Shown here one piece after another: positions 1 through 64,000 of a stretch of DNA of 64,000 nucleotides. The DNA is from Balneolia bacterium (GTDB lineage: Bacteria > Bacteroidota > Rhodothermia > Balneolales > Cyclonatronaceae). Numbering within the stretch: the stretch's first letter is position 1; every line of letters starts with the position of its first letter. The translations under genes and the position numbers were made by a program. The notes below the pieces were generated by a model. It had not been told where the DNA came from. It did not search any database and saw nothing but the letters and a program-made list of their open reading frames with translations. The stretch is taken from NCBI GenBank assembly GCA_022565795.1, contig JAIUMA010000005.1, positions 1 to 64,000 on the forward strand, written 5' to 3'.

Positions 1-582
1 CCCGTCTACGCTACCTTTGTTGAAGCCACCGGCACGCAGTACGACGACCGCTATGCCGATTTCTACCGCGAGCTAACCGAAGGACGCGCCGGCCACTGGG
101 CGGCTATGCTCCCCAATGAGCTGCCGGATGGCATCAGACGGATAGAAGAACGCTCGCTCCTGGATGGCTTTGAGGTTAATGTGCTGACGAGCGAAAACGG
201 AATTTGGGGGCAAAATGTGTCTACGGTCAACCCGGTTGGCGGTTTGTTTCAGCCATTAGTGCTTGATCTGGTAAGCAACGTCTCTGAGGGCGGTGGCGAT
301 GATGAGGTGCCCTCAGAGTTCGAGCTGCGCCAGAATTACCCCAACCCGTTCAATCCGGGCACGCAGATAACCTACGCGCTTCCCGAAGCCACGCACGTTC
401 GCCTGGAGGTGTACAGCGTGAATGGTCAGCTTGTTACCACCCTGCAAAACAGCATGCAGAGCGCAGGCGTGCACAGCGTAAGCTTCGACTCGCGCAACGC
501 CAACATGGCCAGCGGGGTGTACCTCTACCGTATTGAAGCAGGAAACTACGTTCAGGTAAGAAAGATGCTTCTGGTGAAATAG
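1..582 (+). CDS. Sorting-domain (T9SS-type) secreted protein, 3' end only
   Basis: The frame is open from base 1, so this is the C-terminal part of a longer gene; at least 193 codons are visible. The last 75 or so residues form a C-terminal sorting domain: N-Y-P-N-P-F-N-P near base 340, then a V-Y-S-V-N-G-Q strand, S-G-V-Y-L-Y-R and a final basic K-M-L-L-V-K. In this lineage the domain directs export by the type IX system and is cleaved or anchored at the surface. The upstream part (Y-A-T-F-V-E-A-T-G onward) matches no family I recognise, so the catalytic or binding role is unknown. A GDDE-type acidic linker separates it from the sorting domain. Confidence 0.9.
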   Translation, partial: PVYATFVEATGTQYDDRYADFYRELTEGRAGHWAAMLPNELPDGIRRIEERSLLDGFEVNVLTSENGIWGQNVSTVNPVGGLFQPLVLDLVSNVSEGGGDDEVPSEFELRQNYPNPFNPGTQITYALPEATHVRLEVYSVNGQLVTTLQNSMQSAGVHSVSFDSRNANMASGVYLYRIEAGNYVQVRKMLLVK

Positions 583-591
583 GACGATGGC

Positions 592-631
592 GGCTCAGAG
601 GCAGTTGATGGCTGTTTGGGATGGTCGCTGT
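592..631 (+). repeat. Intergenic repeat copy 1 (GGCTCAGAGGCAGTTGATG type)
   Basis: About 36 bases starting GGCTCAGAGGCAGTTGATGG and ending TGTTTGGGATGGT match 1973-2008 in the same orientation with only a few differences. Each copy sits at one end of a sorting-domain gene. It has no ORF of its own. Confidence 0.55.
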
Positions 632-680
632 GACAGACAGTTCCTGCCTGAAGCCGGGGCTATAGTTTGGCATAATTGAT

Positions 681-715
681 AAATCCGCACCGCAGTTTGT
701 TTGCGGCGCGAATTT
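681..715. terminator. Hairpin between convergent genes
   Basis: Arms AAATCCGCACCGCA and TGCGGCGCGAATTT pair with two mismatches around a short loop. It lies between the stops of two convergent sorting-domain genes, so it could serve both as a bidirectional terminator. There is no long T-run, which lowers confidence. Confidence 0.45.
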
Positions 716-743
716 ATGAAAACGGAAGTTGACTTTGAGAAGC

Positions 744-1772
744 TTACCGTACGAGCGTCATCTTTTTCGTTAAGACCTGATTTCCGGCCTGAAGGCGATA
801 AATATAGACACCACTGCTCAATCCTGCGGCATCGAAATGTACGATGTGTTCACCCTGTGCCTGTCGTGAATGAATAAGGCTTGCTACGTTTCTGCCCTCG
901 AGCGTATACACATCCAGCCGTACATCTGCGGCTTCAGTCAGGCTAAAGCTAATTACAGTAGACGGGTTGAAAGGATTCGGGTAGTTCTGAGCGAGGCTGA
1001 TTTTTGTAACCAGTTCTTCATCACCCGGGATGCTTGTGGCGGGGCAGGTACCCCAGCGAGGCATCTGTGGAAAGGTAAGCCCGCTGTTAGACCCGAAAAA
1101 AGGAGGCATGCTGATAATATTGGTAACGCACCAGTTCGAAATGTTCTGGCTGAAAACGGTAGCAAAGCGAAACATTCCGTTCATATTTGAAACGCTGCTC
1201 ACATCCCAACCTCCGATATCCTGGTTAAACTCAACCGCACTGTAGAACATCTCCCACATGGTGTTTGCAGTTGAAGTGTCCCAGTTGCCAATATCCTGGT
1301 TGAACGCCAAGGCATTTTTAAACATAAAGTTCATGCCAAACACCCCGCTCACATCCCAGTTTGAGATATCCTGATTAAAGCTATGCGCTCCGTTGAACAT
1401 GGAATTCATGGTGAAGACATTGCTGGTGTCCCAGGTGCTGATATCGGCATTGAAGTCAATTTGCCCGTTAAACAGGCTGGACATATCGGTGATGCCGCTG
1501 GTGCATGTGGTTGCAGCATTCTCAGCAGTGATGTCCTCTCGTGTACGCTTGGTAAATGTGACTTCATCACCATTAATCAGAACTACACCGGATTCACCAA
1601 ATTCAGCATCCGGACAAAGAACGGTTACACCATTTTCGGCGATGAAAAAGGTGCCGTTGTCCTGTGCATCTGCTATTTCCGTAATAAAACTGAGTAGAAT
1701 GACCCCAAGAGTAAGTACCCGTAATGAGTTTGTCAGGGGTAGTATTTTTATTTGCTGTATAGAGTTGATCAT
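744..1772 (-). CDS. BspA-like (DUF285) surface protein with sorting domain
   Basis: Predicted exported surface protein of 342 residues. From the chosen ATG at 1772 it starts with a basic segment and a hydrophobic stretch ending A-D-A-Q, a good signal peptide; an upstream ATG at 1853 would place 27 non-signal residues first. The middle has about five repeats of roughly 25 residues of the form F-N-Q-D-I-x-x-W-D-x-S-x-V-x-x-M, the BspA/DUF285 leucine-rich-like repeat linked to adhesion in other bacteria. A C-terminal sorting domain (Q-N-Y-P-N-P-F-N-P to M-T-L-V-R) follows. It is a clear paralogue of the protein at 45113-46306, sharing E-N-G-V-T-V-x-C-P-D-A-E and T-C-T-S-G-I-T segments. Ligand unknown. 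Confidence 0.85.
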   Translation of the reverse strand: MINSIQQIKILPLTNSLRVLTLGVILLSFITEIADAQDNGTFFIAENGVTVLCPDAEFGESGVVLINGDEVTFTKRTREDITAENAATTCTSGITDMSSLFNGQIDFNADISTWDTSNVFTMNSMFNGAHSFNQDISNWDVSGVFGMNFMFKNALAFNQDIGNWDTSTANTMWEMFYSAVEFNQDIGGWDVSSVSNMNGMFRFATVFSQNISNWCVTNIISMPPFFGSNSGLTFPQMPRWGTCPATSIPGDEELVTKISLAQNYPNPFNPSTVISFSLTEAADVRLDVYTLEGRNVASLIHSRQAQGEHIVHFDAAGLSSGVYIYRLQAGNQVLTKKMTLVR

Positions 1773-2326
1773 CTGTTTTGAGAAAGTTTTGGCAGTAAAA
1801 ATGCCTTGATAGGTAGTATGACGGGATCGGGTGGATTGCCTGATCTGTAACAAGTTTATCCGAACCGGCTATAATTATGATATGTTGGGTTCGGATATCA
1901 CTACTGCGTATTTTTTCTATGAAAGTGCCATTCATTAAAAAATACTTTTTAAAAAAATCGATAGGTGCGTAAGGCTCAGAAGCAGTTGACGCCTGTTTGG
2001 GATGGTTCTCCGCTAACCGGCGGATCACAGCGCCTTTTTAGCTTCCCACCGCCGGTAGTCGGTCACAGTGTCGCTCCGCGTTTAGGGTTTGGAGTTTCTC
2101 CCCTTCACCCAGTCTCAGAACCTCTGATACCTGATACCTGAATGATACTATCTGATCTCCATTCAAAAATCGCGTATCGTATATCATCAATCAGAAATCA
2201 ATAATCATCTGTCCTTTTCCCAAAAAAACAATTGAAAAAACAATTGGCTGTGGTTTTTTGATTTATCCCGTCAATTCATCATTTTAGGCACGCTAAACGT
2301 AACGTATCACGAAACATGTACCAATC
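1773..2326. other. Non-coding region with degenerate simple repeats
   Basis: No credible gene. It holds the second copy of the GGCTCAGA repeat (1973-2008), then two short tracts of near-tandem words: CTGATACCTGATACCTGAATGA around 2125-2150 and ATCGCGTATCGTATATCATC around 2170-2190. These resemble the degenerate microrepeats seen elsewhere in the window. Confidence 0.6.
1973..2008 (+). repeat. Intergenic repeat copy 2 (GGCTCAGAAGCAGTTGACG type)
   Basis: Near-copy of 592-631, same orientation, starting GGCTCAGAAGCAGTTGACGC and ending TGTTTGGGATGGTTC. It lies just upstream of the BspA-like gene. Confidence 0.55.
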
Positions 2327-2938
2327 ATGTATAAATTGAAAAACATGCTGAATATCCGCTCTTTCTTTCTCGTAGTTGTACTGCCTTTTGTGCTTTTTGC
2401 CTGCGGTGCCGATGAGCCGCGCGACCCGATTGAAGACGAACTTCTTGCAGAGCCAACCGTCCACGAACAGTTTTTTGCTAACCTGGCCAGTCTCTGCGGT
2501 GAGCAGTTTACCGGAGCAAGCACGTTCCCCGACGATGACGATCATGCGCTTGTAAATACCGAACTGAATGTATTTGTAGAGACCTGCGCCGACGATCGTA
2601 TCGATGTGAAGCTTTTCCGCGACGGCGACACCTGGCATGCCACATGGATTCTGGAAATGAGGGATGAAGGGCTTCATCTCTATCACGACCACATTGGCGA
2701 TAAGGAGTATCCGGAGGGAGAAGAGCCCAACACCGGCTATGGTGGATTTGCTGACATGCGCGGCTCTGCTACCACGCAGTATTTCCCGGCCGACCAGAAT
2801 ACAGCCGACATGCTTCCTGAAGCATCCACTAACGTCTGGATGATGGACATGGACCTTGAAAACGGCGTGTTTGTTTACTACCTGGAGCGCCACGAAGAGC
2901 CACGCTTCCGGGCAGAACTCACCTTGGTCGAGAACTAA
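2327..2938 (+). CDS. Hypothetical lipoprotein
   Basis: A 203-residue protein with a lipoprotein signal peptide: hydrophobic stretch, then lipobox L-F-A-C about 26 residues in, followed by an acidic segment. An in-frame ATG at 2345 gives a tighter signal and may be the true start. The mature part has four cysteines and ends in a strand-rich region around Y-L-E-R-H-E-E-P-R-F-R-A-E-L. I do not recognise the family. It is monocistronic, with a strong terminator 35 bases after the stop. Confidence 0.75.
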   Translation: MYKLKNMLNIRSFFLVVVLPFVLFACGADEPRDPIEDELLAEPTVHEQFFANLASLCGEQFTGASTFPDDDDHALVNTELNVFVETCADDRIDVKLFRDGDTWHATWILEMRDEGLHLYHDHIGDKEYPEGEEPNTGYGGFADMRGSATTQYFPADQNTADMLPEASTNVWMMDMDLENGVFVYYLERHEEPRFRAELTLVEN

Positions 2939-2973
2939 GCACAAGGCACAAGGATCAATTTCCAATTGATAAA

Positions 2974-3007
2974 GGGGAACCCGGTTAAATATCGGGTTCC
3001 CTTTTTT
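2974..3007. terminator. Rho-independent terminator
   Basis: GGGAACCCG and CGGGTTCCC form a perfect 9-bp stem with a short AT-rich loop, followed by six T. It lies between the lipoprotein stop and the convergent nfo stop, and the A-run on the other side lets it work for both. Confidence 0.85.
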
Positions 3008-3010
3008 GCA

Positions 3011-3856
3011 TCAGTTGTTTATTTCCGCTATCAATGCAGCGATTTCTTCGGCCCATCCTTCAGGGTTCGGGGTTTCCAGAATGAACGGTATGCCGTTAAA
3101 TCTGTCATCTTTCATAATCCGGGCAAAGCAGTTCCAGCCGATAAAGCCTTCGCCCAGGCGGTCGTGCCGGTCCACCCTTGTGCCAAGCTCCTTCTTTGAG
3201 TCGTTCAGGTGCATAGCCATCAGTTTCTCGAAGCCCACGATTTCTTCAAACTCCCTGAAGGTTTGGGTGAAGCCCTCATCGGTCGACAAATCGTATCCGG
3301 ACGCAAAAGCGTGGGCCGTATCTATGCACACGCCCACCCGGTCCTGCTGCTCGACCTGCTCCATGATGGCTGCAAGATGCTCAAAGCGATAGCCCACGTT
3401 CGAACCCTGACCCGCCGTATTTTCGATTACGGCACGAACGAAGGTGGTTTTCGAAAGCCCAATATTTATTGATTCAGCGATAATGGCTATACATTCGTCT
3501 TCAGAAATTCTCTTAAGGTGGCTGCCCGGATGAAAGTTGAGCATGGTAATACCGAGCTGCTCACACCGCTGAAGCTCATCCAGAAAAGCCGCGCGTGACT
3601 TCTCCAGCTTATCCGGCTCCGGATGCCCCAGATTGATAAGATAGCTGTCGTGAGGGATGATGGCATCCGGACTGAATCCGAACGTTTTGCAGTTCTCCTT
3701 AAAACCGCGAATGCTCTCTTCGATGAGCGGCGGTGCCGTCCACTGCCGCTGGTTTTTGGTGAACAGCGCGAAACCGGTTGCCCCAATTTCGTGTGCCCGC
3801 TCCGGTACGTTTTCCACTCCGCCCGCAGCGCTGACGTGTGCTCCGATGTATTTCAT
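3011..3856 (-). CDS. nfo: Deoxyribonuclease IV (AP endonuclease)
   Basis: Endonuclease IV cleaves 5' of abasic sites in base excision repair, using a three-zinc centre in a TIM barrel. The 281 residues match the usual length (E. coli 285). Family motifs are all present: [13 protein letters not shown] at the start, [38 protein letters not shown] and D-R-H-D-R-L-G-E-G. The start at 3856 is fixed by this N-terminal motif; the longer reading from 3952 adds unrelated residues. It stands alone, convergent with the lipoprotein gene. Confidence 0.97.
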
Positions 3857-4354
3857 AATTCTAAGTAGTTTGATTTCATTTGAAGACAGATTCTTTTCCA
3901 ACCCAATATTATCATTATGAGTGGAATTGTGAATTGGTGAATCGTAAACCATCGGGGCGTGGAGGAAGAATAAAATTTGTTACCTGCACAGATTTATCAG
4001 GGGGAGAGTCAACATTTTACGGTCTGATTCCACAGCACTTCTTAACGCTATTCTTTTGGGCCGGATATAGTGCCGGCATTTCGCAACCTTCGTGTTCTTG
4101 GTGCCTGCCAGGAATGGGGGCTTTTTAGTGTTTACCTAACCGTAAGGGTAGGTCTGCATGCCGGGATGAGCAGGGTTTCCTTCAAAGGCAGATATTAAGC
4201 AAGAGACACTAAAATATTTTACAGCACAAGATATGGTCTCTAAATGCGAGCTTATATATACACCTGAATTACGGTCGGGTATATCGCGATCATTTTTTGT
4301 AATATCAGCGTAGTATCCTGTTTTCCTCGCTGAATTAACCGCCCCATTTGCCGT
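3857..4354. other. Intergenic region, no gene seen
   Basis: About 500 bases without a supported gene. A short AATTGTGAATTGGTGAA microrepeat lies at 3925-3945, of the class also seen at 10947-10978 and 11667-11700. A GCTTTTTAGTGTTTACC word near 4120 belongs to the AAACACTAAAAA motif class. No clear promoter could be fixed for the phospholipase gene. Confidence 0.5.
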
Positions 4355-5647
4355 ATGACTTTCAAACTCTCCCTGAAAAAGCTGATTCTTGGTATCCTGT
4401 CCCTGTTTCTGATCTATTTGATCGGCACACTTTTGTTCTTTAACGCCACCCCGGTTGAGATACTGATAACTTCAGAGGTTGAGGTTTCACACGGGGTGAA
4501 GGACGACCAGTTCCGCATCGAAAGCGCTCAGCTTTCCGGTCGGGCATGGGTTGGGGGAAATGACATTCAGGTTCTGACGCGCGGCAGTGAGATTTTTCAC
4601 GCCATGTTCAACGATATCGGAAGCGCCAGCCGGAGCATCACCAAAGAAACCTACAATTTTTATGGAGATGATGTCGCAAAGCCCATGGCCGAAGCCCTCA
4701 GCGAAGCAGCCGAACGAGGGGTACAGGTTAAGTTTCTGATGGATTTTATCGGTTCGGCCCTTGCCGAAAACGGGCTGTTCGACAACATGCGCGATTCGGG
4801 CGTAGAGGTGGAGCGCTGGCGTGAGCCGGCCTGGTATCAGATTGCCCGATTCAACCACCGCACGCACCGGAAGCTGCTGAACATTGACGGCCGGGTAGCC
4901 TACACCGGAGGCGCCAACACGGCCGACCCCTGGCTGCCCGACCACGAAGACGGTGGATACAAGGATTACCATTTCCGGATTACGGGTCCGGTTGTGAGTG
5001 AAATGCAGGGTGCATTTGCGGAAAACTGGGCATCAGCCCGAGGAGAGCTGATTACCGGTCCTGAGTTCTTCAGAACGCCATCCGAAACGGGAAACCTGCT
5101 GGTACAGGTCACGACTTCCCACCCGAGAGAAGGTCAGAAACGGGTACGGACCATGCTGCTTTACGCTATGGCCTCGGCAGAGGAAAGCATACGTATCGGT
5201 TCGGCCTACTTTTTCCCGGATGATAAATTTATTGATGCGATGCTGGCTGCACGCCAACGCGGCGTTCAGATTCAGCTGCTCATGCCCGGCGAAACCATCG
5301 ATCAGAACTACGTACGACTCGCATCACAAACGCTCTGGGGACCTCTGTTCGAGGCCGGCGTTGAAATCTATGAGTACAACAACACCATGTACCACGCCAA
5401 AAAAATGATCGTTGATGACTACTTTGTGACCGTCGGCTCCACCAATTTCGACAATCGCTCGTTTCGCCTGAACGACGAGACCAACATCAACATACTTGAT
5501 GAAACCTTCGGTGAAACCATGACGTCTTACTTCCTGGATGACATTGGAGCCTCGGAGCGCATCACCCTTGAGGAATGGGAGAACCGGCCGTTGCTTCATC
5601 GCATCTGGGGGCACGTTGTAGCCCGAACAATTGGCTCCTATTTATAG
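4355..5647 (+). CDS. Cardiolipin synthase / phospholipase D-like protein
   Basis: A membrane-anchored phosphatidyltransferase-type enzyme of 430 residues. One hydrophobic segment (about residues 8-30) is followed by two HKD domains. The first has H-R-K-L-L-N-I-D-G with T-G-G-A-N downstream; the second has H-A-K-K-M-I-V-D-D with G-S-T-N-F-D-N-R-S-F. Both copies keep the H, K and D expected for the two-half active site. Such enzymes join phosphatidylglycerol units into cardiolipin. It is nearer in size and single-anchor layout to ClsB/ClsC than to ClsA, but other phospholipase D-family activity is possible. The gene stands alone. Confidence 0.88.
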   Translation: MTFKLSLKKLILGILSLFLIYLIGTLLFFNATPVEILITSEVEVSHGVKDDQFRIESAQLSGRAWVGGNDIQVLTRGSEIFHAMFNDIGSASRSITKETYNFYGDDVAKPMAEALSEAAERGVQVKFLMDFIGSALAENGLFDNMRDSGVEVERWREPAWYQIARFNHRTHRKLLNIDGRVAYTGGANTADPWLPDHEDGGYKDYHFRITGPVVSEMQGAFAENWASARGELITGPEFFRTPSETGNLLVQVTTSHPREGQKRVRTMLLYAMASAEESIRIGSAYFFPDDKFIDAMLAARQRGVQIQLLMPGETIDQNYVRLASQTLWGPLFEAGVEIYEYNNTMYHAKKMIVDDYFVTVGSTNFDNRSFRLNDETNINILDETFGETMTSYFLDDIGASERITLEEWENRPLLHRIWGHVVARTIGSYL

Positions 5648-5733
5648 AAGATTAGTCGAATCGTAATTAGATATTTTTTATACTAAAGCCAGCATACGCA
5701 CCTACTCAAAACCACCAGCAGCTATTACCAACC

Positions 5734-6897
5734 ATGAAAAATCAATCACACGCGCTTCGGTGTACGCTACTGTTTCTACTGCTTGCCATTACCGCCTGTG
5801 GCAACGGCGGGGAAACCTCTTCTGAAAGCGAATACACTGAAATCAGCTCTTTGCCGGCCATCACGCCGGAAACCGTCCTTACCATTTCGGACAGCGATGA
5901 TCTCCTTTTTAACTTTGTTTCTCATGTTGAACCAACAAGCGAGGGTCATATTCTGGCGCTCGATGCCAGAACCTCAAGGGCATTTCTTTTTTCGGGTGAT
6001 GGCACTCTGCTCGAGACCGGCATTGGCGAGGGAAGTGGCCCCGGAGAGTCTCAGTTTACCAGCTCCCGCTTTTCGCTAAACGACAACGATGAGTTCATGA
6101 TTTTTAGTCAGGTCCTCAGACGCGCATCAACCTACAGGATTGAAGACGGCAGCATTCATCACCTTACAGACCTGACCATGGAGCGATTTCCGAACGGGTT
6201 CGAACTGCTTTCGGATGGAAACATCCTGATTTACGAGAGAAAAGAGACTACGCCGGATGGTCGGGACTACGAGCGGTTCAGCATCATGAGTCCTGAGGGT
6301 GAAGTTGTTCGTGATGAGTTCCTCACTCTTCCGGGTGCAGAAACGCTGGAAATCCGCAATGAGGCCGGTGCTTTAATGGTTAGCATCAGCAGTCCGCATC
6401 ACCCTGCGAATATGTTTGCCGCTGATGATGACATCATGCTTGTTGCCAACCACAAAACGCTGGGTTTTGATATGTACAGCATCAGCAGCGGGGAGCTTTT
6501 GCGGGAGGTGAGGCTGCCGGTCCGCATGCAGCCCATCAGCCGTGATGAAAACCGGGTCTACGTCGAAGCGTATATTGAAGCGTTCGGGATGTCAACCAGC
6601 CAGGCAAGCGGACTACTATCTGAGATGCCTGACACGCGCGGAGTTATTAGCGATATCAGGTACGACCGTTCGGGCTTTGTTTGGCTGCGGCTTACCTACG
6701 GACCGGGCGAACCGGAAAACACCTATCGGTGGGTTGTGCTTTCCGGGACCGGTGAGCTCCTGGGCCGTTGGGATAACGAGGCCGGTGCCCGCTTGCTGCA
6801 TGTGCAGGATGGCCGGATGTATACCGCCTCGGAAGACGAAAATGAGCTTCAGCAGATTCAGATTCTGGATAGCGGCCTGGAGACGCCATCATCCTGA
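5734..6897 (+). CDS. Six-bladed beta-propeller lipoprotein 1
   Basis: Lipoprotein of 387 residues with lipobox I-T-A-C after about 22 residues and a serine/glutamate-rich linker. The body has blade-like repeats, with F-L-F-S-G-D-G-T-L-L and G-I-G-E-G-S-G-P-G-E-S-Q-F as the clearest block; this G-x-G-x-G-P-G-E-F pattern is typical of 6-bladed propeller (NHL-like) lipoproteins. It is most similar to the protein at 8570-9724 (shared T-S-E-G-x-I-L, G-I-G-E-G, N-D-N-x-E-F) and more distantly to 6937-8115. Role unknown; the fold suggests a binding or scaffold function in the periplasm or at the outer membrane. Confidence 0.82.
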   Translation: MKNQSHALRCTLLFLLLAITACGNGGETSSESEYTEISSLPAITPETVLTISDSDDLLFNFVSHVEPTSEGHILALDARTSRAFLFSGDGTLLETGIGEGSGPGESQFTSSRFSLNDNDEFMIFSQVLRRASTYRIEDGSIHHLTDLTMERFPNGFELLSDGNILIYERKETTPDGRDYERFSIMSPEGEVVRDEFLTLPGAETLEIRNEAGALMVSISSPHHPANMFAADDDIMLVANHKTLGFDMYSISSGELLREVRLPVRMQPISRDENRVYVEAYIEAFGMSTSQASGLLSEMPDTRGVISDIRYDRSGFVWLRLTYGPGEPENTYRWVVLSGTGELLGRWDNEAGARLLHVQDGRMYTASEDENELQQIQILDSGLETPSS

Positions 6898-6936
6898 TAC
6901 ACATTCTCCATCGTTAAGTTATAATCTAAAGTACCT

Positions 6937-8115
6937 ATGAAAACTACCGTACAACTTTTCGCGACTTTCCTTTTCGGAATCGTATTTTTAGGATGTGGCC
7001 AGTCGCCCGATGATGCAGCCCAAAGCCAAACCGAAGAACTGCCTGCAGAAAACACCATCACCCTTGAGCCAATCGTCTCACTTGAATCCTTCGGTGATCA
7101 TTACATATCCGGAATCCGTACGCCTATGCCGGCTTCAAACGGTGACATCATCATTAGTGAATTCAGCGCGCAGCAGCTGTTTCGGATCAGCGCTGACGGA
7201 GAGCTGCTCCAAACCATCGGCCGCGACGGACGCGGACCGGGGGAGTTTCAGTCCATATACAGCCTGCTGATGGCGCCCGGCGACTCGTTGCACGTATTTG
7301 ATATAAATAATTCAAGGCATCAGGTTTTTGGTACCGACGGTGAGACATGGAGATCCGCGAGGGAACTGGAGCGTATGCGGCCGAATGCGGGCACAGAAGG
7401 CCGGAAACAATTTGCTCCGAGCCGTGTTTTTGAGGCAGATGGTGAGCTGTTTGGTCTTTTTAGAAACCATATCGTAGTTGGCGATACGGCCACGATGTAC
7501 CAAAGCTGGATTAGCCGCGTAAACCATAACCTGCATCCGGCTGATGACGAGGAGATTTTGCTAAAAACCGGGGAAGATGCTCTGGTCATTCGAATGGATA
7601 ACCGTGGCATTGTCACGAACACGCACCCGTTCTCATATCGCCTGTTTCGTAACTGGAACCCAAACGAGCAGCTCCTTGCCGAGATTTCAAATGAAAACGC
7701 CGAGTTGCGCCACTACAATGTTGATGGCGAGCTGATTCGCTCCGTGCAGCTCCCCTACGAAAAGCTTGAGGCTGATGTGGCGGCCAGAGCAGACTACGAG
7801 CGACAGATGTCAGAATATGGCAATGAGGCTGTGCAATTGACCAGAAGCAAGCATCTGCCCTTCGAGCCTCTGGTGCGTGAATTTATTGCGGACGATGAAG
7901 GCCGCTACTGGATACAAATGAGCCGAAGCGACACCGATAGCCCGAACTGGATTGTCTTCAGCGCAGCAGGCGAAATCCTTGGAGCGGTAACCTTTCATAT
8001 CGATTTTGAGGCCGGAACGGCAACCATGCCCATGCTGATCCAAAACAACCGCCTTTATGCCATGCACTATGAAGAATTCGAGCCATCGTTCAGGATTTTT
8101 GATATTCAGTTTTGA
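6937..8115 (+). CDS. Six-bladed beta-propeller lipoprotein 2
   Basis: Lipoprotein of 392 residues with lipobox F-L-G-C and the same propeller style: I-S-A-D-G-E-L-L-Q-T-I-G-R-D-G-R-G-P-G-E-F around residue 85-105 is the textbook blade motif. It begins 39 bases after the first propeller gene and is followed after 27 bases by a small membrane protein gene, so co-transcription is likely. It is the most divergent of the three propellers. No active-site signature is visible. Confidence 0.85.
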   Translation: MKTTVQLFATFLFGIVFLGCGQSPDDAAQSQTEELPAENTITLEPIVSLESFGDHYISGIRTPMPASNGDIIISEFSAQQLFRISADGELLQTIGRDGRGPGEFQSIYSLLMAPGDSLHVFDINNSRHQVFGTDGETWRSARELERMRPNAGTEGRKQFAPSRVFEADGELFGLFRNHIVVGDTATMYQSWISRVNHNLHPADDEEILLKTGEDALVIRMDNRGIVTNTHPFSYRLFRNWNPNEQLLAEISNENAELRHYNVDGELIRSVQLPYEKLEADVAARADYERQMSEYGNEAVQLTRSKHLPFEPLVREFIADDEGRYWIQMSRSDTDSPNWIVFSAAGEILGAVTFHIDFEAGTATMPMLIQNNRLYAMHYEEFEPSFRIFDIQF

Positions 8116-8142
8116 CGGTTTTATGAACAGCTAAACCAACCT

Positions 8143-8493
8143 ATGCTTGTGGGCACGCATCAGAAAACACCTGCCGGAACCGGGACAGCAGCCAAAACGG
8201 ATTCTTCAGCGCGTCAGGCTCCTGAATGGGAGAACATACGCAGCAAAGGACGCATTCGGTACACCCTGGTGCAGGGAGGCCTGCTGGCGGTAATTGTGAT
8301 GATGTGGATCTATATCTGGCGGGCCATCACTCTTGGCACTCTGCCGATTATTCGGGCCGAGACGCTTCTGACCGAATTATTCATCGCGCTGTGCATCAGC
8401 CTGCCTGTTTATGCATTTGTGATGTGGCCCCTGAACGAACGGTTTTATGCCCGTAGTGTGAATGGAAATGAGGAAGGCGATAGAGGGCTATAG
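8143..8493 (+). CDS. Small two-helix membrane protein
   Basis: A 116-residue hypothetical protein. The first 45 residues are polar and alanine/threonine rich; two hydrophobic helices follow, L-L-A-V-I-V-M-M-W-I-Y-I-W near residue 50 and a second ending V-Y-A-F-V-M-W-P-L-N near residue 100. I do not recognise it. Its place inside the propeller-lipoprotein array suggests a linked role, but the 76-base gap to the next gene leaves this open. Confidence 0.6.
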   Translation: MLVGTHQKTPAGTGTAAKTDSSARQAPEWENIRSKGRIRYTLVQGGLLAVIVMMWIYIWRAITLGTLPIIRAETLLTELFIALCISLPVYAFVMWPLNERFYARSVNGNEEGDRGL

Positions 8494-8569
8494 TTTTTTT
8501 ACCGGTTTTACGTTTTGATTATTTTAGTTAACATAGCTGTCTGTTTATCACCTTAAAACACATATTATT

Positions 8570-9724
8570 ATGCTATTACCTATACGTATTATACCGTTTG
8601 CAGTCGGTGCGCTGCTGCTTTTTTCCTGCGGGTCAGGTTCCGATGATCAGACGGACTCCTCCGCACAATCCGGAGACGAAATTCCGGACGGCCCCGAGAT
8701 TACCTACCAGCACGTGCTCAATATCACCGGCGGCGATAATGTGACGTTTAACCGGATTTCTGATCTCTGGGTTACTTCCGAAGGTGATATTCTGATTTTT
8801 GATGCCGGGGCTTCAAAGGCGCATCTGTTTGACGCAGACGGTAATTATCTTTCAAGCGGCATCGGCGAAGGCCAGTTACCGGGTGAGGTGAGGGATCCCG
8901 TCAACTTTCTGGGCATGAATGATAATAATGAGTTCGTCATTTATAGTCACGGTTTGATGCGGTATTCGGTTTACAGCATTGAGAACCGGAAAATTATCCC
9001 GGTGACCGACTTCCACACCATGCAACCTCCTTTGACACATCTGCCCTACACAGTTCTGGCCGATGGCCCTATCATGTTTTTTGATTTTGGGTTAGACAAT
9101 AAAACCGGAGAGCTTAATGAATTTGCCAGTCTGATGGACAGAGAGGGTGAAATTGTGCGGGAGGGCTACATTAGCTTTCCCGCAACCGAAATTTCTATGG
9201 TTTCATCGACCCCGACACCGTTTGTTCTTACTTCACCGCACGGTCGCATGAATAAGGTGGCGCTTCACGGGAATACGATGGTTAGGAACAACCAGAAAGA
9301 CCTCGGCTTCCAGCGCTACAGTCTGGAAACTGGCGAGCTGCTTAACGAAGTAAGCATAAATACGCCGGATTTGCCGGTATCGAGGGAGGAAAACAGAGAT
9401 CTTCTGGATTTATTTAAAGGCGATAGGGAAATAGAAAGCTCACTTATGGAGGATCTGTTGGATCAGATGCCGGAGGTAAGGGGCAATGTCTCTCATATTC
9501 GCTATGATCCTGCGGGCTACGTATGGCTGCTGCTATTACCGCATGATGAGGAGGACCCCAAACTGGAATGGCTGGTATTTACCGAAGAAGGCGACTTTGC
9601 CGGCCGGATGACGCAATTCGAACGGGCCAACATCCTCCGAGTGCATAACGGAAACCTCTACCAGCTAACCCATGATGAGAACGAGCTACCAATGGTGCGC
9701 GTGCTTAGGACCGACTTACTGTAA
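8570..9724 (+). CDS. Six-bladed beta-propeller lipoprotein 3
   Basis: Lipoprotein of 384 residues, lipobox L-F-S-C, then a D/S-rich linker. Propeller block: H-L-F-D-A-D-G-N-Y-L-S-S-G-I-G-E-G. It is the near paralogue of the protein at 5734-6897, with matching order of T-S-E-G-D-I-L, N-D-N-N-E-F and the C-terminal E-N-E-L-P-M-V-R segment (E-N-E-L-Q-Q-I-Q in the other). Local duplication is the simple explanation. Function unknown. Confidence 0.82.
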   Translation: MLLPIRIIPFAVGALLLFSCGSGSDDQTDSSAQSGDEIPDGPEITYQHVLNITGGDNVTFNRISDLWVTSEGDILIFDAGASKAHLFDADGNYLSSGIGEGQLPGEVRDPVNFLGMNDNNEFVIYSHGLMRYSVYSIENRKIIPVTDFHTMQPPLTHLPYTVLADGPIMFFDFGLDNKTGELNEFASLMDREGEIVREGYISFPATEISMVSSTPTPFVLTSPHGRMNKVALHGNTMVRNNQKDLGFQRYSLETGELLNEVSINTPDLPVSREENRDLLDLFKGDREIESSLMEDLLDQMPEVRGNVSHIRYDPAGYVWLLLLPHDEEDPKLEWLVFTEEGDFAGRMTQFERANILRVHNGNLYQLTHDENELPMVRVLRTDLL

Positions 9725-9757
9725 AACTGATTGGGGATGATATCCCGGCCTTGTTCT

Positions 9758-9842
9758 TTTCACGCAAAGTTCGCAGAGGTCTTATGAATTTCTGTAAAAT
9801 CCTTCGCGGGCTTTGCGTATCCTTGGCGCTCTTCGCGTGAAA
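9758..9842. repeat. Imperfect-hairpin intergenic repeat (CGCAAAG/CTTTGCG type)
   Basis: Ends TTTCACGC and GCGTGAAA are inverted repeats, with inner CGCAAAG / CTTTGCG and CGCAGAGG-like words. It belongs to the same loose family as the GGACGCAGA elements at 43302-43432 and 46337-46574. It sits downstream of the propeller array. Confidence 0.6.
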
Positions 9843-9920
9843 CCCTTCAGTTTTCTAACATACCCCTGAGCCCCAATCACGGCTCTTATCACCCTAATAC
9901 AACACGCCTTTTCAATTTAC

Positions 9921-9932
9921 TTGTTTAAACAA
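9921..9932. promoter_or_regulatory. Palindrome upstream of dioxygenase gene
   Basis: TTGTTTAAACAA is a perfect 12-base palindrome about 70 bases before the dioxygenase start. MhqO-type genes in Bacillus are under a MarR-type repressor that binds such a palindromic site, so an operator is plausible, but no regulator gene is nearby. Confidence 0.3.
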
Positions 9933-10000
9933 ACGTTTTTTATTTCTGCTGCGTTATGGGTATCATATAAATAAAAAATGAAACCTAAATTTCTACGAAT

Positions 10001-10936
10001 ATGAACGCTCAAGTCCACGGATTACACCACATTACTGCCATAGCCGGCGACGCGCAGGAGAACCTTGATTTTTATACCAAGGTGATGGGCCTGCGGCTCG
10101 TGAAGAAAAGCATTAATCAGGATGCGCCCGATACGTATCACCTCTTTTTTGCTGACAAGCACGGCAATCCGGGCACTGACCTCACCTTTTTCCCCTGGCC
10201 GGCCATGCAGCCTGCACAGACCGGAGCCGGAATGGCCGTTGAGGTCACCTTTGCCGCGCCGGGCGGCAGCCTCGACTACTGGAAAGCGCGTCTGGAGGAG
10301 AACGGCATCACCCTTAAAGAAGAAATCCGATTCGGCGACAGACATCTGGTCTTCAGCGATCCGCACGGACTCGGGCTGGCGCTCACCGAATCAGATGATG
10401 AACGCGACGTGGCGGCCTGGGAGAAAAGTCCCGTGCCCGAAGACAAACAGCTGCGCGGCATGCACAACACCCGATTCCAGGTAAAAGAGCTGAAATTCAC
10501 CGAAATGCTGCTCACCGAAATCATGGGCTATTCCCGCATGAGTGAGGAAAACGGCTGGGTGCGCTACGGCATAGACGGCGGCACCTCCGGCAACCTGATT
10601 GAGGTAAAAGCCGACGCCAAGCTCAGCTACGGGCAGTGGGGCACGGGCGGTATCCATCACATTGCGTTCCGGGTAAAGGACACCGAAGAGGAAATGCAGG
10701 TCCGTGACAAGGTGATGAAATTCGGACTGATGCCATCCCAGCAGATCGACCGCTTCTGGTTCAAATCGGTTTACTTTAAAGAGCCCGGCGGCGTGCTGTT
10801 CGAACTCGCCACCGACGGCCCCGGCTTCGACCGCGACGAAGACCCCGAAAAACTCGGCGAAACGCTTATCTTGCCACCGTGGTATGAAGACAAGCGGGAA
10901 GAGATTGAGAAGGGCTTGCCAGATTTAAAACACTAG
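10001..10936 (+). CDS. Ring-cleaving dioxygenase, VOC superfamily (MhqO-like)
   Basis: A 311-residue protein of two glyoxalase/VOC modules. The first starts G-L-H-H-I-T-A-I-A-G-D and includes G-L-R-L-V-K-K and T-F-F-P-W-P; the second has G-G-I-H-H-I-A-F-R-V-K and ends with F-E-L-A-T-D-G-P-G-F. The two H-H-I histidines and the late glutamate are the expected metal ligands. Family members open hydroquinone or catechol rings and help detoxify quinones. The start is fixed by the M-N-x-x-V-x-G-L-H-H-I-T opening. It stands alone behind a palindromic site. Confidence 0.9.
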   Translation: MNAQVHGLHHITAIAGDAQENLDFYTKVMGLRLVKKSINQDAPDTYHLFFADKHGNPGTDLTFFPWPAMQPAQTGAGMAVEVTFAAPGGSLDYWKARLEENGITLKEEIRFGDRHLVFSDPHGLGLALTESDDERDVAAWEKSPVPEDKQLRGMHNTRFQVKELKFTEMLLTEIMGYSRMSEENGWVRYGIDGGTSGNLIEVKADAKLSYGQWGTGGIHHIAFRVKDTEEEMQVRDKVMKFGLMPSQQIDRFWFKSVYFKEPGGVLFELATDGPGFDRDEDPEKLGETLILPPWYEDKREEIEKGLPDLKH

Positions 10937-10945
10937 TGTTTTAAA
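10924..10945. terminator. 22-bp perfect palindrome over the dioxygenase stop codon
   Basis: The arms TTTAAAACACT and AGTGTTTTAAA form an uninterrupted palindrome that includes the TAG stop. It contains the word AAACACT seen in intergenic repeats elsewhere. It might cruciform or help termination; being AT-rich without a T-tail, it is a weak terminator candidate. Confidence 0.4.
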
Positions 10946-10946
10946 A

Positions 10947-10978
10947 ATTGTGAATGGTGAATGTTGAATTGTGAATTA
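10947..10978 (+). repeat. AATTGTGAATGGTGAATG microrepeat
   Basis: Four near-tandem copies of the heptamer-like word GTGAAT(T/G)G. An inverted counterpart lies at 11667-11700, so the DUF4112 gene is flanked by inverted microrepeats. Further near-tandem words (ACTGACATACTG twice, TTGGCACTG twice) follow at 11046-11092. Confidence 0.55.
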
Positions 10979-11107
10979 GCCGGGGCTGCTCGAACATCCA
11001 AATCGACTCCCCGGCTATATTACATTCCAAACCCCGAACTCACTGTCTACTGACATACTGATTACTGACATACTGTTGGCACTGTTGGCACTGAAATACT
11101 GAAATAT

Positions 11108-11599
11108 ATGCGCGAAACTTCCAATCCTCCTGATGCACCAAAAGGTCCCGTTTCGGATCTGAAGCAGAAGGAGCGGGATGCGCTCAGGCGACTGGATACC
11201 TTCAGCTATTACACGGACAGCAACTTTAGGATTCCGTTTACCGGCGTGCGGTTTGGGATTAGTCCGATGCTCGGGCTGATACCCGGCCTAGGTGACTTTG
11301 CCGGCCTCATCCTGTCGCTTTACGTGCTTGTTGAGGCGCGTCGCGTGGGCGCCAGCGGAAAAGTGCAGAGACGCATCATCCGGAATATGCTTGTTGAGTT
11401 TTTATTTGGCCTTTTTCCCGTAATCGGCGATGCCTTCGACGTGCTCTTCAAAGCCAATACCCGAAACACCGAGCTCCTGCGCGCCTACCTGCACGAGCAG
11501 CTCGAAATAGAGCCCAAGCGCCGCTTCCCGTGGTTCACCTTTATCTGGCTCTGCGGACTAATACTGCTGCTGATTTGGGTGATTATTATGCTTTTTTAG
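11108..11599 (+). CDS. DUF4112 membrane protein
   Basis: A 163-residue protein of the DUF4112 family. The conserved core runs from L-D-T-F-S-Y-Y-T-D-S through G-L-I-P-G-L-G-D-F-A-G-L, V-E-A-R-R-V-G-A and the block F-P-V-I-G-D-A-F-D-V-L-F-K-A-N-x-R-N. Two glycine-rich hydrophobic segments and a C-terminal transmembrane helix suggest an inner-membrane protein. The molecular role of the family is not known. It stands alone between repeat-rich gaps. Confidence 0.88.
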   Translation: MRETSNPPDAPKGPVSDLKQKERDALRRLDTFSYYTDSNFRIPFTGVRFGISPMLGLIPGLGDFAGLILSLYVLVEARRVGASGKVQRRIIRNMLVEFLFGLFPVIGDAFDVLFKANTRNTELLRAYLHEQLEIEPKRRFPWFTFIWLCGLILLLIWVIIMLF

Positions 11600-11666
11600 C
11601 TGGAGATATTAGGTGAGGGGGAGATGGTGAGAGTGGGCGAGGAGGAGAAAAAAATGAAATTATTTC

Positions 11667-11700
11667 AATTCACCATTCACCATTCAAAATTCACAATTGG
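11667..11700 (-). repeat. AATTCACCATTCACCATTC microrepeat
   Basis: Inverted counterpart of 10947-10978: three or more copies of the ATTCACCATTC / ATTCACAATT word. It is followed by TTTTAGTGCTTTAGAGTTTTAGTGTTTCC words (about 11714-11745) of the AAACACTAAAA class. Confidence 0.55.
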
Positions 11701-11759
11701 AAACCCTTGTGCACTTTTAGTGCTTTAGAGTTTTAGTGTTTCCCCGAGAAGCCCGCGCC

Positions 11760-12116
11760 CTACTTCCCCCGCTTCGCCCTCAGCTGCTCCTTCTGGTTTT
11801 TCACTTTCTGCAGCTTCAGCCAGGAAAACAGCCAGATCAGCGCCCACAGCCCGGCCGTGACGTACCAAGTTGACCACGCAAGGATGAGCACGTTGGCACC
11901 GTAAAGCACATGAAACGGCCACTGAGGCACTTCCGGTCCCCCGGACTTCTTAAAACTGCTGAACGCCACGCCCGAATAGTCCACAAACTTCAGCAGCAGC
12001 ATCAGCGAGGTATAGACGACAACCACCCACCACATCCACTCCGCCCCGCTCAGCACGGCAGCCAGAATAAACAACGTGACCAAAATATCAACAAACGAGT
12101 TCTTTAAAATATGCAC
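11760..12116 (-). CDS. Small membrane protein, three helices
   Basis: A 118-residue hypothetical membrane protein beginning at a GTG (12116). Hydrophobic helices: I-L-V-T-L-F-I-L-A-A-V-L-S-G near residue 15, W-W-V-V-V-V-Y-T-S-L-M-L-L near 32, and a tryptophan-rich pair between about 67 and 100. The tail is strongly basic (L-R-A-K-R-G-K). I do not recognise a family. The start is uncertain because no ATG lies nearby. Confidence 0.65.
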   Translation of the reverse strand: MHILKNSFVDILVTLFILAAVLSGAEWMWWVVVVYTSLMLLLKFVDYSGVAFSSFKKSGGPEVPQWPFHVLYGANVLILAWSTWYVTAGLWALIWLFSWLKLQKVKNQKEQLRAKRGK

Positions 12117-12346
12117 GGCAACGGATTGGTTAGGTTATTTGGAACGGGTGATGGTTTTGTTTGACCAAGCGTGATGTGGTTGTAAATGTAGGGAAATGTA
12201 GGGGGAAATGCACTGGGCTTAGGTCCTGTAAAGCAGATAAGACTGAATCTATAAGCTTTTGCAAAACAGGTCGCCTTATATCGCACTAAGGATGAAACAC
12301 TAAAAAAGAAAACGCAAAAAACACGATGAGTAAGATTAAGTTATAA

Positions 12347-12484
12347 CCAATCTGCGTGAATCCGTGCCTGCCTGCCTGCTTCAGGCAACCTACAAGGAAA
12401 TCATCAAAAGTACGGCGTTAATGATTTACCCGAACTATTACCAATCTGCGCAACTCTGCAACATAATCCGCGCGACTCTGCGTC
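12347..12484. repeat. Degenerate TCTGCGTCC-family element
   Basis: Words CCAATCTGCGTGAATCCGTG, CCAATCTGCGCAACTCTGC and a final GACTCTGCGTCC match the right half of the elements at 43302-43432 and 46337-46574. A CCTGCCTGCCTGC stretch interrupts it near 12366. Confidence 0.5.
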
Positions 12485-12510
12485 CTTCCCTCCTCCCTAC
12501 ATATTCGTAA

Positions 12511-12526
12511 AAAAACGTACGTTTTT
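12511..12526. promoter_or_regulatory. 16-bp palindrome, possible operator of GH81 gene
   Basis: AAAAACGTACGTTTTT is perfectly palindromic and lies about 125 bases before the glucanase start. Size and symmetry fit a site for a dimeric repressor or activator, possibly tied to glucan supply. No cognate regulator is in the window. Confidence 0.35.
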
Positions 12527-12652
12527 GGGAAAAGCGGTTTTCAATTACTAATTTGATGAAAATGTTGAAAATTTTGTGCAAGTTTATTGCTCGTGATGCA
12601 ACTTTTTCCTCAGCAGCCATCACAACACGTATCCGCTGATCTATTTGATTTT

Positions 12653-15238
12653 ATGAAAGCATTATATACTACCCCTCATTTTATACATTCCATTACAAAT
12701 TTCAGTACTATTTCGTATTTCCTTCTCAGCCTGCTCCTCATCACCCTAACCGCTTCAGTTTCCATGGCGCAGGTGGTACCTATTGGCCAGGCCAGCTACA
12801 GCACTACCCCACCTCCGGGTCAGCAGGGCCCGAGCCTGTCGAACGGTCAACCGGCTACGCCTCTGCTTTCCGATGCCTTCGACCAGCGGGTACAGAGCAG
12901 CAATTTCTGGAGCAGTATCAAATATCCGTTTTTTGGTGATAACCATTCGGCCCCACTTTACGCGCATCCGTTAGCCATGAAGGCTGAGGCAAACGGACTT
13001 CAGCTGGGCTATACCGCCGAGGCGGTCGTAAGCGGCCGGGCGTATAACTTTCCACGTGCCAATCATCTCACTGTAGGTATTGAAGGGCTGAATACATCAG
13101 AAACCACTACCCGACACTATGGCGACTGGACGGTAACCGCCGAATGGCAGGGCAACGGGAGGGAAATGCACGCTACGCTCGGTCACGGCCTTCCGTTTGT
13201 TTATTTTGAAATTAATGGCGGTGATGCGTTAATCACGGCAAACCAGACACATTCGGTCTGGCACGAGGATGGTGAAGTGCTGGGCGTTACCGTTGGAGGC
13301 GAGCATTACGGCATCTTTGCGCCAACCGGCTCGGAATGGAACGTAAGCGGCTCTCAATTCGCTTCCTCGCTTAACGGCGAAACCTTCCTTTCAGTAGCGA
13401 TTTTGCCAAACAATGATCCCGAAACGCTCGAAATGTTCCGCGAGCGCGCCTATGCCTTTGTAACCGATACCTTCGTGGAGTGGCAGTATGATGAAAGCGG
13501 ATCCATGCTCAACAGCACCTACACCATAGAAACTACCCTGCGCGATGATGCCGAGGGAAATCTGAATGAAACCCTTACCGCACTTTACAGGCATCAGTGG
13601 CTAATCGTAAATGAGCCGCTTACTGGATATTCCTACAACTCACCGCGTGGCGAAATGAAGCTGATGGCCGGTAACACGTTCAATACTTCACGCCAGTTTT
13701 CAGGAATTCTGCCGTCCATGCCGGATGCAGGCGATTATGACCGCTCGCAGCTGCTTTCATACGTTCAGCAGGCGGCGGCAGGGAATCTGGGCCCTGGTCC
13801 TACCTACCAAAACGGTAAGGACATGGCGCGTTTTGCCCATCTCATACATATCGCAGACCAGCTTGGAGAGCCGGCCGAAAGTGCCAAAAACCAGCTGATG
13901 ACCAAGCTGAAAAACCGACTGGAAACATGGTTTACAGCTGGCGGAGGTCAGGAGTATGTGCATGATGACGTATGGGATGTATTTACCGGCTACCCATCCG
14001 ATCACGGCGCCGCCACTCAGATTAACGATCACCATTTTCATCACGCTTATGCCATAATGAGTGCGGCTACCATCGCCCGCTTCGACCCGGAATGGGCGGA
14101 GCAGGATAACTGGGGCGGCATCGTAAATATGCTTGTCCGTGATGCCAACGGCTGGGACCGCGAAGACGAGATGTTCCCGTTTCTGCGCTCGTTCGACGTA
14201 TATGCGGGCCACTCCTGGGCGGCAGGACACGGCGCTTTTGCAGAAGGCAACAATCAGGAGTCGAGCTCCGAAGCCATGAACTTTGCTTCTGCAGCAGTTC
14301 TCTGGGGCGAAATAACCGGTCAGCCGGAAATCCGCGATCTCGGAATCTATCTGTACACCACCGAAGCATCAGCCATCGATCAGTACTGGTTTGATGTGGA
14401 TGAAGAGGTTTTCCCACCCGCCTACACCTACAACGCTTTGGGCATCGTATGGGGCAACAATGGTAATCACACAACATGGTTTGGTCAAAATCCGGCCTTC
14501 ATTCATGGCATTAACATTCTGCCTGTGCATACGGGATCATTTTATCTGGCCCGGCATCCGGACTATATCATGCTGAACTACAATGCAGCTGTGGATGCCA
14601 GCGGTGGCGAGCTATCCACCTGGCGGGATATTTTCTGGAAGTACATCGCCATGGCCGACGGTGAGCTGGCGCTAAGCAAGCTCGAGGCTGAGCCAAACTA
14701 CAACCGTTTCGACGGCAACTCCCGCGCCCACACCATGCACTGGATTCACAATCAGAAAAGGCTGGGGCAGGTCGATTTTTCCGTTACGGCCGATATAGCA
14801 ACCTACTCGGTATTCAGGAATGATGACAACGAGCGCAGCTATGTAGCCTATAACGCCGGCAATGCGTCCAGAATGGTAAGCTTCTCTGATGGCTTTTCGA
14901 TGGAGGTTGCCCCGGGTGAACTCAAAACTGAATTGGCCGGCGAGCCTGTCGGAATTGTGGATCCGGAAGTGCCAAACGAAGTGGCCTTAGATCAGAACTA
15001 CCCGAACCCGTTCAATCCGGCAACGCAAATCAGCTTTACCCTGCCGGAAGCTATGGATGTAACGCTTGAGGTCTACAACGTAACCGGTCAGCGCGTGGCC
15101 ACGCTTGTGAGCGGTCAACAAAGTGCGGGTCAGCATACCGCAACATTCGACGCCAGCCGCCTTTCCAGCGGGGTCTACCTTTACCGCCTGAGAGCGGGCA
15201 GCTTTGTAGAAACCAGAAAAATGATGCTCGTGAAATAA
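12653..15238 (+). CDS. Secreted GH81 endo-beta-1,3-glucanase with sorting domain
   Basis: Predicted laminarin/callose-degrading endo-1,3-beta-glucanase of 861 residues. The start at 12653 (M-K-A-L-Y) gives a signal peptide ending S-M-A-Q; earlier ATGs add a non-signal head. The GH81 core shows [13 protein letters not shown] (family H-F-H-Y-G-Y), [19 protein letters not shown], and [12 protein letters not shown], which carries the catalytic-region glutamates, then V-L-W-G. The last 80 residues are a sorting domain (Q-N-Y-P-N-P-F-N-P to M-M-L-V-K). The enzyme likely acts on algal or fungal beta-1,3-glucan outside the cell. A terminator follows. Confidence 0.93.
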
Positions 15239-15261
15239 CCGCTGCAAATCATTCTTAATCA

Positions 15262-15302
15262 AAATCCCTGAATCCCCGAGCGGCGGGTTCAGGGATTTTT
15301 TT
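15262..15302 (+). terminator. Rho-independent terminator of GH81 gene
   Basis: AAATCCCTGAA pairs with TTCAGGGATTT around a GC-rich loop, followed by T residues, 24 bases after the stop. Confidence 0.85.
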
Positions 15303-15383
15303 ATGACGGGCACCCGGCCGTGATTTGTACCTTTACTACTATTCCGTTAATCGTTTCGAAGCACTAAACAAACGCAATTTCTT

Positions 15384-15788
15384 ATGATTAAACGACTCGC
15401 ACATATCTGCATCCATTCAGAAGACCTCACCGAAACCGAGCGCTTCTACTGTGGGGCGCTTGGCCTGGAAAAAGGATTCATATTCGAAAAGGATGATGCT
15501 CTTTTCGGCTTTTACATCAAGCTGGGCGGAGATTCATTCATTGAAGTTTTCAAAGGCCAGCCGGGAGCTATCGGCAACATCAATCACCTGGCCATCGAAA
15601 CGGATGATATCGAAAAGGTCATCACAGAACTGCGCGCACATGGCTTTAAGGCTACCGACAAAAAGCTCGGCGGCGATCATACATGGCAGTCATGGACCGA
15701 AGACCCAAGCGGCGTAAGAATCGAATTTCACCAATACACAGCCGACAGTATGCAGTTCAAAGGCGGCATTTGTGAAGTAGACTGGTAA
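15384..15788 (+). CDS. VOC family (glyoxalase-like) protein
   Basis: A single-module VOC protein of 134 residues. It shows the family plan: A-H-I-C-I-H at the start (metal-ligand His), T-E-R-F-Y-C-G-A-L-G-L, I-N-H-L-A-I-E-T in the second half, and E-D-P-S-G-V-R-I-E-F-H-Q-Y with the late glutamate. VOC enzymes isomerise or conjugate small electrophiles, e.g. lactoylglutathione lyase. Substrate cannot be told from sequence. Monocistronic. Confidence 0.85.
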   Translation: MIKRLAHICIHSEDLTETERFYCGALGLEKGFIFEKDDALFGFYIKLGGDSFIEVFKGQPGAIGNINHLAIETDDIEKVITELRAHGFKATDKKLGGDHTWQSWTEDPSGVRIEFHQYTADSMQFKGGICEVDW

Positions 15789-15813
15789 TGGGCCGAATGA
15801 CTGTGTTTGGGGT

Positions 15814-15975
15814 GTGGGAGAGAAAATATCATTAAACATACCCATAATCGTGCTTTCGGTTATGTTGACGGGGCTTTATTTGTACATAAACGGAAAGTTT
15901 GACTTCACGGATAAACCGTTTTTTGAGGATATTGAAGGGAAAGACTACGGCTTAATTTTCCTTGAGCACTTTTAA
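15814..15975 (+). CDS. Possible 53-residue membrane peptide or gene remnant
   Basis: A GTG-started frame of 53 codons: a hydrophobic run I-P-I-I-V-L-S-V-M-L-T-G-L-Y-L-Y, then a charged tail with K-F-D-F-T-D-K-P-F-F-E-D-I-E. The amino acid make-up is protein-like and unlike the repeat tracts around it. There is no good ribosome site. It could be a real small protein or the end of a lost gene. Confidence 0.3.
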   Translation: MGEKISLNIPIIVLSVMLTGLYLYINGKFDFTDKPFFEDIEGKDYGLIFLEHF

Positions 15976-16637
15976 ACACTCAGCATGAGGCAATCCGAAA
16001 AAGGGCTGCAAAATAATTTACCACACCGGCCACTCACGCGCCTGTCTGCCCACGGCGCAAGAATACTGGATTCCTAAAATAGATCGGTGCGCCGCCTTTT
16101 TGCTAAAATGATGCTTTCATCTCGACTAAGAGAGCGAAGCGACTGCTTTACCGACATCCGATGGTGACGGGTTTACTCCGCCCACCGGCGGAAGACATCT
16201 CGCTTCATTTGGCAGGGTGGTTAGAACACTTTAGTTGACAAATTAAGGGAGATCACTATGACTTCGCCTCCCTTGTTTCGCAGTGTCAGGCTTGCCTTCC
16301 TAACAGAATTGGCAGGCAGGCTTTGTTCCTATACAATCACAAGTCGATAACCTGTTCAGGTGTTATTGAGACAGAGTCCGCTCAGGAGTGTGAGTGATTT
16401 TGATTTTAATTCAGTGAAGAGAGCGCCCTGCCCCCCCTCTGCTACTACGCCAGATAGTCTGAAATATGTAAGTCTTATATGGCACGATGTAAGCCTTTCC
16501 CCGTTCTGTTTGATTACTATTAATATTCATCAAGCTACTCTGGCCCGGAGTATAGGGTATAGGGAGTAAGAAGGAAAGGCTGTCGGCCAGACAGTTCGAA
16601 AACAGACGAATACGCATCCCATAGTTCTTTTATAACC
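15976..16637. other. Non-coding region with degraded intergenic repeats
   Basis: No gene supported. Around 16105-16150, ATCTCGACTAAGAGAGCGAA GCGA resembles a degenerate copy of a word common between genes in Bacteroidetes-type genomes (TTCGACTGAGCGAAGCGA as I recall it). GGCAGGCAGG and CCGCCCACCGGCGG words follow. The promoter of the GT4/GH130 cassette should lie at its right end, but I cannot fix its position. Confidence 0.45.
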
Positions 16638-18953
16638 ATGAAAATTGCCTTCATAGGAACCTATCCACCGCGACAGTGTGGTATTGCAACCTTTACCGAA
16701 AATCTTTACAGGTCGATGGTAACAAATCCTTCTGTGGTCACTAACGGCAGCAAGCTTACGGAAGGGACTACCGGAGGGTTTATCGTTGCAATGGATGATG
16801 ATGCGCAGTCCATCAGCTATCCCCCGGAAGTTAAGGCAACCATAAGACAGGAACATCAGCGGGATTATCTCGAAGCGGCAAAATACATCAACCTGAGCGG
16901 CGCTGATGTCTGTGTACTTCAGCACGAGTTCGGAATATTTGGCGGTCAGAATGGTCTCTATATCCTTCCCTTAATTCATCGCCTTGAAATTCCGCTGATT
17001 GTCACCCTTCATACCATCATAAAAGAGCCCTCCTATAACGAGAAGGTGGTGCTGAGCAAAATCTGTAAACTGGCTCATAAAGTGGTTGTCATGAGCCGTA
17101 AAGCCGTTGAGTTTCTCACCGAAATCTATGACGTGGACAGAGACAAAATTTCCATAATCAGGCATGGCGTGCCGGATATTCAATTTGATAAGCAGCTGTC
17201 CAAAAAGGAATTCAAGCTCGAAAACAAGAAGGTACTGCTCACTTTCGGTATCCTGAGCCGGAATAAGGGAATTGAAACCGTAATTAACGCTCTGCCCGCT
17301 GTTGTAAAGAAATACCCCGACGTACTGTACATTGTTTTGGGCAAGACGCATCCCAACGTTTTGCGGAACTCAGGCGAAGAATACCGTAATTATCTTCACC
17401 TTCTGGTGAATACGCACAATCTGGAAAACCACGTCTATTTCATCAATGAGTTTATTGATCAGCGCGAGCTGTTTAAGTATTTATCAGCCTCTGATGTCTA
17501 CATTACCCCCTATCTGAACGAGGCGCAGATTACGAGCGGCACGCTTTCGTATGCCGTTGGCGTAGGCTCTGCCGTTGTCTCAACACCGTACTGGCACGCA
17601 TCGGAGCTGCTTGCTGACGGGCGCGGAAGGTTCTATGACTTCAATGATTCTGACGGACTCTCGCAGACACTGCTAAACCTATTGGATAATCCGGGCGAGC
17701 TGGAAAAAATCAGAGAGAAGGCTTCGGAATATGGGAAATCCATTACGTGGCCAAAATCCGGGGGGAAGTACATCACCCTTGCAAAACAGCTTATTTCGAC
17801 ACAGCCGAGAATTCTTCCGCGGACCGAAACCTTAATCGATCCGCTTTTGCTCCCTCCGTTTTCACTAAATCATATAAAGCGCCTCACGGACTACACCGGA
17901 ATCATTCAGCACGCGAGGTTTAATATTCCCTACCTGAAGGAAGGATATTGTCTGGACGATAATGCCCGCGCTCTGCTGATGGTGCTGATGGCCTACAGGC
18001 AAAAAAAGGATGCCGCCGCGCTTGATTTAGCTACCGTTTATCTGAGCTACATCCACTACATGCAGAATGATGACGGCACGTTTCGGAATTTTCTGAATTT
18101 TGAACGGAAGTTTCTGGACGAAGTGGGTTCGGAGGATTCCTTCGGCAGAACAATATGGGCTCTGGGCTATCTCATTGGCAATGCCCCCAACGATTCGTAC
18201 TGCCAGACGGGCAAGCTTATTTTCCTGAATGCTTCACCAAATTTTGAAAAGACTGTGTCCATTCGGGGCATTGCGAATACCATGTTAGGTATCAGCTATT
18301 ATCTGAAAGCAAATCCTTCCGATAAGCCGATGCTTGATGTGTTAAAGAAACTTGCCGGGAAATTAGCCGGTCATTATGAAAAAAACAGCTCATCCGGCTG
18401 GAATTGGTTTGAGCAACTGCTGGCCTACGATAACGGGCTCCTGCCTCTTGCCATGCTGCATGCGGCCGATATTACCGGCGACGAAAGGTTCCGGGATGTT
18501 GGTATTGAGGCCATGGACTTTCTTACCGAACTCACCTTCAAAAACGGCTACCTGTCGATTATCGGTAACGAAGAATGGTTCAAAAAAAGTGGCAAACGCT
18601 CCGTTTTTGCTCAGCAGCCGGTGGATGCAATGGCCATGGTGCTGATGTATCAGCAGGCGTTTTACCTCACCAAAGATAAAGAGTATCTGAAGAAGCTGTT
18701 CTCCTGCTTTATGTGGTTTCTGGGTCAGAACGAGTTGCGCATGAGTTTGTATGATTTTGAAACCAAAGGCTGTTTTGATGGCCTTGAAAACTATGGCGTA
18801 AACCGTAATCAGGGTGCAGAAAGCTCTCTGGCCTACCTGATTTCCCATTTAACCGTGCTTCAGGCATTCGAAGACTACGAGAAAAAAGACCTTTCCCACT
18901 ATCTGAATAAAAGCAAAAAGGCCCAACGTTATGTTAGTACAAAGGTATCATAA
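16638..18953 (+). CDS. GT4 glycosyltransferase fused to an alpha/alpha-toroid domain
   Basis: A 771-residue two-domain protein. Residues 1-390 are a GT-B, family GT4-like glycosyltransferase: M-K-I-A-F-I-G-T-Y-P-P-R-Q-C-G-I-A-T-F opening, L-L-T-F-G-I-L-S-R-N-K-G-I near 195 and I-T-S-G-T-L-S-Y-A-V-G-V-G near 300. Residues 400-750 are helical with repeated hairpins (G-Y-C-L-D-D-N-A-R-A-L-L, G-W-N-W-F-E, N-R-N-Q-G-A-E-S-S-L-A), like a six-hairpin glycosidase toroid. The usual second Glu of the GT4 E-x7-E motif appears to be Leu. It is first in a four-gene cassette and overlaps the next gene by 23 bases. Likely it handles mannosides, judging from its GH130 partners. Confidence 0.85.
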   Translation: MKIAFIGTYPPRQCGIATFTENLYRSMVTNPSVVTNGSKLTEGTTGGFIVAMDDDAQSISYPPEVKATIRQEHQRDYLEAAKYINLSGADVCVLQHEFGIFGGQNGLYILPLIHRLEIPLIVTLHTIIKEPSYNEKVVLSKICKLAHKVVVMSRKAVEFLTEIYDVDRDKISIIRHGVPDIQFDKQLSKKEFKLENKKVLLTFGILSRNKGIETVINALPAVVKKYPDVLYIVLGKTHPNVLRNSGEEYRNYLHLLVNTHNLENHVYFINEFIDQRELFKYLSASDVYITPYLNEAQITSGTLSYAVGVGSAVVSTPYWHASELLADGRGRFYDFNDSDGLSQTLLNLLDNPGELEKIREKASEYGKSITWPKSGGKYITLAKQLISTQPRILPRTETLIDPLLLPPFSLNHIKRLTDYTGIIQHARFNIPYLKEGYCLDDNARALLMVLMAYRQKKDAAALDLATVYLSYIHYMQNDDGTFRNFLNFERKFLDEVGSEDSFGRTIWALGYLIGNAPNDSYCQTGKLIFLNASPNFEKTVSIRGIANTMLGISYYLKANPSDKPMLDVLKKLAGKLAGHYEKNSSSGWNWFEQLLAYDNGLLPLAMLHAADITGDERFRDVGIEAMDFLTELTFKNGYLSIIGNEEWFKKSGKRSVFAQQPVDAMAMVLMYQQAFYLTKDKEYLKKLFSCFMWFLGQNELRMSLYDFETKGCFDGLENYGVNRNQGAESSLAYLISHLTVLQAFEDYEKKDLSHYLNKSKKAQRYVSTKVS

Positions 18954-19857
18954 GAACCCCATTCTTACCAAAGATGATGTGCCCTATCCCGTGGCTACTG
19001 TACACAATGCCGGAGTCGTAAAGTTCGGGGAAGAATACATCATGATCTTTCGTTCTCACAAGCGTAACGGAAGAAGCATACTTGGCAAAGCCATAAGCAC
19101 GGACGGCTTTAATTTTAAGGTCGACAACGAGCCGTTTATGATTCCGGCTGAAAAAGGCGTTTTTAAAGAGTATGAGGAATACGGGATTGAAGACCCGCGA
19201 ATTATTTACTTTGAAGGCGAATACCTGATAACCTACAGCGCCTACTCCAGCAACGGCGTTAGAATTGGCCTGGCGAAAACCAGGGATTTCAAGTCTGTCC
19301 ACCGCATATCGCTTATTACCGAAGCCGATTACCGCAACGTGGTGATATTCCCCGAGAAGTTTAACGGCCTCTACGCCCGGCTGGACCGGCCCCATTCCGA
19401 AATATCCCCATGGTCAATCTGGATATCCTATTCCCCGGACCTGATTTACTGGGGTGAATCCAAACTGATCATGAAGCCACTGCAGTACCACTGGGATGAA
19501 ATGAAAATTGGCCCCGGCGCTCCGCCCATTAAAACGCCGCGCGGCTGGCTCAATATCTACCACGGTGTGTTCCCGACCATGGACGGCAGCGTGTACAGAT
19601 TAGGGGTGGCGCTGCACGACCTGAAAGATCCCTCTGTAATCATTGCCGTTGGTGATGAGTGGATTCTGCAGCCCGAGGAACCGTACGAAATATCCGGCTA
19701 CGTGCACAACGTCGTTTTTTGCTGCGGAGCCGTTCCGGAAGAGGACGGCAGCGTAAAAATCTACTGGGGCGGAGCCGACTCAGTGATGTGTGTGGGCACG
19801 GCCGTTATCGAAGAGCTGGTGGATCACTGTTTAAGCAACAAACGCGCACCAAAATAG
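18931..19857 (+). CDS. GH130 glycosidase/phosphorylase (short form)
   Basis: A 308-residue five-bladed propeller enzyme of family GH130. The signature Y-G-I-E-D-P-R places the catalytic acid at D88; N-P-I-L near the start, H-N-A-G-V, P-R-G-W-L-N-I-Y-H-G-V and G-A-P-P-I also fit. GH130 enzymes split beta-mannosides, either with phosphate (giving mannose-1-phosphate) or water. Basic residues that would bind phosphate need alignment to decide which. It overlaps the GT4 gene upstream and ends one base before the next GT4, so it is surely co-translated with them. Confidence 0.9.
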   Translation: MLVQRYHKNPILTKDDVPYPVATVHNAGVVKFGEEYIMIFRSHKRNGRSILGKAISTDGFNFKVDNEPFMIPAEKGVFKEYEEYGIEDPRIIYFEGEYLITYSAYSSNGVRIGLAKTRDFKSVHRISLITEADYRNVVIFPEKFNGLYARLDRPHSEISPWSIWISYSPDLIYWGESKLIMKPLQYHWDEMKIGPGAPPIKTPRGWLNIYHGVFPTMDGSVYRLGVALHDLKDPSVIIAVGDEWILQPEEPYEISGYVHNVVFCCGAVPEEDGSVKIYWGGADSVMCVGTAVIEELVDHCLSNKRAPK

Positions 19858-19858
19858 T

Positions 19859-20878
19859 ATGAAAGTAGCCATTATGTCGCCCGTTGCATGGAGAACGCCG
19901 CCCGTAAAGTACGGGCCATGGGAACTTGTGGCCTCGAATATTGCGGAAGGGCTGATCGAAAAAAAGGTTGATGTCACCCTGTTTGCAACAGGCAACTCCA
20001 TCACCAAAGGGCGCCTGAAATTCGTTACGCAGGAAGGGTATGCCGAAAATCCGGAAATTGACTCAAAGGTGTGGGAATGCCTTCATATCAGCAATCTGAT
20101 GGAGCAGGCGGACGAGTTTGATATTATCCATAACCACTTCGATTTTCTTCCGCTCACCTATTCGCGGCTGATTACAACGCCCATGCTCACTACGATTCAC
20201 GGATTTTCATCACAGGGCATCATTCCGGTCTATAAAAAGTACAACAGCGACAATCACTATGTTTCCATAAGCAACGCCGACCGCTCTACGGAGCTCGACT
20301 ACCTCGCTACGATTTATAACGGGATTAACACTAACGACTTTACGTTCCGGGAAAACCCAAAGGACTACCTCCTCTTTTTTGGCAGGATTCACCCTGAGAA
20401 AGGTACGTATGAAGCCATTCAGATTGCCAAAAAATCGGGCAGAAAACTGATCATTTCCGGCCTGATTCAGGATCAGAACTATTTTGAGAATAAAGTGAAG
20501 CCCTGTGTTAATAATGACGACATTGTATATGCGGGCAATTCGGGACCTGAGGAGAGAGACAAGCTGCTGGGTGAGGCGTATGCTCTTCTGCATCCCATCA
20601 GCTTTAACGAACCTTTCGGCCTCAGCGTGGCAGAATCGATGATGTGCGGCACGCCCGTAATTGCGTTTAATTTAGGCTCTATGCCTGAACTGATCCGCGA
20701 CGGGGAAACCGGCTTTCTGGTACACACCGTCGAAGAGGCGGCCGAAGCCGTCGGCAGGATCAAAACTATCGACAGATACAAATGCCGGGAGTGGGCGCTT
20801 TCAAATTTCAGCAGAGAAACAATGGCGCAGGCATATCTGCAGGCGTACGGGCAGATTTTAAAACTACAGCAGGAATAA
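19859..20878 (+). CDS. GT4 glycosyltransferase
   Basis: A 339-residue GT-B fold glycosyltransferase of family GT4. It has the N-terminal P-x-x-Y-G-P-W-E-L-V-A-S loop, Y-N-G-I-N-T-N-D-F at the domain junction, F-F-G-R-I-H-P-E-K-G at the start of the nucleotide-binding half, and an intact E-x7-E motif in N-E-P-F-G-L-S-V-A-E-S. Unlike the first GT4 in this cassette it keeps both glutamates, so it is the better candidate for a standard retaining transferase. Sugar donor unknown; GDP-mannose is an inference from the GH130 neighbours. Confidence 0.9.
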   Translation: MKVAIMSPVAWRTPPVKYGPWELVASNIAEGLIEKKVDVTLFATGNSITKGRLKFVTQEGYAENPEIDSKVWECLHISNLMEQADEFDIIHNHFDFLPLTYSRLITTPMLTTIHGFSSQGIIPVYKKYNSDNHYVSISNADRSTELDYLATIYNGINTNDFTFRENPKDYLLFFGRIHPEKGTYEAIQIAKKSGRKLIISGLIQDQNYFENKVKPCVNNDDIVYAGNSGPEERDKLLGEAYALLHPISFNEPFGLSVAESMMCGTPVIAFNLGSMPELIRDGETGFLVHTVEEAAEAVGRIKTIDRYKCREWALSNFSRETMAQAYLQAYGQILKLQQE

Positions 20879-20883
20879 GCCTG

Positions 20884-22362
20884 ATGTACACCCTTTTTTC
20901 CGGTAAAACAGTGAAAAAAAGATTCGTAAGAAGAAGCAGAACTAAAATTACCCGAAACGCATCACGAGTGATAACCCGAACTCATATGCAGAGCAAGAAA
21001 CGGACAAAGGGATTAATTTCCAGAGTTCTTTCCCTCACGGACGAGAAGGCGCTTGAGCTGCTGAAAACAGTTTATATGAACTTTTTTGACCGGCATAAAG
21101 ATATCGTGAGCGTTTTTGTTGAAAACTTTGATAAGGTTTCTGAACATATATCGGAGGGACAGGAAGTAAGTAATGTTAAAAAGCAGCTAATCGGAGCGTA
21201 CTTTACCATGGAGTACTCTGTTGAGTCTGCCGCGCTGTTTAACCCATCTATTGTCCCGCACCCCAATCAGGAAGGAATCGCTGAGGGAGACCTCCGGTTT
21301 ATTCTGAGTCTGCGGGCAACGGGCGAGGGTCATATTTCTTCCATTGTGTTCAGAAGCGGCATCATCCATAAAGATGGCTTCATTCTGCTCAACCCGGTAA
21401 GCGAGTTTGTGGAAACGCCAAAAATCCGCCACGACCAATCGTATATTCGCCATGTATTTCAGCTGAAGCTGGAGCATATGAAGGCGTGGAACGACACGAG
21501 CATGCGGGTTTTTAAAGAGCTGCCCGAACCCTTTTCGTTCAATGAGCTGAACAGCTGTATTGCAGCCGTCAAGAAGGACAAAACCGCTGGTTACGATAAA
21601 GAGACCATCACCAACATTTTGTGGCTTGCCGATTCGAATTATTTCATAAAATTCGACTCCAAGAACAACATTTCAGAACGCGTCATTTTTCCGTTTTCAA
21701 AGAATGAAAGCAATGGCATTGAAGATGCGCGGTTTGTTCAGTTTTTTGATGAAAACGGCGAAACGGTCTATTATGCAACCTATACGGCGTACAACGGGGT
21801 TTGCATTCTTCCGCAGCTGCTCATGACCAAAGATTTTGTCTTTTTTGATATTGTCACGCTAAATGGTGAGTCCGTTCAAAACAAAGGAATGGCCCTTTTC
21901 CCGCGCAAGATAAACGGTAAATATGTAATGCTTTCCCGGGTTGACGGGGTGAATAACTACATCATGTATTCCGATCATCTGCACTACTGGGATAGGGCTG
22001 AAATTATACAGGAGCCCAAAATGCCCTGGGAGTTTGTGCAGATTGGCAACTGCGGCTCGCCTATCGAAACCAGTGAAGGATGGATCGTAATAACCCACGG
22101 CGTTGGTCCCATGAGGCAGTACGCGCTGGGCGCCATTTTACTGGATCTGAAAAACCCTGCCAAACTGATTGGACATCTCGAAGAGCCTTTTCTTACGCCC
22201 AACGAAGAAGAGCGGGAAGGTTATGTGCCCAACGTGGTCTATTCCTGCGGCTCCATGATCCATAACGGCAAGCTTATTGTGCCCTATGCGATGTCTGACA
22301 TAACCTCCCGAATTGCCACCGTGGATTTAGGCGAGCTTATTGCCAGAATGAAGCGGGTGTGA
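20884..22362 (+). CDS. GH130 enzyme with N-terminal extension (long form)
   Basis: A 492-residue GH130-type protein. Starting at 20884, six bases after the upstream stop, it opens with a very basic segment (K-K-R-F-V-R-R-S-R), then a helical region to about residue 110 and Y-F-T-M-E-Y-S-V-E-S-A-A-L-F-N-P-S. The catalytic loop reads G-I-E-D-A-R (acid D281), not the E-D-P-R of the short form. G-N-C-G-S-P-I, G-W-I-V-I-T-H-G-V-G and Y-V-P-N-V-V-Y-S-C-G complete the propeller. It is the last gene of the cassette. A start at 20986 is possible and would drop the basic head. Confidence 0.87.
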   Translation: MYTLFSGKTVKKRFVRRSRTKITRNASRVITRTHMQSKKRTKGLISRVLSLTDEKALELLKTVYMNFFDRHKDIVSVFVENFDKVSEHISEGQEVSNVKKQLIGAYFTMEYSVESAALFNPSIVPHPNQEGIAEGDLRFILSLRATGEGHISSIVFRSGIIHKDGFILLNPVSEFVETPKIRHDQSYIRHVFQLKLEHMKAWNDTSMRVFKELPEPFSFNELNSCIAAVKKDKTAGYDKETITNILWLADSNYFIKFDSKNNISERVIFPFSKNESNGIEDARFVQFFDENGETVYYATYTAYNGVCILPQLLMTKDFVFFDIVTLNGESVQNKGMALFPRKINGKYVMLSRVDGVNNYIMYSDHLHYWDRAEIIQEPKMPWEFVQIGNCGSPIETSEGWIVITHGVGPMRQYALGAILLDLKNPAKLIGHLEEPFLTPNEEEREGYVPNVVYSCGSMIHNGKLIVPYAMSDITSRIATVDLGELIARMKRV

Positions 22363-22371
22363 TCTGGGGGA

Positions 22372-22413
22372 GGACGCAAAGTTGACAAAGGTTGACAAGA
22401 GTTGCGCAAAGGG
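22372..22413. repeat. GGACGCAAAG-type repeat fragment
   Basis: GGACGCAAAG, two GTTGACAA words and GTTGCGCAAAGGG follow the cassette closely. The first and last words match the left half of the GGACGCAGA family. Confidence 0.45.
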
Positions 22414-22560
22414 TTTCAGGTGAGGCTTTAAACATATGATTCAGGTGTGAAAATCTGCAGTTTGCCACTGGCATAATACCATCGCCCATCACAAACCTTT
22501 TGTGAGTTGATAACATTTGAATTATAGTTTAATTTGAAAAGAGGATGGATAAATTGAAAA

Positions 22561-22721
22561 ATGGCTGAAGAAAATGGATTGATTGTCGAGTATTCGGAAC
22601 AGTCCTTAAGTGATGCAGCCGAAATAGTTGCTTATCTGCAAGAGAGTTGCTCCCGCGAACGCTTGAATTTGTCGAAGCTATCAAATCTCTGATTGATGAA
22701 TTACAGGATAAAATTAGCTGA
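22561..22721 (+). pseudogene. Relic of a ParE/RelE-type toxin gene
   Basis: From ATG 22561 the frame gives V-E-Y-S-E-Q-S-L-S-D-A-A-E-I-V-A-Y-L-Q-E-S, like the N-terminus of ParE toxins. It then stops after 43 codons, while the +1 frame continues with E-F-V-E-A-I-K-S-L-I-D-E-L-Q-D-K-I-S before its own stop. Together they look like the first half of a toxin (helical hairpin) with one frameshift and loss of the strand-rich half. No antitoxin gene is seen beside it. Similarity is judged by eye. Confidence 0.4.
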
Positions 22722-22831
22722 TTAAATATCCCCTTCCTGCTGAAAACATTTCACTTATACGTTTTCAGATGGTATATTCTGAGGCACAACTCTAAAACCT
22801 TATCCCAAACCTCATCTTAATTCCGGCTATT

Positions 22832-23320
22832 ATGATTTATCTACTAAGTTTACTGCTCACCGTTTTTTCCGTTTCCTCTGATGCCAATTCCAGCACCAAT
22901 ACCGCCGAATCCGGCGAGACGACCATCACCCTTGTTAAACCGGTTCATGCTGATGCTGCAATCGTACATGGATTCGGCCCCAGACAACATCCCGTTACAA
23001 AAGAAGAGAGACAACACACAGGAATAGACTTCGAAGTTAAAACCGGAGATCAGGTTTTTGCGGCAGGCAGCGGTACCGTTGTTTTTGCAGACTATAAAAG
23101 CGGCTACGGAAACGTGGTTGAAATAAAGCATGAGTCCGGCTTTGTTACACGCTATGCCCATCTGTCTGAGTTTCAGGATGGAATTGTGGAAGGAATGGAA
23201 GTGGAAGCGGGTCAGAATATTGCGCTTGTGGGTCAGTCCGGTACCGTTTCGGGCCCAACCCTGCACTTCGAGCTGCTTCTTGATGGCGAGGCCGTAGATC
23301 CGATGCTGTATATGGAGTAG
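22832..23320 (+). CDS. M23 (LytM-like) peptidase-fold protein lacking one active-site His
   Basis: A 162-residue exported protein: short signal-like N-terminus, then a LytM domain. The zinc ligands H62 and D66 sit in H-T-G-I-D, and H110 is in R-Y-A-H-L-S. The usual H-x-H near the end is T-L-H (T143, H145) in G-P-T-L-H-F-E. H145 would be the third zinc ligand, but the first His of that motif, needed for catalysis in LytM enzymes, is missing. It may be a weak peptidase or an EnvC-like non-enzymatic regulator of cell wall hydrolysis. Monocistronic. Confidence 0.85.
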   Translation: MIYLLSLLLTVFSVSSDANSSTNTAESGETTITLVKPVHADAAIVHGFGPRQHPVTKEERQHTGIDFEVKTGDQVFAAGSGTVVFADYKSGYGNVVEIKHESGFVTRYAHLSEFQDGIVEGMEVEAGQNIALVGQSGTVSGPTLHFELLLDGEAVDPMLYME

Positions 23321-23353
23321 GATTTCACGCAAAACTTGTCCCGAGCGCTTGGG

Positions 23354-23373
23354 GAGGCGCAAAGACGCAGAGG
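23354..23373. repeat. GGCGCAAAGACGCAGAGG repeat fragment
   Basis: Short member of the GCAAAG/GCAGAGG family downstream of the M23 gene. CTTTGTGCCATCGTGCCTTAGTGG-like words at about 23437-23460 follow. Confidence 0.45.
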
Positions 23374-23535
23374 TTTAAGATTAAGTTTGTCTGTAATCTT
23401 AAATATCAAATAAATATATATTTAGACTCTCTATTCTTTGTGCCATCGTGCCTTAGTGGTTCACTAATTATTCCACTTCCGCACCCAAATATCCCGCCAG
23501 ATAGGCAGGATAAACCGAAGCCGTTCGCCTTTTGG

Positions 23536-24531
23536 CTAATCACTTTCTGTTAGTTTTTCTGCATTTTTCTTTCCGAAGCGCCATATGAGAACCATTAACA
23601 CACCAAACAGCGCCGCCATGCCCAGAGCAGGGAGTAGTTTTGAGCCGATGGTTTCCGGTGTAACCGCCAGCCCATCGTCAGTCAGAATATCAACAAACGT
23701 GTAAACGAGTCCAAACAGAAGACAAGCGGCAGCAAACTTAATCCATCCCGATACCTTCTTTTTTTTACCGGTTGGCTGCTCCTGATACACACCGGCACGC
23801 AATATATTATAGGTAAAATAGATACCAGCCATCATTACAGCTATGAAAGCATCGAAGTAGTATATCATCGGCACGTCCAGAGCGATCATTTTCACCATGT
23901 TGCTCAAGAGTATGTATACAAAGAGAAAATAGAGCGCGTGAGCAGCATATTTCTCGATGGCTGAATCGACTCGTTCATCTTTAAAATGGCTCTGCTTTAT
24001 CACTTCTTTTTCATCCGGAAGCTCTTTACCAGATTCACCGGAGAGTTCAGCGGCCTTTCTGAAGGCCATTTTTGTTGGAAATACATCCATTATCCAAAGC
24101 ACTGCTGTTAATAAAAGGAAAAAGAGAAACCCAAACACCAGAGCACCTGCCGCTTTTTCCCATAAACCCGGCATTAGCGCGGTCAGCCGGTCGTCCATTC
24201 CGGATATGATGAACGTTACAAACAGTCCAAACAGCAGAGAGATCATCGCAAATCCTTTTGCACGATCAGGATTGAATACCTTCAAACCTCCCGGATGTAC
24301 AGCTACACCCTCACTGGCTGACCGGTAGATCATATACAAACCTGCGGCAACCAGCGCGAAAGCATAATCGTAATAGACAAAGATGTTCACATCAATCGTG
24401 AAACTCTTAATGATGATCGATATCACCAGATAGTACACAACAATAAGCAGCGCACGAGCGGCATACTTGTTCGTTACGGATTCAATCCGCTCGTCCGGAC
24501 CAGCAAGTAAGTTCAGATTTCTTTTTTTCAT
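23536..24531 (-). CDS. Membrane protein with two DUF6773-like halves
   Basis: A 331-residue integral membrane protein built of two similar halves. Each begins with D-E-R-(I/V)-(E/D)-S and K-Y-A-A-(R/H)-A-L, then about four hydrophobic helices with a Y-Y-D-(Y/A)-F segment. The second half starts near residue 180, after a polar linker with K-E-L-P-D-E-K-E. Single-module relatives are commonly encoded next to small XRE repressors, as here. Start chosen at 24531 (M-K-K-R-N); an earlier frame opening would overlap the regulator. The function is unknown. Confidence 0.78.
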   Translation of the reverse strand: MKKRNLNLLAGPDERIESVTNKYAARALLIVVYYLVISIIIKSFTIDVNIFVYYDYAFALVAAGLYMIYRSASEGVAVHPGGLKVFNPDRAKGFAMISLLFGLFVTFIISGMDDRLTALMPGLWEKAAGALVFGFLFFLLLTAVLWIMDVFPTKMAFRKAAELSGESGKELPDEKEVIKQSHFKDERVDSAIEKYAAHALYFLFVYILLSNMVKMIALDVPMIYYFDAFIAVMMAGIYFTYNILRAGVYQEQPTGKKKKVSGWIKFAAACLLFGLVYTFVDILTDDGLAVTPETIGSKLLPALGMAALFGVLMVLIWRFGKKNAEKLTESD

Positions 24532-24541
24532 ACCGTTCGGA

Positions 24542-24757
24542 TTAGGCGTTCTTCCCGGGATAATCCTGTTCCCAGAAAAGATCATTCAGCGTTTTATCGA
24601 GTGCTTTGCAGATCTCAATACAGAGATTCAGGGTCGGATTGTAGTTCCCGGCCTCAATCATTCCGATTGTCTGCCGGGTTACGCCAACAATGTCGGCTAA
24701 CTCTTCCTGCGTCAGATCTTTCTGAACCCTGGCTACTTTCAGTTTAATGTTTTTCAT
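24542..24757 (-). CDS. XRE-family HTH regulator
   Basis: A 71-residue Cro/CI-type DNA-binding protein. The helix-turn-helix runs T-Q-E-E-L-A-D-I-V-G-V-T-R-Q-T-I-G-M-I-E-A-G-style, followed by N-P-T-L-N-L and C-K-A-L-D-K-T-L-N-D-L-F-W, the standard tail of the YvaO/BH-type group. The ATG at 24757 is preferred; a TTG two codons upstream is possible. It precedes the two-module membrane protein by 10 bases, so the pair should be one operon. An inverted repeat upstream suggests autoregulation. Confidence 0.92.
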   Translation of the reverse strand: MKNIKLKVARVQKDLTQEELADIVGVTRQTIGMIEAGNYNPTLNLCIEICKALDKTLNDLFWEQDYPGKNA

Positions 24758-24805
24758 CGGCAAGTGTCTTTCATTTCATACAAAATTACTGATATACAAA
24801 ACATT

Positions 24806-24825
24806 ATGCAATATATATCTTGCAT
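24806..24825. promoter_or_regulatory. Inverted repeat upstream of XRE gene
   Basis: ATGCAA and TTGCAT are perfect inverted arms separated by eight AT-rich bases, about 50 bases upstream of the regulator start. Arm size and position suit an XRE dimer and a core promoter. Confidence 0.45.
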
Positions 24826-24913
24826 ACAGATCACACTTCATTATTCAGCTGACACGTTTCGGGCACAAAATGCGGCACTCATTAAAGCTCTTACCTCGCC
24901 TGATCAAATATAA

Positions 24914-25990
24914 TCACTCCCGAAAAACCAAGGTAAACGTAGTGCCCGCATCAACCTTGCTCTCGACAGTAATGTTGCCGCCCATGCTGGTTAGGTGATT
25001 GTGGACCAGATACAGGCCGATTCCCTTACTGTCTTTATTTTGATGAAAAGTCTGGTTCAGACCAAAAATCCTGTCCCGCTCTTTTTCGCTGTCAAACCCG
25101 ATTCCATTGTCTGAAAAACGAAGCTTCTTTGTACCATCTGCCATCTCCGTTTTTATGGTGATGATAGGGTTCCGGTCGGGATGGGCATATTTTATTGAGT
25201 TTGAAATCAGGTTCAGGAATATGCTTTCCAGATATCGCGGACTGAACTTGACCATTTCGAAACTACCGAGATCGATTTGGAAGGATGTGCCCGAGTCTTT
25301 TATAAGAGAATCCAGCGTGAGCCTGATCCGGTCAATTACGCCCATAATGCTTACTTCATCCAGCTTGATAAGATGGGCATCCTGGGTGTTGAGGCCATCC
25401 ACATGCTTGTCCAGCGTTTCCTTCAGGCTCAGCGCAGACCTCTGGAGCAGGTCGATAAACTCACGGGTTTCCTCATTGGTGATTTCCGAGGTGTCCATCA
25501 GGCTGAAGATGGAAATCAGATTGCTTACAGGCGACCTCAGATCGTGGGACGTGGTGTAGTTTAGCTGCTTCAGCTGGCGGTTATTTTTGCTAAGCTCGGA
25601 TAACAGCTTATTCCTTTCGGCTTCATACTGCTTTTTAGCGGTAACGTTTTTGGCGATAGCGTAAATCAGCCTTGATTCATTCAGCGGAACCGATGTCCAG
25701 GCGAGCCAGGCCACTTTGCCTTCTTTTGTTATATAGCGGTTCTCAAAGTTGGTAAGCGGTTTGCCCTGCAGAATAGGCTCGCGGGTTCTTCGGGTAATCT
25801 CTTTATCATCCGGATGCTGGAAATAGGTGATAGGTCTGGAGAGCAGCTCTTCTTCTGTGTAGCCCAAAACCTCGCATGCGGCGGGGTTCACCCTTTTGAA
25901 GTAGCCCTCAAAGCTTGCAATGCAGAGCAGGTCGCGGGATAGCTCAAAAAACGGAGTTAATGAATAATCCGGCTTCTGTTTCAGAGTCAA
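24914..25990 (-). CDS. PAS-domain sensor histidine kinase (orphan)
   Basis: A soluble 358-residue kinase. A PAS domain occupies about 12-120 (Y-F-K-R-V-N-P-A-A-C-E-V-L-G-Y, with P-A-C-like Y-I-T-K-E-G-K-V-A-W-L-A-W). A short coiled linker leads to the HisKA helix with H149 in T-S-H-D-L-R-S-P-V-S-N. The ATPase part has N-box N-L-I-S-N-S-I-K-Y-A, G1 D-N-G-I-G-F and G2 G-I-G-L-Y-L-V. There is no transmembrane segment and no response regulator nearby, so the signal is likely cytosolic and the partner encoded elsewhere. Confidence 0.92.
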   Translation of the reverse strand: MTLKQKPDYSLTPFFELSRDLLCIASFEGYFKRVNPAACEVLGYTEEELLSRPITYFQHPDDKEITRRTREPILQGKPLTNFENRYITKEGKVAWLAWTSVPLNESRLIYAIAKNVTAKKQYEAERNKLLSELSKNNRQLKQLNYTTSHDLRSPVSNLISIFSLMDTSEITNEETREFIDLLQRSALSLKETLDKHVDGLNTQDAHLIKLDEVSIMGVIDRIRLTLDSLIKDSGTSFQIDLGSFEMVKFSPRYLESIFLNLISNSIKYAHPDRNPIITIKTEMADGTKKLRFSDNGIGFDSEKERDRIFGLNQTFHQNKDSKGIGLYLVHNHLTSMGGNITVESKVDAGTTFTLVFRE

Positions 25991-26051
25991 TTTCTCCCGT
26001 TCATAGTATTCATATTTACAGACCCGAGCACTAAGTTAATGTCGTTTGGAT

Positions 26052-26070
26052 AAGCTTAGAACTTAAGCTT
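26052..26070. promoter_or_regulatory. Inverted repeat upstream of PAS kinase
   Basis: AAGCTTA and TAAGCTT are perfect arms around a five-base loop, about 65 bases before the kinase start. Could be an operator; no regulator identified. A 12-base direct repeat ATTTATGGCATA also occurs at 26176 and 26201. Confidence 0.25.
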
Positions 26071-26279
26071 TCTTTTACTGGCAACCACCATGATAAATAA
26101 AGCGCAATAGTGCTATTTCTATACGTGTTTGCAAGATTTGGACGAAATAATGCAGGTTTATACGGACCGCACGACATTTATGGCATAACAAACGCCTAGG
26201 ATTTATGGCATATTGGGGGATGTTTTCTTCTTTAATTAACAAGCTAATGAGAGAATTACGTACTAAGAGCTCCCATCTC

Positions 26280-26624
26280 CTAATATTTCACATTTGCCCC
26301 GTATTGGTTCGCGCCTGGTTCACTGTCCTGAATGAAAAAGAAAAGCAGGACAAAAAACCCAATAACCGGCACAAAAATCATAAGCATCCAAAGGCCGCTG
26401 CGGCCGGTATCGTGAAGCCGGCGTACGCCAACGGCAAGGCTTGGAATTAAAATTATAAGTGCATAAAGTCCGCTCAAAAACTGGGAGATCCCCAGAATCG
26501 ATTCCACAGCACCAATCGCAACTGCGATAAAAAAATTGAACAGGATAAACATCCAGTACTCTTTTCTGCGTGCACGGCCTTCAAAAATCGCATATTTCTT
26601 CAATACCTCTATGTACCAGTTCAT
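26280..26624 (-). CDS. DUF805 membrane protein
   Basis: A 114-residue inner-membrane protein of the DUF805 family. It opens M-N-W-Y-I-E-V-L-K-K-Y-A-I-F-E-G-R-A-R-R-K-E-Y-W and later has the R-R-L-H-D-T-G-R-S-G-L-W motif between hydrophobic segments, as is usual. Four hydrophobic stretches are visible. The start at 26624 is fixed by the family N-terminus; 16 upstream residues read from 26672 are not part of it. Function of the family is not known. Monocistronic. Confidence 0.92.
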   Translation of the reverse strand: MNWYIEVLKKYAIFEGRARRKEYWMFILFNFFIAVAIGAVESILGISQFLSGLYALIILIPSLAVGVRRLHDTGRSGLWMLMIFVPVIGFFVLLFFFIQDSEPGANQYGANVKY

Positions 26625-27248
26625 ATCGAAGCTCCTTTTTTTATGTAAACCCTCATTATTTGAATGATGCATAACATCATTAATTCAAGCACAGGCATCT
26701 GTTATTCAAGCAACTAAACCGCTGAAAACAAATTTAACCGCATCGTCGGTATTTGCAAATAATTATTTCTTAACGGAATGCTGCAATTCAATTTGAGATA
26801 TCAAGGCTGAATGTGTGCCGGAATACCAGTTTTTTCCTGGGTGTTCGATCAGCTATCCTGCCTCGCAAATTGCTACGTCGTCAGGTCTCACAAATCGCTA
26901 CCTCAAATCATCAGAAATTTCGGCGTGTTTAAGAACGTCTTCGATTTAGCATTCGTAGCAACATCACTAAATACTGACCTCTCTTTTTACAAATAATACT
27001 CATAAGTAAGTATTGTTAAACAAGGTGATAGTGCCAATATTTTGATAGCTGCTTGAGAATTGAGGCGTTACGTTTTCCCATTTCGAAAAAATATCATCTA
27101 CTTCTTAAGTAAAGGCTGTCTTTAAGGCTTGCTTTATTTAGTTGTTAGCTCCGGCTGCTAAACGGTCAGTAACCTTGAAAACAGTTATCACTGGTTCTTC
27201 CTTATAAAGAGCTTTGCACTTAAAAATTCACTAACAATCAATATCATC
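26625..27248. other. Long intergenic region, no supported gene
   Basis: About 620 bases. A 61-codon frame at 26811-26996 is cysteine-rich without a ribosome site and is not convincing. No repeats of the families seen elsewhere were noticed. AT content rises near 27000-27240, where the promoter for the YCF48 gene probably lies. Confidence 0.4.
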
Positions 27249-29687
27249 ATGAAGTCAACTATCTACATATTTAAGACGCTCACCACGATTTTGGCGCTAA
27301 TGTTCATTTTCTCAGGAGGCCTTTCAGCACAAACTTTCGGAGAATGGGAACTGGTAAATCCGGATTACTACCCCGAACATATGCGTTCAGTAAGTTTTGC
27401 AGATAATGATAACGTTTGGGCAGTCGGAGACAACAGTCTGCTTTTGCATTCTCCTGATGGCGGATTTAGCTGGAGTTTTCAAGGCACCGGCTTGAAAACA
27501 GATTTTACTGATATCCATTTTGTTGACTCACAAAATGCCTGGATTGTGGGTGATGATGGATTAATTCTCCATTCAAATAACGGAGGCGCCCAGTGGTCAA
27601 TTCAAAATAGCGGTACCGACAGAGATCTTAGGGGTGTATTTTTTTTAGATGAAAATACCGGCTGGGCGGTAGGACGTACTTCAACTATTTTGAAAACTTC
27701 TGATGGCGGGATAAACTGGGAGCAGCAAAACGCATCATCCAGTGGCTCAACGTTTGACAATGTTCAGTTCCTGAATGAAAATTTTGGAATGGTTGTAGGG
27801 TCAAAAGGCACGCAGCAGCAGGTTTATATTATGACCACAGACGGTGGCGAAACCTGGGAAGAATCTATATTTGGCTCCCCAAACGTATTTTATGACCTGC
27901 ACATCTTCGATGAAGATAACACCATCATCTCTGCCAGAAATGGCCGAACGTTCAGAACTTCAGATGGCGGTGAAAACTGGACATGGAGTACCGTCGCCAG
28001 CACCTCATCAAGCATGCGTAGCATACGTTTTATTGATGAAAATAAAGGCTGGATTGTAGGAACAATTGATGCAGATGGAAACACCCCGGTTTTATTTACT
28101 GAAGACGCAGGCATCAGCTGGACAAATATAAGCGGTGAGAGCAGAGGCAACTACTACTCTGTTGATGCAATTAATGATGGCCATTTTGTGGGAGTCGGAT
28201 TATCAGGATTGATTTCCACCACCACAGATAATGGTACTACCGTTCAAAATCTGCCCGAAGAGCCACGACGTGATCTGTTTAGCATAGCGTTTACAGACGC
28301 TGATAACGGATGGATTAGCGGGACCGGTGGTACGCTTCTCAATACCACAAACGGTGGCGAAAGCTGGGAAGTGGTAAAAAGTACCGATCAGGATCGGTTT
28401 GGCGATATCTTTTTCCAGGATACTATGAGTGGGTGGATTGCCGGTTCAAACGGACAGATCAGGAAAACAACGGATGGTGGCGAAAACTGGGAGGTAATAG
28501 AAACTGAAGCTTCGGCTAACGTGCTTTCAATAACTTTTTTAGATTCCTCTAACGGATGGGCCGTTGGTTCTTCTGGCTCGGTACTAAAAACAGAAGACGC
28601 TGGTGAAAGCTGGACATTGGTTGACGTTGGGGTAACCAGCCCTTTATATAGCGTGGAATTTATAGATGAAAATACAGGATTTATAGCAGGCGGCGGATTT
28701 ACATCCGGAATAATTTTAAAAACTACAGATTCCGGAGAAACATGGGAAGAGGTTCGCACTCTGAACCGTGCCATTTTTGATCTGCATTTTATTGATGATT
28801 CTGTAGGCTGGGCCGTGGCCGGGGGAGGTATCATTCTAAAAACTGAAAACGGTGGTTCAGATTGGTTTGGAATACCAAATAACGCATCCGAAACGCTGAA
28901 CTCTGTTTTTTTCGCCGACCCGGATAACGGCTGGGCGGTTGGCTCAGACGGCGAAACGGCCTACACCACTGACGGCGGTGCCACATGGGAAGCACTGGAT
29001 GGGGCAAATGGCGTTACGCTAAGGGATGTTTACGTTGATGCTTCTAATCGTGTATGGACAGTAGGAAATAATGGCTTGATTATGAAATTTAATCAAACCG
29101 ATGCACCTGCTGCGGTTGGCCTGCTGTTTCCGGCAAATCAATCTGTAGATGTACCCGTTGACACTCAATTTATTTGGGGAGCTTCGTTTGGGTCATCTTC
29201 GTATGAGTTTCAGATAGCAACGGACCAGAGCTTTTCTTCTATAGTTATTGATGAACCAGAGCTTTCAACAACCTCAATTGCGCTTCAAGAAGATCTAAGT
29301 TCGGAAGAAACGTATTACTGGAGGGTGAAAGCCAGTTCTTTCGGCGTAGCGTCGGAATGGTCTGATGTCTATATGTTTACTACGGAATTTGCCACCTCCA
29401 TTCAGGATGGTGCTAATGTGCCGCATGAATTTTCGCTTTCACCAAGCTATCCGAACCCTTTCAACCCAACCACGCAGATTCGTTATGGGCTGGCGGATGC
29501 ATCTCACGTAACGCTGGAGGTCTACAATATGATTGGTCAGCGTGTGGCAACGCTGGTAAATGAACAACAAACAGCCGGATATCATACCGTTAGTTTTGAT
29601 GGGTCCAGACTATCTAGCGGAGTGTACATCTACCGGATTTTGGCCGGCAACTTTACGGCAACAAGAAAGATGACACTGGTTAAGTAA
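27249..29687 (+). CDS. Secreted YCF48/BNR-type propeller protein with sorting domain
   Basis: A large 812-residue secreted protein. After a signal peptide ending S-A-Q come about twelve repeats of the YCF48 (photosystem II assembly factor-like, sialidase-like BNR) type, each with (N/T)-G-W-x-V-G-x-x-G, then x-I-L-x-T-x-D-G-G-x-x-W. These fill residues 30-610 and should form one or two propellers. A fibronectin-like segment (about 620-720, with Y-Y-W-R-V-K-A) and a C-terminal sorting domain (Y-P-N-P-F-N-P to M-T-L-V-K) follow. No catalytic motif is seen; surface adhesion or binding is likely. A terminator ends the unit. Confidence 0.9.
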   Translation: MKSTIYIFKTLTTILALMFIFSGGLSAQTFGEWELVNPDYYPEHMRSVSFADNDNVWAVGDNSLLLHSPDGGFSWSFQGTGLKTDFTDIHFVDSQNAWIVGDDGLILHSNNGGAQWSIQNSGTDRDLRGVFFLDENTGWAVGRTSTILKTSDGGINWEQQNASSSGSTFDNVQFLNENFGMVVGSKGTQQQVYIMTTDGGETWEESIFGSPNVFYDLHIFDEDNTIISARNGRTFRTSDGGENWTWSTVASTSSSMRSIRFIDENKGWIVGTIDADGNTPVLFTEDAGISWTNISGESRGNYYSVDAINDGHFVGVGLSGLISTTTDNGTTVQNLPEEPRRDLFSIAFTDADNGWISGTGGTLLNTTNGGESWEVVKSTDQDRFGDIFFQDTMSGWIAGSNGQIRKTTDGGENWEVIETEASANVLSITFLDSSNGWAVGSSGSVLKTEDAGESWTLVDVGVTSPLYSVEFIDENTGFIAGGGFTSGIILKTTDSGETWEEVRTLNRAIFDLHFIDDSVGWAVAGGGIILKTENGGSDWFGIPNNASETLNSVFFADPDNGWAVGSDGETAYTTDGGATWEALDGANGVTLRDVYVDASNRVWTVGNNGLIMKFNQTDAPAAVGLLFPANQSVDVPVDTQFIWGASFGSSSYEFQIATDQSFSSIVIDEPELSTTSIALQEDLSSEETYYWRVKASSFGVASEWSDVYMFTTEFATSIQDGANVPHEFSLSPSYPNPFNPTTQIRYGLADASHVTLEVYNMIGQRVATLVNEQQTAGYHTVSFDGSRLSSGVYIYRILAGNFTATRKMTLVK

Positions 29688-29724
29688 ATCCTTAAATCTA
29701 ACCTATAGCTTCAATATTGATCAC

Positions 29725-29772
29725 GCCGGATTCAGAAAACTGAAATCAGCTGCTGGATCCGGCTTTTTCTTT
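29725..29772 (+). terminator. Rho-independent terminator of YCF48 gene
   Basis: GCCGGATTCAG pairs with CTGGATCCGGC around a 17-base loop, then TTTTTCTTT. Confidence 0.8.
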
Positions 29773-29826
29773 ATTAGCAAAAAAGTATGCTTCAGTAGAA
29801 AAAACCAATCTGATAGCTGGAAAATC

Positions 29827-31092
29827 CTACTCCACCACCTCATAAATCGCGCGCTCAAATCGGTCGTAAAACTCATTCTGCTCCAGAGCCGGCATTATCT
29901 GCGTCATGAGTACTACGATGAGGTCGTGCTCCGGATCAATCCAGTAGGTGCTTTGGAAGGCACCGCCCCAGCTGAGGCTGCCCTCCGCGCGCTTTCCCTC
30001 AGTTCGGGCCTCTTCGGTGGTGATCATTAAGCCGTAACCGAATTTGTTCCCGCCCAGATCAAGATCTCCAAACTGGTTTTCGGTCATCATAGATACGGTG
30101 GACTCCTTCAAAATCCGGTTTCTGTTAAACGCCCCGCCAAGATGTATAGCCGAAAGAAAGGTGTGGTAATCGGCCGTGGATGAGGTCAGTCCGGCGCCCC
30201 CGGAATAGTAAGTTTTAGCTCCGCTAACAGGGAAGTCAGGACTGATGGCGCCTGAACCCTCTTGCGGGAATACCACCAGCGTGCTGTCCTGCATGGAATA
30301 AAGTCTGGTGAGGTCATCCTTCCGGCCGGGAAGGTAAAATCCAATATCCCTCATCCCCAGCGGCTCAAATATGTGGATGGAAAAATACTTCGCCAGCGAC
30401 ATACCGGATGCCACCTCAACCACGCGGCCCAGCACGTCTGTACTAAGACCGTAGGTATAGCGCTCCCCGGGATCGTGCGCCAAAGGCAAAGTGCCCAAAA
30501 TAGCCATGGTTTCTTCGATGGTGATTGCGTCTTGTGATCCAAGATCCGGAACGCCCGCCTCACCGTAGATGCGCCCGAAAGTGCGATTCGTAAACCCGTA
30601 GGCAATACCGGAAGTATGGGTAAGCAGGTGATGAATGGTGATGCTTCCCGAAGCGGGACGGGTCTCATAAGTGCCGGTTTCGGCATCAAAGGAGGTTAGT
30701 ACTTCCGGGTCGGCAAACTCGGGAATATACAGTTCCAGCGGATCATCAAGCGAGATGGTTTCCTGTTCAACAAGCTGTAAAATGGCTGCAGAAGTGATGG
30801 CTTTGGTCATTGAGGCGATGCGAAACAGGTGATGCGTTTCCATCGGCACATCATCCTCGCGGTTTTTCCAGCCCCATGCTTTATCGGTCACGATGTATCC
30901 ACCCTGCGAAATCATCACCACGCCGCCGGCAATGCGGCCCGCCTCTATTTGGGATTCCATCACCCCATCAAGGGCAGCAATCAGCGTTTCATCGGGGTCA
31001 TACATATAAAATCGGGTATCCTCTACCGGCCTACAGGAGAAAATCAGTAGTGATATCAGCAGGGGAAAGAGGTAGGTGCGCAGGAGTTTCAT
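29827..31092 (-). CDS. Class C beta-lactamase-family serine hydrolase, lipoprotein
   Basis: A 421-residue serine hydrolase anchored as a lipoprotein (lipobox L-I-F-S-C, C20). The nucleophile motif S-M-T-K gives S94 and K97 in the context R-I-A-S-M-T-K-A. The Tyr motif falls in Y-T-Y-G-L-S-T-D-V-L-G-R, more like EstB-type esterases than AmpC, and the third element is S-W-G-G-A-F. It is thus more likely an esterase or D-amino-peptidase type enzyme than a drug-resistance lactamase. The start at 31092 is set by the signal peptide; 25 upstream residues would spoil it. Confidence 0.88.
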   Translation of the reverse strand: MKLLRTYLFPLLISLLIFSCRPVEDTRFYMYDPDETLIAALDGVMESQIEAGRIAGGVVMISQGGYIVTDKAWGWKNREDDVPMETHHLFRIASMTKAITSAAILQLVEQETISLDDPLELYIPEFADPEVLTSFDAETGTYETRPASGSITIHHLLTHTSGIAYGFTNRTFGRIYGEAGVPDLGSQDAITIEETMAILGTLPLAHDPGERYTYGLSTDVLGRVVEVASGMSLAKYFSIHIFEPLGMRDIGFYLPGRKDDLTRLYSMQDSTLVVFPQEGSGAISPDFPVSGAKTYYSGGAGLTSSTADYHTFLSAIHLGGAFNRNRILKESTVSMMTENQFGDLDLGGNKFGYGLMITTEEARTEGKRAEGSLSWGGAFQSTYWIDPEHDLIVVLMTQIMPALEQNEFYDRFERAIYEVVE

Positions 31093-31440
31093 CGCTTTTG
31101 GGATTTGTGAAGGGTGTTCGTTCTTTCTCCTTTCTTTGGGCCCAGATTTTAACCGGTTTTTGGGCATCCATGATTATTCGGGATAATTTGCTGCAAAGTG
31201 CCGGTTAAGACGTCATGGTAATCTGAAAATCCCATAAATCATGGTCAGCCGTACTAGCTCTTAAATGGTCTCTAATGCCAATACGAGCTGGAATTAAACT
31301 CTGAGAAGAAAACTGGTCGGCAATAAGTAGCGGATAGCGTATATGTGGTTCAGTGATAATCACAGCATAAAATTTTTTATAACCTTCAGCTTTTTAACCG
31401 CGTAGAGTGCGATATCGATATTCTTGGTGATAACTGCTGC
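31093..31440. other. Intergenic region, nothing recognised
   Basis: About 350 bases with no ORF of note, no clear terminator and none of the repeat words found elsewhere. Confidence 0.4.
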
Positions 31441-31698
31441 CTAAAAATGCACATCCAACTCATTTGCCTGAGCAATGTTCTTTTCCCGGTACGCTGTATC
31501 GAGCGCTTTTCTCAGATCGTCTGCACCCTGCATCTGCAGCTTTTTGATGGTGTCAAGGTCGTAGAGTGATAGAACTTCTAATATGGTTTTTCCTTTATTA
31601 TTCCTGAGAGTTTTCTCTCTATTGCAACCCGGGCTATGCTGCTCACATTTCATCTGTGTGCACCAGCATATCGGCATAAAAAAACAGATACCCAGCAT
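31441..31698 (-). CDS. Small hypothetical protein with Cys-rich head
   Basis: An 85-residue protein. The first 25 residues are hydrophobic and hold five cysteines (I-C-F-F-M-P-I-C-W-C), then N-N-K-G-K-T-I-L-E-V-L-S-L-Y-D-L-D-T-I-K-K-L, an amphipathic helical tail with normal protein composition. The downstream part looks genuinely coding. The head may be mis-read because of a start further in (M17 at M-K-C-E). It lies 60 bases after a PRC-barrel gene in the same direction. No family recognised. Confidence 0.4.
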   Translation of the reverse strand: MLGICFFMPICWCTQMKCEQHSPGCNREKTLRNNKGKTILEVLSLYDLDTIKKLQMQGADDLRKALDTAYREKNIAQANELDVHF

Positions 31699-31760
31699 CA
31701 ACGGAAATTTGATTCTCAGAATGCGGGGTATCTGTCATGTTTTGAGCCGGATTACTACGT

Positions 31761-32123
31761 TTAGCTAAAAGCAGACGTACGCTGATCCTTATACCCATAA
31801 TGGGTGTATACAGAATTTATGTACTTGTCGTCGGCAGTCAATGGCCAGTTGTCTTTATCGAAGCTTGGGGCGTTTTCCAGCCTTTCTTTGTCGATATCCA
31901 GACGGATGGTATCATCTGAGGCCGAAAATTGGAGCGCTTCGAGCGGGATGGCAAAAAACTTGCTTCCTATGCCCAAAAAACCACCAAATGATAATACAGC
32001 GTATACAACATTGGCATTGTCGGGGCTGATCATTAGTTCCTTAATATCGCCAATGTTTTCATCCTGCATATTGTAGACATTTTTGCCGGTAATCGATGAT
32101 GAAGATAAAATTCTTGATTTCAT
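31761..32123 (-). CDS. PRC-barrel domain protein
   Basis: A 120-residue soluble protein with a PRC-barrel: S-S-I-T-G-K-N-V-Y-N-M-Q-D-E-N-I-G-D-I-K-E-L-M-I is the typical opening, followed by Y-A-V-L-S-F-G-G-F-L-G-I-G-S-K-F-F-A-I-P. PRC-barrels occur in RimM and in photosynthetic reaction centre H subunits, and as free stress-linked proteins like this. The tail has N-W-P-x-T and ends in polar residues. Probably grouped with the small genes on either side, but gaps of 60 and 97 bases leave this unsure. Confidence 0.9.
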   Translation of the reverse strand: MKSRILSSSSITGKNVYNMQDENIGDIKELMISPDNANVVYAVLSFGGFLGIGSKFFAIPLEALQFSASDDTIRLDIDKERLENAPSFDKDNWPLTADDKYINSVYTHYGYKDQRTSAFS

Positions 32124-32220
32124 AGTTTTGTTATTTGGTTTGATGTGTATGGTTGTTTGTGTTTATTTCTGGCCGGCGGTTTCTTTGGAGAACTGCCAGG
32201 GTAATGCTTTACTGCTCGTA

Positions 32221-32454
32221 TCAGGTTCTGTCTGACCCTTCGAGTTTCACGATTTTGTTGTACACTCCCATCAGCATTATTGGCGCAGCCCATTGGCCTA
32301 CAAAAAGGGCGAGGTCGTTTTTTTGGATTACTTTAAGGGCTAATGAGATGCCCATTGCCCCAAATGCGGTCCAGAGATAAACATCCGACGGAATCTCTGC
32401 GGTATAATCTTCAATTGCTTTGGCGACTTTGCCTTCTTTTTTTTCTTTAGCCAT
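32221..32454 (-). CDS. Small two-helix membrane protein
   Basis: A 77-residue protein with a lysine/glutamate-rich head (M-A-K-E-K-K-E-G), then two hydrophobic helices: L-W-T-A-F-G-A-M-G-I-S-L-A-L near residue 33 and F-V-G-Q-W-A-A-P-I-M-L-M-G-V near 52. I do not know its function, but similar proteins are common in stress-related small gene groups. Same strand as the PRC-barrel gene. Confidence 0.75.
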   Translation of the reverse strand: MAKEKKEGKVAKAIEDYTAEIPSDVYLWTAFGAMGISLALKVIQKNDLALFVGQWAAPIMLMGVYNKIVKLEGSDRT

Positions 32455-32892
32455 AGTTTTTTTCTCTGGTTTGGGATTTATATGTATAAGTAAATTTGTC
32501 TGAACGCGTATCGTTGTACTTTTTTAGTTTATGAAAATGGCTTCTGTAAGTGTTTATATGTAATTCAATCTTTCTTACAGATTTATTATCTGATTGTTTG
32601 AATGGCCGTAAATGATATTAAATAACATCTAATTATGGATGTCTATTTTAGTATTCTTCCAACAGACACGGCCGACCTGCATATCCGAATTGGCAGTAGC
32701 TGCCCTAAACCACAATGTTCAGCCCGGCAGGGAGATATATCGTTATTCATCCATTTTTCCTGAAACCTGACTACGCTCATGTCAGTTAGAGATATCATCA
32801 ATAATGAATTTCTAAACCGCCTGCATTACGCTATTTTGCTGCAGCGCCCATAACTCAACAGGTTCAAATATCCACCAAAAGATTAAGCACAC
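32455..32892. other. Intergenic region, nothing recognised
   Basis: About 440 AT-rich bases. A 24-codon frame beginning ATGTCAGTTAGAG at 32779 is too short to support. The divergent promoters of the small membrane protein gene and the outer-membrane-like gene should be here. Confidence 0.4.
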
Positions 32893-34038
32893 GTGATATT
32901 TCACCGTTTAAGATTACCGGCCTTTATCGTAAGTCTGCTCTGCCTCCCTGCCATCCCGGCACATGCCCAGCACGACAGCTCTCTATTCTCATGGAATCAT
33001 GAATCCTACATTTCCGAAACGGCGGGCCTGTCGATGTCGAACGCGGCGCTCACGCATTTCATAAATCCGGCGGTGGGCGGACAGACGGATCAGATACAGT
33101 TTCGGTCAAATCTCGGAACTACAAATCCCTACACGACAGACTTTGATGCATCCGGTTATGAGCCGGGCCTGACCAATTTCGGACTTTCCTTCACGCAGCA
33201 GCGCTACTGGGTTTCGCTGGCGGTGGAGTCAGTGAGCTATAGCTGGTATGAAGAAGGCACGAGCCGGTTCCGGAATTTCAGGCTACAGTCTGGATATCAG
33301 CTAAGCCGAACGCTTGCGGTTGGCCTTGGCGCGGGGGTAAACAGCTGGTCAATGCCAAGGTCCGGAGGGGACATAGGCAACAGCCTTCCTGCTCAGGACA
33401 ACGCGAATATGTTTTTTGATGCGGGAGTGTATTACGCAGATAGTTACAGCATCGGCAGGATTATCATACAGCCCGAAGCCGGCGTTTCGCTTAACCATAT
33501 TGGCACATACGATACATTTGAGATGGGTGGAATGGATGCCTATTTATCTCAGGCTGGTCAGTTGCGTTGGTCTGCAGGCATTGGCGCGGTTACGAGCGAG
33601 CAGTGGAGAGGTCGCAGCTGGTTTGGCGCTAACGTTTATTCCGGGTGGAATAAGTATTTCTCGCGCAGGACGAATCCCTATGATGACAATGGAAATGGAA
33701 ATGGTTTTTCAGATTTGTTCAACAACTGGGGTTTGTTCGAAACAATCTGGTCTTATCCGACAGAAACGGTGAGCGCAGGCGATCAGGTTTCTCTCGGCCT
33801 TGGAGCCGAAGTTTCGGTACTTGAAACGCTCTCTCTTCGGTACGGCAGCCTGTCTGGTGCCGATTTATGGGTTCGCGCACGGCAGAGCTGGGGCGTTGGG
33901 GTAGATTTAAAGTACGTTGCTTTCAACATAACGACGCTCAATTACCAAAGCGATGCCAGGTGGGACGACAGCTCCCGCCTGATTTTCTATGAGGTGCAGC
34001 TAAACCTTCCCGTTTCGTTAATTAGTTCGTTATATTAA
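32893..34038 (+). CDS. Predicted outer-membrane beta-barrel protein (PorP/SprF-like)
   Basis: A 381-residue exported protein starting at GTG. A signal peptide ends A-H-A-Q. The rest alternates in strand pattern typical of beta barrels, and the opening N-P-A-V-G-G-Q and F-G-L-S-F-T-Q-Q-R resembles the PorP/SprF group of type IX-associated outer-membrane proteins in style only. It lacks the usual P-K-D motif, so the family name is an inference. It precedes a set of three lipoproteins with gaps under 100 bases, so may be in one transcript. Confidence 0.72.
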   Translation: MIFHRLRLPAFIVSLLCLPAIPAHAQHDSSLFSWNHESYISETAGLSMSNAALTHFINPAVGGQTDQIQFRSNLGTTNPYTTDFDASGYEPGLTNFGLSFTQQRYWVSLAVESVSYSWYEEGTSRFRNFRLQSGYQLSRTLAVGLGAGVNSWSMPRSGGDIGNSLPAQDNANMFFDAGVYYADSYSIGRIIIQPEAGVSLNHIGTYDTFEMGGMDAYLSQAGQLRWSAGIGAVTSEQWRGRSWFGANVYSGWNKYFSRRTNPYDDNGNGNGFSDLFNNWGLFETIWSYPTETVSAGDQVSLGLGAEVSVLETLSLRYGSLSGADLWVRARQSWGVGVDLKYVAFNITTLNYQSDARWDDSSRLIFYEVQLNLPVSLISSLY

Positions 34039-34053
34039 TTCAACTTAGACCAT

Positions 34054-34751
34054 GTGAATTTTTACAGCGACATACAGAAAGGCGGGACTACTATAAAAAA
34101 ATACTATGTGCCGGACTGCTGCTTCTCCTCATGAGCAGCTGCTCTGTTTTTGACGACAATTCCGAATCTCCGGATTTTGGAATCAAGGCTGATCACGTTC
34201 TTTTTGAGGGTGATGAGCAGCGTCCCCTGAACCGGAACAGAAACTATTTGAACGTGCGGTTTTCGCCTGATCTCGATGAAGATGCTGTAATTCAGCTGCT
34301 GCTGGATTATAATCTCCGCACATTTAGCCCGGAGTTGAACATCGTTAAAAACAACTTTCCTGCGCTTCTGAAAGTATCTGATAAACCCGCCGAAGCATTC
34401 TATACGCAGTACGGCAGCTCCGCTTCAGATAGCTTTGGAAATGAGTCCGGTGTGATTTTTGCCCTTCCTATTTATGAACTGGAGAACAGTGGCAAAAAAT
34501 CAATTAACAACGAGCTGCTGCTTTCGTTTGATGAGTCCATCACCCCGGAGCAGAGTGCTCGGCTGCTCGACAGCTTAAAAACGTCGGATCATCTTACCCG
34601 AATCGAAAGAGAGTGGCTGGGTGATTTATACCTGCTTCAGGTTTCCAAAGAGTTGCCCATGAACGCTCTTGATTTATCCAACCATTATCAAACGCTGGAA
34701 TTTATCAAGACCGTCAGTCCCAATTTCGGGTATGCGATTCAAAGGTTTTAA
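34054..34751 (+). CDS. Lipoprotein with broken or unusual start at an A7 run
   Basis: The protein from ATG 34131 (206 residues) begins M-S-S-C, but an open frame upstream gives K-I-L-C-A-G-L-L-L-L-L-M-S-S-C, a full lipoprotein signal with no ATG. A GTG at 34054 would start it if one more A were present in the A7 run at 34095-34101. Thus either a frameshift, a sequencing slip or a slippage-controlled start. Cysteine 4 of the short form is the lipidated residue. The mature protein is globular with no family known to me. It precedes two more lipoproteins. Confidence 0.7.
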
Positions 34752-34757
34752 CGGATC

Positions 34758-35234
34758 ATGCTTATGAAGCTTCACATCATAAAAAGCGTCGGAATGGTAA
34801 TAGTCCTTGCGGTTCTGTCAGCATTTTCTGCATGCAGTATTGTGGGCTCCTCAGACTCCGACGAGCTGATTATATCTATTGAAGGCCAGGTTTTTGACGC
34901 CGATGATACCGTTACCGTTCAAATAACGAACAATTACAATCATGATGTTTTTGCCCTTGATCAATCCAGATGGAGTCTGCAGCAGAAGATTGGTGATGAG
35001 TGGCAGACCATCTATGCCCCAATTGCGGATACCGGCCCTCCGAGGTTCAGTCTGTTTGTTGAAGCCGGAGATGTGATTACCCAAACCTATCCTGCGCTGC
35101 CGGACGGCGCTATGTATGATCCCGACCATAACAAGCTGAGGTATGTATTCGGGCTGTTTCATGAACCCGATCCCAATTCACCAATACCAAATAACCAGCG
35201 GGTTACGACTACTTTTCAAATTGCTGCTGAGTAG
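34758..35234 (+). CDS. Small hypothetical lipoprotein
   Basis: A 158-residue lipoprotein (lipobox F-S-A-C after about 26 residues). Mature part looks like one Ig-like beta sandwich: V-T-V-Q-I-T-N-N-Y-N-H-D-V-F near residue 51 and R-Y-V-F-G-L-F-H-E-P near 128. The next gene has a similar layout (strands with V-V-N-N-T-S-D-V), so the two may be distant paralogues. Start at 34758 or the second ATG at 34764. Confidence 0.78.
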   Translation: MLMKLHIIKSVGMVIVLAVLSAFSACSIVGSSDSDELIISIEGQVFDADDTVTVQITNNYNHDVFALDQSRWSLQQKIGDEWQTIYAPIADTGPPRFSLFVEAGDVITQTYPALPDGAMYDPDHNKLRYVFGLFHEPDPNSPIPNNQRVTTTFQIAAE

Positions 35235-35287
35235 CGCAGCAGACATCTCATCAAATCGATCCTGACTCATATCAGCAGGTAGTACTT

Positions 35288-35797
35288 ATGAAAAATCTGT
35301 TTCTATCAGCAATTCCAATTTCGATCACGCTGTTGCTCATCTCAGGCTGTGGAATTTTTAATTCTGGCGATAAGAGCCCGGTTGATATCGAGCTGGATTT
35401 ACAGACGCTCAGCGGGGAGCAAATCATAACGGCACGGGTTGTTAATAACACTTCAGACGTGATTTCCGTCTATGGGGATATAGTGCAGACCAACGTGCAA
35501 CGACGATCCGATACGGGAGACTGGCATGGCCTCGCATCACAGTATATTCCCCTGAATGAACCCATAAACTGGACTGACTGGTACACCGATGTGGATCCGG
35601 ATGATGCTTATGAAAAGAAAATCACCTACCAGCAGATAACCGATTTTGTTGAGATTGCAAACAAAAGACGGGGCCCCGGCACTGATTTCGATCTGATTAC
35701 AACCGAAGGCGAATACAGATTTTTCTTCGAGCTGTACTTCGATCACGATTTTGTAAACGGAGAAAGATTCTACTCCAAAAGTTTTGTGGTAGAGTAG
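35288..35797 (+). CDS. Small hypothetical lipoprotein, Ig-like
   Basis: A 169-residue lipoprotein with lipobox I-S-G-C. The body has strand motifs I-T-A-R-V-V-N-N-T-S-D-V-I-S and Y-R-F-F-F-E-L-Y-F-D, again a beta-sandwich style like its upstream neighbour. Function unknown; it ends the run of four genes whose products are all predicted outside the cytoplasm. Confidence 0.78.
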   Translation: MKNLFLSAIPISITLLLISGCGIFNSGDKSPVDIELDLQTLSGEQIITARVVNNTSDVISVYGDIVQTNVQRRSDTGDWHGLASQYIPLNEPINWTDWYTDVDPDDAYEKKITYQQITDFVEIANKRRGPGTDFDLITTEGEYRFFFELYFDHDFVNGERFYSKSFVVE

Positions 35798-35818
35798 ACC
35801 AGGTTTGCCCATGCACCT

Positions 35819-36760
35819 CTACGAGCCTGAACTTTTCAACTCTTCAATACTTCGTCTAACGGCTTCCGCATTAGGCGTTGGAGTATACTTGAAATGGCTG
35901 TTGAATTTTGAGCTGTCGAAGTAGTAGTCCCTGTCGAACTGATAGTTCATTTCGGCTAATTCCCTCATCACGGGGACAAAAATCCCGATGCCCTTTATCA
36001 TCCAGTTTGGCAGGACCATATACTTGTTCTCCGCATTCATCTCTTTCGCAAAGAGGTTTATCCAGCCTTCGCCCGTAATTTTTTCGGGATCAGTTGGCAG
36101 GTTCCAGATCTGATTATAGGCATCCGGGGTATTGCCGAGCATGGCCGTCCCTTTTGCAAGATCCGGAACGTATCCCATGGTGTGAATGACCTTAGCATTG
36201 CAAAACCACTGGGCTTTTTTGCCCTTTTCAAGGTTGTTGAACACCAGATTCATGAGCACGCTTTTTTCTCGGGAAATTCCGCCGAAGAAATCGGGCGCCC
36301 TGGCAATTATGGCTTCGAGGCCATTTTTATTCATGTTTTCTAAAATGAGCCGGTCCACTTCTGCCCGGGTTTCACCCTTCCTGCTTGTCGGGCTAATGGG
36401 AGAGTCCTCAGTGATGTGGTTCACGTTATCACCGCCTATGGCGTACACATTGTCGAAAAATACGAGTTTGGACTTATGCTCCAGACATGCGGCTATTACG
36501 TTTTCTGCAAACGGTACCCAGACCTGCTTCCAAACGCGCGTTTCGTATGGAAACCCAATCACAACATAGGTGATTTCTGAACCTTCTACAGCCTTAAATA
36601 CCTCTTCCCGGCTGGTCAGGTCAGCCGGATGCAGGCTGTCCGTAGGATTTACTTTTTGAGGATTTCTGCTCACCAGACGGATGTCCGTCGTATAGTCTGC
36701 CAGTGCCTTTGCAAGCTCAATGCCTATGGCCCCGCCAGATCCTAAAATGGTTTGCTTCAT
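35819..36760 (-). CDS. NAD(P)-dependent epimerase/dehydratase-family protein
   Basis: A 313-residue extended short-chain dehydrogenase-like protein. Start at 36760 gives M-K-Q-T-I-L-G-S-G-G-A-I-G, a Rossmann glycine motif of the atypical G-S-G-G-x-I-G form. V-V-I-G-F-P-Y, F-F-D-N-V-Y-A-I-G-G and A-R-A-P-D-F-F-G-G follow. The catalytic Tyr is not obvious (V-Y-A-I-G-G instead of Y-x-x-x-K), so it may be a binding or regulatory member. It ends near the lipoprotein run and is convergent with it. Confidence 0.85.
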   Translation of the reverse strand: MKQTILGSGGAIGIELAKALADYTTDIRLVSRNPQKVNPTDSLHPADLTSREEVFKAVEGSEITYVVIGFPYETRVWKQVWVPFAENVIAACLEHKSKLVFFDNVYAIGGDNVNHITEDSPISPTSRKGETRAEVDRLILENMNKNGLEAIIARAPDFFGGISREKSVLMNLVFNNLEKGKKAQWFCNAKVIHTMGYVPDLAKGTAMLGNTPDAYNQIWNLPTDPEKITGEGWINLFAKEMNAENKYMVLPNWMIKGIGIFVPVMRELAEMNYQFDRDYYFDSSKFNSHFKYTPTPNAEAVRRSIEELKSSGS

Positions 36761-36846
36761 AGTGTTTTGGTTTTTGCGTTTCATAAAAATCTTGCTGAGT
36801 CCTAAATCAATTTAGTTAAATAGTTAACTACATAACCCGGATTTGT

Positions 36847-37206
36847 CTAAAACTCGGATTTATGAACTCTGGAAATAAGCCCCGTCGCTATCACCAAAAA
36901 ACCTCCGGCCAGATAATAGTAATGGATGTGCAGCAAATTCGGATTGTTCGGATTATCCTGAATCTCCGGGAACCCAACGGCCGGCAGCACTGAAAATAAT
37001 AACAGCGGCAAGCTCGACAACAGCGCCGGTATCAATGATCTGTACTGTACCAAGGTATAGACCAAAATTAGAGCACTCCAAAAAAGAAGAACCGGATCGA
37101 AGCTAAGCTCTGCTTCTCGGGTCAGCACGGTAATTATGGGTGTTGCAATTACTAATGCTAAAACAAAAAGAATCAGAGACGTGTAATTTGCCTTTTTTTC
37201 TTCCAT
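36847..37206 (-). CDS. Small four-helix membrane protein
   Basis: A 119-residue membrane protein: hydrophobic helices near 9-27, 38-54, 58-76 and 93-110. It begins 23 bases after the stop of the ABC permease, so it is the third gene of that operon. No family recognised. It may be an accessory part of the exporter or simply co-expressed. Confidence 0.65.
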   Translation of the reverse strand: MEEKKANYTSLILFVLALVIATPIITVLTREAELSFDPVLLFWSALILVYTLVQYRSLIPALLSSLPLLLFSVLPAVGFPEIQDNPNNPNLLHIHYYYLAGGFLVIATGLISRVHKSEF

Positions 37207-37229
37207 AACAATTTCCTTTTTCTACGAAA

Positions 37230-38423
37230 TCATGCCCTTCTGAACCAGTGCACCATTTCTCTGAGACTTGGTTCCTTTCCGTACATCATCATGCCAGTGG
37301 CAAAGATTTTACCGGCCCATACGCGAAACAGCCATGCCGTAGCGGCTAATAGAACCAAAGCTACTACCGGCTCCCACCAGGGGACCTGAGTCATTACCAG
37401 GCGGACGGGTAGTATGGCATAGGATGTTAGAGGAAATACCGCCAGAATCTGAATGGCGGTACTGTCGGCGTTGAAAATGGCCACGAAGGCAAACAACACA
37501 GGATAGAGCGGAATCATCATCAGGGCGGACTTTTGTGATGTGTTCGGATCATCGATCGTGGCCGCAATTCCGGCAAAAAAGGAGTTGATCATCAAAATCC
37601 CCAGTATGGACAGCAGCAAAAAAAGGATGAGCAGGCCAGGGTTTATGAGCACCAGCGCCTGACCAAACGGCGCGCCGGTAAAATTGATCAGCGCAACCAT
37701 GCCAATGAGTCCGAGCCCTCCGTAATAGACCACATAGGTTAATCCGATTCCCGTAATGCCCAGGATTTTGCCATCGATCCAGGTCTGCGGACTAATAGCC
37801 GATATAACCTGTTCGGTAATTCGCTGCTGTTTCTCTCCGGTAATTGCTGTGAACTGATAGGCAAATCCCATAAATACGGCCATCAGTATAAGGAAAATGG
37901 CAATGCCAGCCAGCCATTTATCTGCCGAAGAGGATTCGCTTCCACGGTCAAACTCGGTGTGGAGCACCATGCCATCCTCAATGGCTGCAAATACCGAGGC
38001 ATCAATATCAAATTCCTGCAATTTCAGGTCGGTGCGCTGTTCCCTCAGATGCTGACGCAATCCGGTAAGCCAACCACGCTCACCCTTCATTCTGATGGTG
38101 GCTGAATCTGTTGAAACGATGGTCAGAATTCCGTCAAGATCGCCCGCCTCCAGCTCCTCAAGGAGCACGTCCATAGCGTCTTCCGAGCGGTCGCTGAACG
38201 TAAACTGGCTGCTCTGAAAATTCTCGCTGCTAAAGTCACCATACTCGTGCACAGCAATATCCGGGGTGGTTATGGTGTCTGAAGCCACCCAGAAACCAAT
38301 TACGCCACCAATCAATCCGAAAGCTAAAAAGAACACGGTTCCTTTGATCAGATCAATCCATTTGAAGAAGCGGGTGTACTCCCATTTGGTTACGTTCCAG
38401 ACGGTTTTTAACTGATTATTCAT
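37230..38423 (-). CDS. ABC-2 type permease (NatB-like)
   Basis: A 397-residue exporter permease. One helix near residue 25, a large extracytoplasmic loop (about 50-175) and five or six helices in the last half (from W-L-A-G-I-A-I-F-L) give the ABC-2/NatB layout; K-Q-Q-R-I-T-E-Q-V-I-S-A-I-S-P is the conserved coupling segment. Start at 38423 overlaps the end of the ATPase gene by 8 bases. With the ATPase it should form an exporter such as a sodium, peptide or antibiotic efflux pump; substrate is unknown. Confidence 0.88.
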   Translation of the reverse strand: MNNQLKTVWNVTKWEYTRFFKWIDLIKGTVFFLAFGLIGGVIGFWVASDTITTPDIAVHEYGDFSSENFQSSQFTFSDRSEDAMDVLLEELEAGDLDGILTIVSTDSATIRMKGERGWLTGLRQHLREQRTDLKLQEFDIDASVFAAIEDGMVLHTEFDRGSESSSADKWLAGIAIFLILMAVFMGFAYQFTAITGEKQQRITEQVISAISPQTWIDGKILGITGIGLTYVVYYGGLGLIGMVALINFTGAPFGQALVLINPGLLILFLLLSILGILMINSFFAGIAATIDDPNTSQKSALMMIPLYPVLFAFVAIFNADSTAIQILAVFPLTSYAILPVRLVMTQVPWWEPVVALVLLAATAWLFRVWAGKIFATGMMMYGKEPSLREMVHWFRRA

Positions 38424-39339
38424 GAGCCCGCCCTCCATTTCTGAAGCTCTCAATGAAGATTTCGTGCAGGTTTACGTCAGACGTCTTCAGGGTTTTAACT
38501 GAACCGGCTGCAATCATAATTTTAAGAACCTCATTCATAGAGTAGTTTTCAGAAAAATAGATCTCCCATTCCCCGGGAGCCGTCATAATGCTGTTTCTGA
38601 TGTCACCCGAGCCTTGGAAAAGCTCATTTTTCACATCCCCGTCGTAAGTTACAATCAGCTTTTTGTCGGAGATGGTGTTGTTGCGAATATCGTCGAATGT
38701 GCCGCTGATTAGCTCTTTCCCATTGTTTATCATCAGAATACGGTCTGCAATGTTCTCAATCAACTGCATCTGATGGGCGCTCAGCAGGATGGTCATTCCG
38801 CCATCACGAAGCTCCCGGATGATGTCGGAAATGAGCTCCTGATTGATGGGATCAAATCCCGAAAACGGCTCGTCCAGAATAGCGAACTCGGGCTCATGTA
38901 AAATTGAGGCGATAAACTGCACCTTCTGCTGATTCCCTTTCGAAAGGGTGGAAATCTTTTCGGCCTTCCGGTCCAGAATTCCAAACCGATCCAGCCATGC
39001 GTTTGCCTTCTTCTGCGCCTCAGCCGGGTCACTGCCCCGAAGCGTTGACAAATAAACCAGCGTTTTTATGATGGGCGCATCCTGATACAAACCCCGCTCT
39101 TCGGGCAGGTAGCCCAATTTCGAGCGATTCACCTTATCACCCTGCATAACAGAGGGGCCGAACGTAATGGAACCGCTGTCCGGCTCCATAATCTGCATAA
39201 TCATGCGGACGCTGCTCGTTTTTCCGGCACCATTGGGGCCAAGAAGGGCGAAAATTTCTCCCTTTTTAATTTCAAACGAAAGATCATCCACAGCCCTTAC
39301 TTTGGTGAACTTTTTGACCACGTTTTTAAATTTGAGCAT
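38416..39339 (-). CDS. ABC transporter ATPase (NatA-like)
   Basis: A 307-residue ABC ATPase. Walker A G-P-N-G-A-G-K-T-S, signature L-S-K-G-N-Q-Q-K-V and Walker B F-A-I-L-D-E-P-F-S-G-F-D-P are intact, with the DUF4162-type C-terminal tail of about 80 residues seen in NatA and drug exporters. First gene of the operon with the permease and small membrane protein; translational coupling is shown by the overlapping stop and start. Confidence 0.94.
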   Translation of the reverse strand: MLKFKNVVKKFTKVRAVDDLSFEIKKGEIFALLGPNGAGKTSSVRMIMQIMEPDSGSITFGPSVMQGDKVNRSKLGYLPEERGLYQDAPIIKTLVYLSTLRGSDPAEAQKKANAWLDRFGILDRKAEKISTLSKGNQQKVQFIASILHEPEFAILDEPFSGFDPINQELISDIIRELRDGGMTILLSAHQMQLIENIADRILMINNGKELISGTFDDIRNNTISDKKLIVTYDGDVKNELFQGSGDIRNSIMTAPGEWEIYFSENYSMNEVLKIMIAAGSVKTLKTSDVNLHEIFIESFRNGGRAHE

Positions 39340-39522
39340 ACACTAAAATGACGAGTTGAGCTTCTGAAAAATTAATTAACAGACGGGGATTTGGACACCA
39401 GAATAGAGTCCGGAAACATAGTATAGCACGAAAATAAGTGCAAAAAGTTACGGCCTGCAGGCTGATGAGTTCGACATTCTTAGCGCTGATCCGGAATTGC
39501 CGAGATAATCATACGTATCGGA

Positions 39523-40311
39523 TCATGCAACATCACGATCAGGTTCGGAGTCGCGGTTTCCGGCCTGAGTGGTTTTGGTATCTTCGCTCAGATCGGGGGC
39601 AATATCATCATGTATAATTTCAGCGGGTTGTACCAGCTCACTTAGTCGCATTTCCGCATAGTCTGAGACCCTAAGCAGCTTTTGAACCGTTTCCGATCTC
39701 TTCTTTCGGATATGATTTTTCACCATGAAAAAGGTGGAGCCATAAATCACTGCGCCGGTAAGGATCGCGATATACAGGTGAAGCCATTCTGCCGCTGCGG
39801 CTACGGGGAGAAAGCCAATAATAAATGCGGCTGGAATAGAAACAATCGCAGCTTCAAGGCTATTGCCATGGTAAAACTGCTGCTTGATTACACGGAGCTG
39901 GTACCCATCACCTTTATCGGTTAGGGTGATGAGTGCATCCTTAAGCTGATATTCGCAGGTTTGACCCATTTTATGTACTTCAGAAGGCTTGCCGGACCAG
40001 AGATAGCTACCTCCGAACTCAAGCTTCAGCTCCGAAAAAAAGTTATCTATTTCAGCATCAGATAACCGGCCTTCAATCCATTTTGTAGCTACAACTTCCG
40101 GAAACGTCTCATCCCTGTTTTGTTCTCTGGTTTGAGAAAGTTCTGCCGCTGCTTTTTGCAAAACAGCTTTTGAAATGCCCAGTTCGAAAGCCATTTTTTC
40201 CAGTTCGGTGATGGTAAGCACGTCGTCGCTTTCTTCTTCCTTTTTATCTTTTGCAGTAAGAGCCCGTTTTAAAATCTCAATGGTTTCTTGTTGAGAATAG
40301 GATTGCTTCAT
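39523..40311 (-). CDS. Membrane protein with helical N-terminal module
   Basis: A 262-residue protein. The N-terminus (Q-E-T-I-E-I-L-K-R-A-L, then L-T-I-T-E-L-E-K-M-A-F-E-L-G-I-S-K-A-V-L-Q) is a helical module of the kind put before membrane domains in unknown proteins. Two hydrophobic helices follow near residues 152-190, then a charged acidic tail. No enzymatic motif. It is divergent from the gene at 40420 and separated by 180 bases from the ABC genes. Confidence 0.7.
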   Translation of the reverse strand: MKQSYSQQETIEILKRALTAKDKKEEESDDVLTITELEKMAFELGISKAVLQKAAAELSQTREQNRDETFPEVVATKWIEGRLSDAEIDNFFSELKLEFGGSYLWSGKPSEVHKMGQTCEYQLKDALITLTDKGDGYQLRVIKQQFYHGNSLEAAIVSIPAAFIIGFLPVAAAAEWLHLYIAILTGAVIYGSTFFMVKNHIRKKRSETVQKLLRVSDYAEMRLSELVQPAEIIHDDIAPDLSEDTKTTQAGNRDSEPDRDVA

Positions 40312-40419
40312 TAGTCTGTAATAGAATCAAAATTTATTGAAATGGGTAATAATGCCTGACGTTTCATATGTTTGACTGAACCAGAATTCTTTCCGTCTCC
40401 CGGCAGCATAAACAGGCCT

Positions 40420-41118
40420 ATGAACCTTAAACTTGCATACGTGCTACAACTTATCATTTTCACGGCTTTAGCTCTAACCGGGGAAATTAAATACCCTGAC
40501 TTCTCCAAAATGACGGTTGATGAGGTTTCTGAGGTCAGCGGCTGGACCATCATAAAACAAGCATCCGGACACCTGAGCTCAGATGATTCTGAAGACATGG
40601 TTGTGATTCTGCAGTCCGGTGATCACCGATTTGTGAACTGTGATGAAAGCGCTGAGCTGCTGAAAGATGAAAAGCGGATCATCCTTGTTTTAACGGCTGG
40701 TGAGAGGGAGCCAAAAGTGAGCATTCAGAACAACAGGTTTATTGCACCCCCGATTTCAGGAGGAATGGAATGTTATCTGGAGCCCGACATATCCATTGAA
40801 AATGGACAGCTGTGGATTAGCTACCAATACGTGCGGGCGAACTCAACCTATACCTTTGAATTCATTGATGAATCGCTAGTCCTCGTCTCCGCAAAGAAAG
40901 CCGGCGTCTCGGGCAGCGTGTTTTCATCCAATCATTTCGATTTTTTATCCGGGGTCGTTACAACCGAAAAAGGCAGCATAAGCTCCGATTCCGCGACCAT
41001 CGAAACAATTTCCGTTGAATGCGATGGCTTCAAAAAGCTCTCCGATATGACTGAAAGGCACGGGTGGGAACTGGCAGATTTCAAAACGCACGGTTCATTC
41101 TTGCATTGCCAACGGTAA
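40420..41118 (+). CDS. Hypothetical exported or anchored protein
   Basis: A 232-residue protein. From ATG 40420 it has a hydrophobic N-terminus (L-A-Y-V-L-Q-L-I-I-F-T-A-L-A-L) that could be a signal or anchor. The rest is globular; C-S-D-D-S-E-D type acidic stretch and S-V-E-C-D-G-F-K-K-L near the end. Upstream sequence in frame from 40372 is not signal-like. I do not recognise the family. It is 69 bases before egtB, so might be in its transcript. Confidence 0.62.
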   Translation: MNLKLAYVLQLIIFTALALTGEIKYPDFSKMTVDEVSEVSGWTIIKQASGHLSSDDSEDMVVILQSGDHRFVNCDESAELLKDEKRIILVLTAGEREPKVSIQNNRFIAPPISGGMECYLEPDISIENGQLWISYQYVRANSTYTFEFIDESLVLVSAKKAGVSGSVFSSNHFDFLSGVVTTEKGSISSDSATIETISVECDGFKKLSDMTERHGWELADFKTHGSFLHCQR

Positions 41119-41187
41119 TCAGTTATCTATGGTTAAGGATTATCATGAAGCCTGAAACCTTTGCACACGAAACTACCGAATTAATTT

Positions 41188-42345
41188 ATGAGTCATCTAA
41201 AGAGCCGTTATCACCAGGTGCGGCAGCGTTCCGAGAAGCTGTGCGAGCCGCTGACCATTGAGGATTACCTGCCACAGCCCGCCGATTTTGGCAGCCCGCC
41301 CAAATGGAACCTTGCCCACGTCAGCTGGTTTTTTGAAGAGCTTGTTCTTAAGCCGTATCAGAAGGGATACAAGCCGTTTAATGATGATTTTGGCTTCCTG
41401 TTCAACAGCTATTACAACACCCTGGGCGACCGCACCTTGCGCACCAGCCGGGGCGATCTCACCCGGCCCGGTGTGGATGAGGTCTACCGCTACCGCCGCT
41501 ATGTTGACGAAAAAATGGATGAGCTGCTTTCCGGGGAGCTGACTGATGAGGAAAAGGATACCATCATCCTGGGACTGAACCACGAGCAGCAGCATCAGGA
41601 GCTGATGATTACCGACATGAAGTATATGTTCAGCCTCAATCCGCTTCACCCGGTGTACGAAAAGTCCTTTAATCTACTCGCGGGCAAAAACAAGGAATCG
41701 GGCTGGGTCGACATCAAAGAGGGCGTGTACGAAATTGGTCATACCGGTGATGGCTTCTGTTACGATAACGAGCTTGGTCGCCACAAGACATACCTTCATG
41801 ATGCCCAAATTTCCAAAGCGCTGGTTACCAACGGCGAGTTCCTCGAGTTTATCGAAGCGGGCGGATACGAAAACTTCAAATACTGGCTGGATGAAGGCTG
41901 GTCGTGGGTGAGCGCCAACGGCGTAAAGCATCCGCTCTACTGGAAAAATCTGGACGGAAGCTGGCATCAGTTTACGCTGGCCGGGCTCAAAAAGCTGGAT
42001 CCGGATGCCATTCTGGGGCACATCAATTTTTATGAAGCCGATGCCTTTGCGCGCTGGAAAGGCATGCGATTGCCAACCGAGTTTGAATGGGAGGCGGCAG
42101 CCGATAAGTTTGACTGGGGCGAGCGCTGGGAATGGACCAACTCCGCCTACCTGCCCTATCCCGGATTCACTACGGTCGAAGGGCCGGCGGGCGAGTACAA
42201 CGGCAAGTTTATGGTCAATCAGATGGTGCTTCGGGGTGCGTCTGTTGCTACTTCGGAAGGTCACGCCCGCAAAACCTATCGCAACTTCTTTCATCCGCCA
42301 TTGCAGTGGCAGTATTCCGGAGTCCGGCTGGCGCGATCGATATGA
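41188..42345 (+). CDS. egtB: Ergothioneine synthase EgtB (sulfoxide-forming)
   Basis: Non-haem iron enzyme that joins a thiol donor (gamma-glutamylcysteine or cysteine) to trimethylhistidine to give the sulfoxide precursor of ergothioneine. The DinB-like half has W-N-L-A-H-V-S-W-F and the iron motif H-E-Q-Q-H-Q-E (H-x3-H-x-E); the C-terminal FGE-sulfatase fold runs G-H-T-G-D-G-F to F-F-H-P-P-x-Q-W-Q-Y-S-G-V-R-L-A. Length 385 is slightly below the typical 420-430. Its last stop overlaps the egtD start in ATGA, so both are translated together. Confidence 0.95.
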   Translation: MSHLKSRYHQVRQRSEKLCEPLTIEDYLPQPADFGSPPKWNLAHVSWFFEELVLKPYQKGYKPFNDDFGFLFNSYYNTLGDRTLRTSRGDLTRPGVDEVYRYRRYVDEKMDELLSGELTDEEKDTIILGLNHEQQHQELMITDMKYMFSLNPLHPVYEKSFNLLAGKNKESGWVDIKEGVYEIGHTGDGFCYDNELGRHKTYLHDAQISKALVTNGEFLEFIEAGGYENFKYWLDEGWSWVSANGVKHPLYWKNLDGSWHQFTLAGLKKLDPDAILGHINFYEADAFARWKGMRLPTEFEWEAAADKFDWGERWEWTNSAYLPYPGFTTVEGPAGEYNGKFMVNQMVLRGASVATSEGHARKTYRNFFHPPLQWQYSGVRLARSI

Positions 42346-43289
42346 TGCAGACATTTTTACGGGACGTACATGATGGGCTGAGCGCCGATCCCAAAACGCT
42401 GCCCTCGCGCTATTTTTACGATAAGAAGGGTGATGCACTTTTTGTCGAAATTATGGCTTTGGACGAGTACTATCTAACCAGCGCAGAGCTCGAAATTTTC
42501 AGCAAAAAAACCGCCGCTCTTGCCGAAGCGCTGGGCGTCTCCAAAGACAAACCGTTCGAACTCGCCGAGCTGGGCGCTGGTGATGGTAAAAAGACCAAAC
42601 ACCTGCTTCGCTATTTGTGTGATGACGGATACGATTTTGCCTATGTCCCCATAGACATTTCACAAAACGCGCTAGACGGACTCGCTTGTTCGCTATCGGC
42701 TGAGATGCCATCACTCCGCATTAAACCGCTACAGGGAGATTATTTTGATGTGCTTACACAGCTCAAGACTTCCGATGCCCCCAAAGTGGTCCTTTTTCTC
42801 GGCTCCAATATCGGTAACATGCCGGATGCCCGGGCGAGTCGCTTTGCCCGGGAGCTGAGTAAGACGCTTACCGAAGGCGACCGTTTTCTGCTTGGCGTCG
42901 ATTTAATCAAAGACGCATCCGTGGTGCTTCCGGCTTACGACGACGGTGAGGGCGTTACAAAGGCTTTCAATCTGAATCTGCTTGAACGCATCAACCGGGA
43001 GCTTGGGGGCAACTTTGACATCACCCTTTTTGAGCACGTGGTAACCTACACCAAAGCCGAGGGTATTGTGCGCTCCTACCTCAGGAGTAAGGTTGATCAG
43101 ACCGTAACAATAGCGGAAAACGGGGAGAGCTACGATTTTAAAGCAGGCGAGTCCATCCACACCGAAATTTCGCGTAAGTATGATGACAAGCTGATTGGGG
43201 AAATATTTGCCGATACGCCTTTCAGCCTCAAGCAAAAACTCACCGATGCCAACGGTTACTTCGCCGACTACATCTTCGTGAAGGGGTAG
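42342..43289 (+). CDS. egtD: L-histidine N-alpha-methyltransferase EgtD
   Basis: SAM-dependent enzyme that adds three methyl groups to the alpha amine of histidine (forming hercynine), the first step of ergothioneine synthesis. The 315 residues carry R-Y-F-Y-D-K-K-G-D-A-L-F, E-L-G-A-G-D-G-K-K-T (SAM loop), V-P-I-D-I-S, F-L-G-S-N-I-G-N and T-E-I-S-R-K-Y. Two ATG codons in tandem at 42342 and 42345 overlap the egtB stop; the first is chosen. The order egtB-egtD without other egt genes suggests the C-S lyase step is elsewhere. Confidence 0.95.
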   Translation: MMQTFLRDVHDGLSADPKTLPSRYFYDKKGDALFVEIMALDEYYLTSAELEIFSKKTAALAEALGVSKDKPFELAELGAGDGKKTKHLLRYLCDDGYDFAYVPIDISQNALDGLACSLSAEMPSLRIKPLQGDYFDVLTQLKTSDAPKVVLFLGSNIGNMPDARASRFARELSKTLTEGDRFLLGVDLIKDASVVLPAYDDGEGVTKAFNLNLLERINRELGGNFDITLFEHVVTYTKAEGIVRSYLRSKVDQTVTIAENGESYDFKAGESIHTEISRKYDDKLIGEIFADTPFSLKQKLTDANGYFADYIFVKG

Positions 43290-43301
43290 GACCTGAAGGC
43301 A

Positions 43302-43432
43302 GGACGCAAAGATGCGCAGATTTTAAAAAGAAAGGCGCGCAAAATATGGTGACACCCTTTTTGCGTAACTCCCGACGCCCGCCTGACGGGGCCGGGACAA
43401 GTTCCACGGCATAATCCCCCTAATCTGCGTCC
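43302..43432. repeat. GGACGCAGA-family hairpin element, copy 1
   Basis: Starts GGACGCAAAGATGCGCAGAT, contains AAAAAGAAAGGCGCGCAAA and ends CTAATCTGCGTCC, so the ends are inverted repeats. Matches the copies at 46337-46469 and 46478-46574. Its right end overlaps the last codons of the ATPase gene. Confidence 0.75.
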
Positions 43433-44646
43433 TTTAAACCCCGGCTGAAATACTCGTGGCAGCTTACAACTTCCGCCACTTTCCCATCCCGCTCAAAGCG
43501 GTCGGCTTGGTTCAGGGTGATGATGTGGCCTTTGGGTATATCAAAAAACGCGAGCGCTTCAAACAGTCCGTTTAATTCCCGTTCAAGGTTATCGGGCGTG
43601 AGTTCGTAGCAGGCCTGTATGATTTCGGCAGGCTCTCCATTTTGGAAAGCAATGAAATCGCACTCACCCTTTTCCGAAAAGTAGTTGATCTCCTTATATC
43701 GTCTCCTCAAAAACAGATAAATCAGATTTTCAAACAGCGGACCATAGTCTGAGGTAAACGATTTCGAATTCACGCTTACCAGACCGGTATCGATGCTATA
43801 TACCTTCCGCGGATTGATCAGCTGCTTGCGAACCGAATAGCTGAATTTTGGAACAAACTGGAATAACCAGGACTGCTCAAGGTGTGAAAAATACTCCATC
43901 ACCGTGCTGGTAGCGCTGATTCCGATAAGGGATTTAATCCGGTTGGCGGTCACCAGTTTGCCAACATTGGATACGAGATACAGGGCGAGGCGCTGCAGCG
44001 ACTTTGTGTCCCGCACTCCATAACGAACGGCAATATCCCGGATCAGGATATCTTCAAAAAGCTGATGCAGAATATCGTTGTTACCGGTTTTCACATACTC
44101 GGGAAATCCACCCGTCTTCATGTATGCGGTTAGCGCTTTGAGTGATGCATCCTTTTTCACAAACCGGAGATATTCCGGCCACGAAAATGGGAACAGCTCC
44201 TTGGTGATGTGCCTGCCCGTCAGCTTAGTTCCCAATTCCTGACTCAGCAAAGAGGCGTTGGAGCCGGTTATCACCACTTTATACTCCTCATCCAGCTTTT
44301 GGCGGACGTACGTTTCCCAGCCCTTTACGATCTGTATTTCATCAAAAAAAAGAACCTTACTGCCCGATTCGTTTATGTTTTCGTCTATTCGGGTGAAGTC
44401 ATTCAGCTGGAATTCATACAGCCGGGGATCTTCAAAATTCAGATAAAACGCTTCTTTATATCTGCTGGCCAAAAGCTGATACAGCAGCGTACTCTTCCCG
44501 CACCGGCGGATTCCGGATATAATCAGGGCATGAGACGACAGGTCCGGAATACTGCGCAGCATCTCCCGCTCCAGACCCGTTTTCCGCTGGAGTAGATTTT
44601 CCTTCTGTGAGCCTGCAACTTCTGTGATGGTGGATTTTAGTATCAT
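43420..44646 (-). CDS. AAA ATPase with DUF4143 domain
   Basis: A 408-residue ATP-binding protein. N-terminal AAA_14 part: G-I-R-R-C-G-K-S-T Walker A, V-L-F-F-D-E-I-Q Walker B, I-T-G-S-N-A-S sensor. The C-terminal DUF4143 nuclease-like fold has N-L-I-Y-L-F-L-R-R-R-Y and E-C-D-F-I-A. Role of this family is uncertain; many occur in mobile or stress-response settings. Start at 44646 matches M-I-L-K-S-T; the upstream frame adds residues from the operator region. The last three codons (D-A-D) lie inside a dispersed repeat. Upstream has several TTTGAT palindromes. Confidence 0.88.
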   Translation of the reverse strand: MILKSTITEVAGSQKENLLQRKTGLEREMLRSIPDLSSHALIISGIRRCGKSTLLYQLLASRYKEAFYLNFEDPRLYEFQLNDFTRIDENINESGSKVLFFDEIQIVKGWETYVRQKLDEEYKVVITGSNASLLSQELGTKLTGRHITKELFPFSWPEYLRFVKKDASLKALTAYMKTGGFPEYVKTGNNDILHQLFEDILIRDIAVRYGVRDTKSLQRLALYLVSNVGKLVTANRIKSLIGISATSTVMEYFSHLEQSWLFQFVPKFSYSVRKQLINPRKVYSIDTGLVSVNSKSFTSDYGPLFENLIYLFLRRRYKEINYFSEKGECDFIAFQNGEPAEIIQACYELTPDNLERELNGLFEALAFFDIPKGHIITLNQADRFERDGKVAEVVSCHEYFSRGLKDAD

Positions 44647-44656
44647 AACAAAATTA

Positions 44657-44718
44657 TTTGATAGTAAAATACACTTTTGATGAGTAGCATCAAACACTAT
44701 TGTTTGTTAGTATCAAAC
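44657..44718. promoter_or_regulatory. Four-site TTTGAT/ATCAAA array upstream of ATPase gene
   Basis: TTTGATG and CATCAAA pair perfectly over 19 bases (44675-44693). GTTTG...CAAAC form another weak pair further upstream (44702-44718). A lone TTTGATAGTA lies at 44658, and TAGCATCAAAC / TAGTATCAAAC are direct repeats 23 bases apart. This spacing just before the ATG suggests cooperative binding of a repressor, maybe the product itself. Confidence 0.5.
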
Positions 44719-44734
44719 AACTTTATATAGGCAA

Positions 44735-44771
44735 GACTCAGAGAAACACAGATCTTTAAAAAAAGGCGCGC
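44735..44771. repeat. GGACGCAGA-family half element
   Basis: ACTCAGAGAAACACAGAT, then AAAAAAAGGCGCGC, match the left half of the copy at 46478-46574 (GCAGAGAAACACAGG...AAAGGCGCGC). The right half is missing. Confidence 0.5.
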
Positions 44772-45112
44772 TAGCATCAATCTTTTTTTCAAATTGGTTT
44801 GACTCATTTTCACCATTTCCTGCGCATGACAGATATCCGAATCTCAGTGTGTGAAGCAGGACTCGAATAGTTCGATAATTTTGCACATAAGATGCAGGGT
44901 AGCTAAGGGAAAAACGTCGGATATATCTTTGGCATTTTTTTCACCTGCTGTAATGCTCAACCGTATGAATTAATAGCCTGCTAAACAGCCGTTTAGCGAC
45001 AATGCTATTGCTCATACTAAACACCAGTTACAAATTTTATTTAAACGCGATAGCGAATGCACATCATACTCTTCCAGTTATCGCGACAAAAAACAAAACC
45101 AAGGTAACCCAA
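44772..45112. other. AT-rich intergenic region before the second BspA-like gene
   Basis: About 340 bases. No gene supported. An upstream in-frame ATG at 45002 extends the next gene by 37 residues without a signal-like look. Confidence 0.4.
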
Positions 45113-46306
45113 ATGAAAACAAACCCTCTACAGATTCATATGCAGAAGCAGCGTAACTGGCAAATCATACTTCTTCCGGTTGTTCTGATTCTTTTTTCCC
45201 CCTTGTATGCGACAAACCTTTCTGCACAGAGTCTGCAGAACGATAATTTTTTCCTGCATGAAAACGGGGTAACGGTGATGTGTCCCGATGCAGAAATCGG
45301 GGAAAGCGGTGAAATAAACGGCATTTTGTACACGAAGAGGACGCGTGAAGAGATTATGGCCGACCGTTCGCTTTCAGCAACTTCCTGCACCAGCGGGATC
45401 ACGAATATGAGGAGTATGTTCAATGGCCGTTCTGATTTCAATGAAGATATCAGCAGCTGGGATGTAAGCAGTGTTCCAGACTTTTTCTCCATGTTCAGGA
45501 ATGCAACTACATTTGATCAGGACATAGGCAGCTGGGATATGAGCAGCGCTGAGTCTTTGAATCAAATGTTCCTTGGTGCTGAGGTATTTAACCAAAACAT
45601 AGGGAACTGGAACGTAGGAAATGTTACTACCATGCTAAACACCTTCAATGGTGCAACTAAATTTAATCAGGATATTGGCGCCTGGGATATGAGAAATGTA
45701 AACACAACGCGCGCGATGTTTTTCGCAGCACGAGCTTTTAATCAGGATATCGGCGGTTGGGACGTTTCTGGCGTAACAACCATGTCAAATATGTTCGTAG
45801 GTGCCCATGCCTTCAATCAGGATATCGGCAGCTGGGATGTATCTGGCGTTCTTGGTATGAGCAGCATGTTTTCAGGAGCGCTCTCCTTCATTCAGGATCT
45901 TTCACTTTGGTGCGTTTCTAATATCAACAGTGAGCCGTCCAATTTTGCAAATAACAGCCCGCTTAATGAAAATGATGATTTCAAACCCGTATGGGGTACC
46001 TGTCCGACCGGAACCAGTATAGATCCAAATACTGATACTCCCTCCGTGTTTGCCCTCAATCAAAACTACCCCAACCCGTTCAACCCAACCACGCTGATCG
46101 AGTACGCCCTGCCCGAAGCGGCAGAAGTACGGCTGGAAGTATTCAATATGATGGGTCAGCGGGTGGCCACACTGGTGAGCAATCAGCAGGCCGCGGGACG
46201 GCACAGCGTCAGTTTCGACGCCGGCCGCCTGTCGAGCGGTATGTACATCTACCGCATACAGGCGGGAAGCTTCCTGCAAACCCGAAAGATGATGCTGGTG
46301 AAATAA
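45113..46306 (+). CDS. BspA-like (DUF285) surface protein with sorting domain, paralogue 2
   Basis: A 397-residue exported protein. The signal peptide ends near L-S-A-Q. Seven or so DUF285 repeats of about 25 residues (F-N-Q-D-I-G-x-W-D-V-S-x-V-x-x-M-x-x-M-F) follow from residue 100 to 290. A conserved head [12 protein letters not shown] and T-S-C-T-S-G-I-T matches the protein at 744-1772, showing duplication. The C-terminal sorting domain ends M-M-L-V-K. Role: likely adhesion; ligands not known. Confidence 0.88.
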
Positions 46307-46336
46307 GGGAAGTTTCCCGGTAGCTACATGGGGTAA

Positions 46337-46469
46337 GGACGCAGAGGAACACAGATTATGAAAAGAAAGGTGCGCGGAGGATGGAAAATCTCATTCTGCG
46401 TTACTCTATCCGACATCCGGCTGGCGGAGCCGGGATAAGTTGTGTATAAATTTGTGCGTCTCTGCGTCC
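46337..46469. repeat. GGACGCAGA-family hairpin element, copy 2
   Basis: From GGACGCAGAGGAACACAGAT through AAAAGAAAGGTGCGCGGAGG to GTCTCTGCGTCC. Terminal inverted repeat GGACGCAGA / TCTGCGTCC. It is nearly head-to-tail with copy 3, eight bases away. Confidence 0.8.
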
Positions 46470-46477
46470 CGTTTTTT

Positions 46478-46574
46478 GGACGCAGAGAAACACAGGTTAC
46501 AAAAAGAAAGGCGCGCAAAGGAAACATAAATACTTTGCGTTAATCCGCGGCATAATCTGCGCTAATCTGCGTCC
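46478..46574. repeat. GGACGCAGA-family hairpin element, copy 3
   Basis: GGACGCAGAGAAACACAGG, AAAAAGAAAGGCGCGCAAAGG, ACTTTGCGTTAATCCGCGG, then AATCTGCGCTAATCTGCGTCC cut at 46574. The most symmetric copy: GCGCAAAG pairs with CTTTGCG inside. It ends where the ABC permease gene's stop begins. Confidence 0.8.
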
Positions 46575-47881
46575 TATAACCCAGGATCTGGTATCAAATC
46601 ATATTCGTCGGAGGTGAGGAATTCCAGACGCCTGAAGCGTGGCACAAAAAAGTCGTACCATTCCTGTTGGAATGCCTTCATTTCGTGGTCCAGGGTTCGC
46701 AGGCGCTGCGCGTCGGTCCCGGCACGGCGCTCCAGCCAGGATTGCACCCACATGGGCGGAGAGAGAGGCCGAAGGCGCGATACCAGCTCAGTCTGTCGCT
46801 CCCCGGGCTCCTTAAACTTTTGTTCGGCTTCCGCCAGGCGGTTTTCCACAGCTTCATTTACCAACAGCAGCCTAAACCATACTTCATAAAAATCCGGAGC
46901 ATTCTCATTCACAAATTCTTCGGGATGATCGGTAATCCATTCGTCAAACAAGGCGTCGTTTTCCTGGTCCACCGCCTGCTCGATGGATCGCTGTTCGGTT
47001 ATCCAAAGCGCCCGTGATGGCACAGGGTGAAGGCTTGTGGCGAGCATGGAAATAAGAGAGGGAATCAGCAGGAGAAAAAGTACCCAAAAGCCCGCCAGTC
47101 CAACAGCATTTACAGCCGAGCTGGTCATGAAAAGATTAAAGAGGGCGCATAGTGCAAACCAGAATCCAATGTAGAGCAGGATAACGCCGATCAGGGCGAG
47201 GCCATCGGCATGGAGAAGGCTGATCCCAAACAGCAGGGACCACAGCAAAAGAGACAGGATTACCAGCCCGCAAAGAATCAGTAATCTGAACAGCATTTTA
47301 TAGGCCAAAATCCGGTTAATACTAACCGGCTGTGATCGCAGCAGCGCCCAGGTTCCCAGCTCCCGCTCTGCTGACAGCATATTGTAGCCCAGTACAATGA
47401 CAAAAAGCGGAATCAGCCACACCAGCACAAACGCAAAGTCGAAGATGCCCACCATCTGCATAAACGGGTTTTCGAGCGCATTATCCCTTAGCGGCTCGGT
47501 CGTGGTGAGGGTTACTCTGCCATAATTGGGAAGGATATCCAGCTGACCACCGGAGAGCGCGGCAAGTGGTTTTGGCTTCAGAAAAACGTGTTTGCCCGCG
47601 CCCTGGAACCGGCTTAAAACCAGCGGGTTGGCGGGATCCTGAAACCACCTTTTCACCTCTTTTTCACCCTGTTCTATGGCCACAAGCTCCTGCCTCTTTT
47701 CTTCGTAGAAGCTGGCCTCTGCCGCCCGCAGCGATATTATGGTATCTTCCTGCTGCTTTACCCGCTCGTTGCCGAGATACAGACTGTAGCCTATGAGCAG
47801 AGGAAGAAGCAGTAGCGTAATCCGGAACAGGCCGGATGATTTAAGGTGTCGCCATTCGAAGGAAAAAATATGATGGGTCAC
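46574..47881 (-). CDS. ABC permease, DUF3526 type (second subunit)
   Basis: A 435-residue ABC-2-like membrane subunit. One N-terminal helix, a long loop (about 45-140), then five helices from V-L-V-W-L-I-P-L-F-V-I to the region of S-A-V-N-A-V-G-L-A-G-F-W, with a coupling segment S-A-E-R-E-L-G-T-W-A-L-L-R-S-Q. The C-terminus is a coiled, charged region. GTG start at 47881 overlaps the upstream stop in GTGA. Together with the next two genes it forms an exporter of the type often found beside TonB-linked receptors in Bacteroidetes. Confidence 0.87.
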   Translation of the reverse strand: MTHHIFSFEWRHLKSSGLFRITLLLLPLLIGYSLYLGNERVKQQEDTIISLRAAEASFYEEKRQELVAIEQGEKEVKRWFQDPANPLVLSRFQGAGKHVFLKPKPLAALSGGQLDILPNYGRVTLTTTEPLRDNALENPFMQMVGIFDFAFVLVWLIPLFVIVLGYNMLSAERELGTWALLRSQPVSINRILAYKMLFRLLILCGLVILSLLLWSLLFGISLLHADGLALIGVILLYIGFWFALCALFNLFMTSSAVNAVGLAGFWVLFLLLIPSLISMLATSLHPVPSRALWITEQRSIEQAVDQENDALFDEWITDHPEEFVNENAPDFYEVWFRLLLVNEAVENRLAEAEQKFKEPGERQTELVSRLRPLSPPMWVQSWLERRAGTDAQRLRTLDHEMKAFQQEWYDFFVPRFRRLEFLTSDEYDLIPDPGL

Positions 47882-49296
47882 AGCTCCTCCCTCTTTGAAG
47901 ATACAATCATTAAAAACAGCAGGGATGCCATAAACCAGACTATGGTTACCAGCAGCGATATTCGCTGACCTGCCGAGATAATCAGCTCGTTTGGTCTTTG
48001 ATAGGTAAATGCAATGTTTTCGGCAAAGAAATCGGATCCTACTGCATAACCCGAGGCACGATCGCCAACCGCATGGACTTTGAGATCCATATTCAGGTCG
48101 CGCATCAGCTGTATACGGTAGGCTTCAGCCGCCTGAGTGAAGTGACTAAAGGCATGGATGTCTGTTCCGGCTGTTGTCATAGAGGCCAGTCGGGTTGCGA
48201 TGGTTGGTGATAAAACCGAGCTTGCCGCAAAGAGCTGGATTTGCCGCTGGTGAATTTCTTCTATTTTTGCCAGGTGATAATCATAGATTTTCTTTTCGAA
48301 CTCTTCGCTTTCCTGCAGCATAAGCCCGCTGAAATTGAAGGGTAAATCCGCGACATCTTCAACTCCGTGCGCAGCAAGCACCGAATCCCTGAACGCCGCG
48401 CTGTGCTCACTGTACGGATTATGCCCGTCTATCCCGCCTCGTAAATCAGCCTGAATACGCTGATACAGCTCGGATGTATTGGGAACCGGATGTATCTGAG
48501 CCGCAAAATTGGTAACCAGTTTTGGAACAAGCAGGGTGCTGATCATCCAGAACGCAAGCAGAAATACCATGGCCGAGCCCGAACTTTTTGAAAGCGCAGA
48601 AACGCCAAGCGTTACGTGGGCCATCACCCCGAAGTAAAGCAGCCAGACTCCGTTCATTCCAAAAAATCGCAGCAGGTCGTTGCCAGCTGGTTCGGTCAGT
48701 ATCAACACGCTCAGCCCGACTATAAAAAAAGGCGCAAACAGCAGGGCGATGATGCCCCATAACGCAATGGCCTTTCCGGTAATGAGCTGCTTCACGCTCA
48801 CGCCCTGACTCACCAGAAACCGATACATACCGGACTCTTTCTCAGCAGCTATACTCCTGTAGCCCACAAAAATGATGAAGAGTGGAAACAGATAGCCAAA
48901 AATAAATGCGGGGGTTAGCTCAGCGAACCTCATAGAGGCATCTTTGTCTTCCGCCAGGCTGTAGGTTGCAAAGTTCTGGCGATGGGCCTCCATAAACAGC
49001 GATACGCCGGTATAGCGGTCAACACCGGGCTCAAATACGGAAAGCACCGTTACCGGTTTGAAGGCGAAGGTGCCGTAATGAGCCGCAGAGTGCGGATTTT
49101 TCTCACCCTGATTTTCCCACTGAATGCGGGCCAACTCTTGAGCCTGCTCGTGCTGCTCAGCCATTACCTTATAGTAGCCTGCTCCGGATATCACCGAAAC
49201 GGCCAGCAGACTGAGCATCACCAGTCCCAGCACTAAAACGACTTTATCGCGCACCAGCCGCCGGATTTCATTTCTCGCAATCGTGAAAACTACCAT
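47878..49296 (-). CDS. ABC permease, DUF3526 type (first subunit)
   Basis: A 472-residue permease paralogous to its downstream neighbour: same layout with a large loop after the first helix and coupling segment A-A-E-K-E-S-G-M-Y-R-F-L-V-S-Q-G. Long cytosolic or periplasmic section H-P-V-P-N-T-S-E-L-Y-Q then final helix near the C-terminus. Starts three bases after the ATPase stop and ends overlapping the other permease. The two permeases likely make a heterodimer. Substrate unknown. Confidence 0.88.
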   Translation of the reverse strand: MVVFTIARNEIRRLVRDKVVLVLGLVMLSLLAVSVISGAGYYKVMAEQHEQAQELARIQWENQGEKNPHSAAHYGTFAFKPVTVLSVFEPGVDRYTGVSLFMEAHRQNFATYSLAEDKDASMRFAELTPAFIFGYLFPLFIIFVGYRSIAAEKESGMYRFLVSQGVSVKQLITGKAIALWGIIALLFAPFFIVGLSVLILTEPAGNDLLRFFGMNGVWLLYFGVMAHVTLGVSALSKSSGSAMVFLLAFWMISTLLVPKLVTNFAAQIHPVPNTSELYQRIQADLRGGIDGHNPYSEHSAAFRDSVLAAHGVEDVADLPFNFSGLMLQESEEFEKKIYDYHLAKIEEIHQRQIQLFAASSVLSPTIATRLASMTTAGTDIHAFSHFTQAAEAYRIQLMRDLNMDLKVHAVGDRASGYAVGSDFFAENIAFTYQRPNELIISAGQRISLLVTIVWFMASLLFLMIVSSKREEL

Positions 49297-49299
49297 AGC

Positions 49300-50001
49300 T
49301 CAGGCCCTCATATGATGTAAATATACGCGTTCCAGATCGCTGTGGGATACATCCGCGGCGTTCAGCTCTTCCACCAGGCGTCCGTTGCTCATAATGCCAA
49401 TTCGGGTTCCGGTTTCCTTGGCACGGAACAGGTCGTGCGTTGTCATCAAAATGGCGGCGCCCCGGGATTTCATATCTCCAAGCAGGCCGGCAAAGTCGTT
49501 GCTGGCCGAAGGATCCAGTCCGCTGGTTGGCTCATCTAACAGCAATACTGATGAATTACGCGCTATAGCAAGCGCAATGCCAACTTTCTGGCGCATCCCT
49601 TTCGAGTATCCGGAAACGCGTTTGCCAACCGCATCACCCTGAAGCCCGGCCTCCACCAGAAGCTCCCCGGCCTGATCATCCGTGAGCTGAACACCCGATA
49701 AACCGCTGAAGAACTGCAGATTTTCAATGCCCGAGAGATTGGGATAGAGTGACAGGTTTTCCGGTATGTAGGTCAGCTTTTTCTTTGTTTCCAGCGAGTA
49801 CTGCGCCACCGATAAACCATCTATTCTGGCTAACCCGGCACTGGGCTGCGTCAAATTCAGGAACAGGTTGATGGTAGTCGTTTTGCCCGCTCCGTTTGCG
49901 CCCAGCAGGCAGTAAATTTCGCCTCCGGAGATGCTCAGGTTTAATTCGTCTACAGCCGTATGGCCGTTATAGGTTTTACTGAGGTTGATGGCTTCAAGCA
50001 T
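49300..50001 (-). CDS. ABC transporter ATPase
   Basis: A 233-residue ATPase with Walker A G-A-N-G-A-G-K-T-T, signature Y-S-K-G-M-R-Q-K-V and Walker B L-L-L-D-E-P-T-S-G-L-D-P. First gene of the three-gene exporter operon. It begins 21 bases after the oxidoreductase gene's end on the same strand, so read-through from that gene is possible. Confidence 0.94.
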   Translation of the reverse strand: MLEAINLSKTYNGHTAVDELNLSISGGEIYCLLGANGAGKTTTINLFLNLTQPSAGLARIDGLSVAQYSLETKKKLTYIPENLSLYPNLSGIENLQFFSGLSGVQLTDDQAGELLVEAGLQGDAVGKRVSGYSKGMRQKVGIALAIARNSSVLLLDEPTSGLDPSASNDFAGLLGDMKSRGAAILMTTHDLFRAKETGTRIGIMSNGRLVEELNAADVSHSDLERVYLHHMRA

Positions 50002-50022
50002 GGTTTTAGTTGGTTAAGGGAA

Positions 50023-51063
50023 TCATGAGGAAAATTTTTTGTCCAGAAAAACACGGTTCACGGCGGCCGCTACAACCGTTCCGGAATACGCCGCATGGAT
50101 CACCTGACCGTTAGTCCGGCTGCAAATATCGCCTATGGCGTAGACGCCTTCTACATTACTTAGGTACTGCTCATTTACTTCTACTGCACCGTTTGCGCGC
50201 AGCGAGCATCCCAGTGCTTCAGCAAGTCTGCTGTTGGCAGTGATGCGACCCGGGGCGTAGCAGGCTTCAAAAAGAAGTGGTGCGGTGGCGTCATCCAGAT
50301 GAATCTGAATTCCGGAACCGTTTTTTGATATCTGCTTTACGGTTCCATGTTCTATGGTTATTCCAAGGCTTGATACCAGCCTTCTGGTATCATCGGGCAG
50401 ATCCACAGGAACTCCCTGGGAATAATAGGTGATGTCGTCTGTCCAGTTGGTTATTGTAGAGGCCAGACTTAGCGCAGAGGTTCCGCTTCCAATTACGACC
50501 GTTTTTTTATCTCTGTTTTCCCATCCGTGGCAATAGGGACAATGGTAAACACCCCTTCCCCAGAGCTCTTCCAGCCCGTCTATATCCTGTAGATTATCCG
50601 TTACGCCACCCGCGAATATCACATTTTGACCGGTAAACGTGTTTCCGTTTTCATGACTAACTGAAAAAGAATCATCCTTCTTTTCTACCTCCACGACCAT
50701 GCCTTCAACTCGCGCCAAATACTCCTTGTATTGTCCTAGCTGAGCTTTGGCTTCTTCTCTGATTTCAGCCGGATTCTGCCCGTCCCTGCTGAACAGATTG
50801 TTGGCTTGCGGGGAAGTGCGGTTCCGCGGCATACCGGCATCAATCATCAGCACTTTACGGCGACATCGACCAAGCCCCATTGCTGCCGATAAGCCGGCAT
50901 AGCTTCCACCAATTATGATAGCATCATACAAAACTTCAGCCGGGGCATCATCATTAAACGCCTCCCCTATTTCAGAAGCTGGAAAACGCTGCCCGGTAAA
51001 CGGCATCTGAAAAATGGCACCAAGACCGAGTGCGGTGGTTTTTATGAAAGACTTTCTTTTCAT
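50023..51063 (-). CDS. Thioredoxin-reductase-like FAD oxidoreductase
   Basis: A 346-residue flavoprotein. N-terminus K-R-K-S-F-I-K-T-T-A-L-G-L-G-A is a Tat-like signal or anchor, so it may be exported with FAD bound. G-G-S-Y-A-G-L-S-A-A-M-G-L binds FAD; C175-P-Y-C178 in Y-H-C-P-Y-C-H-G-W-E is the redox pair; I-G-S-G-T-S-A binds NAD(P)H; the final G-D-I-C-S-R region fits the family. The C-P-Y-C form with the following H-G-W-E marks the NAD(P)/FAD-dependent oxidoreductase branch, not true TrxB. Confidence 0.88.
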   Translation of the reverse strand: MKRKSFIKTTALGLGAIFQMPFTGQRFPASEIGEAFNDDAPAEVLYDAIIIGGSYAGLSAAMGLGRCRRKVLMIDAGMPRNRTSPQANNLFSRDGQNPAEIREEAKAQLGQYKEYLARVEGMVVEVEKKDDSFSVSHENGNTFTGQNVIFAGGVTDNLQDIDGLEELWGRGVYHCPYCHGWENRDKKTVVIGSGTSALSLASTITNWTDDITYYSQGVPVDLPDDTRRLVSSLGITIEHGTVKQISKNGSGIQIHLDDATAPLLFEACYAPGRITANSRLAEALGCSLRANGAVEVNEQYLSNVEGVYAIGDICSRTNGQVIHAAYSGTVVAAAVNRVFLDKKFSS

Positions 51064-51115
51064 TTTTTAGTTGATTAAAGTGCGATGTTACATTCGGATT
51101 AGAACGTCACTGCTG

Positions 51116-52318
51116 CTACACCGCAATGCGCTTCGACTGCTGCATCATTATCCTTTCAGCAGCCATGCGTGCGCCAATTATATTTCTGGATACGGGGCCG
51201 ACCTCGAGCTCGGCCAGCGGACCGGTGACGTAGAGATTTTCGCTCCACCTCAAATCTGGTCCGGTTATCGGGAAACCGCAGGGCGAGCATTCCAGATTGT
51301 GGTCAGCAATAAGATTATCCACAAGGCGGCCACCCGGGCGCTTGCTGCTGTAGCCCGTGGCCAGAATGATGTAATTAGCTCCGATTTTTTGACCGTCACT
51401 CAGGCTCAGCATCATCAGGTCGCTGGTTAAAACAGAGCATGATGAGATGGTGCCCGTAGCCACATCACAGAGTTTATCCCTGGTTTTTTGCATCAGGCTT
51501 CGCTTCAGCTCATACGTTACCGAGCCACTGTTTCGGGCCTGTTGTATAACATCACGTCGTCTCACCGGAGACGAGATGCTGCGGAACCGGCCCAAGAACT
51601 TTGGTCCCATCCAGCCGGGATCGGCATCATAATTATTATACCGCAGCGGTTTTGGTGAAAGGAGGGTAACATGCCTGTCGCTGGTCGCAAGGGAGAGCGC
51701 TGTTTGCACCCCGGACATACCACCACCAATAACAATGATCCGGCCGGTTTCAGGAATATTTTCCCGGCTATAGGACGGTTCAAGCACGTGCGAAATCCGG
51801 GCGCCATTAGTCCGGGCTTCACGCGCCCACTCCGGCCACCGGGCCGATCCTGTCGAACCAATTGCTAAAATCACCTTTCTTGCTTTTAAAGCCTGGCCCG
51901 AAGTGGTGATTTGGGCCGATCCGTTCAGCAGCTCAATGCCGGTAACGATCTCCTGCAGATGAGTTTCGGACAGCCGGCTGCGTCGTATGGCATCTTCCGC
52001 GTGGGCATTAAACAGCGCCAGAGACGGCCTCTCATTAGGTTCAGTAAACAGATGATAATTTCCGGAGTTATTCCCGGCAAAGTGCTTCAGAGAAAATGGT
52101 TCTGTGTCGATATGGTGAACGCCCGGGGAACGCAAAAACTCCATCCCCACATTAGCTGTGGCACGTTTCCACTCGTACAACAGCTCCGGATGGGGATCGA
52201 TGATGCGTATCTCATCCCGGGCGGCATATCCGCGCGTAATTAGCGAGTGAGCTATCGTGGTGCCGTGAATACCGCCTCCAACGATGGCCCATTCCACCAT
52301 ATCATTCGTAGTGTTCAT
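51116..52318 (-). CDS. FAD/NAD(P)-binding protein (SidA/PvdA-like)
   Basis: A 400-residue flavoprotein with G-G-G-I-H-G-T-T-I-A for FAD at the start, A-I-G-S-T-G-S-A-R near residue 152, G-G-G-M-S-G-V-Q for NAD(P)H near 197 and A-T-G-Y near 336. It resembles lysine/ornithine N-monooxygenase-like flavoproteins that sit beside CobW GTPases in zinc-limited regulons of other bacteria; that link is known from other genomes and only inferred here. 70 bases separate it from the CobW gene upstream, so it is probably co-transcribed with that gene. Confidence 0.8.
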   Translation of the reverse strand: MNTTNDMVEWAIVGGGIHGTTIAHSLITRGYAARDEIRIIDPHPELLYEWKRATANVGMEFLRSPGVHHIDTEPFSLKHFAGNNSGNYHLFTEPNERPSLALFNAHAEDAIRRSRLSETHLQEIVTGIELLNGSAQITTSGQALKARKVILAIGSTGSARWPEWAREARTNGARISHVLEPSYSRENIPETGRIIVIGGGMSGVQTALSLATSDRHVTLLSPKPLRYNNYDADPGWMGPKFLGRFRSISSPVRRRDVIQQARNSGSVTYELKRSLMQKTRDKLCDVATGTISSCSVLTSDLMMLSLSDGQKIGANYIILATGYSSKRPGGRLVDNLIADHNLECSPCGFPITGPDLRWSENLYVTGPLAELEVGPVSRNIIGARMAAERIMMQQSKRIAV

Positions 52319-52388
52319 TTCCTTTGTAAAATCAAATGGGGGTGCCGCCTGTAGTGGTCGAGGTTGAGGTTATGTTATGGGGTATAGA

Positions 52389-53621
52389 TTAATGCTGCGC
52401 ATGCCCTGCCTCCTGCGGGTTCCAGTCTGGCCATGGGTCCTCAAATGAGCCACCGGCATGGTAGTGCGCAATTTCTTCATCCGTGCAGAGACAGGACTCA
52501 AGTTCTTCGTAAAGCTCGTCTTTGTCGAAGTTCTGACCAATAAAGACAAGCTCATTCATACGGTCTCCGAACGCTTTGGTCCACCGGCTCATGATGCGCT
52601 CCTCGTTAGCCTGAAAAGCCGGGTGCTGATTTCGCTCTAATTTGGAAAGCGAATCCCACCATACTCCGGCCGGCTCGGCGTTGATAGAACCTCCGGCCTG
52701 ACTCCAGTTAATCGCTTTATCCGGCCGGGAAGCAATCCAAAACAGCCCCTTCGATCTTACTACAGCTGCCGGCCAGTTATGCCGGATGTAGGCCCACAAA
52801 CGTGCCGGGTGAAACGGCCGTGGCGTCTGAAAAACAATCGAGCTGATGCCGTACTCTTCGGTTTCCGGTGTATGCTCATTCTCCAGCTCCTTTATCCATC
52901 CCGCCGATTGGGAGGTTGTTTCATAATCGAACAGTTTGGTATCCAGGACTTCCTGCAGATCAACTTTACTGTGGGTGGTGCGAATCGTTTTAGCGACAGG
53001 ATTCAGCTTTCGAATTGTAGCCTCGATTTCATCGAGCTGTATGCCGGAAACCAGGTCGGTTTTGTTGAGCAGAATAACGTTCGCAAACTCCACCTGATCG
53101 ATCAGCAGATGCACAATGCTGCGCTCGTCTTCCTCCGTTTCGTGCCAGCCCCGGTCGATAAGCGTATCCATCGACTCCAGGTTTTTATGGAAGGATGATG
53201 CATCCACCACGGTAACCAGCGTATCCAGCCGGCTGATTTCCGACAGGTTTACGGGAAGATCCGACATGTCAAAGAAAAAGGTCTGCGCAACCGGAAGCGG
53301 CTCGGAAATGCCGGTGCTTTCAATAAGCAGATAATCGAAGCGGCCTTCATGCGCAAGCCGTCCGACCTCTTCAATCAAATCCTCGCGGAGGGTGCAGCAG
53401 ATGCAGCCGTTGCTCATTTCAACCAGTCTTTCCTCCGTGCGCGACAGGGTGCCGGTATCCTCCACCAGCTTGGAATCGATATTGATCTCGCTCATATCGT
53501 TTACAATTACGGCCACTTTCAGGCCTTCCTTGTTGCGGAGGATGTGATTCAGCAGGGTTGTTTTTCCGGAGCCGAGAAAGCCGCTCAGCACGGTTACGGG
53601 TAAACGCATTGGTTGATTCAT
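52389..53621 (-). CDS. CobW/ZigA-family zinc-chaperone GTPase
   Basis: A 410-residue G3E GTPase. Walker [10 protein letters not shown], the metal-binding [11 protein letters not shown] (C-x-C-C), E-S-T-G-I-S-E-P, and base motif N-K-T-D. A CobW C-terminal domain ([13 protein letters not shown]) and a histidine-ended tail (G-H-A-Q-H) complete it. ZigA/YciC members deliver zinc to enzymes under shortage. Start at 53621 (M-N-Q-P); 53609 is possible. Two palindromic boxes directly upstream support zinc-dependent control. Confidence 0.92.
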
Positions 53622-53636
53622 TGACAAAATTAATAA

Positions 53637-53653
53637 ATGCAATAATGTTGCAA
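53637..53653. promoter_or_regulatory. Zur/Fur-like box proximal to CobW gene
   Basis: TGCAA and TTGCA arms with a five-base spacer, 16 bases upstream of the ATG. It is a weaker version of the site at 53681-53699, so a repressor may bind both. Confidence 0.55.
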
Positions 53654-53680
53654 GTAGTAATATAGCAGGTGCTCAGGTAT

Positions 53681-53699
53681 AATGCAACTAAGTTGCATT
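53681..53699. promoter_or_regulatory. Zur/Fur-like box distal to CobW gene
   Basis: AATGCAACTAAGTTGCATT: perfect 8-base arms with a three-base spacer, 60 bases upstream of the GTPase start. Size and symmetry are those of Fur-family operators; zinc is suggested by the gene controlled. Confidence 0.65.
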
Positions 53700-54002
53700 T
53701 TTTAGGGCGATATTTATTGTCCGTTGTCCGGCTCAGGCTTGCTGGTAAAAGAAGAATTATCCTGCCCTGCATCTTTCCCAGGCTTACTATGAAAACTTAT
53801 TTCCGGACTTCTCAACCTTTATGGCCAGCACATTCATCCTGCAGCGAATATAGATTAATATGTAACAACCATCTGCATGTATGTAAGGTAATACCAACAA
53901 ATCCGCTGCATATTATTATTGAGAAAAGGTTATGAGACAGGTTCCAAATCAGAACCTGCCCGAATCTTAATTCTCTTTCCATCAACTATTATGGAGTTAA
54001 AT
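53700..54002. other. Intergenic region between divergent CobW and DUF4398 genes
   Basis: About 300 AT-rich bases with no gene. No terminator or repeat of the window's families was noticed. Confidence 0.4.
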
Positions 54003-54374
54003 ATGAGACTGTATCAAAAACTGTTTACAGGTGTCATCTGTCTGGGTCTGTTAACTGCATGCGGAAGCACAAACCCACCCACCCAGCAGCTCACCGAAAC
54101 ACAAATGGTTATTCAGCAGGCAGAAGAGCTGGGAGCTGAAGACTACGCCCCACTCGAGATCAGGGATGCCAGAATTAAGCTTGACCTGGCCAGAGAGGCC
54201 GTTAAGGATGAAGAGTATGATAAGGCCATCCGCCTTGCCGAACATGCCAGACTGGATGCGGAGCTGGCTCAGATAAAAGCCCGTTCCGGTAAAGCCCAAA
54301 AAGAGGTTGCTGAATTAAGAGAGAGCATCCGGGTTTTAAAGTCGGAAATTGAAAGAAATCAAAGAAATAACTAA
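54003..54374 (+). CDS. DUF4398 lipoprotein
   Basis: A 123-residue lipoprotein (lipobox L-T-A-C) with the DUF4398 helical pattern: A-E-E-L-G-A-E-D-Y-A-P-L-E-I-R-D-A-R-I-K-L-D-L-A, then E-Y-D-K-A-I-R-L-A-E-H-A-R-L-D-A-E-L-A. A long coiled helix closes it. DUF4398 domains are often found in front of OmpA-like domains, and indeed the next gene carries both. The likely role is in linking envelope layers. An ATG four codons earlier (53991) is a second possible start. Confidence 0.88.
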   Translation: MRLYQKLFTGVICLGLLTACGSTNPPTQQLTETQMVIQQAEELGAEDYAPLEIRDARIKLDLAREAVKDEEYDKAIRLAEHARLDAELAQIKARSGKAQKEVAELRESIRVLKSEIERNQRNN

Positions 54375-54391
54375 ACCTGGTGAGGATAAAT

Positions 54392-55297
54392 ATGATGAAT
54401 TTACTACAGCAGATACACACAACATTCTTACCTAAAGCCATTCTGGGACTTATCCCTCTGCTCCTGATTTTCACAGGATGCGCCGGGCCTCAAGCGGCCA
54501 ACTCAGAGCTTACAACCGCAACTGAAGCCTACAATGAGGCGCAGCGAGACCCCTCCATTGCACAGTTCGCGCCGGTTGCCTTAAAAGAAGCCGAAGAGGC
54601 GCTGGAGAGAACTCAGTCGCTGTGGGAGGCTAAGGCAGATAAGTCGTCGGTTGATCACTACGCCTACATAGCGCTACAGAAAACCAGAATCGCACTTGAA
54701 ACTGCTGCTTTTAACGCTGCAAATCAGGAAATAAGCCGAAGTGAAGTAGAGCGTCAACAGGTTCTGCTGGACGTCCGCCGTTCTGAAGCAGACCGGTCTG
54801 AAGCCAGAGCACAAAGTGCACTGGAGGAAGCTCGTGGAGAAAGAGCGCTGGCTGACGAAGCCCGCAGAAGAGCGGATTTACTCGCCGCAAGAGTGAATGA
54901 ACTCGAAGCCCGTCCAACCGACCGCGGACTGGTGCTAACGCTTGGCGACGTACTGTTTGAAACCGGTCAGTCTGATCTTCGCTCGGCTGGAATGAAGACC
55001 ATGGACGATCTGGCAAAATTCCTGCAGGAATACCCTGAGCGCAATATTTTAGTCGAAGGTTTCACCGACAATGTTGGTTCCGAGTCTTTCAACATGGAGT
55101 TATCCAGAAAACGGGCCAACTCAGTGAAAGCAGCAATCCTGAATAGAAACATAGCCGAAAACCGTATTCGTACGGTCGGTTATGGATTTCAATATCCCGT
55201 AGGAAGTAACGATACCGCCGCGGGACGTCAGCAAAATCGTCGTGTTGAAATTATTATCTCCGAACAGGATGGCACGATTACAACAAGAGGCCAGTAG
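54392..55297 (+). CDS. DUF4398-OmpA lipoprotein
   Basis: A 301-residue lipoprotein (lipobox F-T-G-C). Residues 40-120 repeat the DUF4398 helix pattern (F-A-P-V-A-L-K-E-A-E-E-A-L-E-R), 120-185 are a charged coiled coil, and the C-terminus is a peptidoglycan-binding OmpA domain: F-E-T-G-Q-S-D-L-R, G-F-T-D-N-V-G-S, N-M-E-L-S-R-K-R-A and N-R-R-V-E-I. The start at 54392 follows a GGTGAGG ribosome site; a GTG within it at 54380 is less likely. Partner of the upstream DUF4398 lipoprotein in one operon, ended by a hairpin. Confidence 0.93.
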   Translation: MMNLLQQIHTTFLPKAILGLIPLLLIFTGCAGPQAANSELTTATEAYNEAQRDPSIAQFAPVALKEAEEALERTQSLWEAKADKSSVDHYAYIALQKTRIALETAAFNAANQEISRSEVERQQVLLDVRRSEADRSEARAQSALEEARGERALADEARRRADLLAARVNELEARPTDRGLVLTLGDVLFETGQSDLRSAGMKTMDDLAKFLQEYPERNILVEGFTDNVGSESFNMELSRKRANSVKAAILNRNIAENRIRTVGYGFQYPVGSNDTAAGRQQNRRVEIIISEQDGTITTRGQ

Positions 55298-55329
55298 AGC
55301 AAAACGAATTCTTTCAGACTGAATAACAG

Positions 55330-55368
55330 ATCTCTTCAATCGCTGGAATGCGGTTGGAGAGATTTTTT
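55330..55368 (+). terminator. Terminator after OmpA lipoprotein gene
   Basis: ATCTCTTCAATCGC pairs with GCGGTTGGAGAGAT (two G-U pairs), loop of six, then five or six T. Confidence 0.75.
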
Positions 55369-55509
55369 GTGGCGTTCTAAGAGAAGGGTATCTCAATCCC
55401 TCAAAAATAGCTGAAATGATGAATGTAGAGAGGTAAATCTTTTTCTGCACCATATTCTACAAACGCCTGCTGAATATTTCCCGGCGGATGGAAAAAGCTG
55501 GATCGCTGC

Positions 55510-57357
55510 TCATGAGCCAAGCGGCATAGTAACCATTATTTCAACACCGTCACCGGGCTGAGAGGCCACTGAAAGCTTTCCGCCCACGTAGGCAACCCGT
55601 TTCTCAATATTGTACATTCCGATTCCTCTGCTGCGGTTTTCCTCAGGCAAAATCCCGACTCCGTCATCTTCTATGGTAACCACAATGTCTCCATCCACAC
55701 AGATCAGCTGGATTTCAGCCGTTTGGGCTCTGCTGTGCTTCTCTATATTCTGAATACTTTCCTGAACAATCCGGAATAGCTGTACAGCTTTTTCATCGGG
55801 CAGGTCATCGGGTATGTCAACCGCTTGAAATGAATACCTTACCGAACTGCTTTCATTCACCTCACGAACCATCTGATGAATGGCTTCGCTCAGACCGTGA
55901 ACAGATAAGCCAAAGGGTGAAAGCTTATGAGACAAAAGCCGGACTTGTTGGATTACAGATGAAATCTCCTTTTTGATTGCGTTTTCCCCTGCTCGTTTTG
56001 AAGCCACGTTTCGGTTTAGCTGACTCAGACGGCTTCCGATCTCATCGTGCAGCTCCATGGCTACGCGCTCGCGCTCTTTTTCCGAGCCTTTTATGTAAGC
56101 TCTGAGATTTTCATTCTCCAGCCTACTAATTTTGCCAACCAGAAGCGCATGTTCCTTTTTGGCCAGCCTTACCTGCCAGACTATCCCCGCACTGAGGAAA
56201 GCAATTTCCAACAGCGAAGCGATTTGTATGGGCGTAAACAGCATGGAGGGGAGCGTAATCAGGCCGAATTCCGTGCAGATAAACAGTAAACCCGCCGCAA
56301 AAATGAATGAAAATGCCCCTATAAAAAGCAGCGAGCTGTACTTATCAACCATGAAGTATCTCAAGGCCGCCAGGATTGCTGAGCCAAACGAGCAGAGCAC
56401 AGTAGCATACAGGACTATGATTATCACTGTTGCATTTTGAACCGCAAATGCTGTAAAAAACAGATGTGTAGCAGCCAGGAGTCCAATTGCTACTAAACAT
56501 CCCGTGATGACCCGGTGAATCAGTCTGAAATACCTTTTGGTGGAAAAGTAAGACATCACAAACAGATTAAGCGTAATAATCATGAAATAGCTTATGCCTA
56601 TTCGGGCATGTCCGCCTATAACTTGCGACTCCGGATAGACATACTTCTGGGCCAGGCCCAAATCAACAAACACGAATATGCCTACGCTCAGCATGTAGAG
56701 CAGATACCACAAAATTCTCGTGTAAAAAGACAGCAGATAAGCGATTATTGAAACCAAAGCCACAAAGATGAAGGCGCCAAAATAGAGTCCGTAATAGGCG
56801 TAGTTTAGCTGTTGCTGCTGAAAAAAATGGTTCTGACTCCAGATGGTTACCGGATACTGCAACGACGACCTTCTTTTATCCAGCAGGAACAAAACCTCTG
56901 TCGTTTTGCCGGGGGGGACTTCAATAGCAAAAGCAAAATTGGTATGCTTAAAATCTCTGCTACTCATTGGGGCAGCCCTGCCGGTTGAGGTCAGAAGTTC
57001 TGGCTCACCGCTTCCGGTTCTCGCATAAAAATCAATAAAATTGATGTTTGGGTTCTGTATTTCCACAATCCACGACGATGCGGCACTCCTGTTTTTGAGT
57101 GACAGCCCAATCCAGACGTAATCCTGCACAAAGCCATAATAATGGGAGCCGGATTGTGCATCGTTTGCGAAACGGTTTAACGCCTCATCAGCTGTGATCT
57201 CTTCGCTTGTTTTAATAACTGCAATGAGTTCCGTTGCCGGCTGCCCGCTGATTTCCGAATCAAGCTCAATTACCGACAGCTGAGCAGAAGCAAGCGGGGT
57301 ACGTATGCACATCAATATGCATGTAAGGATAAATAAGTGCAGGATCTGACATCGCAT
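55510..57357 (-). CDS. 7TM-DISM sensor histidine kinase
   Basis: A 615-residue membrane kinase. Signal-like start, an extracytoplasmic 7TMR-DISMED2 domain (about 30-180, with W-I-G-L-S-L-K-N-R-S), seven helices (185-385), a short coiled part, then a HisKA_3 domain with H437 in E-L-H-D-E-I-G-S-R-L-S-Q-L. HATPase box has N-I-E-K-H-S, D-D-G-V-G-I and R-G-I-G-M-Y-N. The DISM part senses an outside ligand, often carbohydrate-like. It pairs with the LuxR-type regulator just upstream (3 bases apart). Confidence 0.94.
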   Translation of the reverse strand: MRCQILHLFILTCILMCIRTPLASAQLSVIELDSEISGQPATELIAVIKTSEEITADEALNRFANDAQSGSHYYGFVQDYVWIGLSLKNRSAASSWIVEIQNPNINFIDFYARTGSGEPELLTSTGRAAPMSSRDFKHTNFAFAIEVPPGKTTEVLFLLDKRRSSLQYPVTIWSQNHFFQQQQLNYAYYGLYFGAFIFVALVSIIAYLLSFYTRILWYLLYMLSVGIFVFVDLGLAQKYVYPESQVIGGHARIGISYFMIITLNLFVMSYFSTKRYFRLIHRVITGCLVAIGLLAATHLFFTAFAVQNATVIIIVLYATVLCSFGSAILAALRYFMVDKYSSLLFIGAFSFIFAAGLLFICTEFGLITLPSMLFTPIQIASLLEIAFLSAGIVWQVRLAKKEHALLVGKISRLENENLRAYIKGSEKERERVAMELHDEIGSRLSQLNRNVASKRAGENAIKKEISSVIQQVRLLSHKLSPFGLSVHGLSEAIHQMVREVNESSSVRYSFQAVDIPDDLPDEKAVQLFRIVQESIQNIEKHSRAQTAEIQLICVDGDIVVTIEDDGVGILPEENRSRGIGMYNIEKRVAYVGGKLSVASQPGDGVEIMVTMPLGS

Positions 57358-57360
57358 GGG

Positions 57361-57975
57361 TTATCCCAGACCATTTTTATACGCAAAAGTGATCAGCTCC
57401 CGAATGTTCGAAATATTCAGCTTTTTATAAATATTTCTTCGGTGCGTGTTAACCGTATGGCGGCTTATATAGAGTTTAGAAGCGATATCGGTTGAGCTGC
57501 TGCCCCGGGCGGTTTGGGATATAATCTGTTTTTCTCTTTTTGTAAGAAACAGAGCTCCGGAGCCACAACCGTTTCTCCTGACCTGCTTAATTTTTGGATT
57601 GATATAATGATCCCCCGATTGTACAACATTAAGGGCATAAAGAAGCTCAGCTTCTCCAAAATCCTTAAGCAAAAATCCGTCAGCACCTTCACGGAGAACT
57701 TTATCTGCCAGCAAAGGGTCGTTATGCATGGTAAGAACCAGCATCGCCATTTGCGGATGTTTTCTTCGAATTTCTGCAATGTTACCCAGGCTGTTTTGGT
57801 CCGGCAGGTTCAAATCCAATATTAGAACGCGGGGAGATTCCGATTCAAGGGCTTCAAGCAGCCCACCAACCGTTTTGTATGATGAAACGGGTCCGTATTG
57901 CCCTGATTTTTCCAGAATATGTACAATTCCGTCTATTACAATTTGATGATCTTCACAGATAAATACTGAGCTCAT
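57361..57975 (-). CDS. NarL/LuxR-type response regulator
   Basis: A 204-residue regulator. The receiver has E8-D9, phosphoacceptor D54 in L-I-L-D-L-N-L-P-D, T82 and K104. The C-terminal LuxR HTH has L-T-K-R-E-K-Q-I-I and S-S-T-D-I-A-S-K-L-Y-I-S-R-H-T-V-N-T-H-R-R-N-I-Y-K-K-L. It is the likely partner of the kinase encoded downstream in the same operon. Its targets are not shown; the OmpA operon nearby is divergent but 200 bases beyond the kinase's end. Confidence 0.95.
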   Translation of the reverse strand: MSSVFICEDHQIVIDGIVHILEKSGQYGPVSSYKTVGGLLEALESESPRVLILDLNLPDQNSLGNIAEIRRKHPQMAMLVLTMHNDPLLADKVLREGADGFLLKDFGEAELLYALNVVQSGDHYINPKIKQVRRNGCGSGALFLTKREKQIISQTARGSSSTDIASKLYISRHTVNTHRRNIYKKLNISNIRELITFAYKNGLG

Positions 57976-58083
57976 GTCTGCACTGGTTCATTCATCTTCT
58001 TTACTACTAAATGCGGAAAAAAAATAAGGTTCTCCCCAAAATTATCACTTGAAATTTCAGAAATACGAAGTACTCAATACTAT

Positions 58084-59385
58084 TTACGACATTCTGCTAA
58101 ATACTTTGCCGGGCAAAAACCAGAGCAGGGTGGCGCCGCGGGCCAGCATGTAGGCAACCATGGCCAGCCAGAGTGCATGGTTTCCTATAAAGCCGACGCT
58201 GATGTAGTAGGCGGGCACAAATACCAGAAAGGTGGATATCAGCATGGAGTCGCGCATGGGACCGGTTACGGTGGCGCCAATGTAGATGCCGTCGAGCATG
58301 AAACAGAAGCTGTTTACCAAAGGCGCAAAAACGGTCCAGCCGAAGTAGACCAGGCCAAGGGTGATCAGCTCCGGATTGTCGGTGAACAGGCGGAGCAATT
58401 GCGCATCAAACAGATAGTAGATCAGGCTGAAGGCCGCGCCGAGGCCCATTCCCCAAGCTATTAATAATTTCACGGCTTTTTTGAGATTCCGTTTATCGCC
58501 CGCGCCCATATATTTTCCGGTAAGGCTCTCGGCCGCATAGGCGAACCCGTCGACCCCGTAGGCCATGATGTACCAGAGCTGCATCAGAATGGTGTTGATG
58601 GCCAGGATTTCATCACCCAGCGCCGCGCTTTGAATGGTGAAAAACGAGTATGTAAAAATGAGGCTCATGGTGCGGATAAAAATATCCCGGCTCACGCTGA
58701 AAAACCGCTTCAGCCCGTCTATGGCAAGCAGCGCTTTTCGCCCGAGATGAATGTACGAGCGACCGTAATATCTGAAAAAGAGAAAGAGCGCAAACCCAAG
58801 TCCGGCGTACTGCGCGATGACGGTTCCGTAGGCCACGCCGTCGACCGTCATGCCGAGTCCGTAGATCAAAAAGATGTTCAGCGCTATGTTCAGCAGGTTG
58901 ATGAATATGGTGATGTACATCGGAAAGCGGGCGTTCTGCATGCCCAGAAACCAGCCCTGTATGGCAAAGAGCGCCAGCACGGCCGGGGCGTCCCAGATGC
59001 GGATATAGAAATAGAGCGCGGCAAATTCACGCACCTCGTCGGAGGTGCTTACGATCATCATGGCGCCGCTGAAAATGAAGTATTGAGACACCAAAAGCAG
59101 CGCGCTTCCCAACATGCCCGCCAGCACGGCCCGGCTGAGGACTACTCCCACCTCCACATCACGCTTGCCGCCCAGAGCGGTAGCCGTAAGGCCGGTGGTG
59201 CCCATCCTCAGAAAGCCGAATCCCCAGTAGACGAAGTTGAAAATCATCGCGCCGATGGCGATCGCACCGAGGTAATAGACGCCGTCCAGCCGGCCAACCA
59301 GCGCGGTATCTACCGAGCTGAGCAGCGGCACCGACAGGTTGCTGATGATGTTCGGAATAGCCAGCCGGAGGATTTTCTTGTTCAA
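58084..59385 (-). CDS. MATE-family efflux transporter (DinF-like)
   Basis: A 433-residue multidrug/toxin exporter of the MATE superfamily with 12 hydrophobic segments. It opens L-R-L-A-I-P-N-I-I-S-N-L-S-V-P-L-L-S-S-V-D-T-A-L-V-G-style, with G-F-L-R-M-G-T-T-G-L-T-A and the mid-protein repeat region A-Y-G-V-D-G-F-A-Y-A-A-E-S-L-T-G typical of the DinF branch. Uses proton or sodium flow to expel cationic compounds. It starts 9 bases after the peptidase gene's end and may be co-transcribed with it. Confidence 0.92.
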   Translation of the reverse strand: MNKKILRLAIPNIISNLSVPLLSSVDTALVGRLDGVYYLGAIAIGAMIFNFVYWGFGFLRMGTTGLTATALGGKRDVEVGVVLSRAVLAGMLGSALLLVSQYFIFSGAMMIVSTSDEVREFAALYFYIRIWDAPAVLALFAIQGWFLGMQNARFPMYITIFINLLNIALNIFLIYGLGMTVDGVAYGTVIAQYAGLGFALFLFFRYYGRSYIHLGRKALLAIDGLKRFFSVSRDIFIRTMSLIFTYSFFTIQSAALGDEILAINTILMQLWYIMAYGVDGFAYAAESLTGKYMGAGDKRNLKKAVKLLIAWGMGLGAAFSLIYYLFDAQLLRLFTDNPELITLGLVYFGWTVFAPLVNSFCFMLDGIYIGATVTGPMRDSMLISTFLVFVPAYYISVGFIGNHALWLAMVAYMLARGATLLWFLPGKVFSRMS

Positions 59386-59394
59386 ACTACCCGT

Positions 59395-60264
59395 TTAGCT
59401 TTTGGTGAAGGGTTTATGGCTGTCCAGATAACGCTCAAGAAGGTTCAGCACCCGCTCGATATCTTTAATAAACACCCGCTCGTCCCGCTGGTGATACGGA
59501 AAGATGGCCGGCTCCAGCGCCAGCGATGGGACGGCTACATCCGGCTCCGTTTCCTCATTCAGCACCTTGCCGTAGGTAAGGTAGTCGTTGGTGTTGTTGG
59601 CCTGTATGATGCCGTCGTCGAGCTGCATGAAACGGTCAGCCGCCTCCGAGGTCCGATCGGCCTCAAGCGGTGAGGGCACGGTCTTCGTAAACTCCCAGTG
59701 GCCTGAATAGAGCGCACATCCAGGCTTGCCTTTAAACAGGGGCGTGGTGTCGACGGTTACGACTATGTCCGGGATAAGGTCTTCGTCAATCAGGTGCTGC
59801 GACAGGCGTTCAGCTCCCATGCCGTGATGCAGACCTTCGCCCCCGTTTCGCAATAGTTCGGGGTGCTCGCGAAGCCCCATGCCTTCTTCCATTTCGGAGA
59901 GGAGGATTACCAGCTCAGGCCACTCCCGGTTTGGCGCCTGCTCCAGCAGCGCCAGGATGATGCCGATGCCGACCGTATTATCCATCTGACCCTCTACGTA
60001 GTCTTCACCCTGCACAAACGGAAGCTTTTCGGGAGCGTCTTTACCAAAGTGATTTATTTTATCCAGATGCGCGCTCAGGGCAACGCGGCCATCACCCTTT
60101 CCGGGAACAAAAAGCACCAGGTTGCGCTCATCCACCACGGTGACTTCACAGCCGGGAATAGCCTCAGCCACGGACAAAATGTACGGATGAATAATCTCCT
60201 CATAAGAGCTGAATGATGGAATCTGTGCGGTATCGCGAATAAGTTCAAGACAGCGTGAAAGCAT
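59395..60264 (-). CDS. Zinc metallopeptidase of the M20/M28 kind
   Basis: A 289-residue hydrolase. Metal-site motifs: S-A-H-L-D-K-I (first His/Asp), G-Q-M-D-N-T-V-G-I-G-I, S-E-M-E-E-G-M-G with the acid/base pair E-E, and V-T-V-D-T-T-P. These fit M20/M28-type aminopeptidases or deacetylases. It lacks the inserted dimerisation domain of long M20 enzymes, so is short. Substrate unclear. It may share a transcript with the MATE gene. Confidence 0.82.
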   Translation of the reverse strand: MLSRCLELIRDTAQIPSFSSYEEIIHPYILSVAEAIPGCEVTVVDERNLVLFVPGKGDGRVALSAHLDKINHFGKDAPEKLPFVQGEDYVEGQMDNTVGIGIILALLEQAPNREWPELVILLSEMEEGMGLREHPELLRNGGEGLHHGMGAERLSQHLIDEDLIPDIVVTVDTTPLFKGKPGCALYSGHWEFTKTVPSPLEADRTSEAADRFMQLDDGIIQANNTNDYLTYGKVLNEETEPDVAVPSLALEPAIFPYHQRDERVFIKDIERVLNLLERYLDSHKPFTKS

Positions 60265-60426
60265 GGTAAAGAATGATGAACGTGTGCAGTTGGTGATGTT
60301 TTTGGTCTGCAGAATGATACTATTTTTCGACCAGAAACGATACCGGGCATGAGGATAAACACTAAAAAGGAAAGCTCTAAAAACACGAAAAGGTAAGTGG
60401 TTGTTGGGATGTACTCGGTGTTAATC

Positions 60427-60480
60427 ACCCAAAGCCATCAACGAATTCTCCCTCTCCTTGAGGAGAGGGCTTTAGATTTT
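60427..60480. repeat. CCTCTCCTTGAGGAGAGG repeat copy 1
   Basis: CACCCAAAGCCATCAACGAA, then TTCTCCCTCTCCTTGAGGAG, AGGGCTTTAGATTTTGC. The core palindrome could be a bidirectional terminator or a mobile repeat. Confidence 0.7.
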
Positions 60481-60611
60481 GCAATTTTATGGGCTCGGAA
60501 GATTTAGCCAATGATAGTAACGGAGCCCGCTATTTTTTTAAAAAATCAAAAACGGTGAATTTTCTGACTACACAACACCTGAAGACGAAGGCTTTACAGA
60601 CGAAAATAATC

Positions 60612-60669
60612 ACCCAAAGCCATCAGCCAATTCTCCCTCTCCTTGAGGAGAGGGGCGGGGTGAGGTGTC
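60612..60669. repeat. CCTCTCCTTGAGGAGAGG repeat copy 2
   Basis: Same left flank (CACCCAAAGCCATCAGCCAA) as copy 1; right flank GGCGGGGTGAGGTG, a known partner word in other genomes as I recall. Confidence 0.7.
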
Positions 60670-60834
60670 AGTGCTGGCTGAATTACCATGCACAGCGAAT
60701 TATTGCCCGTAACAAAAAGCTTACAAGTCGATTTTGGCACCGATTATGTTTATCTATTTTAGTAGAGATCTTGGCTTTTTTTGCCGATCCCCGTTTAAAT
60801 TTTACTGTAGTTTTGAAGAAAGACATCCAGTGTT

Positions 60835-60883
60835 CACCTCACCCAACCCTCTCCTCAAGGAGAGGGCTTTAGATTTTGCTTAA
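60835..60883. repeat. CCTCTCCTCAAGGAGAGG repeat copy 3
   Basis: Inverted left flank TCACCTCACCCAACC with core CCTCTCCTCAAGGAGAGG and right flank GCTTTAGATTTTGC like copy 1; so a composite of the two others. Confidence 0.7.
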
Positions 60884-60947
60884 CGTCCTGCAGTCTTAAT
60901 CCACCCTTTTCCTTGTAACTTAACCCCTCATCCTACGATCTCATACA

Positions 60948-61610
60948 ATGCAGAAAAGCTACTGGGAAGCGCGCTGGCGCAAAAATAAAATTGGTTTTCA
61001 CGGGGAGCAGCCCGATGAAGCGCTGACCTCACACTGGCCGAAGCTAGGCATCAATGATGCTGCTGTTGTGGCCGTTCCTCTGTGCGGAAAGTCTACTGAT
61101 TTGATTTGGCTTCGGAATCGGGGGCACGAGGTATATGGGGTTGAGTTCGTGGAGCAGGCCTGCCGCGATTTTTTTGAGGAGCAGGGAAAGGGTGATGCCC
61201 TCCGTGTTCGAAATCATCCGAAAGGGAATGTTTACAGCGCAGATGGCATCACCCTGCAGGCGGCCGATTTTATGAAGCTGCATCCCCGGGATGTTCCATC
61301 GGCAACGGTCCTGTACGACCGGGCGGCGCTGGTGGCTCTGCCGGAGGAGATGCGGGCCGAATATGTGGCGCAGTGTGTACGGCTGTTTCCGGATCTGGAG
61401 ACAATGCTGCTGGTAAGTTTTGAGTACGACAGCAGCCTGATGGGCGGGCCGCCGTTCAGCATATATGGAGACGAAATTCGACGTTTATACGGCGAAACCT
61501 TCACCGTTAAGGAGCTGAGCCGCACCGATATGGTGCCCGTTTCCGAAAAATACCAGCGTATAGGCCTTCCCGAAATGATAAAAGTGTGCTGGCTTCTTAA
61601 AAAGAAGTGA
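60948..61610 (+). CDS. tpm: Thiopurine S-methyltransferase-like enzyme
   Basis: A 220-residue SAM-dependent methyltransferase of the TPMT family. Opening Y-W-E-A-R-W-R-K-N-K-I-G-F-H, then V-P-L-C-G-K-S-T-D-L-I-W-L (SAM loop), G-V-E-F-V-E-Q-A, Y-D-R-A-A-L-V-A-L-P and E-M-I-K-V-C-W-L-L. Bacterial members methylate thiol, selenium or tellurium compounds; the natural substrate here is not known. Length and motifs are complete. Monocistronic behind a repeat-rich gap. Confidence 0.92.
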   Translation: MQKSYWEARWRKNKIGFHGEQPDEALTSHWPKLGINDAAVVAVPLCGKSTDLIWLRNRGHEVYGVEFVEQACRDFFEEQGKGDALRVRNHPKGNVYSADGITLQAADFMKLHPRDVPSATVLYDRAALVALPEEMRAEYVAQCVRLFPDLETMLLVSFEYDSSLMGGPPFSIYGDEIRRLYGETFTVKELSRTDMVPVSEKYQRIGLPEMIKVCWLLKKK

Positions 61611-61862
61611 AGCCCGACTAGCTGCTTTGGCCACGTTTATGCAAGTATCTCTGCGCCTCATCCGCCACGTTAGGCTGCTCACCGGCAGGTTATCCTGTTT
61701 ATACGTCTATTCCATGACAAACGTACTGCTGTGTTAACACAACTTAAACAGAGCGTGATATTTACCCGCATTTTTGTTAACAAGTTGCATATCTTTAATA
61801 CAGAATGTATTTTCAAATCTTGAATACGAATTCTTTAAATCCAAGTATTTCATTCCATTAAA

Positions 61863-62318
61863 ATGAATATAGACCAGAGAAACCGCATCGCCAGCATAGT
61901 GCTGATTATTGTTATTGTCGTTTTGGGCGTATGGCTGTACAACACCATTACGGGCCCATGGCAGGAAGTACAGGCTGAGCGTGCAGAAACTGAGCGGGTC
62001 CGCGAAAACCTTTTGGCCATCAATGATGCCATCCGCTATTTCAATGACCGCGAGAACCGTTTCCCGCCTTCTCTTGATTCACTGATGATTGTGCTTAGCA
62101 ACGATAATTTTTTCCTTGCCAACACCGACAGTCTTCTGAGAGGTCGTCGTTTCGACCTCGACACTTTCCTTGAGTCGCCACGCACCGGCAACCGCTTTGA
62201 GTACGCGCTTAACGACACCACTCGTCCGCATCTTTACCTGATTAGCGATCCTGACTCCGACGACCATGTAGGTACGCTTACTCGCGTAACCGACCGTGGT
62301 GCCCCAAGCTGGCGTTAG
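61863..62318 (+). CDS. Single-pass membrane protein, pseudopilin-like context
   Basis: A 151-residue protein: one N-terminal helix (I-V-L-I-I-V-I-V-V-L-G-V-W-L), a coiled segment A-E-R-A-E-T-E-R-V-R-E-N-L, then a small periplasmic domain with P-P-S-L-D-S-L and T-G-N-R-F-E-Y. This plan (helix, coil, F-P-x-S-L-D-S-L) resembles pseudopilin or PilN/PulG-type subunits, but without a prepilin cleavage site. It is 9 bases before the next gene, which has an N-terminus like PilM. Confidence 0.6.
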   Translation: MNIDQRNRIASIVLIIVIVVLGVWLYNTITGPWQEVQAERAETERVRENLLAINDAIRYFNDRENRFPPSLDSLMIVLSNDNFFLANTDSLLRGRRFDLDTFLESPRTGNRFEYALNDTTRPHLYLISDPDSDDHVGTLTRVTDRGAPSWR

Positions 62319-62327
62319 TCGTATGTT

Positions 62328-63191
62328 ATGAGCGAAGGCGACCATATACTCGGAATATGCTTCAGTGGTAATGCGCTTTATTACGCACTGAGGCATGTTC
62401 AGTCGGGTTCGGCTTTGCGCTACATTGGCAAAGCCGATTTCAGTTTTTCCGTAGAGGAAGCATTCGCCGCATCCGATGAGGCCCTGTGTTCCAATATCAA
62501 CACCACCATTCAGCGGATTGCCGCCAACTGGTCGGTTAATACCGTACGCATCGTAAGCTTCCCCCGCTTCGAATGCTGGACTTCTCTTCCTAAGCTTGCC
62601 TACGCCGACTCAACCGAGCGTGAGGCCCATTTGAGTATTCTTGCGCGCGGCAAAGAGCGTAACCGCCTTGAGACAACCTGGTTCGAAACGAGCAACCGCG
62701 ACTATCGCTTTCTGTCTATACGCGATCATACAATGGTAGAAATGCTCAACGCCTGCACCCGCTCTATATCCAATACCGAATACTGTGCCGATTTTGAAGT
62801 CGGTCTCGAGTGGATGCGCCATTCCGGCTCACGCGGCTCGTTTTTGGCTGTGGGCTGCAGCGAAAACACGGTGACCATCAGCTCGTTTTTGCTTGGCAAG
62901 CTTCGCGCAGCCACAAGGCTGAACTTTCGACACCCTGACGACCTTGCCTACAGCTGGCGCCAGAATGAGGTGCACTTGAGCTGGATGAAAGGCTACCACG
63001 AAGACATTCTGATGTACGGCTCCGGCTGCAGCGATATACTTAACCGTTTGAAGCCAATGTGGGATCAAAACGCTGAAATACGACGGATAAACACCCTCGG
63101 CGATATGAAGATTGAAGCTGAGGAGTCCACCTATTCTTTCCCGCTGGAACAGGCTTTCCCGGCCGTAATGATGGCCCTGAAAAGCGACTGA
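62328..63191 (+). CDS. Unrecognised protein, weakly PilM/ASKHA-like
   Basis: A 287-residue soluble protein. Its first strand I-L-G-I-C-F-S-G-N-A-L-Y-Y-A resembles the phosphate-1 loop of the actin-like ASKHA fold, and F-L-A-V-G-C-S-E-N-T-V-T-I-S near residue 172 may be a second such loop. No firm match. Together with the upstream anchored protein it may be a reduced PilM-PilN-type pair or part of an inner-membrane complex. It lies 20 bases before rsmD and likely shares the transcript. Confidence 0.6.
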   Translation: MSEGDHILGICFSGNALYYALRHVQSGSALRYIGKADFSFSVEEAFAASDEALCSNINTTIQRIAANWSVNTVRIVSFPRFECWTSLPKLAYADSTEREAHLSILARGKERNRLETTWFETSNRDYRFLSIRDHTMVEMLNACTRSISNTEYCADFEVGLEWMRHSGSRGSFLAVGCSENTVTISSFLLGKLRAATRLNFRHPDDLAYSWRQNEVHLSWMKGYHEDILMYGSGCSDILNRLKPMWDQNAEIRRINTLGDMKIEAEESTYSFPLEQAFPAVMMALKSD

Positions 63192-63211
63192 GCCACTTTC
63201 CTAAACTGTTT

Positions 63212-63790
63212 ATGAGAATTATTACCGGAAAATTAAAGGGGCGCCGTTTTGATGCTCCTAAAGATGTACAGGTTCGACCGACTTCCGACCGGGCCAAAGA
63301 GGGTCTGTTCAACGTAATCGAAGCCCGCCGCTACCTCAATAACACAAAGGTTCTGGATCTTTTCGCCGGCAGCGGCAACCTGAGCTTTGAGGCCATTTCC
63401 CGTGGCGCCCGCTCCGCCCTGATGATTGAAGCCAGCACCAATGCGGTGAAACACATTTCAAAAACGGCCGAGACCTTTGGAATTGCCGATCAGGTTTCGG
63501 TTATGGCTTTGCCAGTAGAGCGTTTCCTGAAGCAAAGAAGCACGCCTTACGACATCGTTTTTGCTGATCCGCCTTATGACTGGCCCGAAATACCGGAAAT
63601 GGTGGAGCAGATTCTCGGCGACGGATGGCTCGAACCTGACGGCTGGTTTATTCTGGAGCATGATGTGCGCCATCTTTTTCATGACCACCCGAGGTGCGTG
63701 TTCACCAAACCGTACGGGCGAACCGTTGTGAGTATCTTCATGCTTCCGGAAAATGAGGACAGCGATGATGAACAAGCGCCCGGACCTTAA
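63212..63790 (+). CDS. rsmD: 16S rRNA (guanine-966-N2)-methyltransferase RsmD
   Basis: A 192-residue SAM methyltransferase acting on G966 of 16S rRNA in the 30S subunit. It has M-R-I-I-T-G-K-L-K-G-R-R, R-P-T-S-D-R-A-K-E-G-L-F-N, the SAM motif V-L-D-L-F-A-G-S-G-N-L and the catalytic A-D-P-P-Y. Length fits (E. coli 198). The tail is acidic. The order rsmD-coaD is common across bacteria. Confidence 0.97.
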   Translation: MRIITGKLKGRRFDAPKDVQVRPTSDRAKEGLFNVIEARRYLNNTKVLDLFAGSGNLSFEAISRGARSALMIEASTNAVKHISKTAETFGIADQVSVMALPVERFLKQRSTPYDIVFADPPYDWPEIPEMVEQILGDGWLEPDGWFILEHDVRHLFHDHPRCVFTKPYGRTVVSIFMLPENEDSDDEQAPGP

Positions 63791-63829
63791 CCCAAACGGA
63801 TCTTTTACTTCGAACAAGAGGATTTTCCT

Positions 63830-64000
63830 ATGAAAGCGCTCTATCCCGGCACATTCGACCCTATAACCTTCGGGCATCTCGACATCCTCGAGCGAGCCAC
63901 GTCTCTATTCGACGAAGTTGTGATTACCGTAGCAGTTAACACTAAAAAGGAATCCGTCTTCACCAAAGAGGAGCGCATTGAGCTCATCGAAAAGGCCATT
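63830..64000 (+). CDS. coaD: Phosphopantetheine adenylyltransferase, 5' end only
   Basis: The first 57 codons of CoaD, which makes dephospho-CoA from ATP and 4'-phosphopantetheine. [16 protein letters not shown] holds the T/H-x-G-H nucleotidyl-transfer motif; [12 protein letters not shown] follows as expected. Ribosome site AAGAGGAT lies upstream. The gene continues beyond the window's end. Confidence 0.97.

Follow-up and report, generated by a model that had tools for sequence, protein, structure and literature searches.

At positions 46337-46574 of the window analysed here (the whole stretch of 64,000 nucleotides of Balneolia bacterium DNA, assembly GCA_022565795.1, contig JAIUMA010000005.1, positions 1-64,000 of the forward strand), two copies of a hairpin-forming repeat follow each other almost without a gap. 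The initial annotation judged that they look like a non-autonomous dispersed family of the REP/MITE class, and recognised neither a transposase motif nor a target duplication.

Repeat copies in the window

The family word GGACGCAGA occurs six times in the window against 0.41 occurrences expected from shuffled sequences, and none of 100 shuffles reached six. In the window copies each arm is about 42 bp long and is made of phased boxes. The features are as follows:

46337..46469 (+): whole copy 1, 133 bp, with a left arm, a spacer holding a nested second hairpin, and a right arm; single-stranded DNA fold z -2.75
46478..46574 (+): whole copy 2, 97 bp, starting 8 bp past copy 1; single-stranded DNA fold z -2.96
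46533..46574 (-): right arm of copy 2, 42 bp, four boxes, holding the strict two-box word; 52.1 bits with the arm model (one of its own seed arms, hence high by construction)
43302..43432 (+): whole copy 3, 131 bp, with a nested second hairpin; single-stranded DNA fold z -1.96
44735..44771 (+): half copy, left arm only; 73-80% identity over 30 bp to other left ends, consensus score 50
12445..12485 (-): single arm of the same hairpin-repeat family; consensus score 33, 38.3 bits with the arm model (of which it was a seed)
9756..9845 (no strand): hairpin of like boxes (CGCAAAG/CGCAGAG) with a different word, of another family; z -2.99, family score at chance level
23436..23463 (-): single arm with the word found around the GxxExxY gene of contig C40; 19.2 bits, the reversed control having no match of at least 10 bits

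Alignments and folds agree with the initial reading of 46337-46469 and 46478-46574 as head-to-tail copies, separated by 8 bp, and of 43302-43432 as a third copy. The consensus of left and right arms was made from the window copies, so that only the scores of other places are a test; its chance level, the 99th percentile of 200 random 120-bp pieces of the window, is 23. The half copy at 44735-44771 was borne out, since it scores 50 against this level and matches the left end of each whole copy in alignments. Among the looser relatives that had been proposed, 12347-12484 is indeed related (score 33 against 23, from the single arm at 12445-12485) but is not a hairpin (12347-12486, z -0.56), and the remaining three, namely 9758-9842 (score 17), 22372-22413 (score 18) and 23354-23373 (score 18), fall below the chance level and are not retained, the hairpin at 9756-9845 having another word.

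The statement that all copies are intergenic is nearly right, except that 43302-43432 enters the ORF 43420-44697 over its last codons and stop. Indeed, this AAA_14/DUF4143 ATPase gene (43420-44697, minus strand) has its final codons and stop supplied by the repeat arm (43420-43432). The TAG stop of an ABC-2 transporter gene arises at an arm edge (46574-46576). Searched against Rfam, the window gave no RNA family above the gathering score.

Several other repeats were seen. A second small hairpin of about 35 bp, ACTTGTCCCGGC...GTCGGGA, was found by eye inside several arms of the main repeat, in the window (43385-43401 and 46423-46439) and near the first arm at loci L004, L006 and L352. It is placed as though it inserted preferentially in main-repeat arms; in the window alone it has two matches, which is within chance. 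A different repeat, with CCCTCTCC...GGAGAGGG palindromes and a TAATCACCCAAAGCCATCA lead at two places, lies at 60422-60879. Furthermore, a C-terminal coding stretch is present in four divergent copies (331-581, 14984-15238, 29433-29687 and 46052-46306), and in the ORF ending at 46306 it corresponds to a Por_Secre_tail sorting domain.

Distribution in the genome and anatomy of the arms

The recurrence outside the window on which the initial reading depended was found genome-wide: GGACGCAGA occurs at 84 sites of the 3.59-Mb genome (145 contigs) against 26 for the reversed word, and BLAST with the 97-bp copy 46478-46574 gave 25 matches, including itself. The arm consensus obtained from loci of this genome is about 42 bp long, GGACGCAGATTNGCGCAGATTATACCGCGGATTAACGCAAAG, with four boxes spaced by about 11 bp. 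Many sites have one good arm only and others have an inverted pair, the best of which (C19:13255-13350) folds as single-stranded DNA with -31.5 kcal/mol and z -10.4. The arm model was seeded with 24 arms of this genome, including the right arm of the contig C45 locus described below, 46533-46574 and 12445-12485, and the bits of these seeds are inflated. Scanned over 178 kb of distinct sequence from the genome, much of it chosen for holding the family word and part of it used in building the model, it gave 44 matches of at least 20 bits, the reversed control having none at 10 bits.

The family is mostly extragenic, as expected of the non-autonomous dispersed repeat first described: only 6 of 40 distinct arms (at least 25 bits) lie mostly inside an ORF, although ORFs of at least 120 aa cover 74% of those loci. 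The absence of a target duplication was likewise upheld, as none was detected in 12 hairpins of this genome (mean match of 1.00 nt, compared with 1.11 in mismatched flanks).

At gene-less sites, a left arm pairs no better with its own downstream DNA (5/69) than with that of other sites (60/544), these sites including some chance words or singlets. Gene-less arms are therefore at best paired box arrays rather than strictly kept hairpins, and strict hairpin covariation was looked for in gene-less copies and was absent. In the arms of orthologous elements, compared by eye, box spacing is kept and box letters change independently, which favours box arrays over exact stems.

The strict two-box word occurs eight times in this genome and in none of the 246 other genomes of the phylum sample, three of which belong to the same genus. 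A looser word is present in G247, a genome of the same genus outside the phylum sample, which has 25 BLAST matches to the arms of the C45 locus, all at arm positions.

GxxExxY genes between inverted arms

Three GxxExxY genes (TIGR04256; Pfam PDDEXK_3) are encoded in the genome, with scores of 135.6-151.4 bits against a curated cut-off of 35. All three are flanked by inverted arms, each pair having its own word: (i) the gene on contig C45 lies between arms of the window repeat family (inverted-flank score 48), (ii) the gene on contig C40 lies between CCACAAAG-type arms (score 27) and (iii) the gene on contig C95 lies between GAATTAGGAT-type arms (score 35). The C45 right arm is matched by the window copy 46478-46574 with 95% identity over 39 bp (BLAST), and the arm model gives 31.6 bits for the C45 left arm, which was not a seed, and 50.8 bits for the right arm, which was. 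When the C45 locus was used as a BLAST query, 35 matches were obtained in the genome, including itself, the rest falling within its arm regions. Stray arms with the other two words are also present in the 178 kb, namely two with the C40 word (one of them at 23436-23463 in the window) and one with the C95 word, against none in the reversed control. The partner of the window repeats is a gene located outside the window, and thus beyond the reach of the initial annotation, which encodes a GxxExxY PD-(D/E)XK nuclease and whose arms belong to the same family.

The GxxExxY protein is 125-130 aa long. In an alignment of 60 sequences, from which L200, L203 and L254 were left out on account of a stop inside the translated match, residues D72, E82, K84, Q96 and Y100 are invariant (D72, E82-x-K84, Q96-xxx-Y100), and no cysteine is. 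The D...ExK...QxxxY signature marks the RecB clade of PD-(D/E)XK nucleases. An AlphaFold model of the member from Gracilimonas amylolytica (pLDDT 94.1, pTM 0.87) had no Foldseek match at E <=0.001, the best matches being SSO0001 (4ic1, E 0.015), which we take to be a Cas4, and lambda-exonuclease-like proteins. VIA-align likewise ranked 4ic1 first (Z 10.0, 98 residues, 3.1 A), followed by restriction-type folds (Z about 8) and a Holliday-junction resolvase (Z 7.3), and these lower matches may reflect only a common arrangement. The modelled structure shows GxxExxY with a Cas4/RecB-like PD-(D/E)XK nuclease fold that carries the invariant signature.

An identification of GxxExxY as Cas4 or as a PADLOC system was rejected, as the matches are weak. 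Spread on plasmids was also set aside, with 8 positive records among 72,556 in the plasmid search. The open literature holds almost nothing on GxxExxY, PF13366, PDDEXK_3 or TIGR04256 (most subscription journals and bioRxiv lie outside that search); a reverse-transcriptase classification paper names GxxExxY. In the same literature, from which subscription journals are mostly absent, no paper joins PDDEXK_3 with inverted repeats or with the box words, and a combined query for dispersed repeats in Bacteroidetes gave no match.

Association across genomes and phyla

Inverted flanks were scored by aligning the 300 bp upstream of a gene with the reverse-complemented downstream sequence, with a threshold score of at least 26. 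In the phylum sample, matching inverted flanks were found for 60 of 96 GxxExxY genes (mostly the best-scoring matches, not a random draw); the figure was 11 of 112 for other ORFs at those loci and 47 of 572 when flanks were mismatched. A second, named set spans several phyla and consists of the best 80 of 578 loci, mostly Bacteroidota and ranked by similarity rather than drawn at random. Here 58 of 79 genes passed, compared with 16 of 298 ORFs used as controls and 65 of 388 pairs of mismatched flanks. Genes with too short a flank were dropped (3/82 in the named set, 0/96 in the phylum set); one locus is common to both sets (L070 = L182), and there are orthologs among the loci.

Among the loci that pass are records titled Planctomycetota, Dolichospermum, Alpha-, Beta- and Gammaproteobacteria, Opitutae, Ignavibacteria and Neomarinimicrobiota, as well as a single short contig binned as Methanosarcinales. 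The remaining 21 of 79 and 36 of 96 GxxExxY genes are below the threshold, among them, in the named set, loci of Acidobacteria, Desulfobacteraceae, Trichlorobacter and Leptolyngbyaceae. The flanks of GxxExxY genes show an excess of self-matches at lag 10 (0.309, against 0.255 in a distant control). A loose regular expression for the boxes matched on both sides in the right orientation at 46 of 96 genes, compared with 13 of 96 for the wrong orientation; as it misses other words, the inverted-arm alignment was used in its place.

The number of boxes also follows the gene. GxxExxY is present in 122 of the 247 genomes of the phylum sample, in which the two-box pattern ACCRCARAGNNCRCARAG has 530 sites against 3 for the reversed pattern. 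These sites occur in 68 of 122 GxxExxY-positive genomes and in 6 of the 125 that are negative, and 520 of the 530 lie in positive genomes. The odds ratio is 25, but as the genomes are not independent the P value makes this look more certain than it is.

Each gene has its own word

Among 72 GxxExxY genes from 21 genomes (a 73rd was dropped for too little flank), the two arms of a gene match each other in 58 cases. When arms are compared between separate GxxExxY genes within one genome, 11 of 232 comparisons match; protein identity among these paralogs reaches 67% at most.

Arms and protein diverge together. In a set of 110 loci, selected because they have arms, the similarity of the arms correlates with protein identity over all pairs (Spearman 0.36), over pairs below 60% identity (0.315, reached in 0/1000 permutations) and over pairs below 50% identity (0.17, reached in 4/1000). 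With GC difference and background 4-mers controlled, the coefficients are 0.307 (below 60%) and 0.18 (below 50%), each reached in 0/500 permutations, and when arms were shuffled within genomes (82 pairs) the observed 0.195 was reached once in 2000. Two cases were examined by eye: the ortholog of the C40 element in G247 encodes a protein with 49% identity and has another word in both arms, and G247 proteins with 49-53% identity to the C95 protein have AATCC-type arms, as at C95.

Presence, absence and selection

The C45-type element is a discrete unit of presence and absence. Indeed, in three genomes of the same genus (G022, G108 and G119) both flanking genes are present at the C45 locus, separated by a short spacer of unrelated sequence that lacks the element, and G248 has the orthologous element with a gene that lacks its middle part; the empty-site spacers are too diverged for the junctions to be read, and the difference could reflect either gain or loss. 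G247, a 93%-complete assembly, has the arm family, but a search of it gave no gene closely related to that of C45.

GxxExxY elements persist as orthologs between species, and the gene is under purifying selection, as dN/dS is 0.02-0.11 in 11 of the 12 pairs of orthologs, with dS reaching 1.72, and the twelfth pair is saturated. Comparisons of 20-kb syntenic regions within one genus, in which indels of 45-2500 bp were listed, revealed no site from which a GxxExxY element was cleanly missing; a single gene-less hairpin site differed, which was of the four-helix type and at which the absence of the hairpin could be due to deletion. No transposition event was caught in the orthologous comparisons.

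A GxxExxY ortholog of G159 is a mosaic (L077, L080 and L082): about the first 70% is nearly identical between two species, and, in comparison with two orthologs, the 3' part of the gene and the right arm have been replaced, as if by gene conversion between element copies.

A parallel class with S23 four-helix-bundle genes

Similar arms surround a second gene family. TIGR02436 (S23 four-helix bundle) is encoded in 153 of 198 phylum genomes, with up to 16 matches per genome; the search gave no match in the genome studied here, nor in its control genomes. Outside rRNA (L148-L177), S23 genes often lie between inverted arms with short words such as AGTGATT and TTAGCTA. The inverted-flank threshold was passed by 16 of 30 S23 loci, against 0 of 16 control ORFs (a small set) and 18 of 235 mismatched pairs, and by 15 of 30 when slightly shorter flanks were taken. 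Self-matches in these flanks are at lags 7, 8 and 14 and not at 10, that is, with a 7-8-bp period. The four-helix family is no nuclease and yet has analogous arms, which implies that a nuclease may not be required by the architecture.

At L268-L272 (near L269:5760-6020), an orthologous intergenic hairpin of the four-helix type has different arm words according to the species. It stays inverted-complementary despite the change of word, and one species has a short remnant.

Comparison with known systems

Assignment to REP in the strict sense was not supported, as the genome has no Y1/RAYT match and the arm consensus has no GTAG. A search with PF01797 (Y1) gave no match in this genome and matches in 5 of 14 control genomes, and a RAYT or IS200 origin was rejected on the absence of a Y1 transposase match. 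In PMC8049555 and PMC3116915, REPIN-RAYT systems are described as dispersed extragenic repeats in inverted doublets and singlets, more numerous in genomes that have the gene; each repeat word goes with one copy of a RAYT gene, which is conserved across species and has the repeat on its flanks. The window family likewise consists of dispersed extragenic repeats in inverted doublets and singlets, and GxxExxY has one copy per word, persists from species to species and lies between arms of that word, with a repeat load that follows the gene. However, the GxxExxY enzyme is a PD-(D/E)XK nuclease whereas RAYT is a Y1 HUH transposase, and the arms are phased-box arrays of about 42 bp whereas REPs are palindromes of 20-40 bp with GTAG.

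Taken feature by feature, a hairpin-forming inverted pair is present (46478-46574 and C19:13255-13350), though singlets are common; a single-copy, vertically kept, repeat-flanked gene is present but is of another family; and a GTAG-ended palindrome is missing, the three single arms that were folded not being simple palindromes. As for MITE features, terminal inverted repeats of the dispersed family are common to a full element of the same genome (the C45 GxxExxY element), and target-site duplication is absent in the 12 hairpins. The window family resembles REPIN-RAYT but is no member of it, because it has another enzyme family and another design of arm. BrickBuilt is a MITE of Porphyromonas.

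CGTC-tagged palindromic repeats, reported also from Bacteroidetes, 'apparently lack a dedicated transposase' and have stems of 8-9 bp with loops of 4-5 nt (PMC3733652). They share with the window family a small size, a dispersed distribution and the lack of a known mover, but the three folded single arms have no such stem-loop and the arm consists of four direct boxes.

Some 23S rRNA intervening sequences contain an S23 ORF; in PMC4990558 they are called selfish, with terminal inverted repeats and an unclear origin. The likeness lies in a small ORF between terminal inverted repeats and in the free-standing S23 ORFs, about half of 30 loci, that sit in inverted phased arms. The differences are the protein family, the period (7-8 bp for S23, about 10 bp for GxxExxY) and the location, since intervening sequences occupy 23S rRNA helices 9, 25 or 45 whereas the window copies adjoin protein genes. 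As to the Cas4/RecB clade, GxxExxY shares its fold and D...ExK...QxxxY signature but differs in its length, in the lack of an invariant cysteine and in being tied to arms.

Interpretation

Gene and arms are associated, each gene has its own word, arms and protein diverge together, box load is tied to the gene, and the element is present or absent at an orthologous site. The window repeats are probably gene-less and half copies of a GxxExxY element, and the protein is proposed to recognise and move these arms-only copies. The full element would consist of a left arm, the GxxExxY nuclease gene and a right arm, the arms being inverted and each composed of about four boxes of about 7 bp at a spacing of about one turn of the DNA helix. 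The protein would recognise the arms around its own gene by their box word, and would cut or nick at paired arms or at an extruded hairpin; this cutting could lead to arms-only elements being copied or moved into intergenic sites at a low rate, while the gene would stay single-copy per word and be retained by selection. GxxExxY would thus be to its arms, in logic, what RAYT is to REPINs, with an unrelated enzyme. Binding, cutting and transposition by GxxExxY, and the direction of spread, are what we infer.

Several results weigh against mobilisation by GxxExxY: gene-less copies do not pair preferentially with their own partner, no transposition was caught, no target duplication is present, some GxxExxY genes have no detectable arms, G247 has the arm family with no close relative of the C45 gene found, the S23 class does without a nuclease, and 6 of 125 GxxExxY-negative genomes carry boxes. 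Part of this would fit a protein that is a passenger in the loop, the arrays being spread by a host process (template switching or gene conversion) or by another enzyme, and the protein perhaps binding the boxes for its own regulation only. Four-helix genes in like arms (16/30 loci, against 0/16 ORFs and 18/235 mismatched pairs), the G159 mosaic, which is what gene conversion would give, and the missing target duplication all point that way; a mere passenger nevertheless seems unlikely given the concentration of boxes in GxxExxY-positive genomes (68/122 against 6/125), a word for each gene that co-varies with the protein, an invariant nuclease signature and purifying selection.

Selection on the gene, together with the phasing of the boxes (lag-10 excess), the weak Cas4 matches and the Cas4-like fold, would also suit boxes that serve as operators or structural sites for a Cas4-like anti-invader nuclease or a host-serving regulator, with immobile arms-only copies that form a regulon or guide the nuclease. 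This appears improbable, because the word changes within the genus (eight strict sites in this genome and none in three of the same genus, though G247 has a looser form) and the element is a discrete presence/absence unit. A classical REP/REPIN or a MITE of a RAYT, IS200/IS605 or DDE transposase can hardly account for the family: its size, its position outside genes, the inverted pairing of arms and the occurrence of singlets resemble those of REPINs (PMC8049555 and PMC3116915), but the transposase search, made for the Y1 family, gave no match in the genome, the consensus has no GTAG, there is no target duplication, and the flanked gene is a PD-(D/E)XK nuclease.

Mobilisation by GxxExxY being retained as the preferred reading, a wider one has about an even chance of being right. 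It supposes one kind of element in several phyla (and in one archaeal-binned short contig), in which a GxxExxY or S23 gene lies inside inverted, helically phased box arrays; protein and word would co-evolve into separate codes, a single genome would keep several non-overlapping repeat populations, each with its own selected single-copy enzyme, and 23S intervening sequences would be four-helix members that landed in rRNA.

For GxxExxY, a family that is widespread yet scarcely covered in the open literature, these results supply the box word as a partner, together with a substrate that can be tested. They suggest that REPIN-like systems exist with a kept single-copy enzyme unrelated to RAYT. Co-divergence of word and enzyme would make recognition specificity predictable from sequence, and the S23 four-helix parallel makes the origin of 23S rRNA intervening sequences testable.
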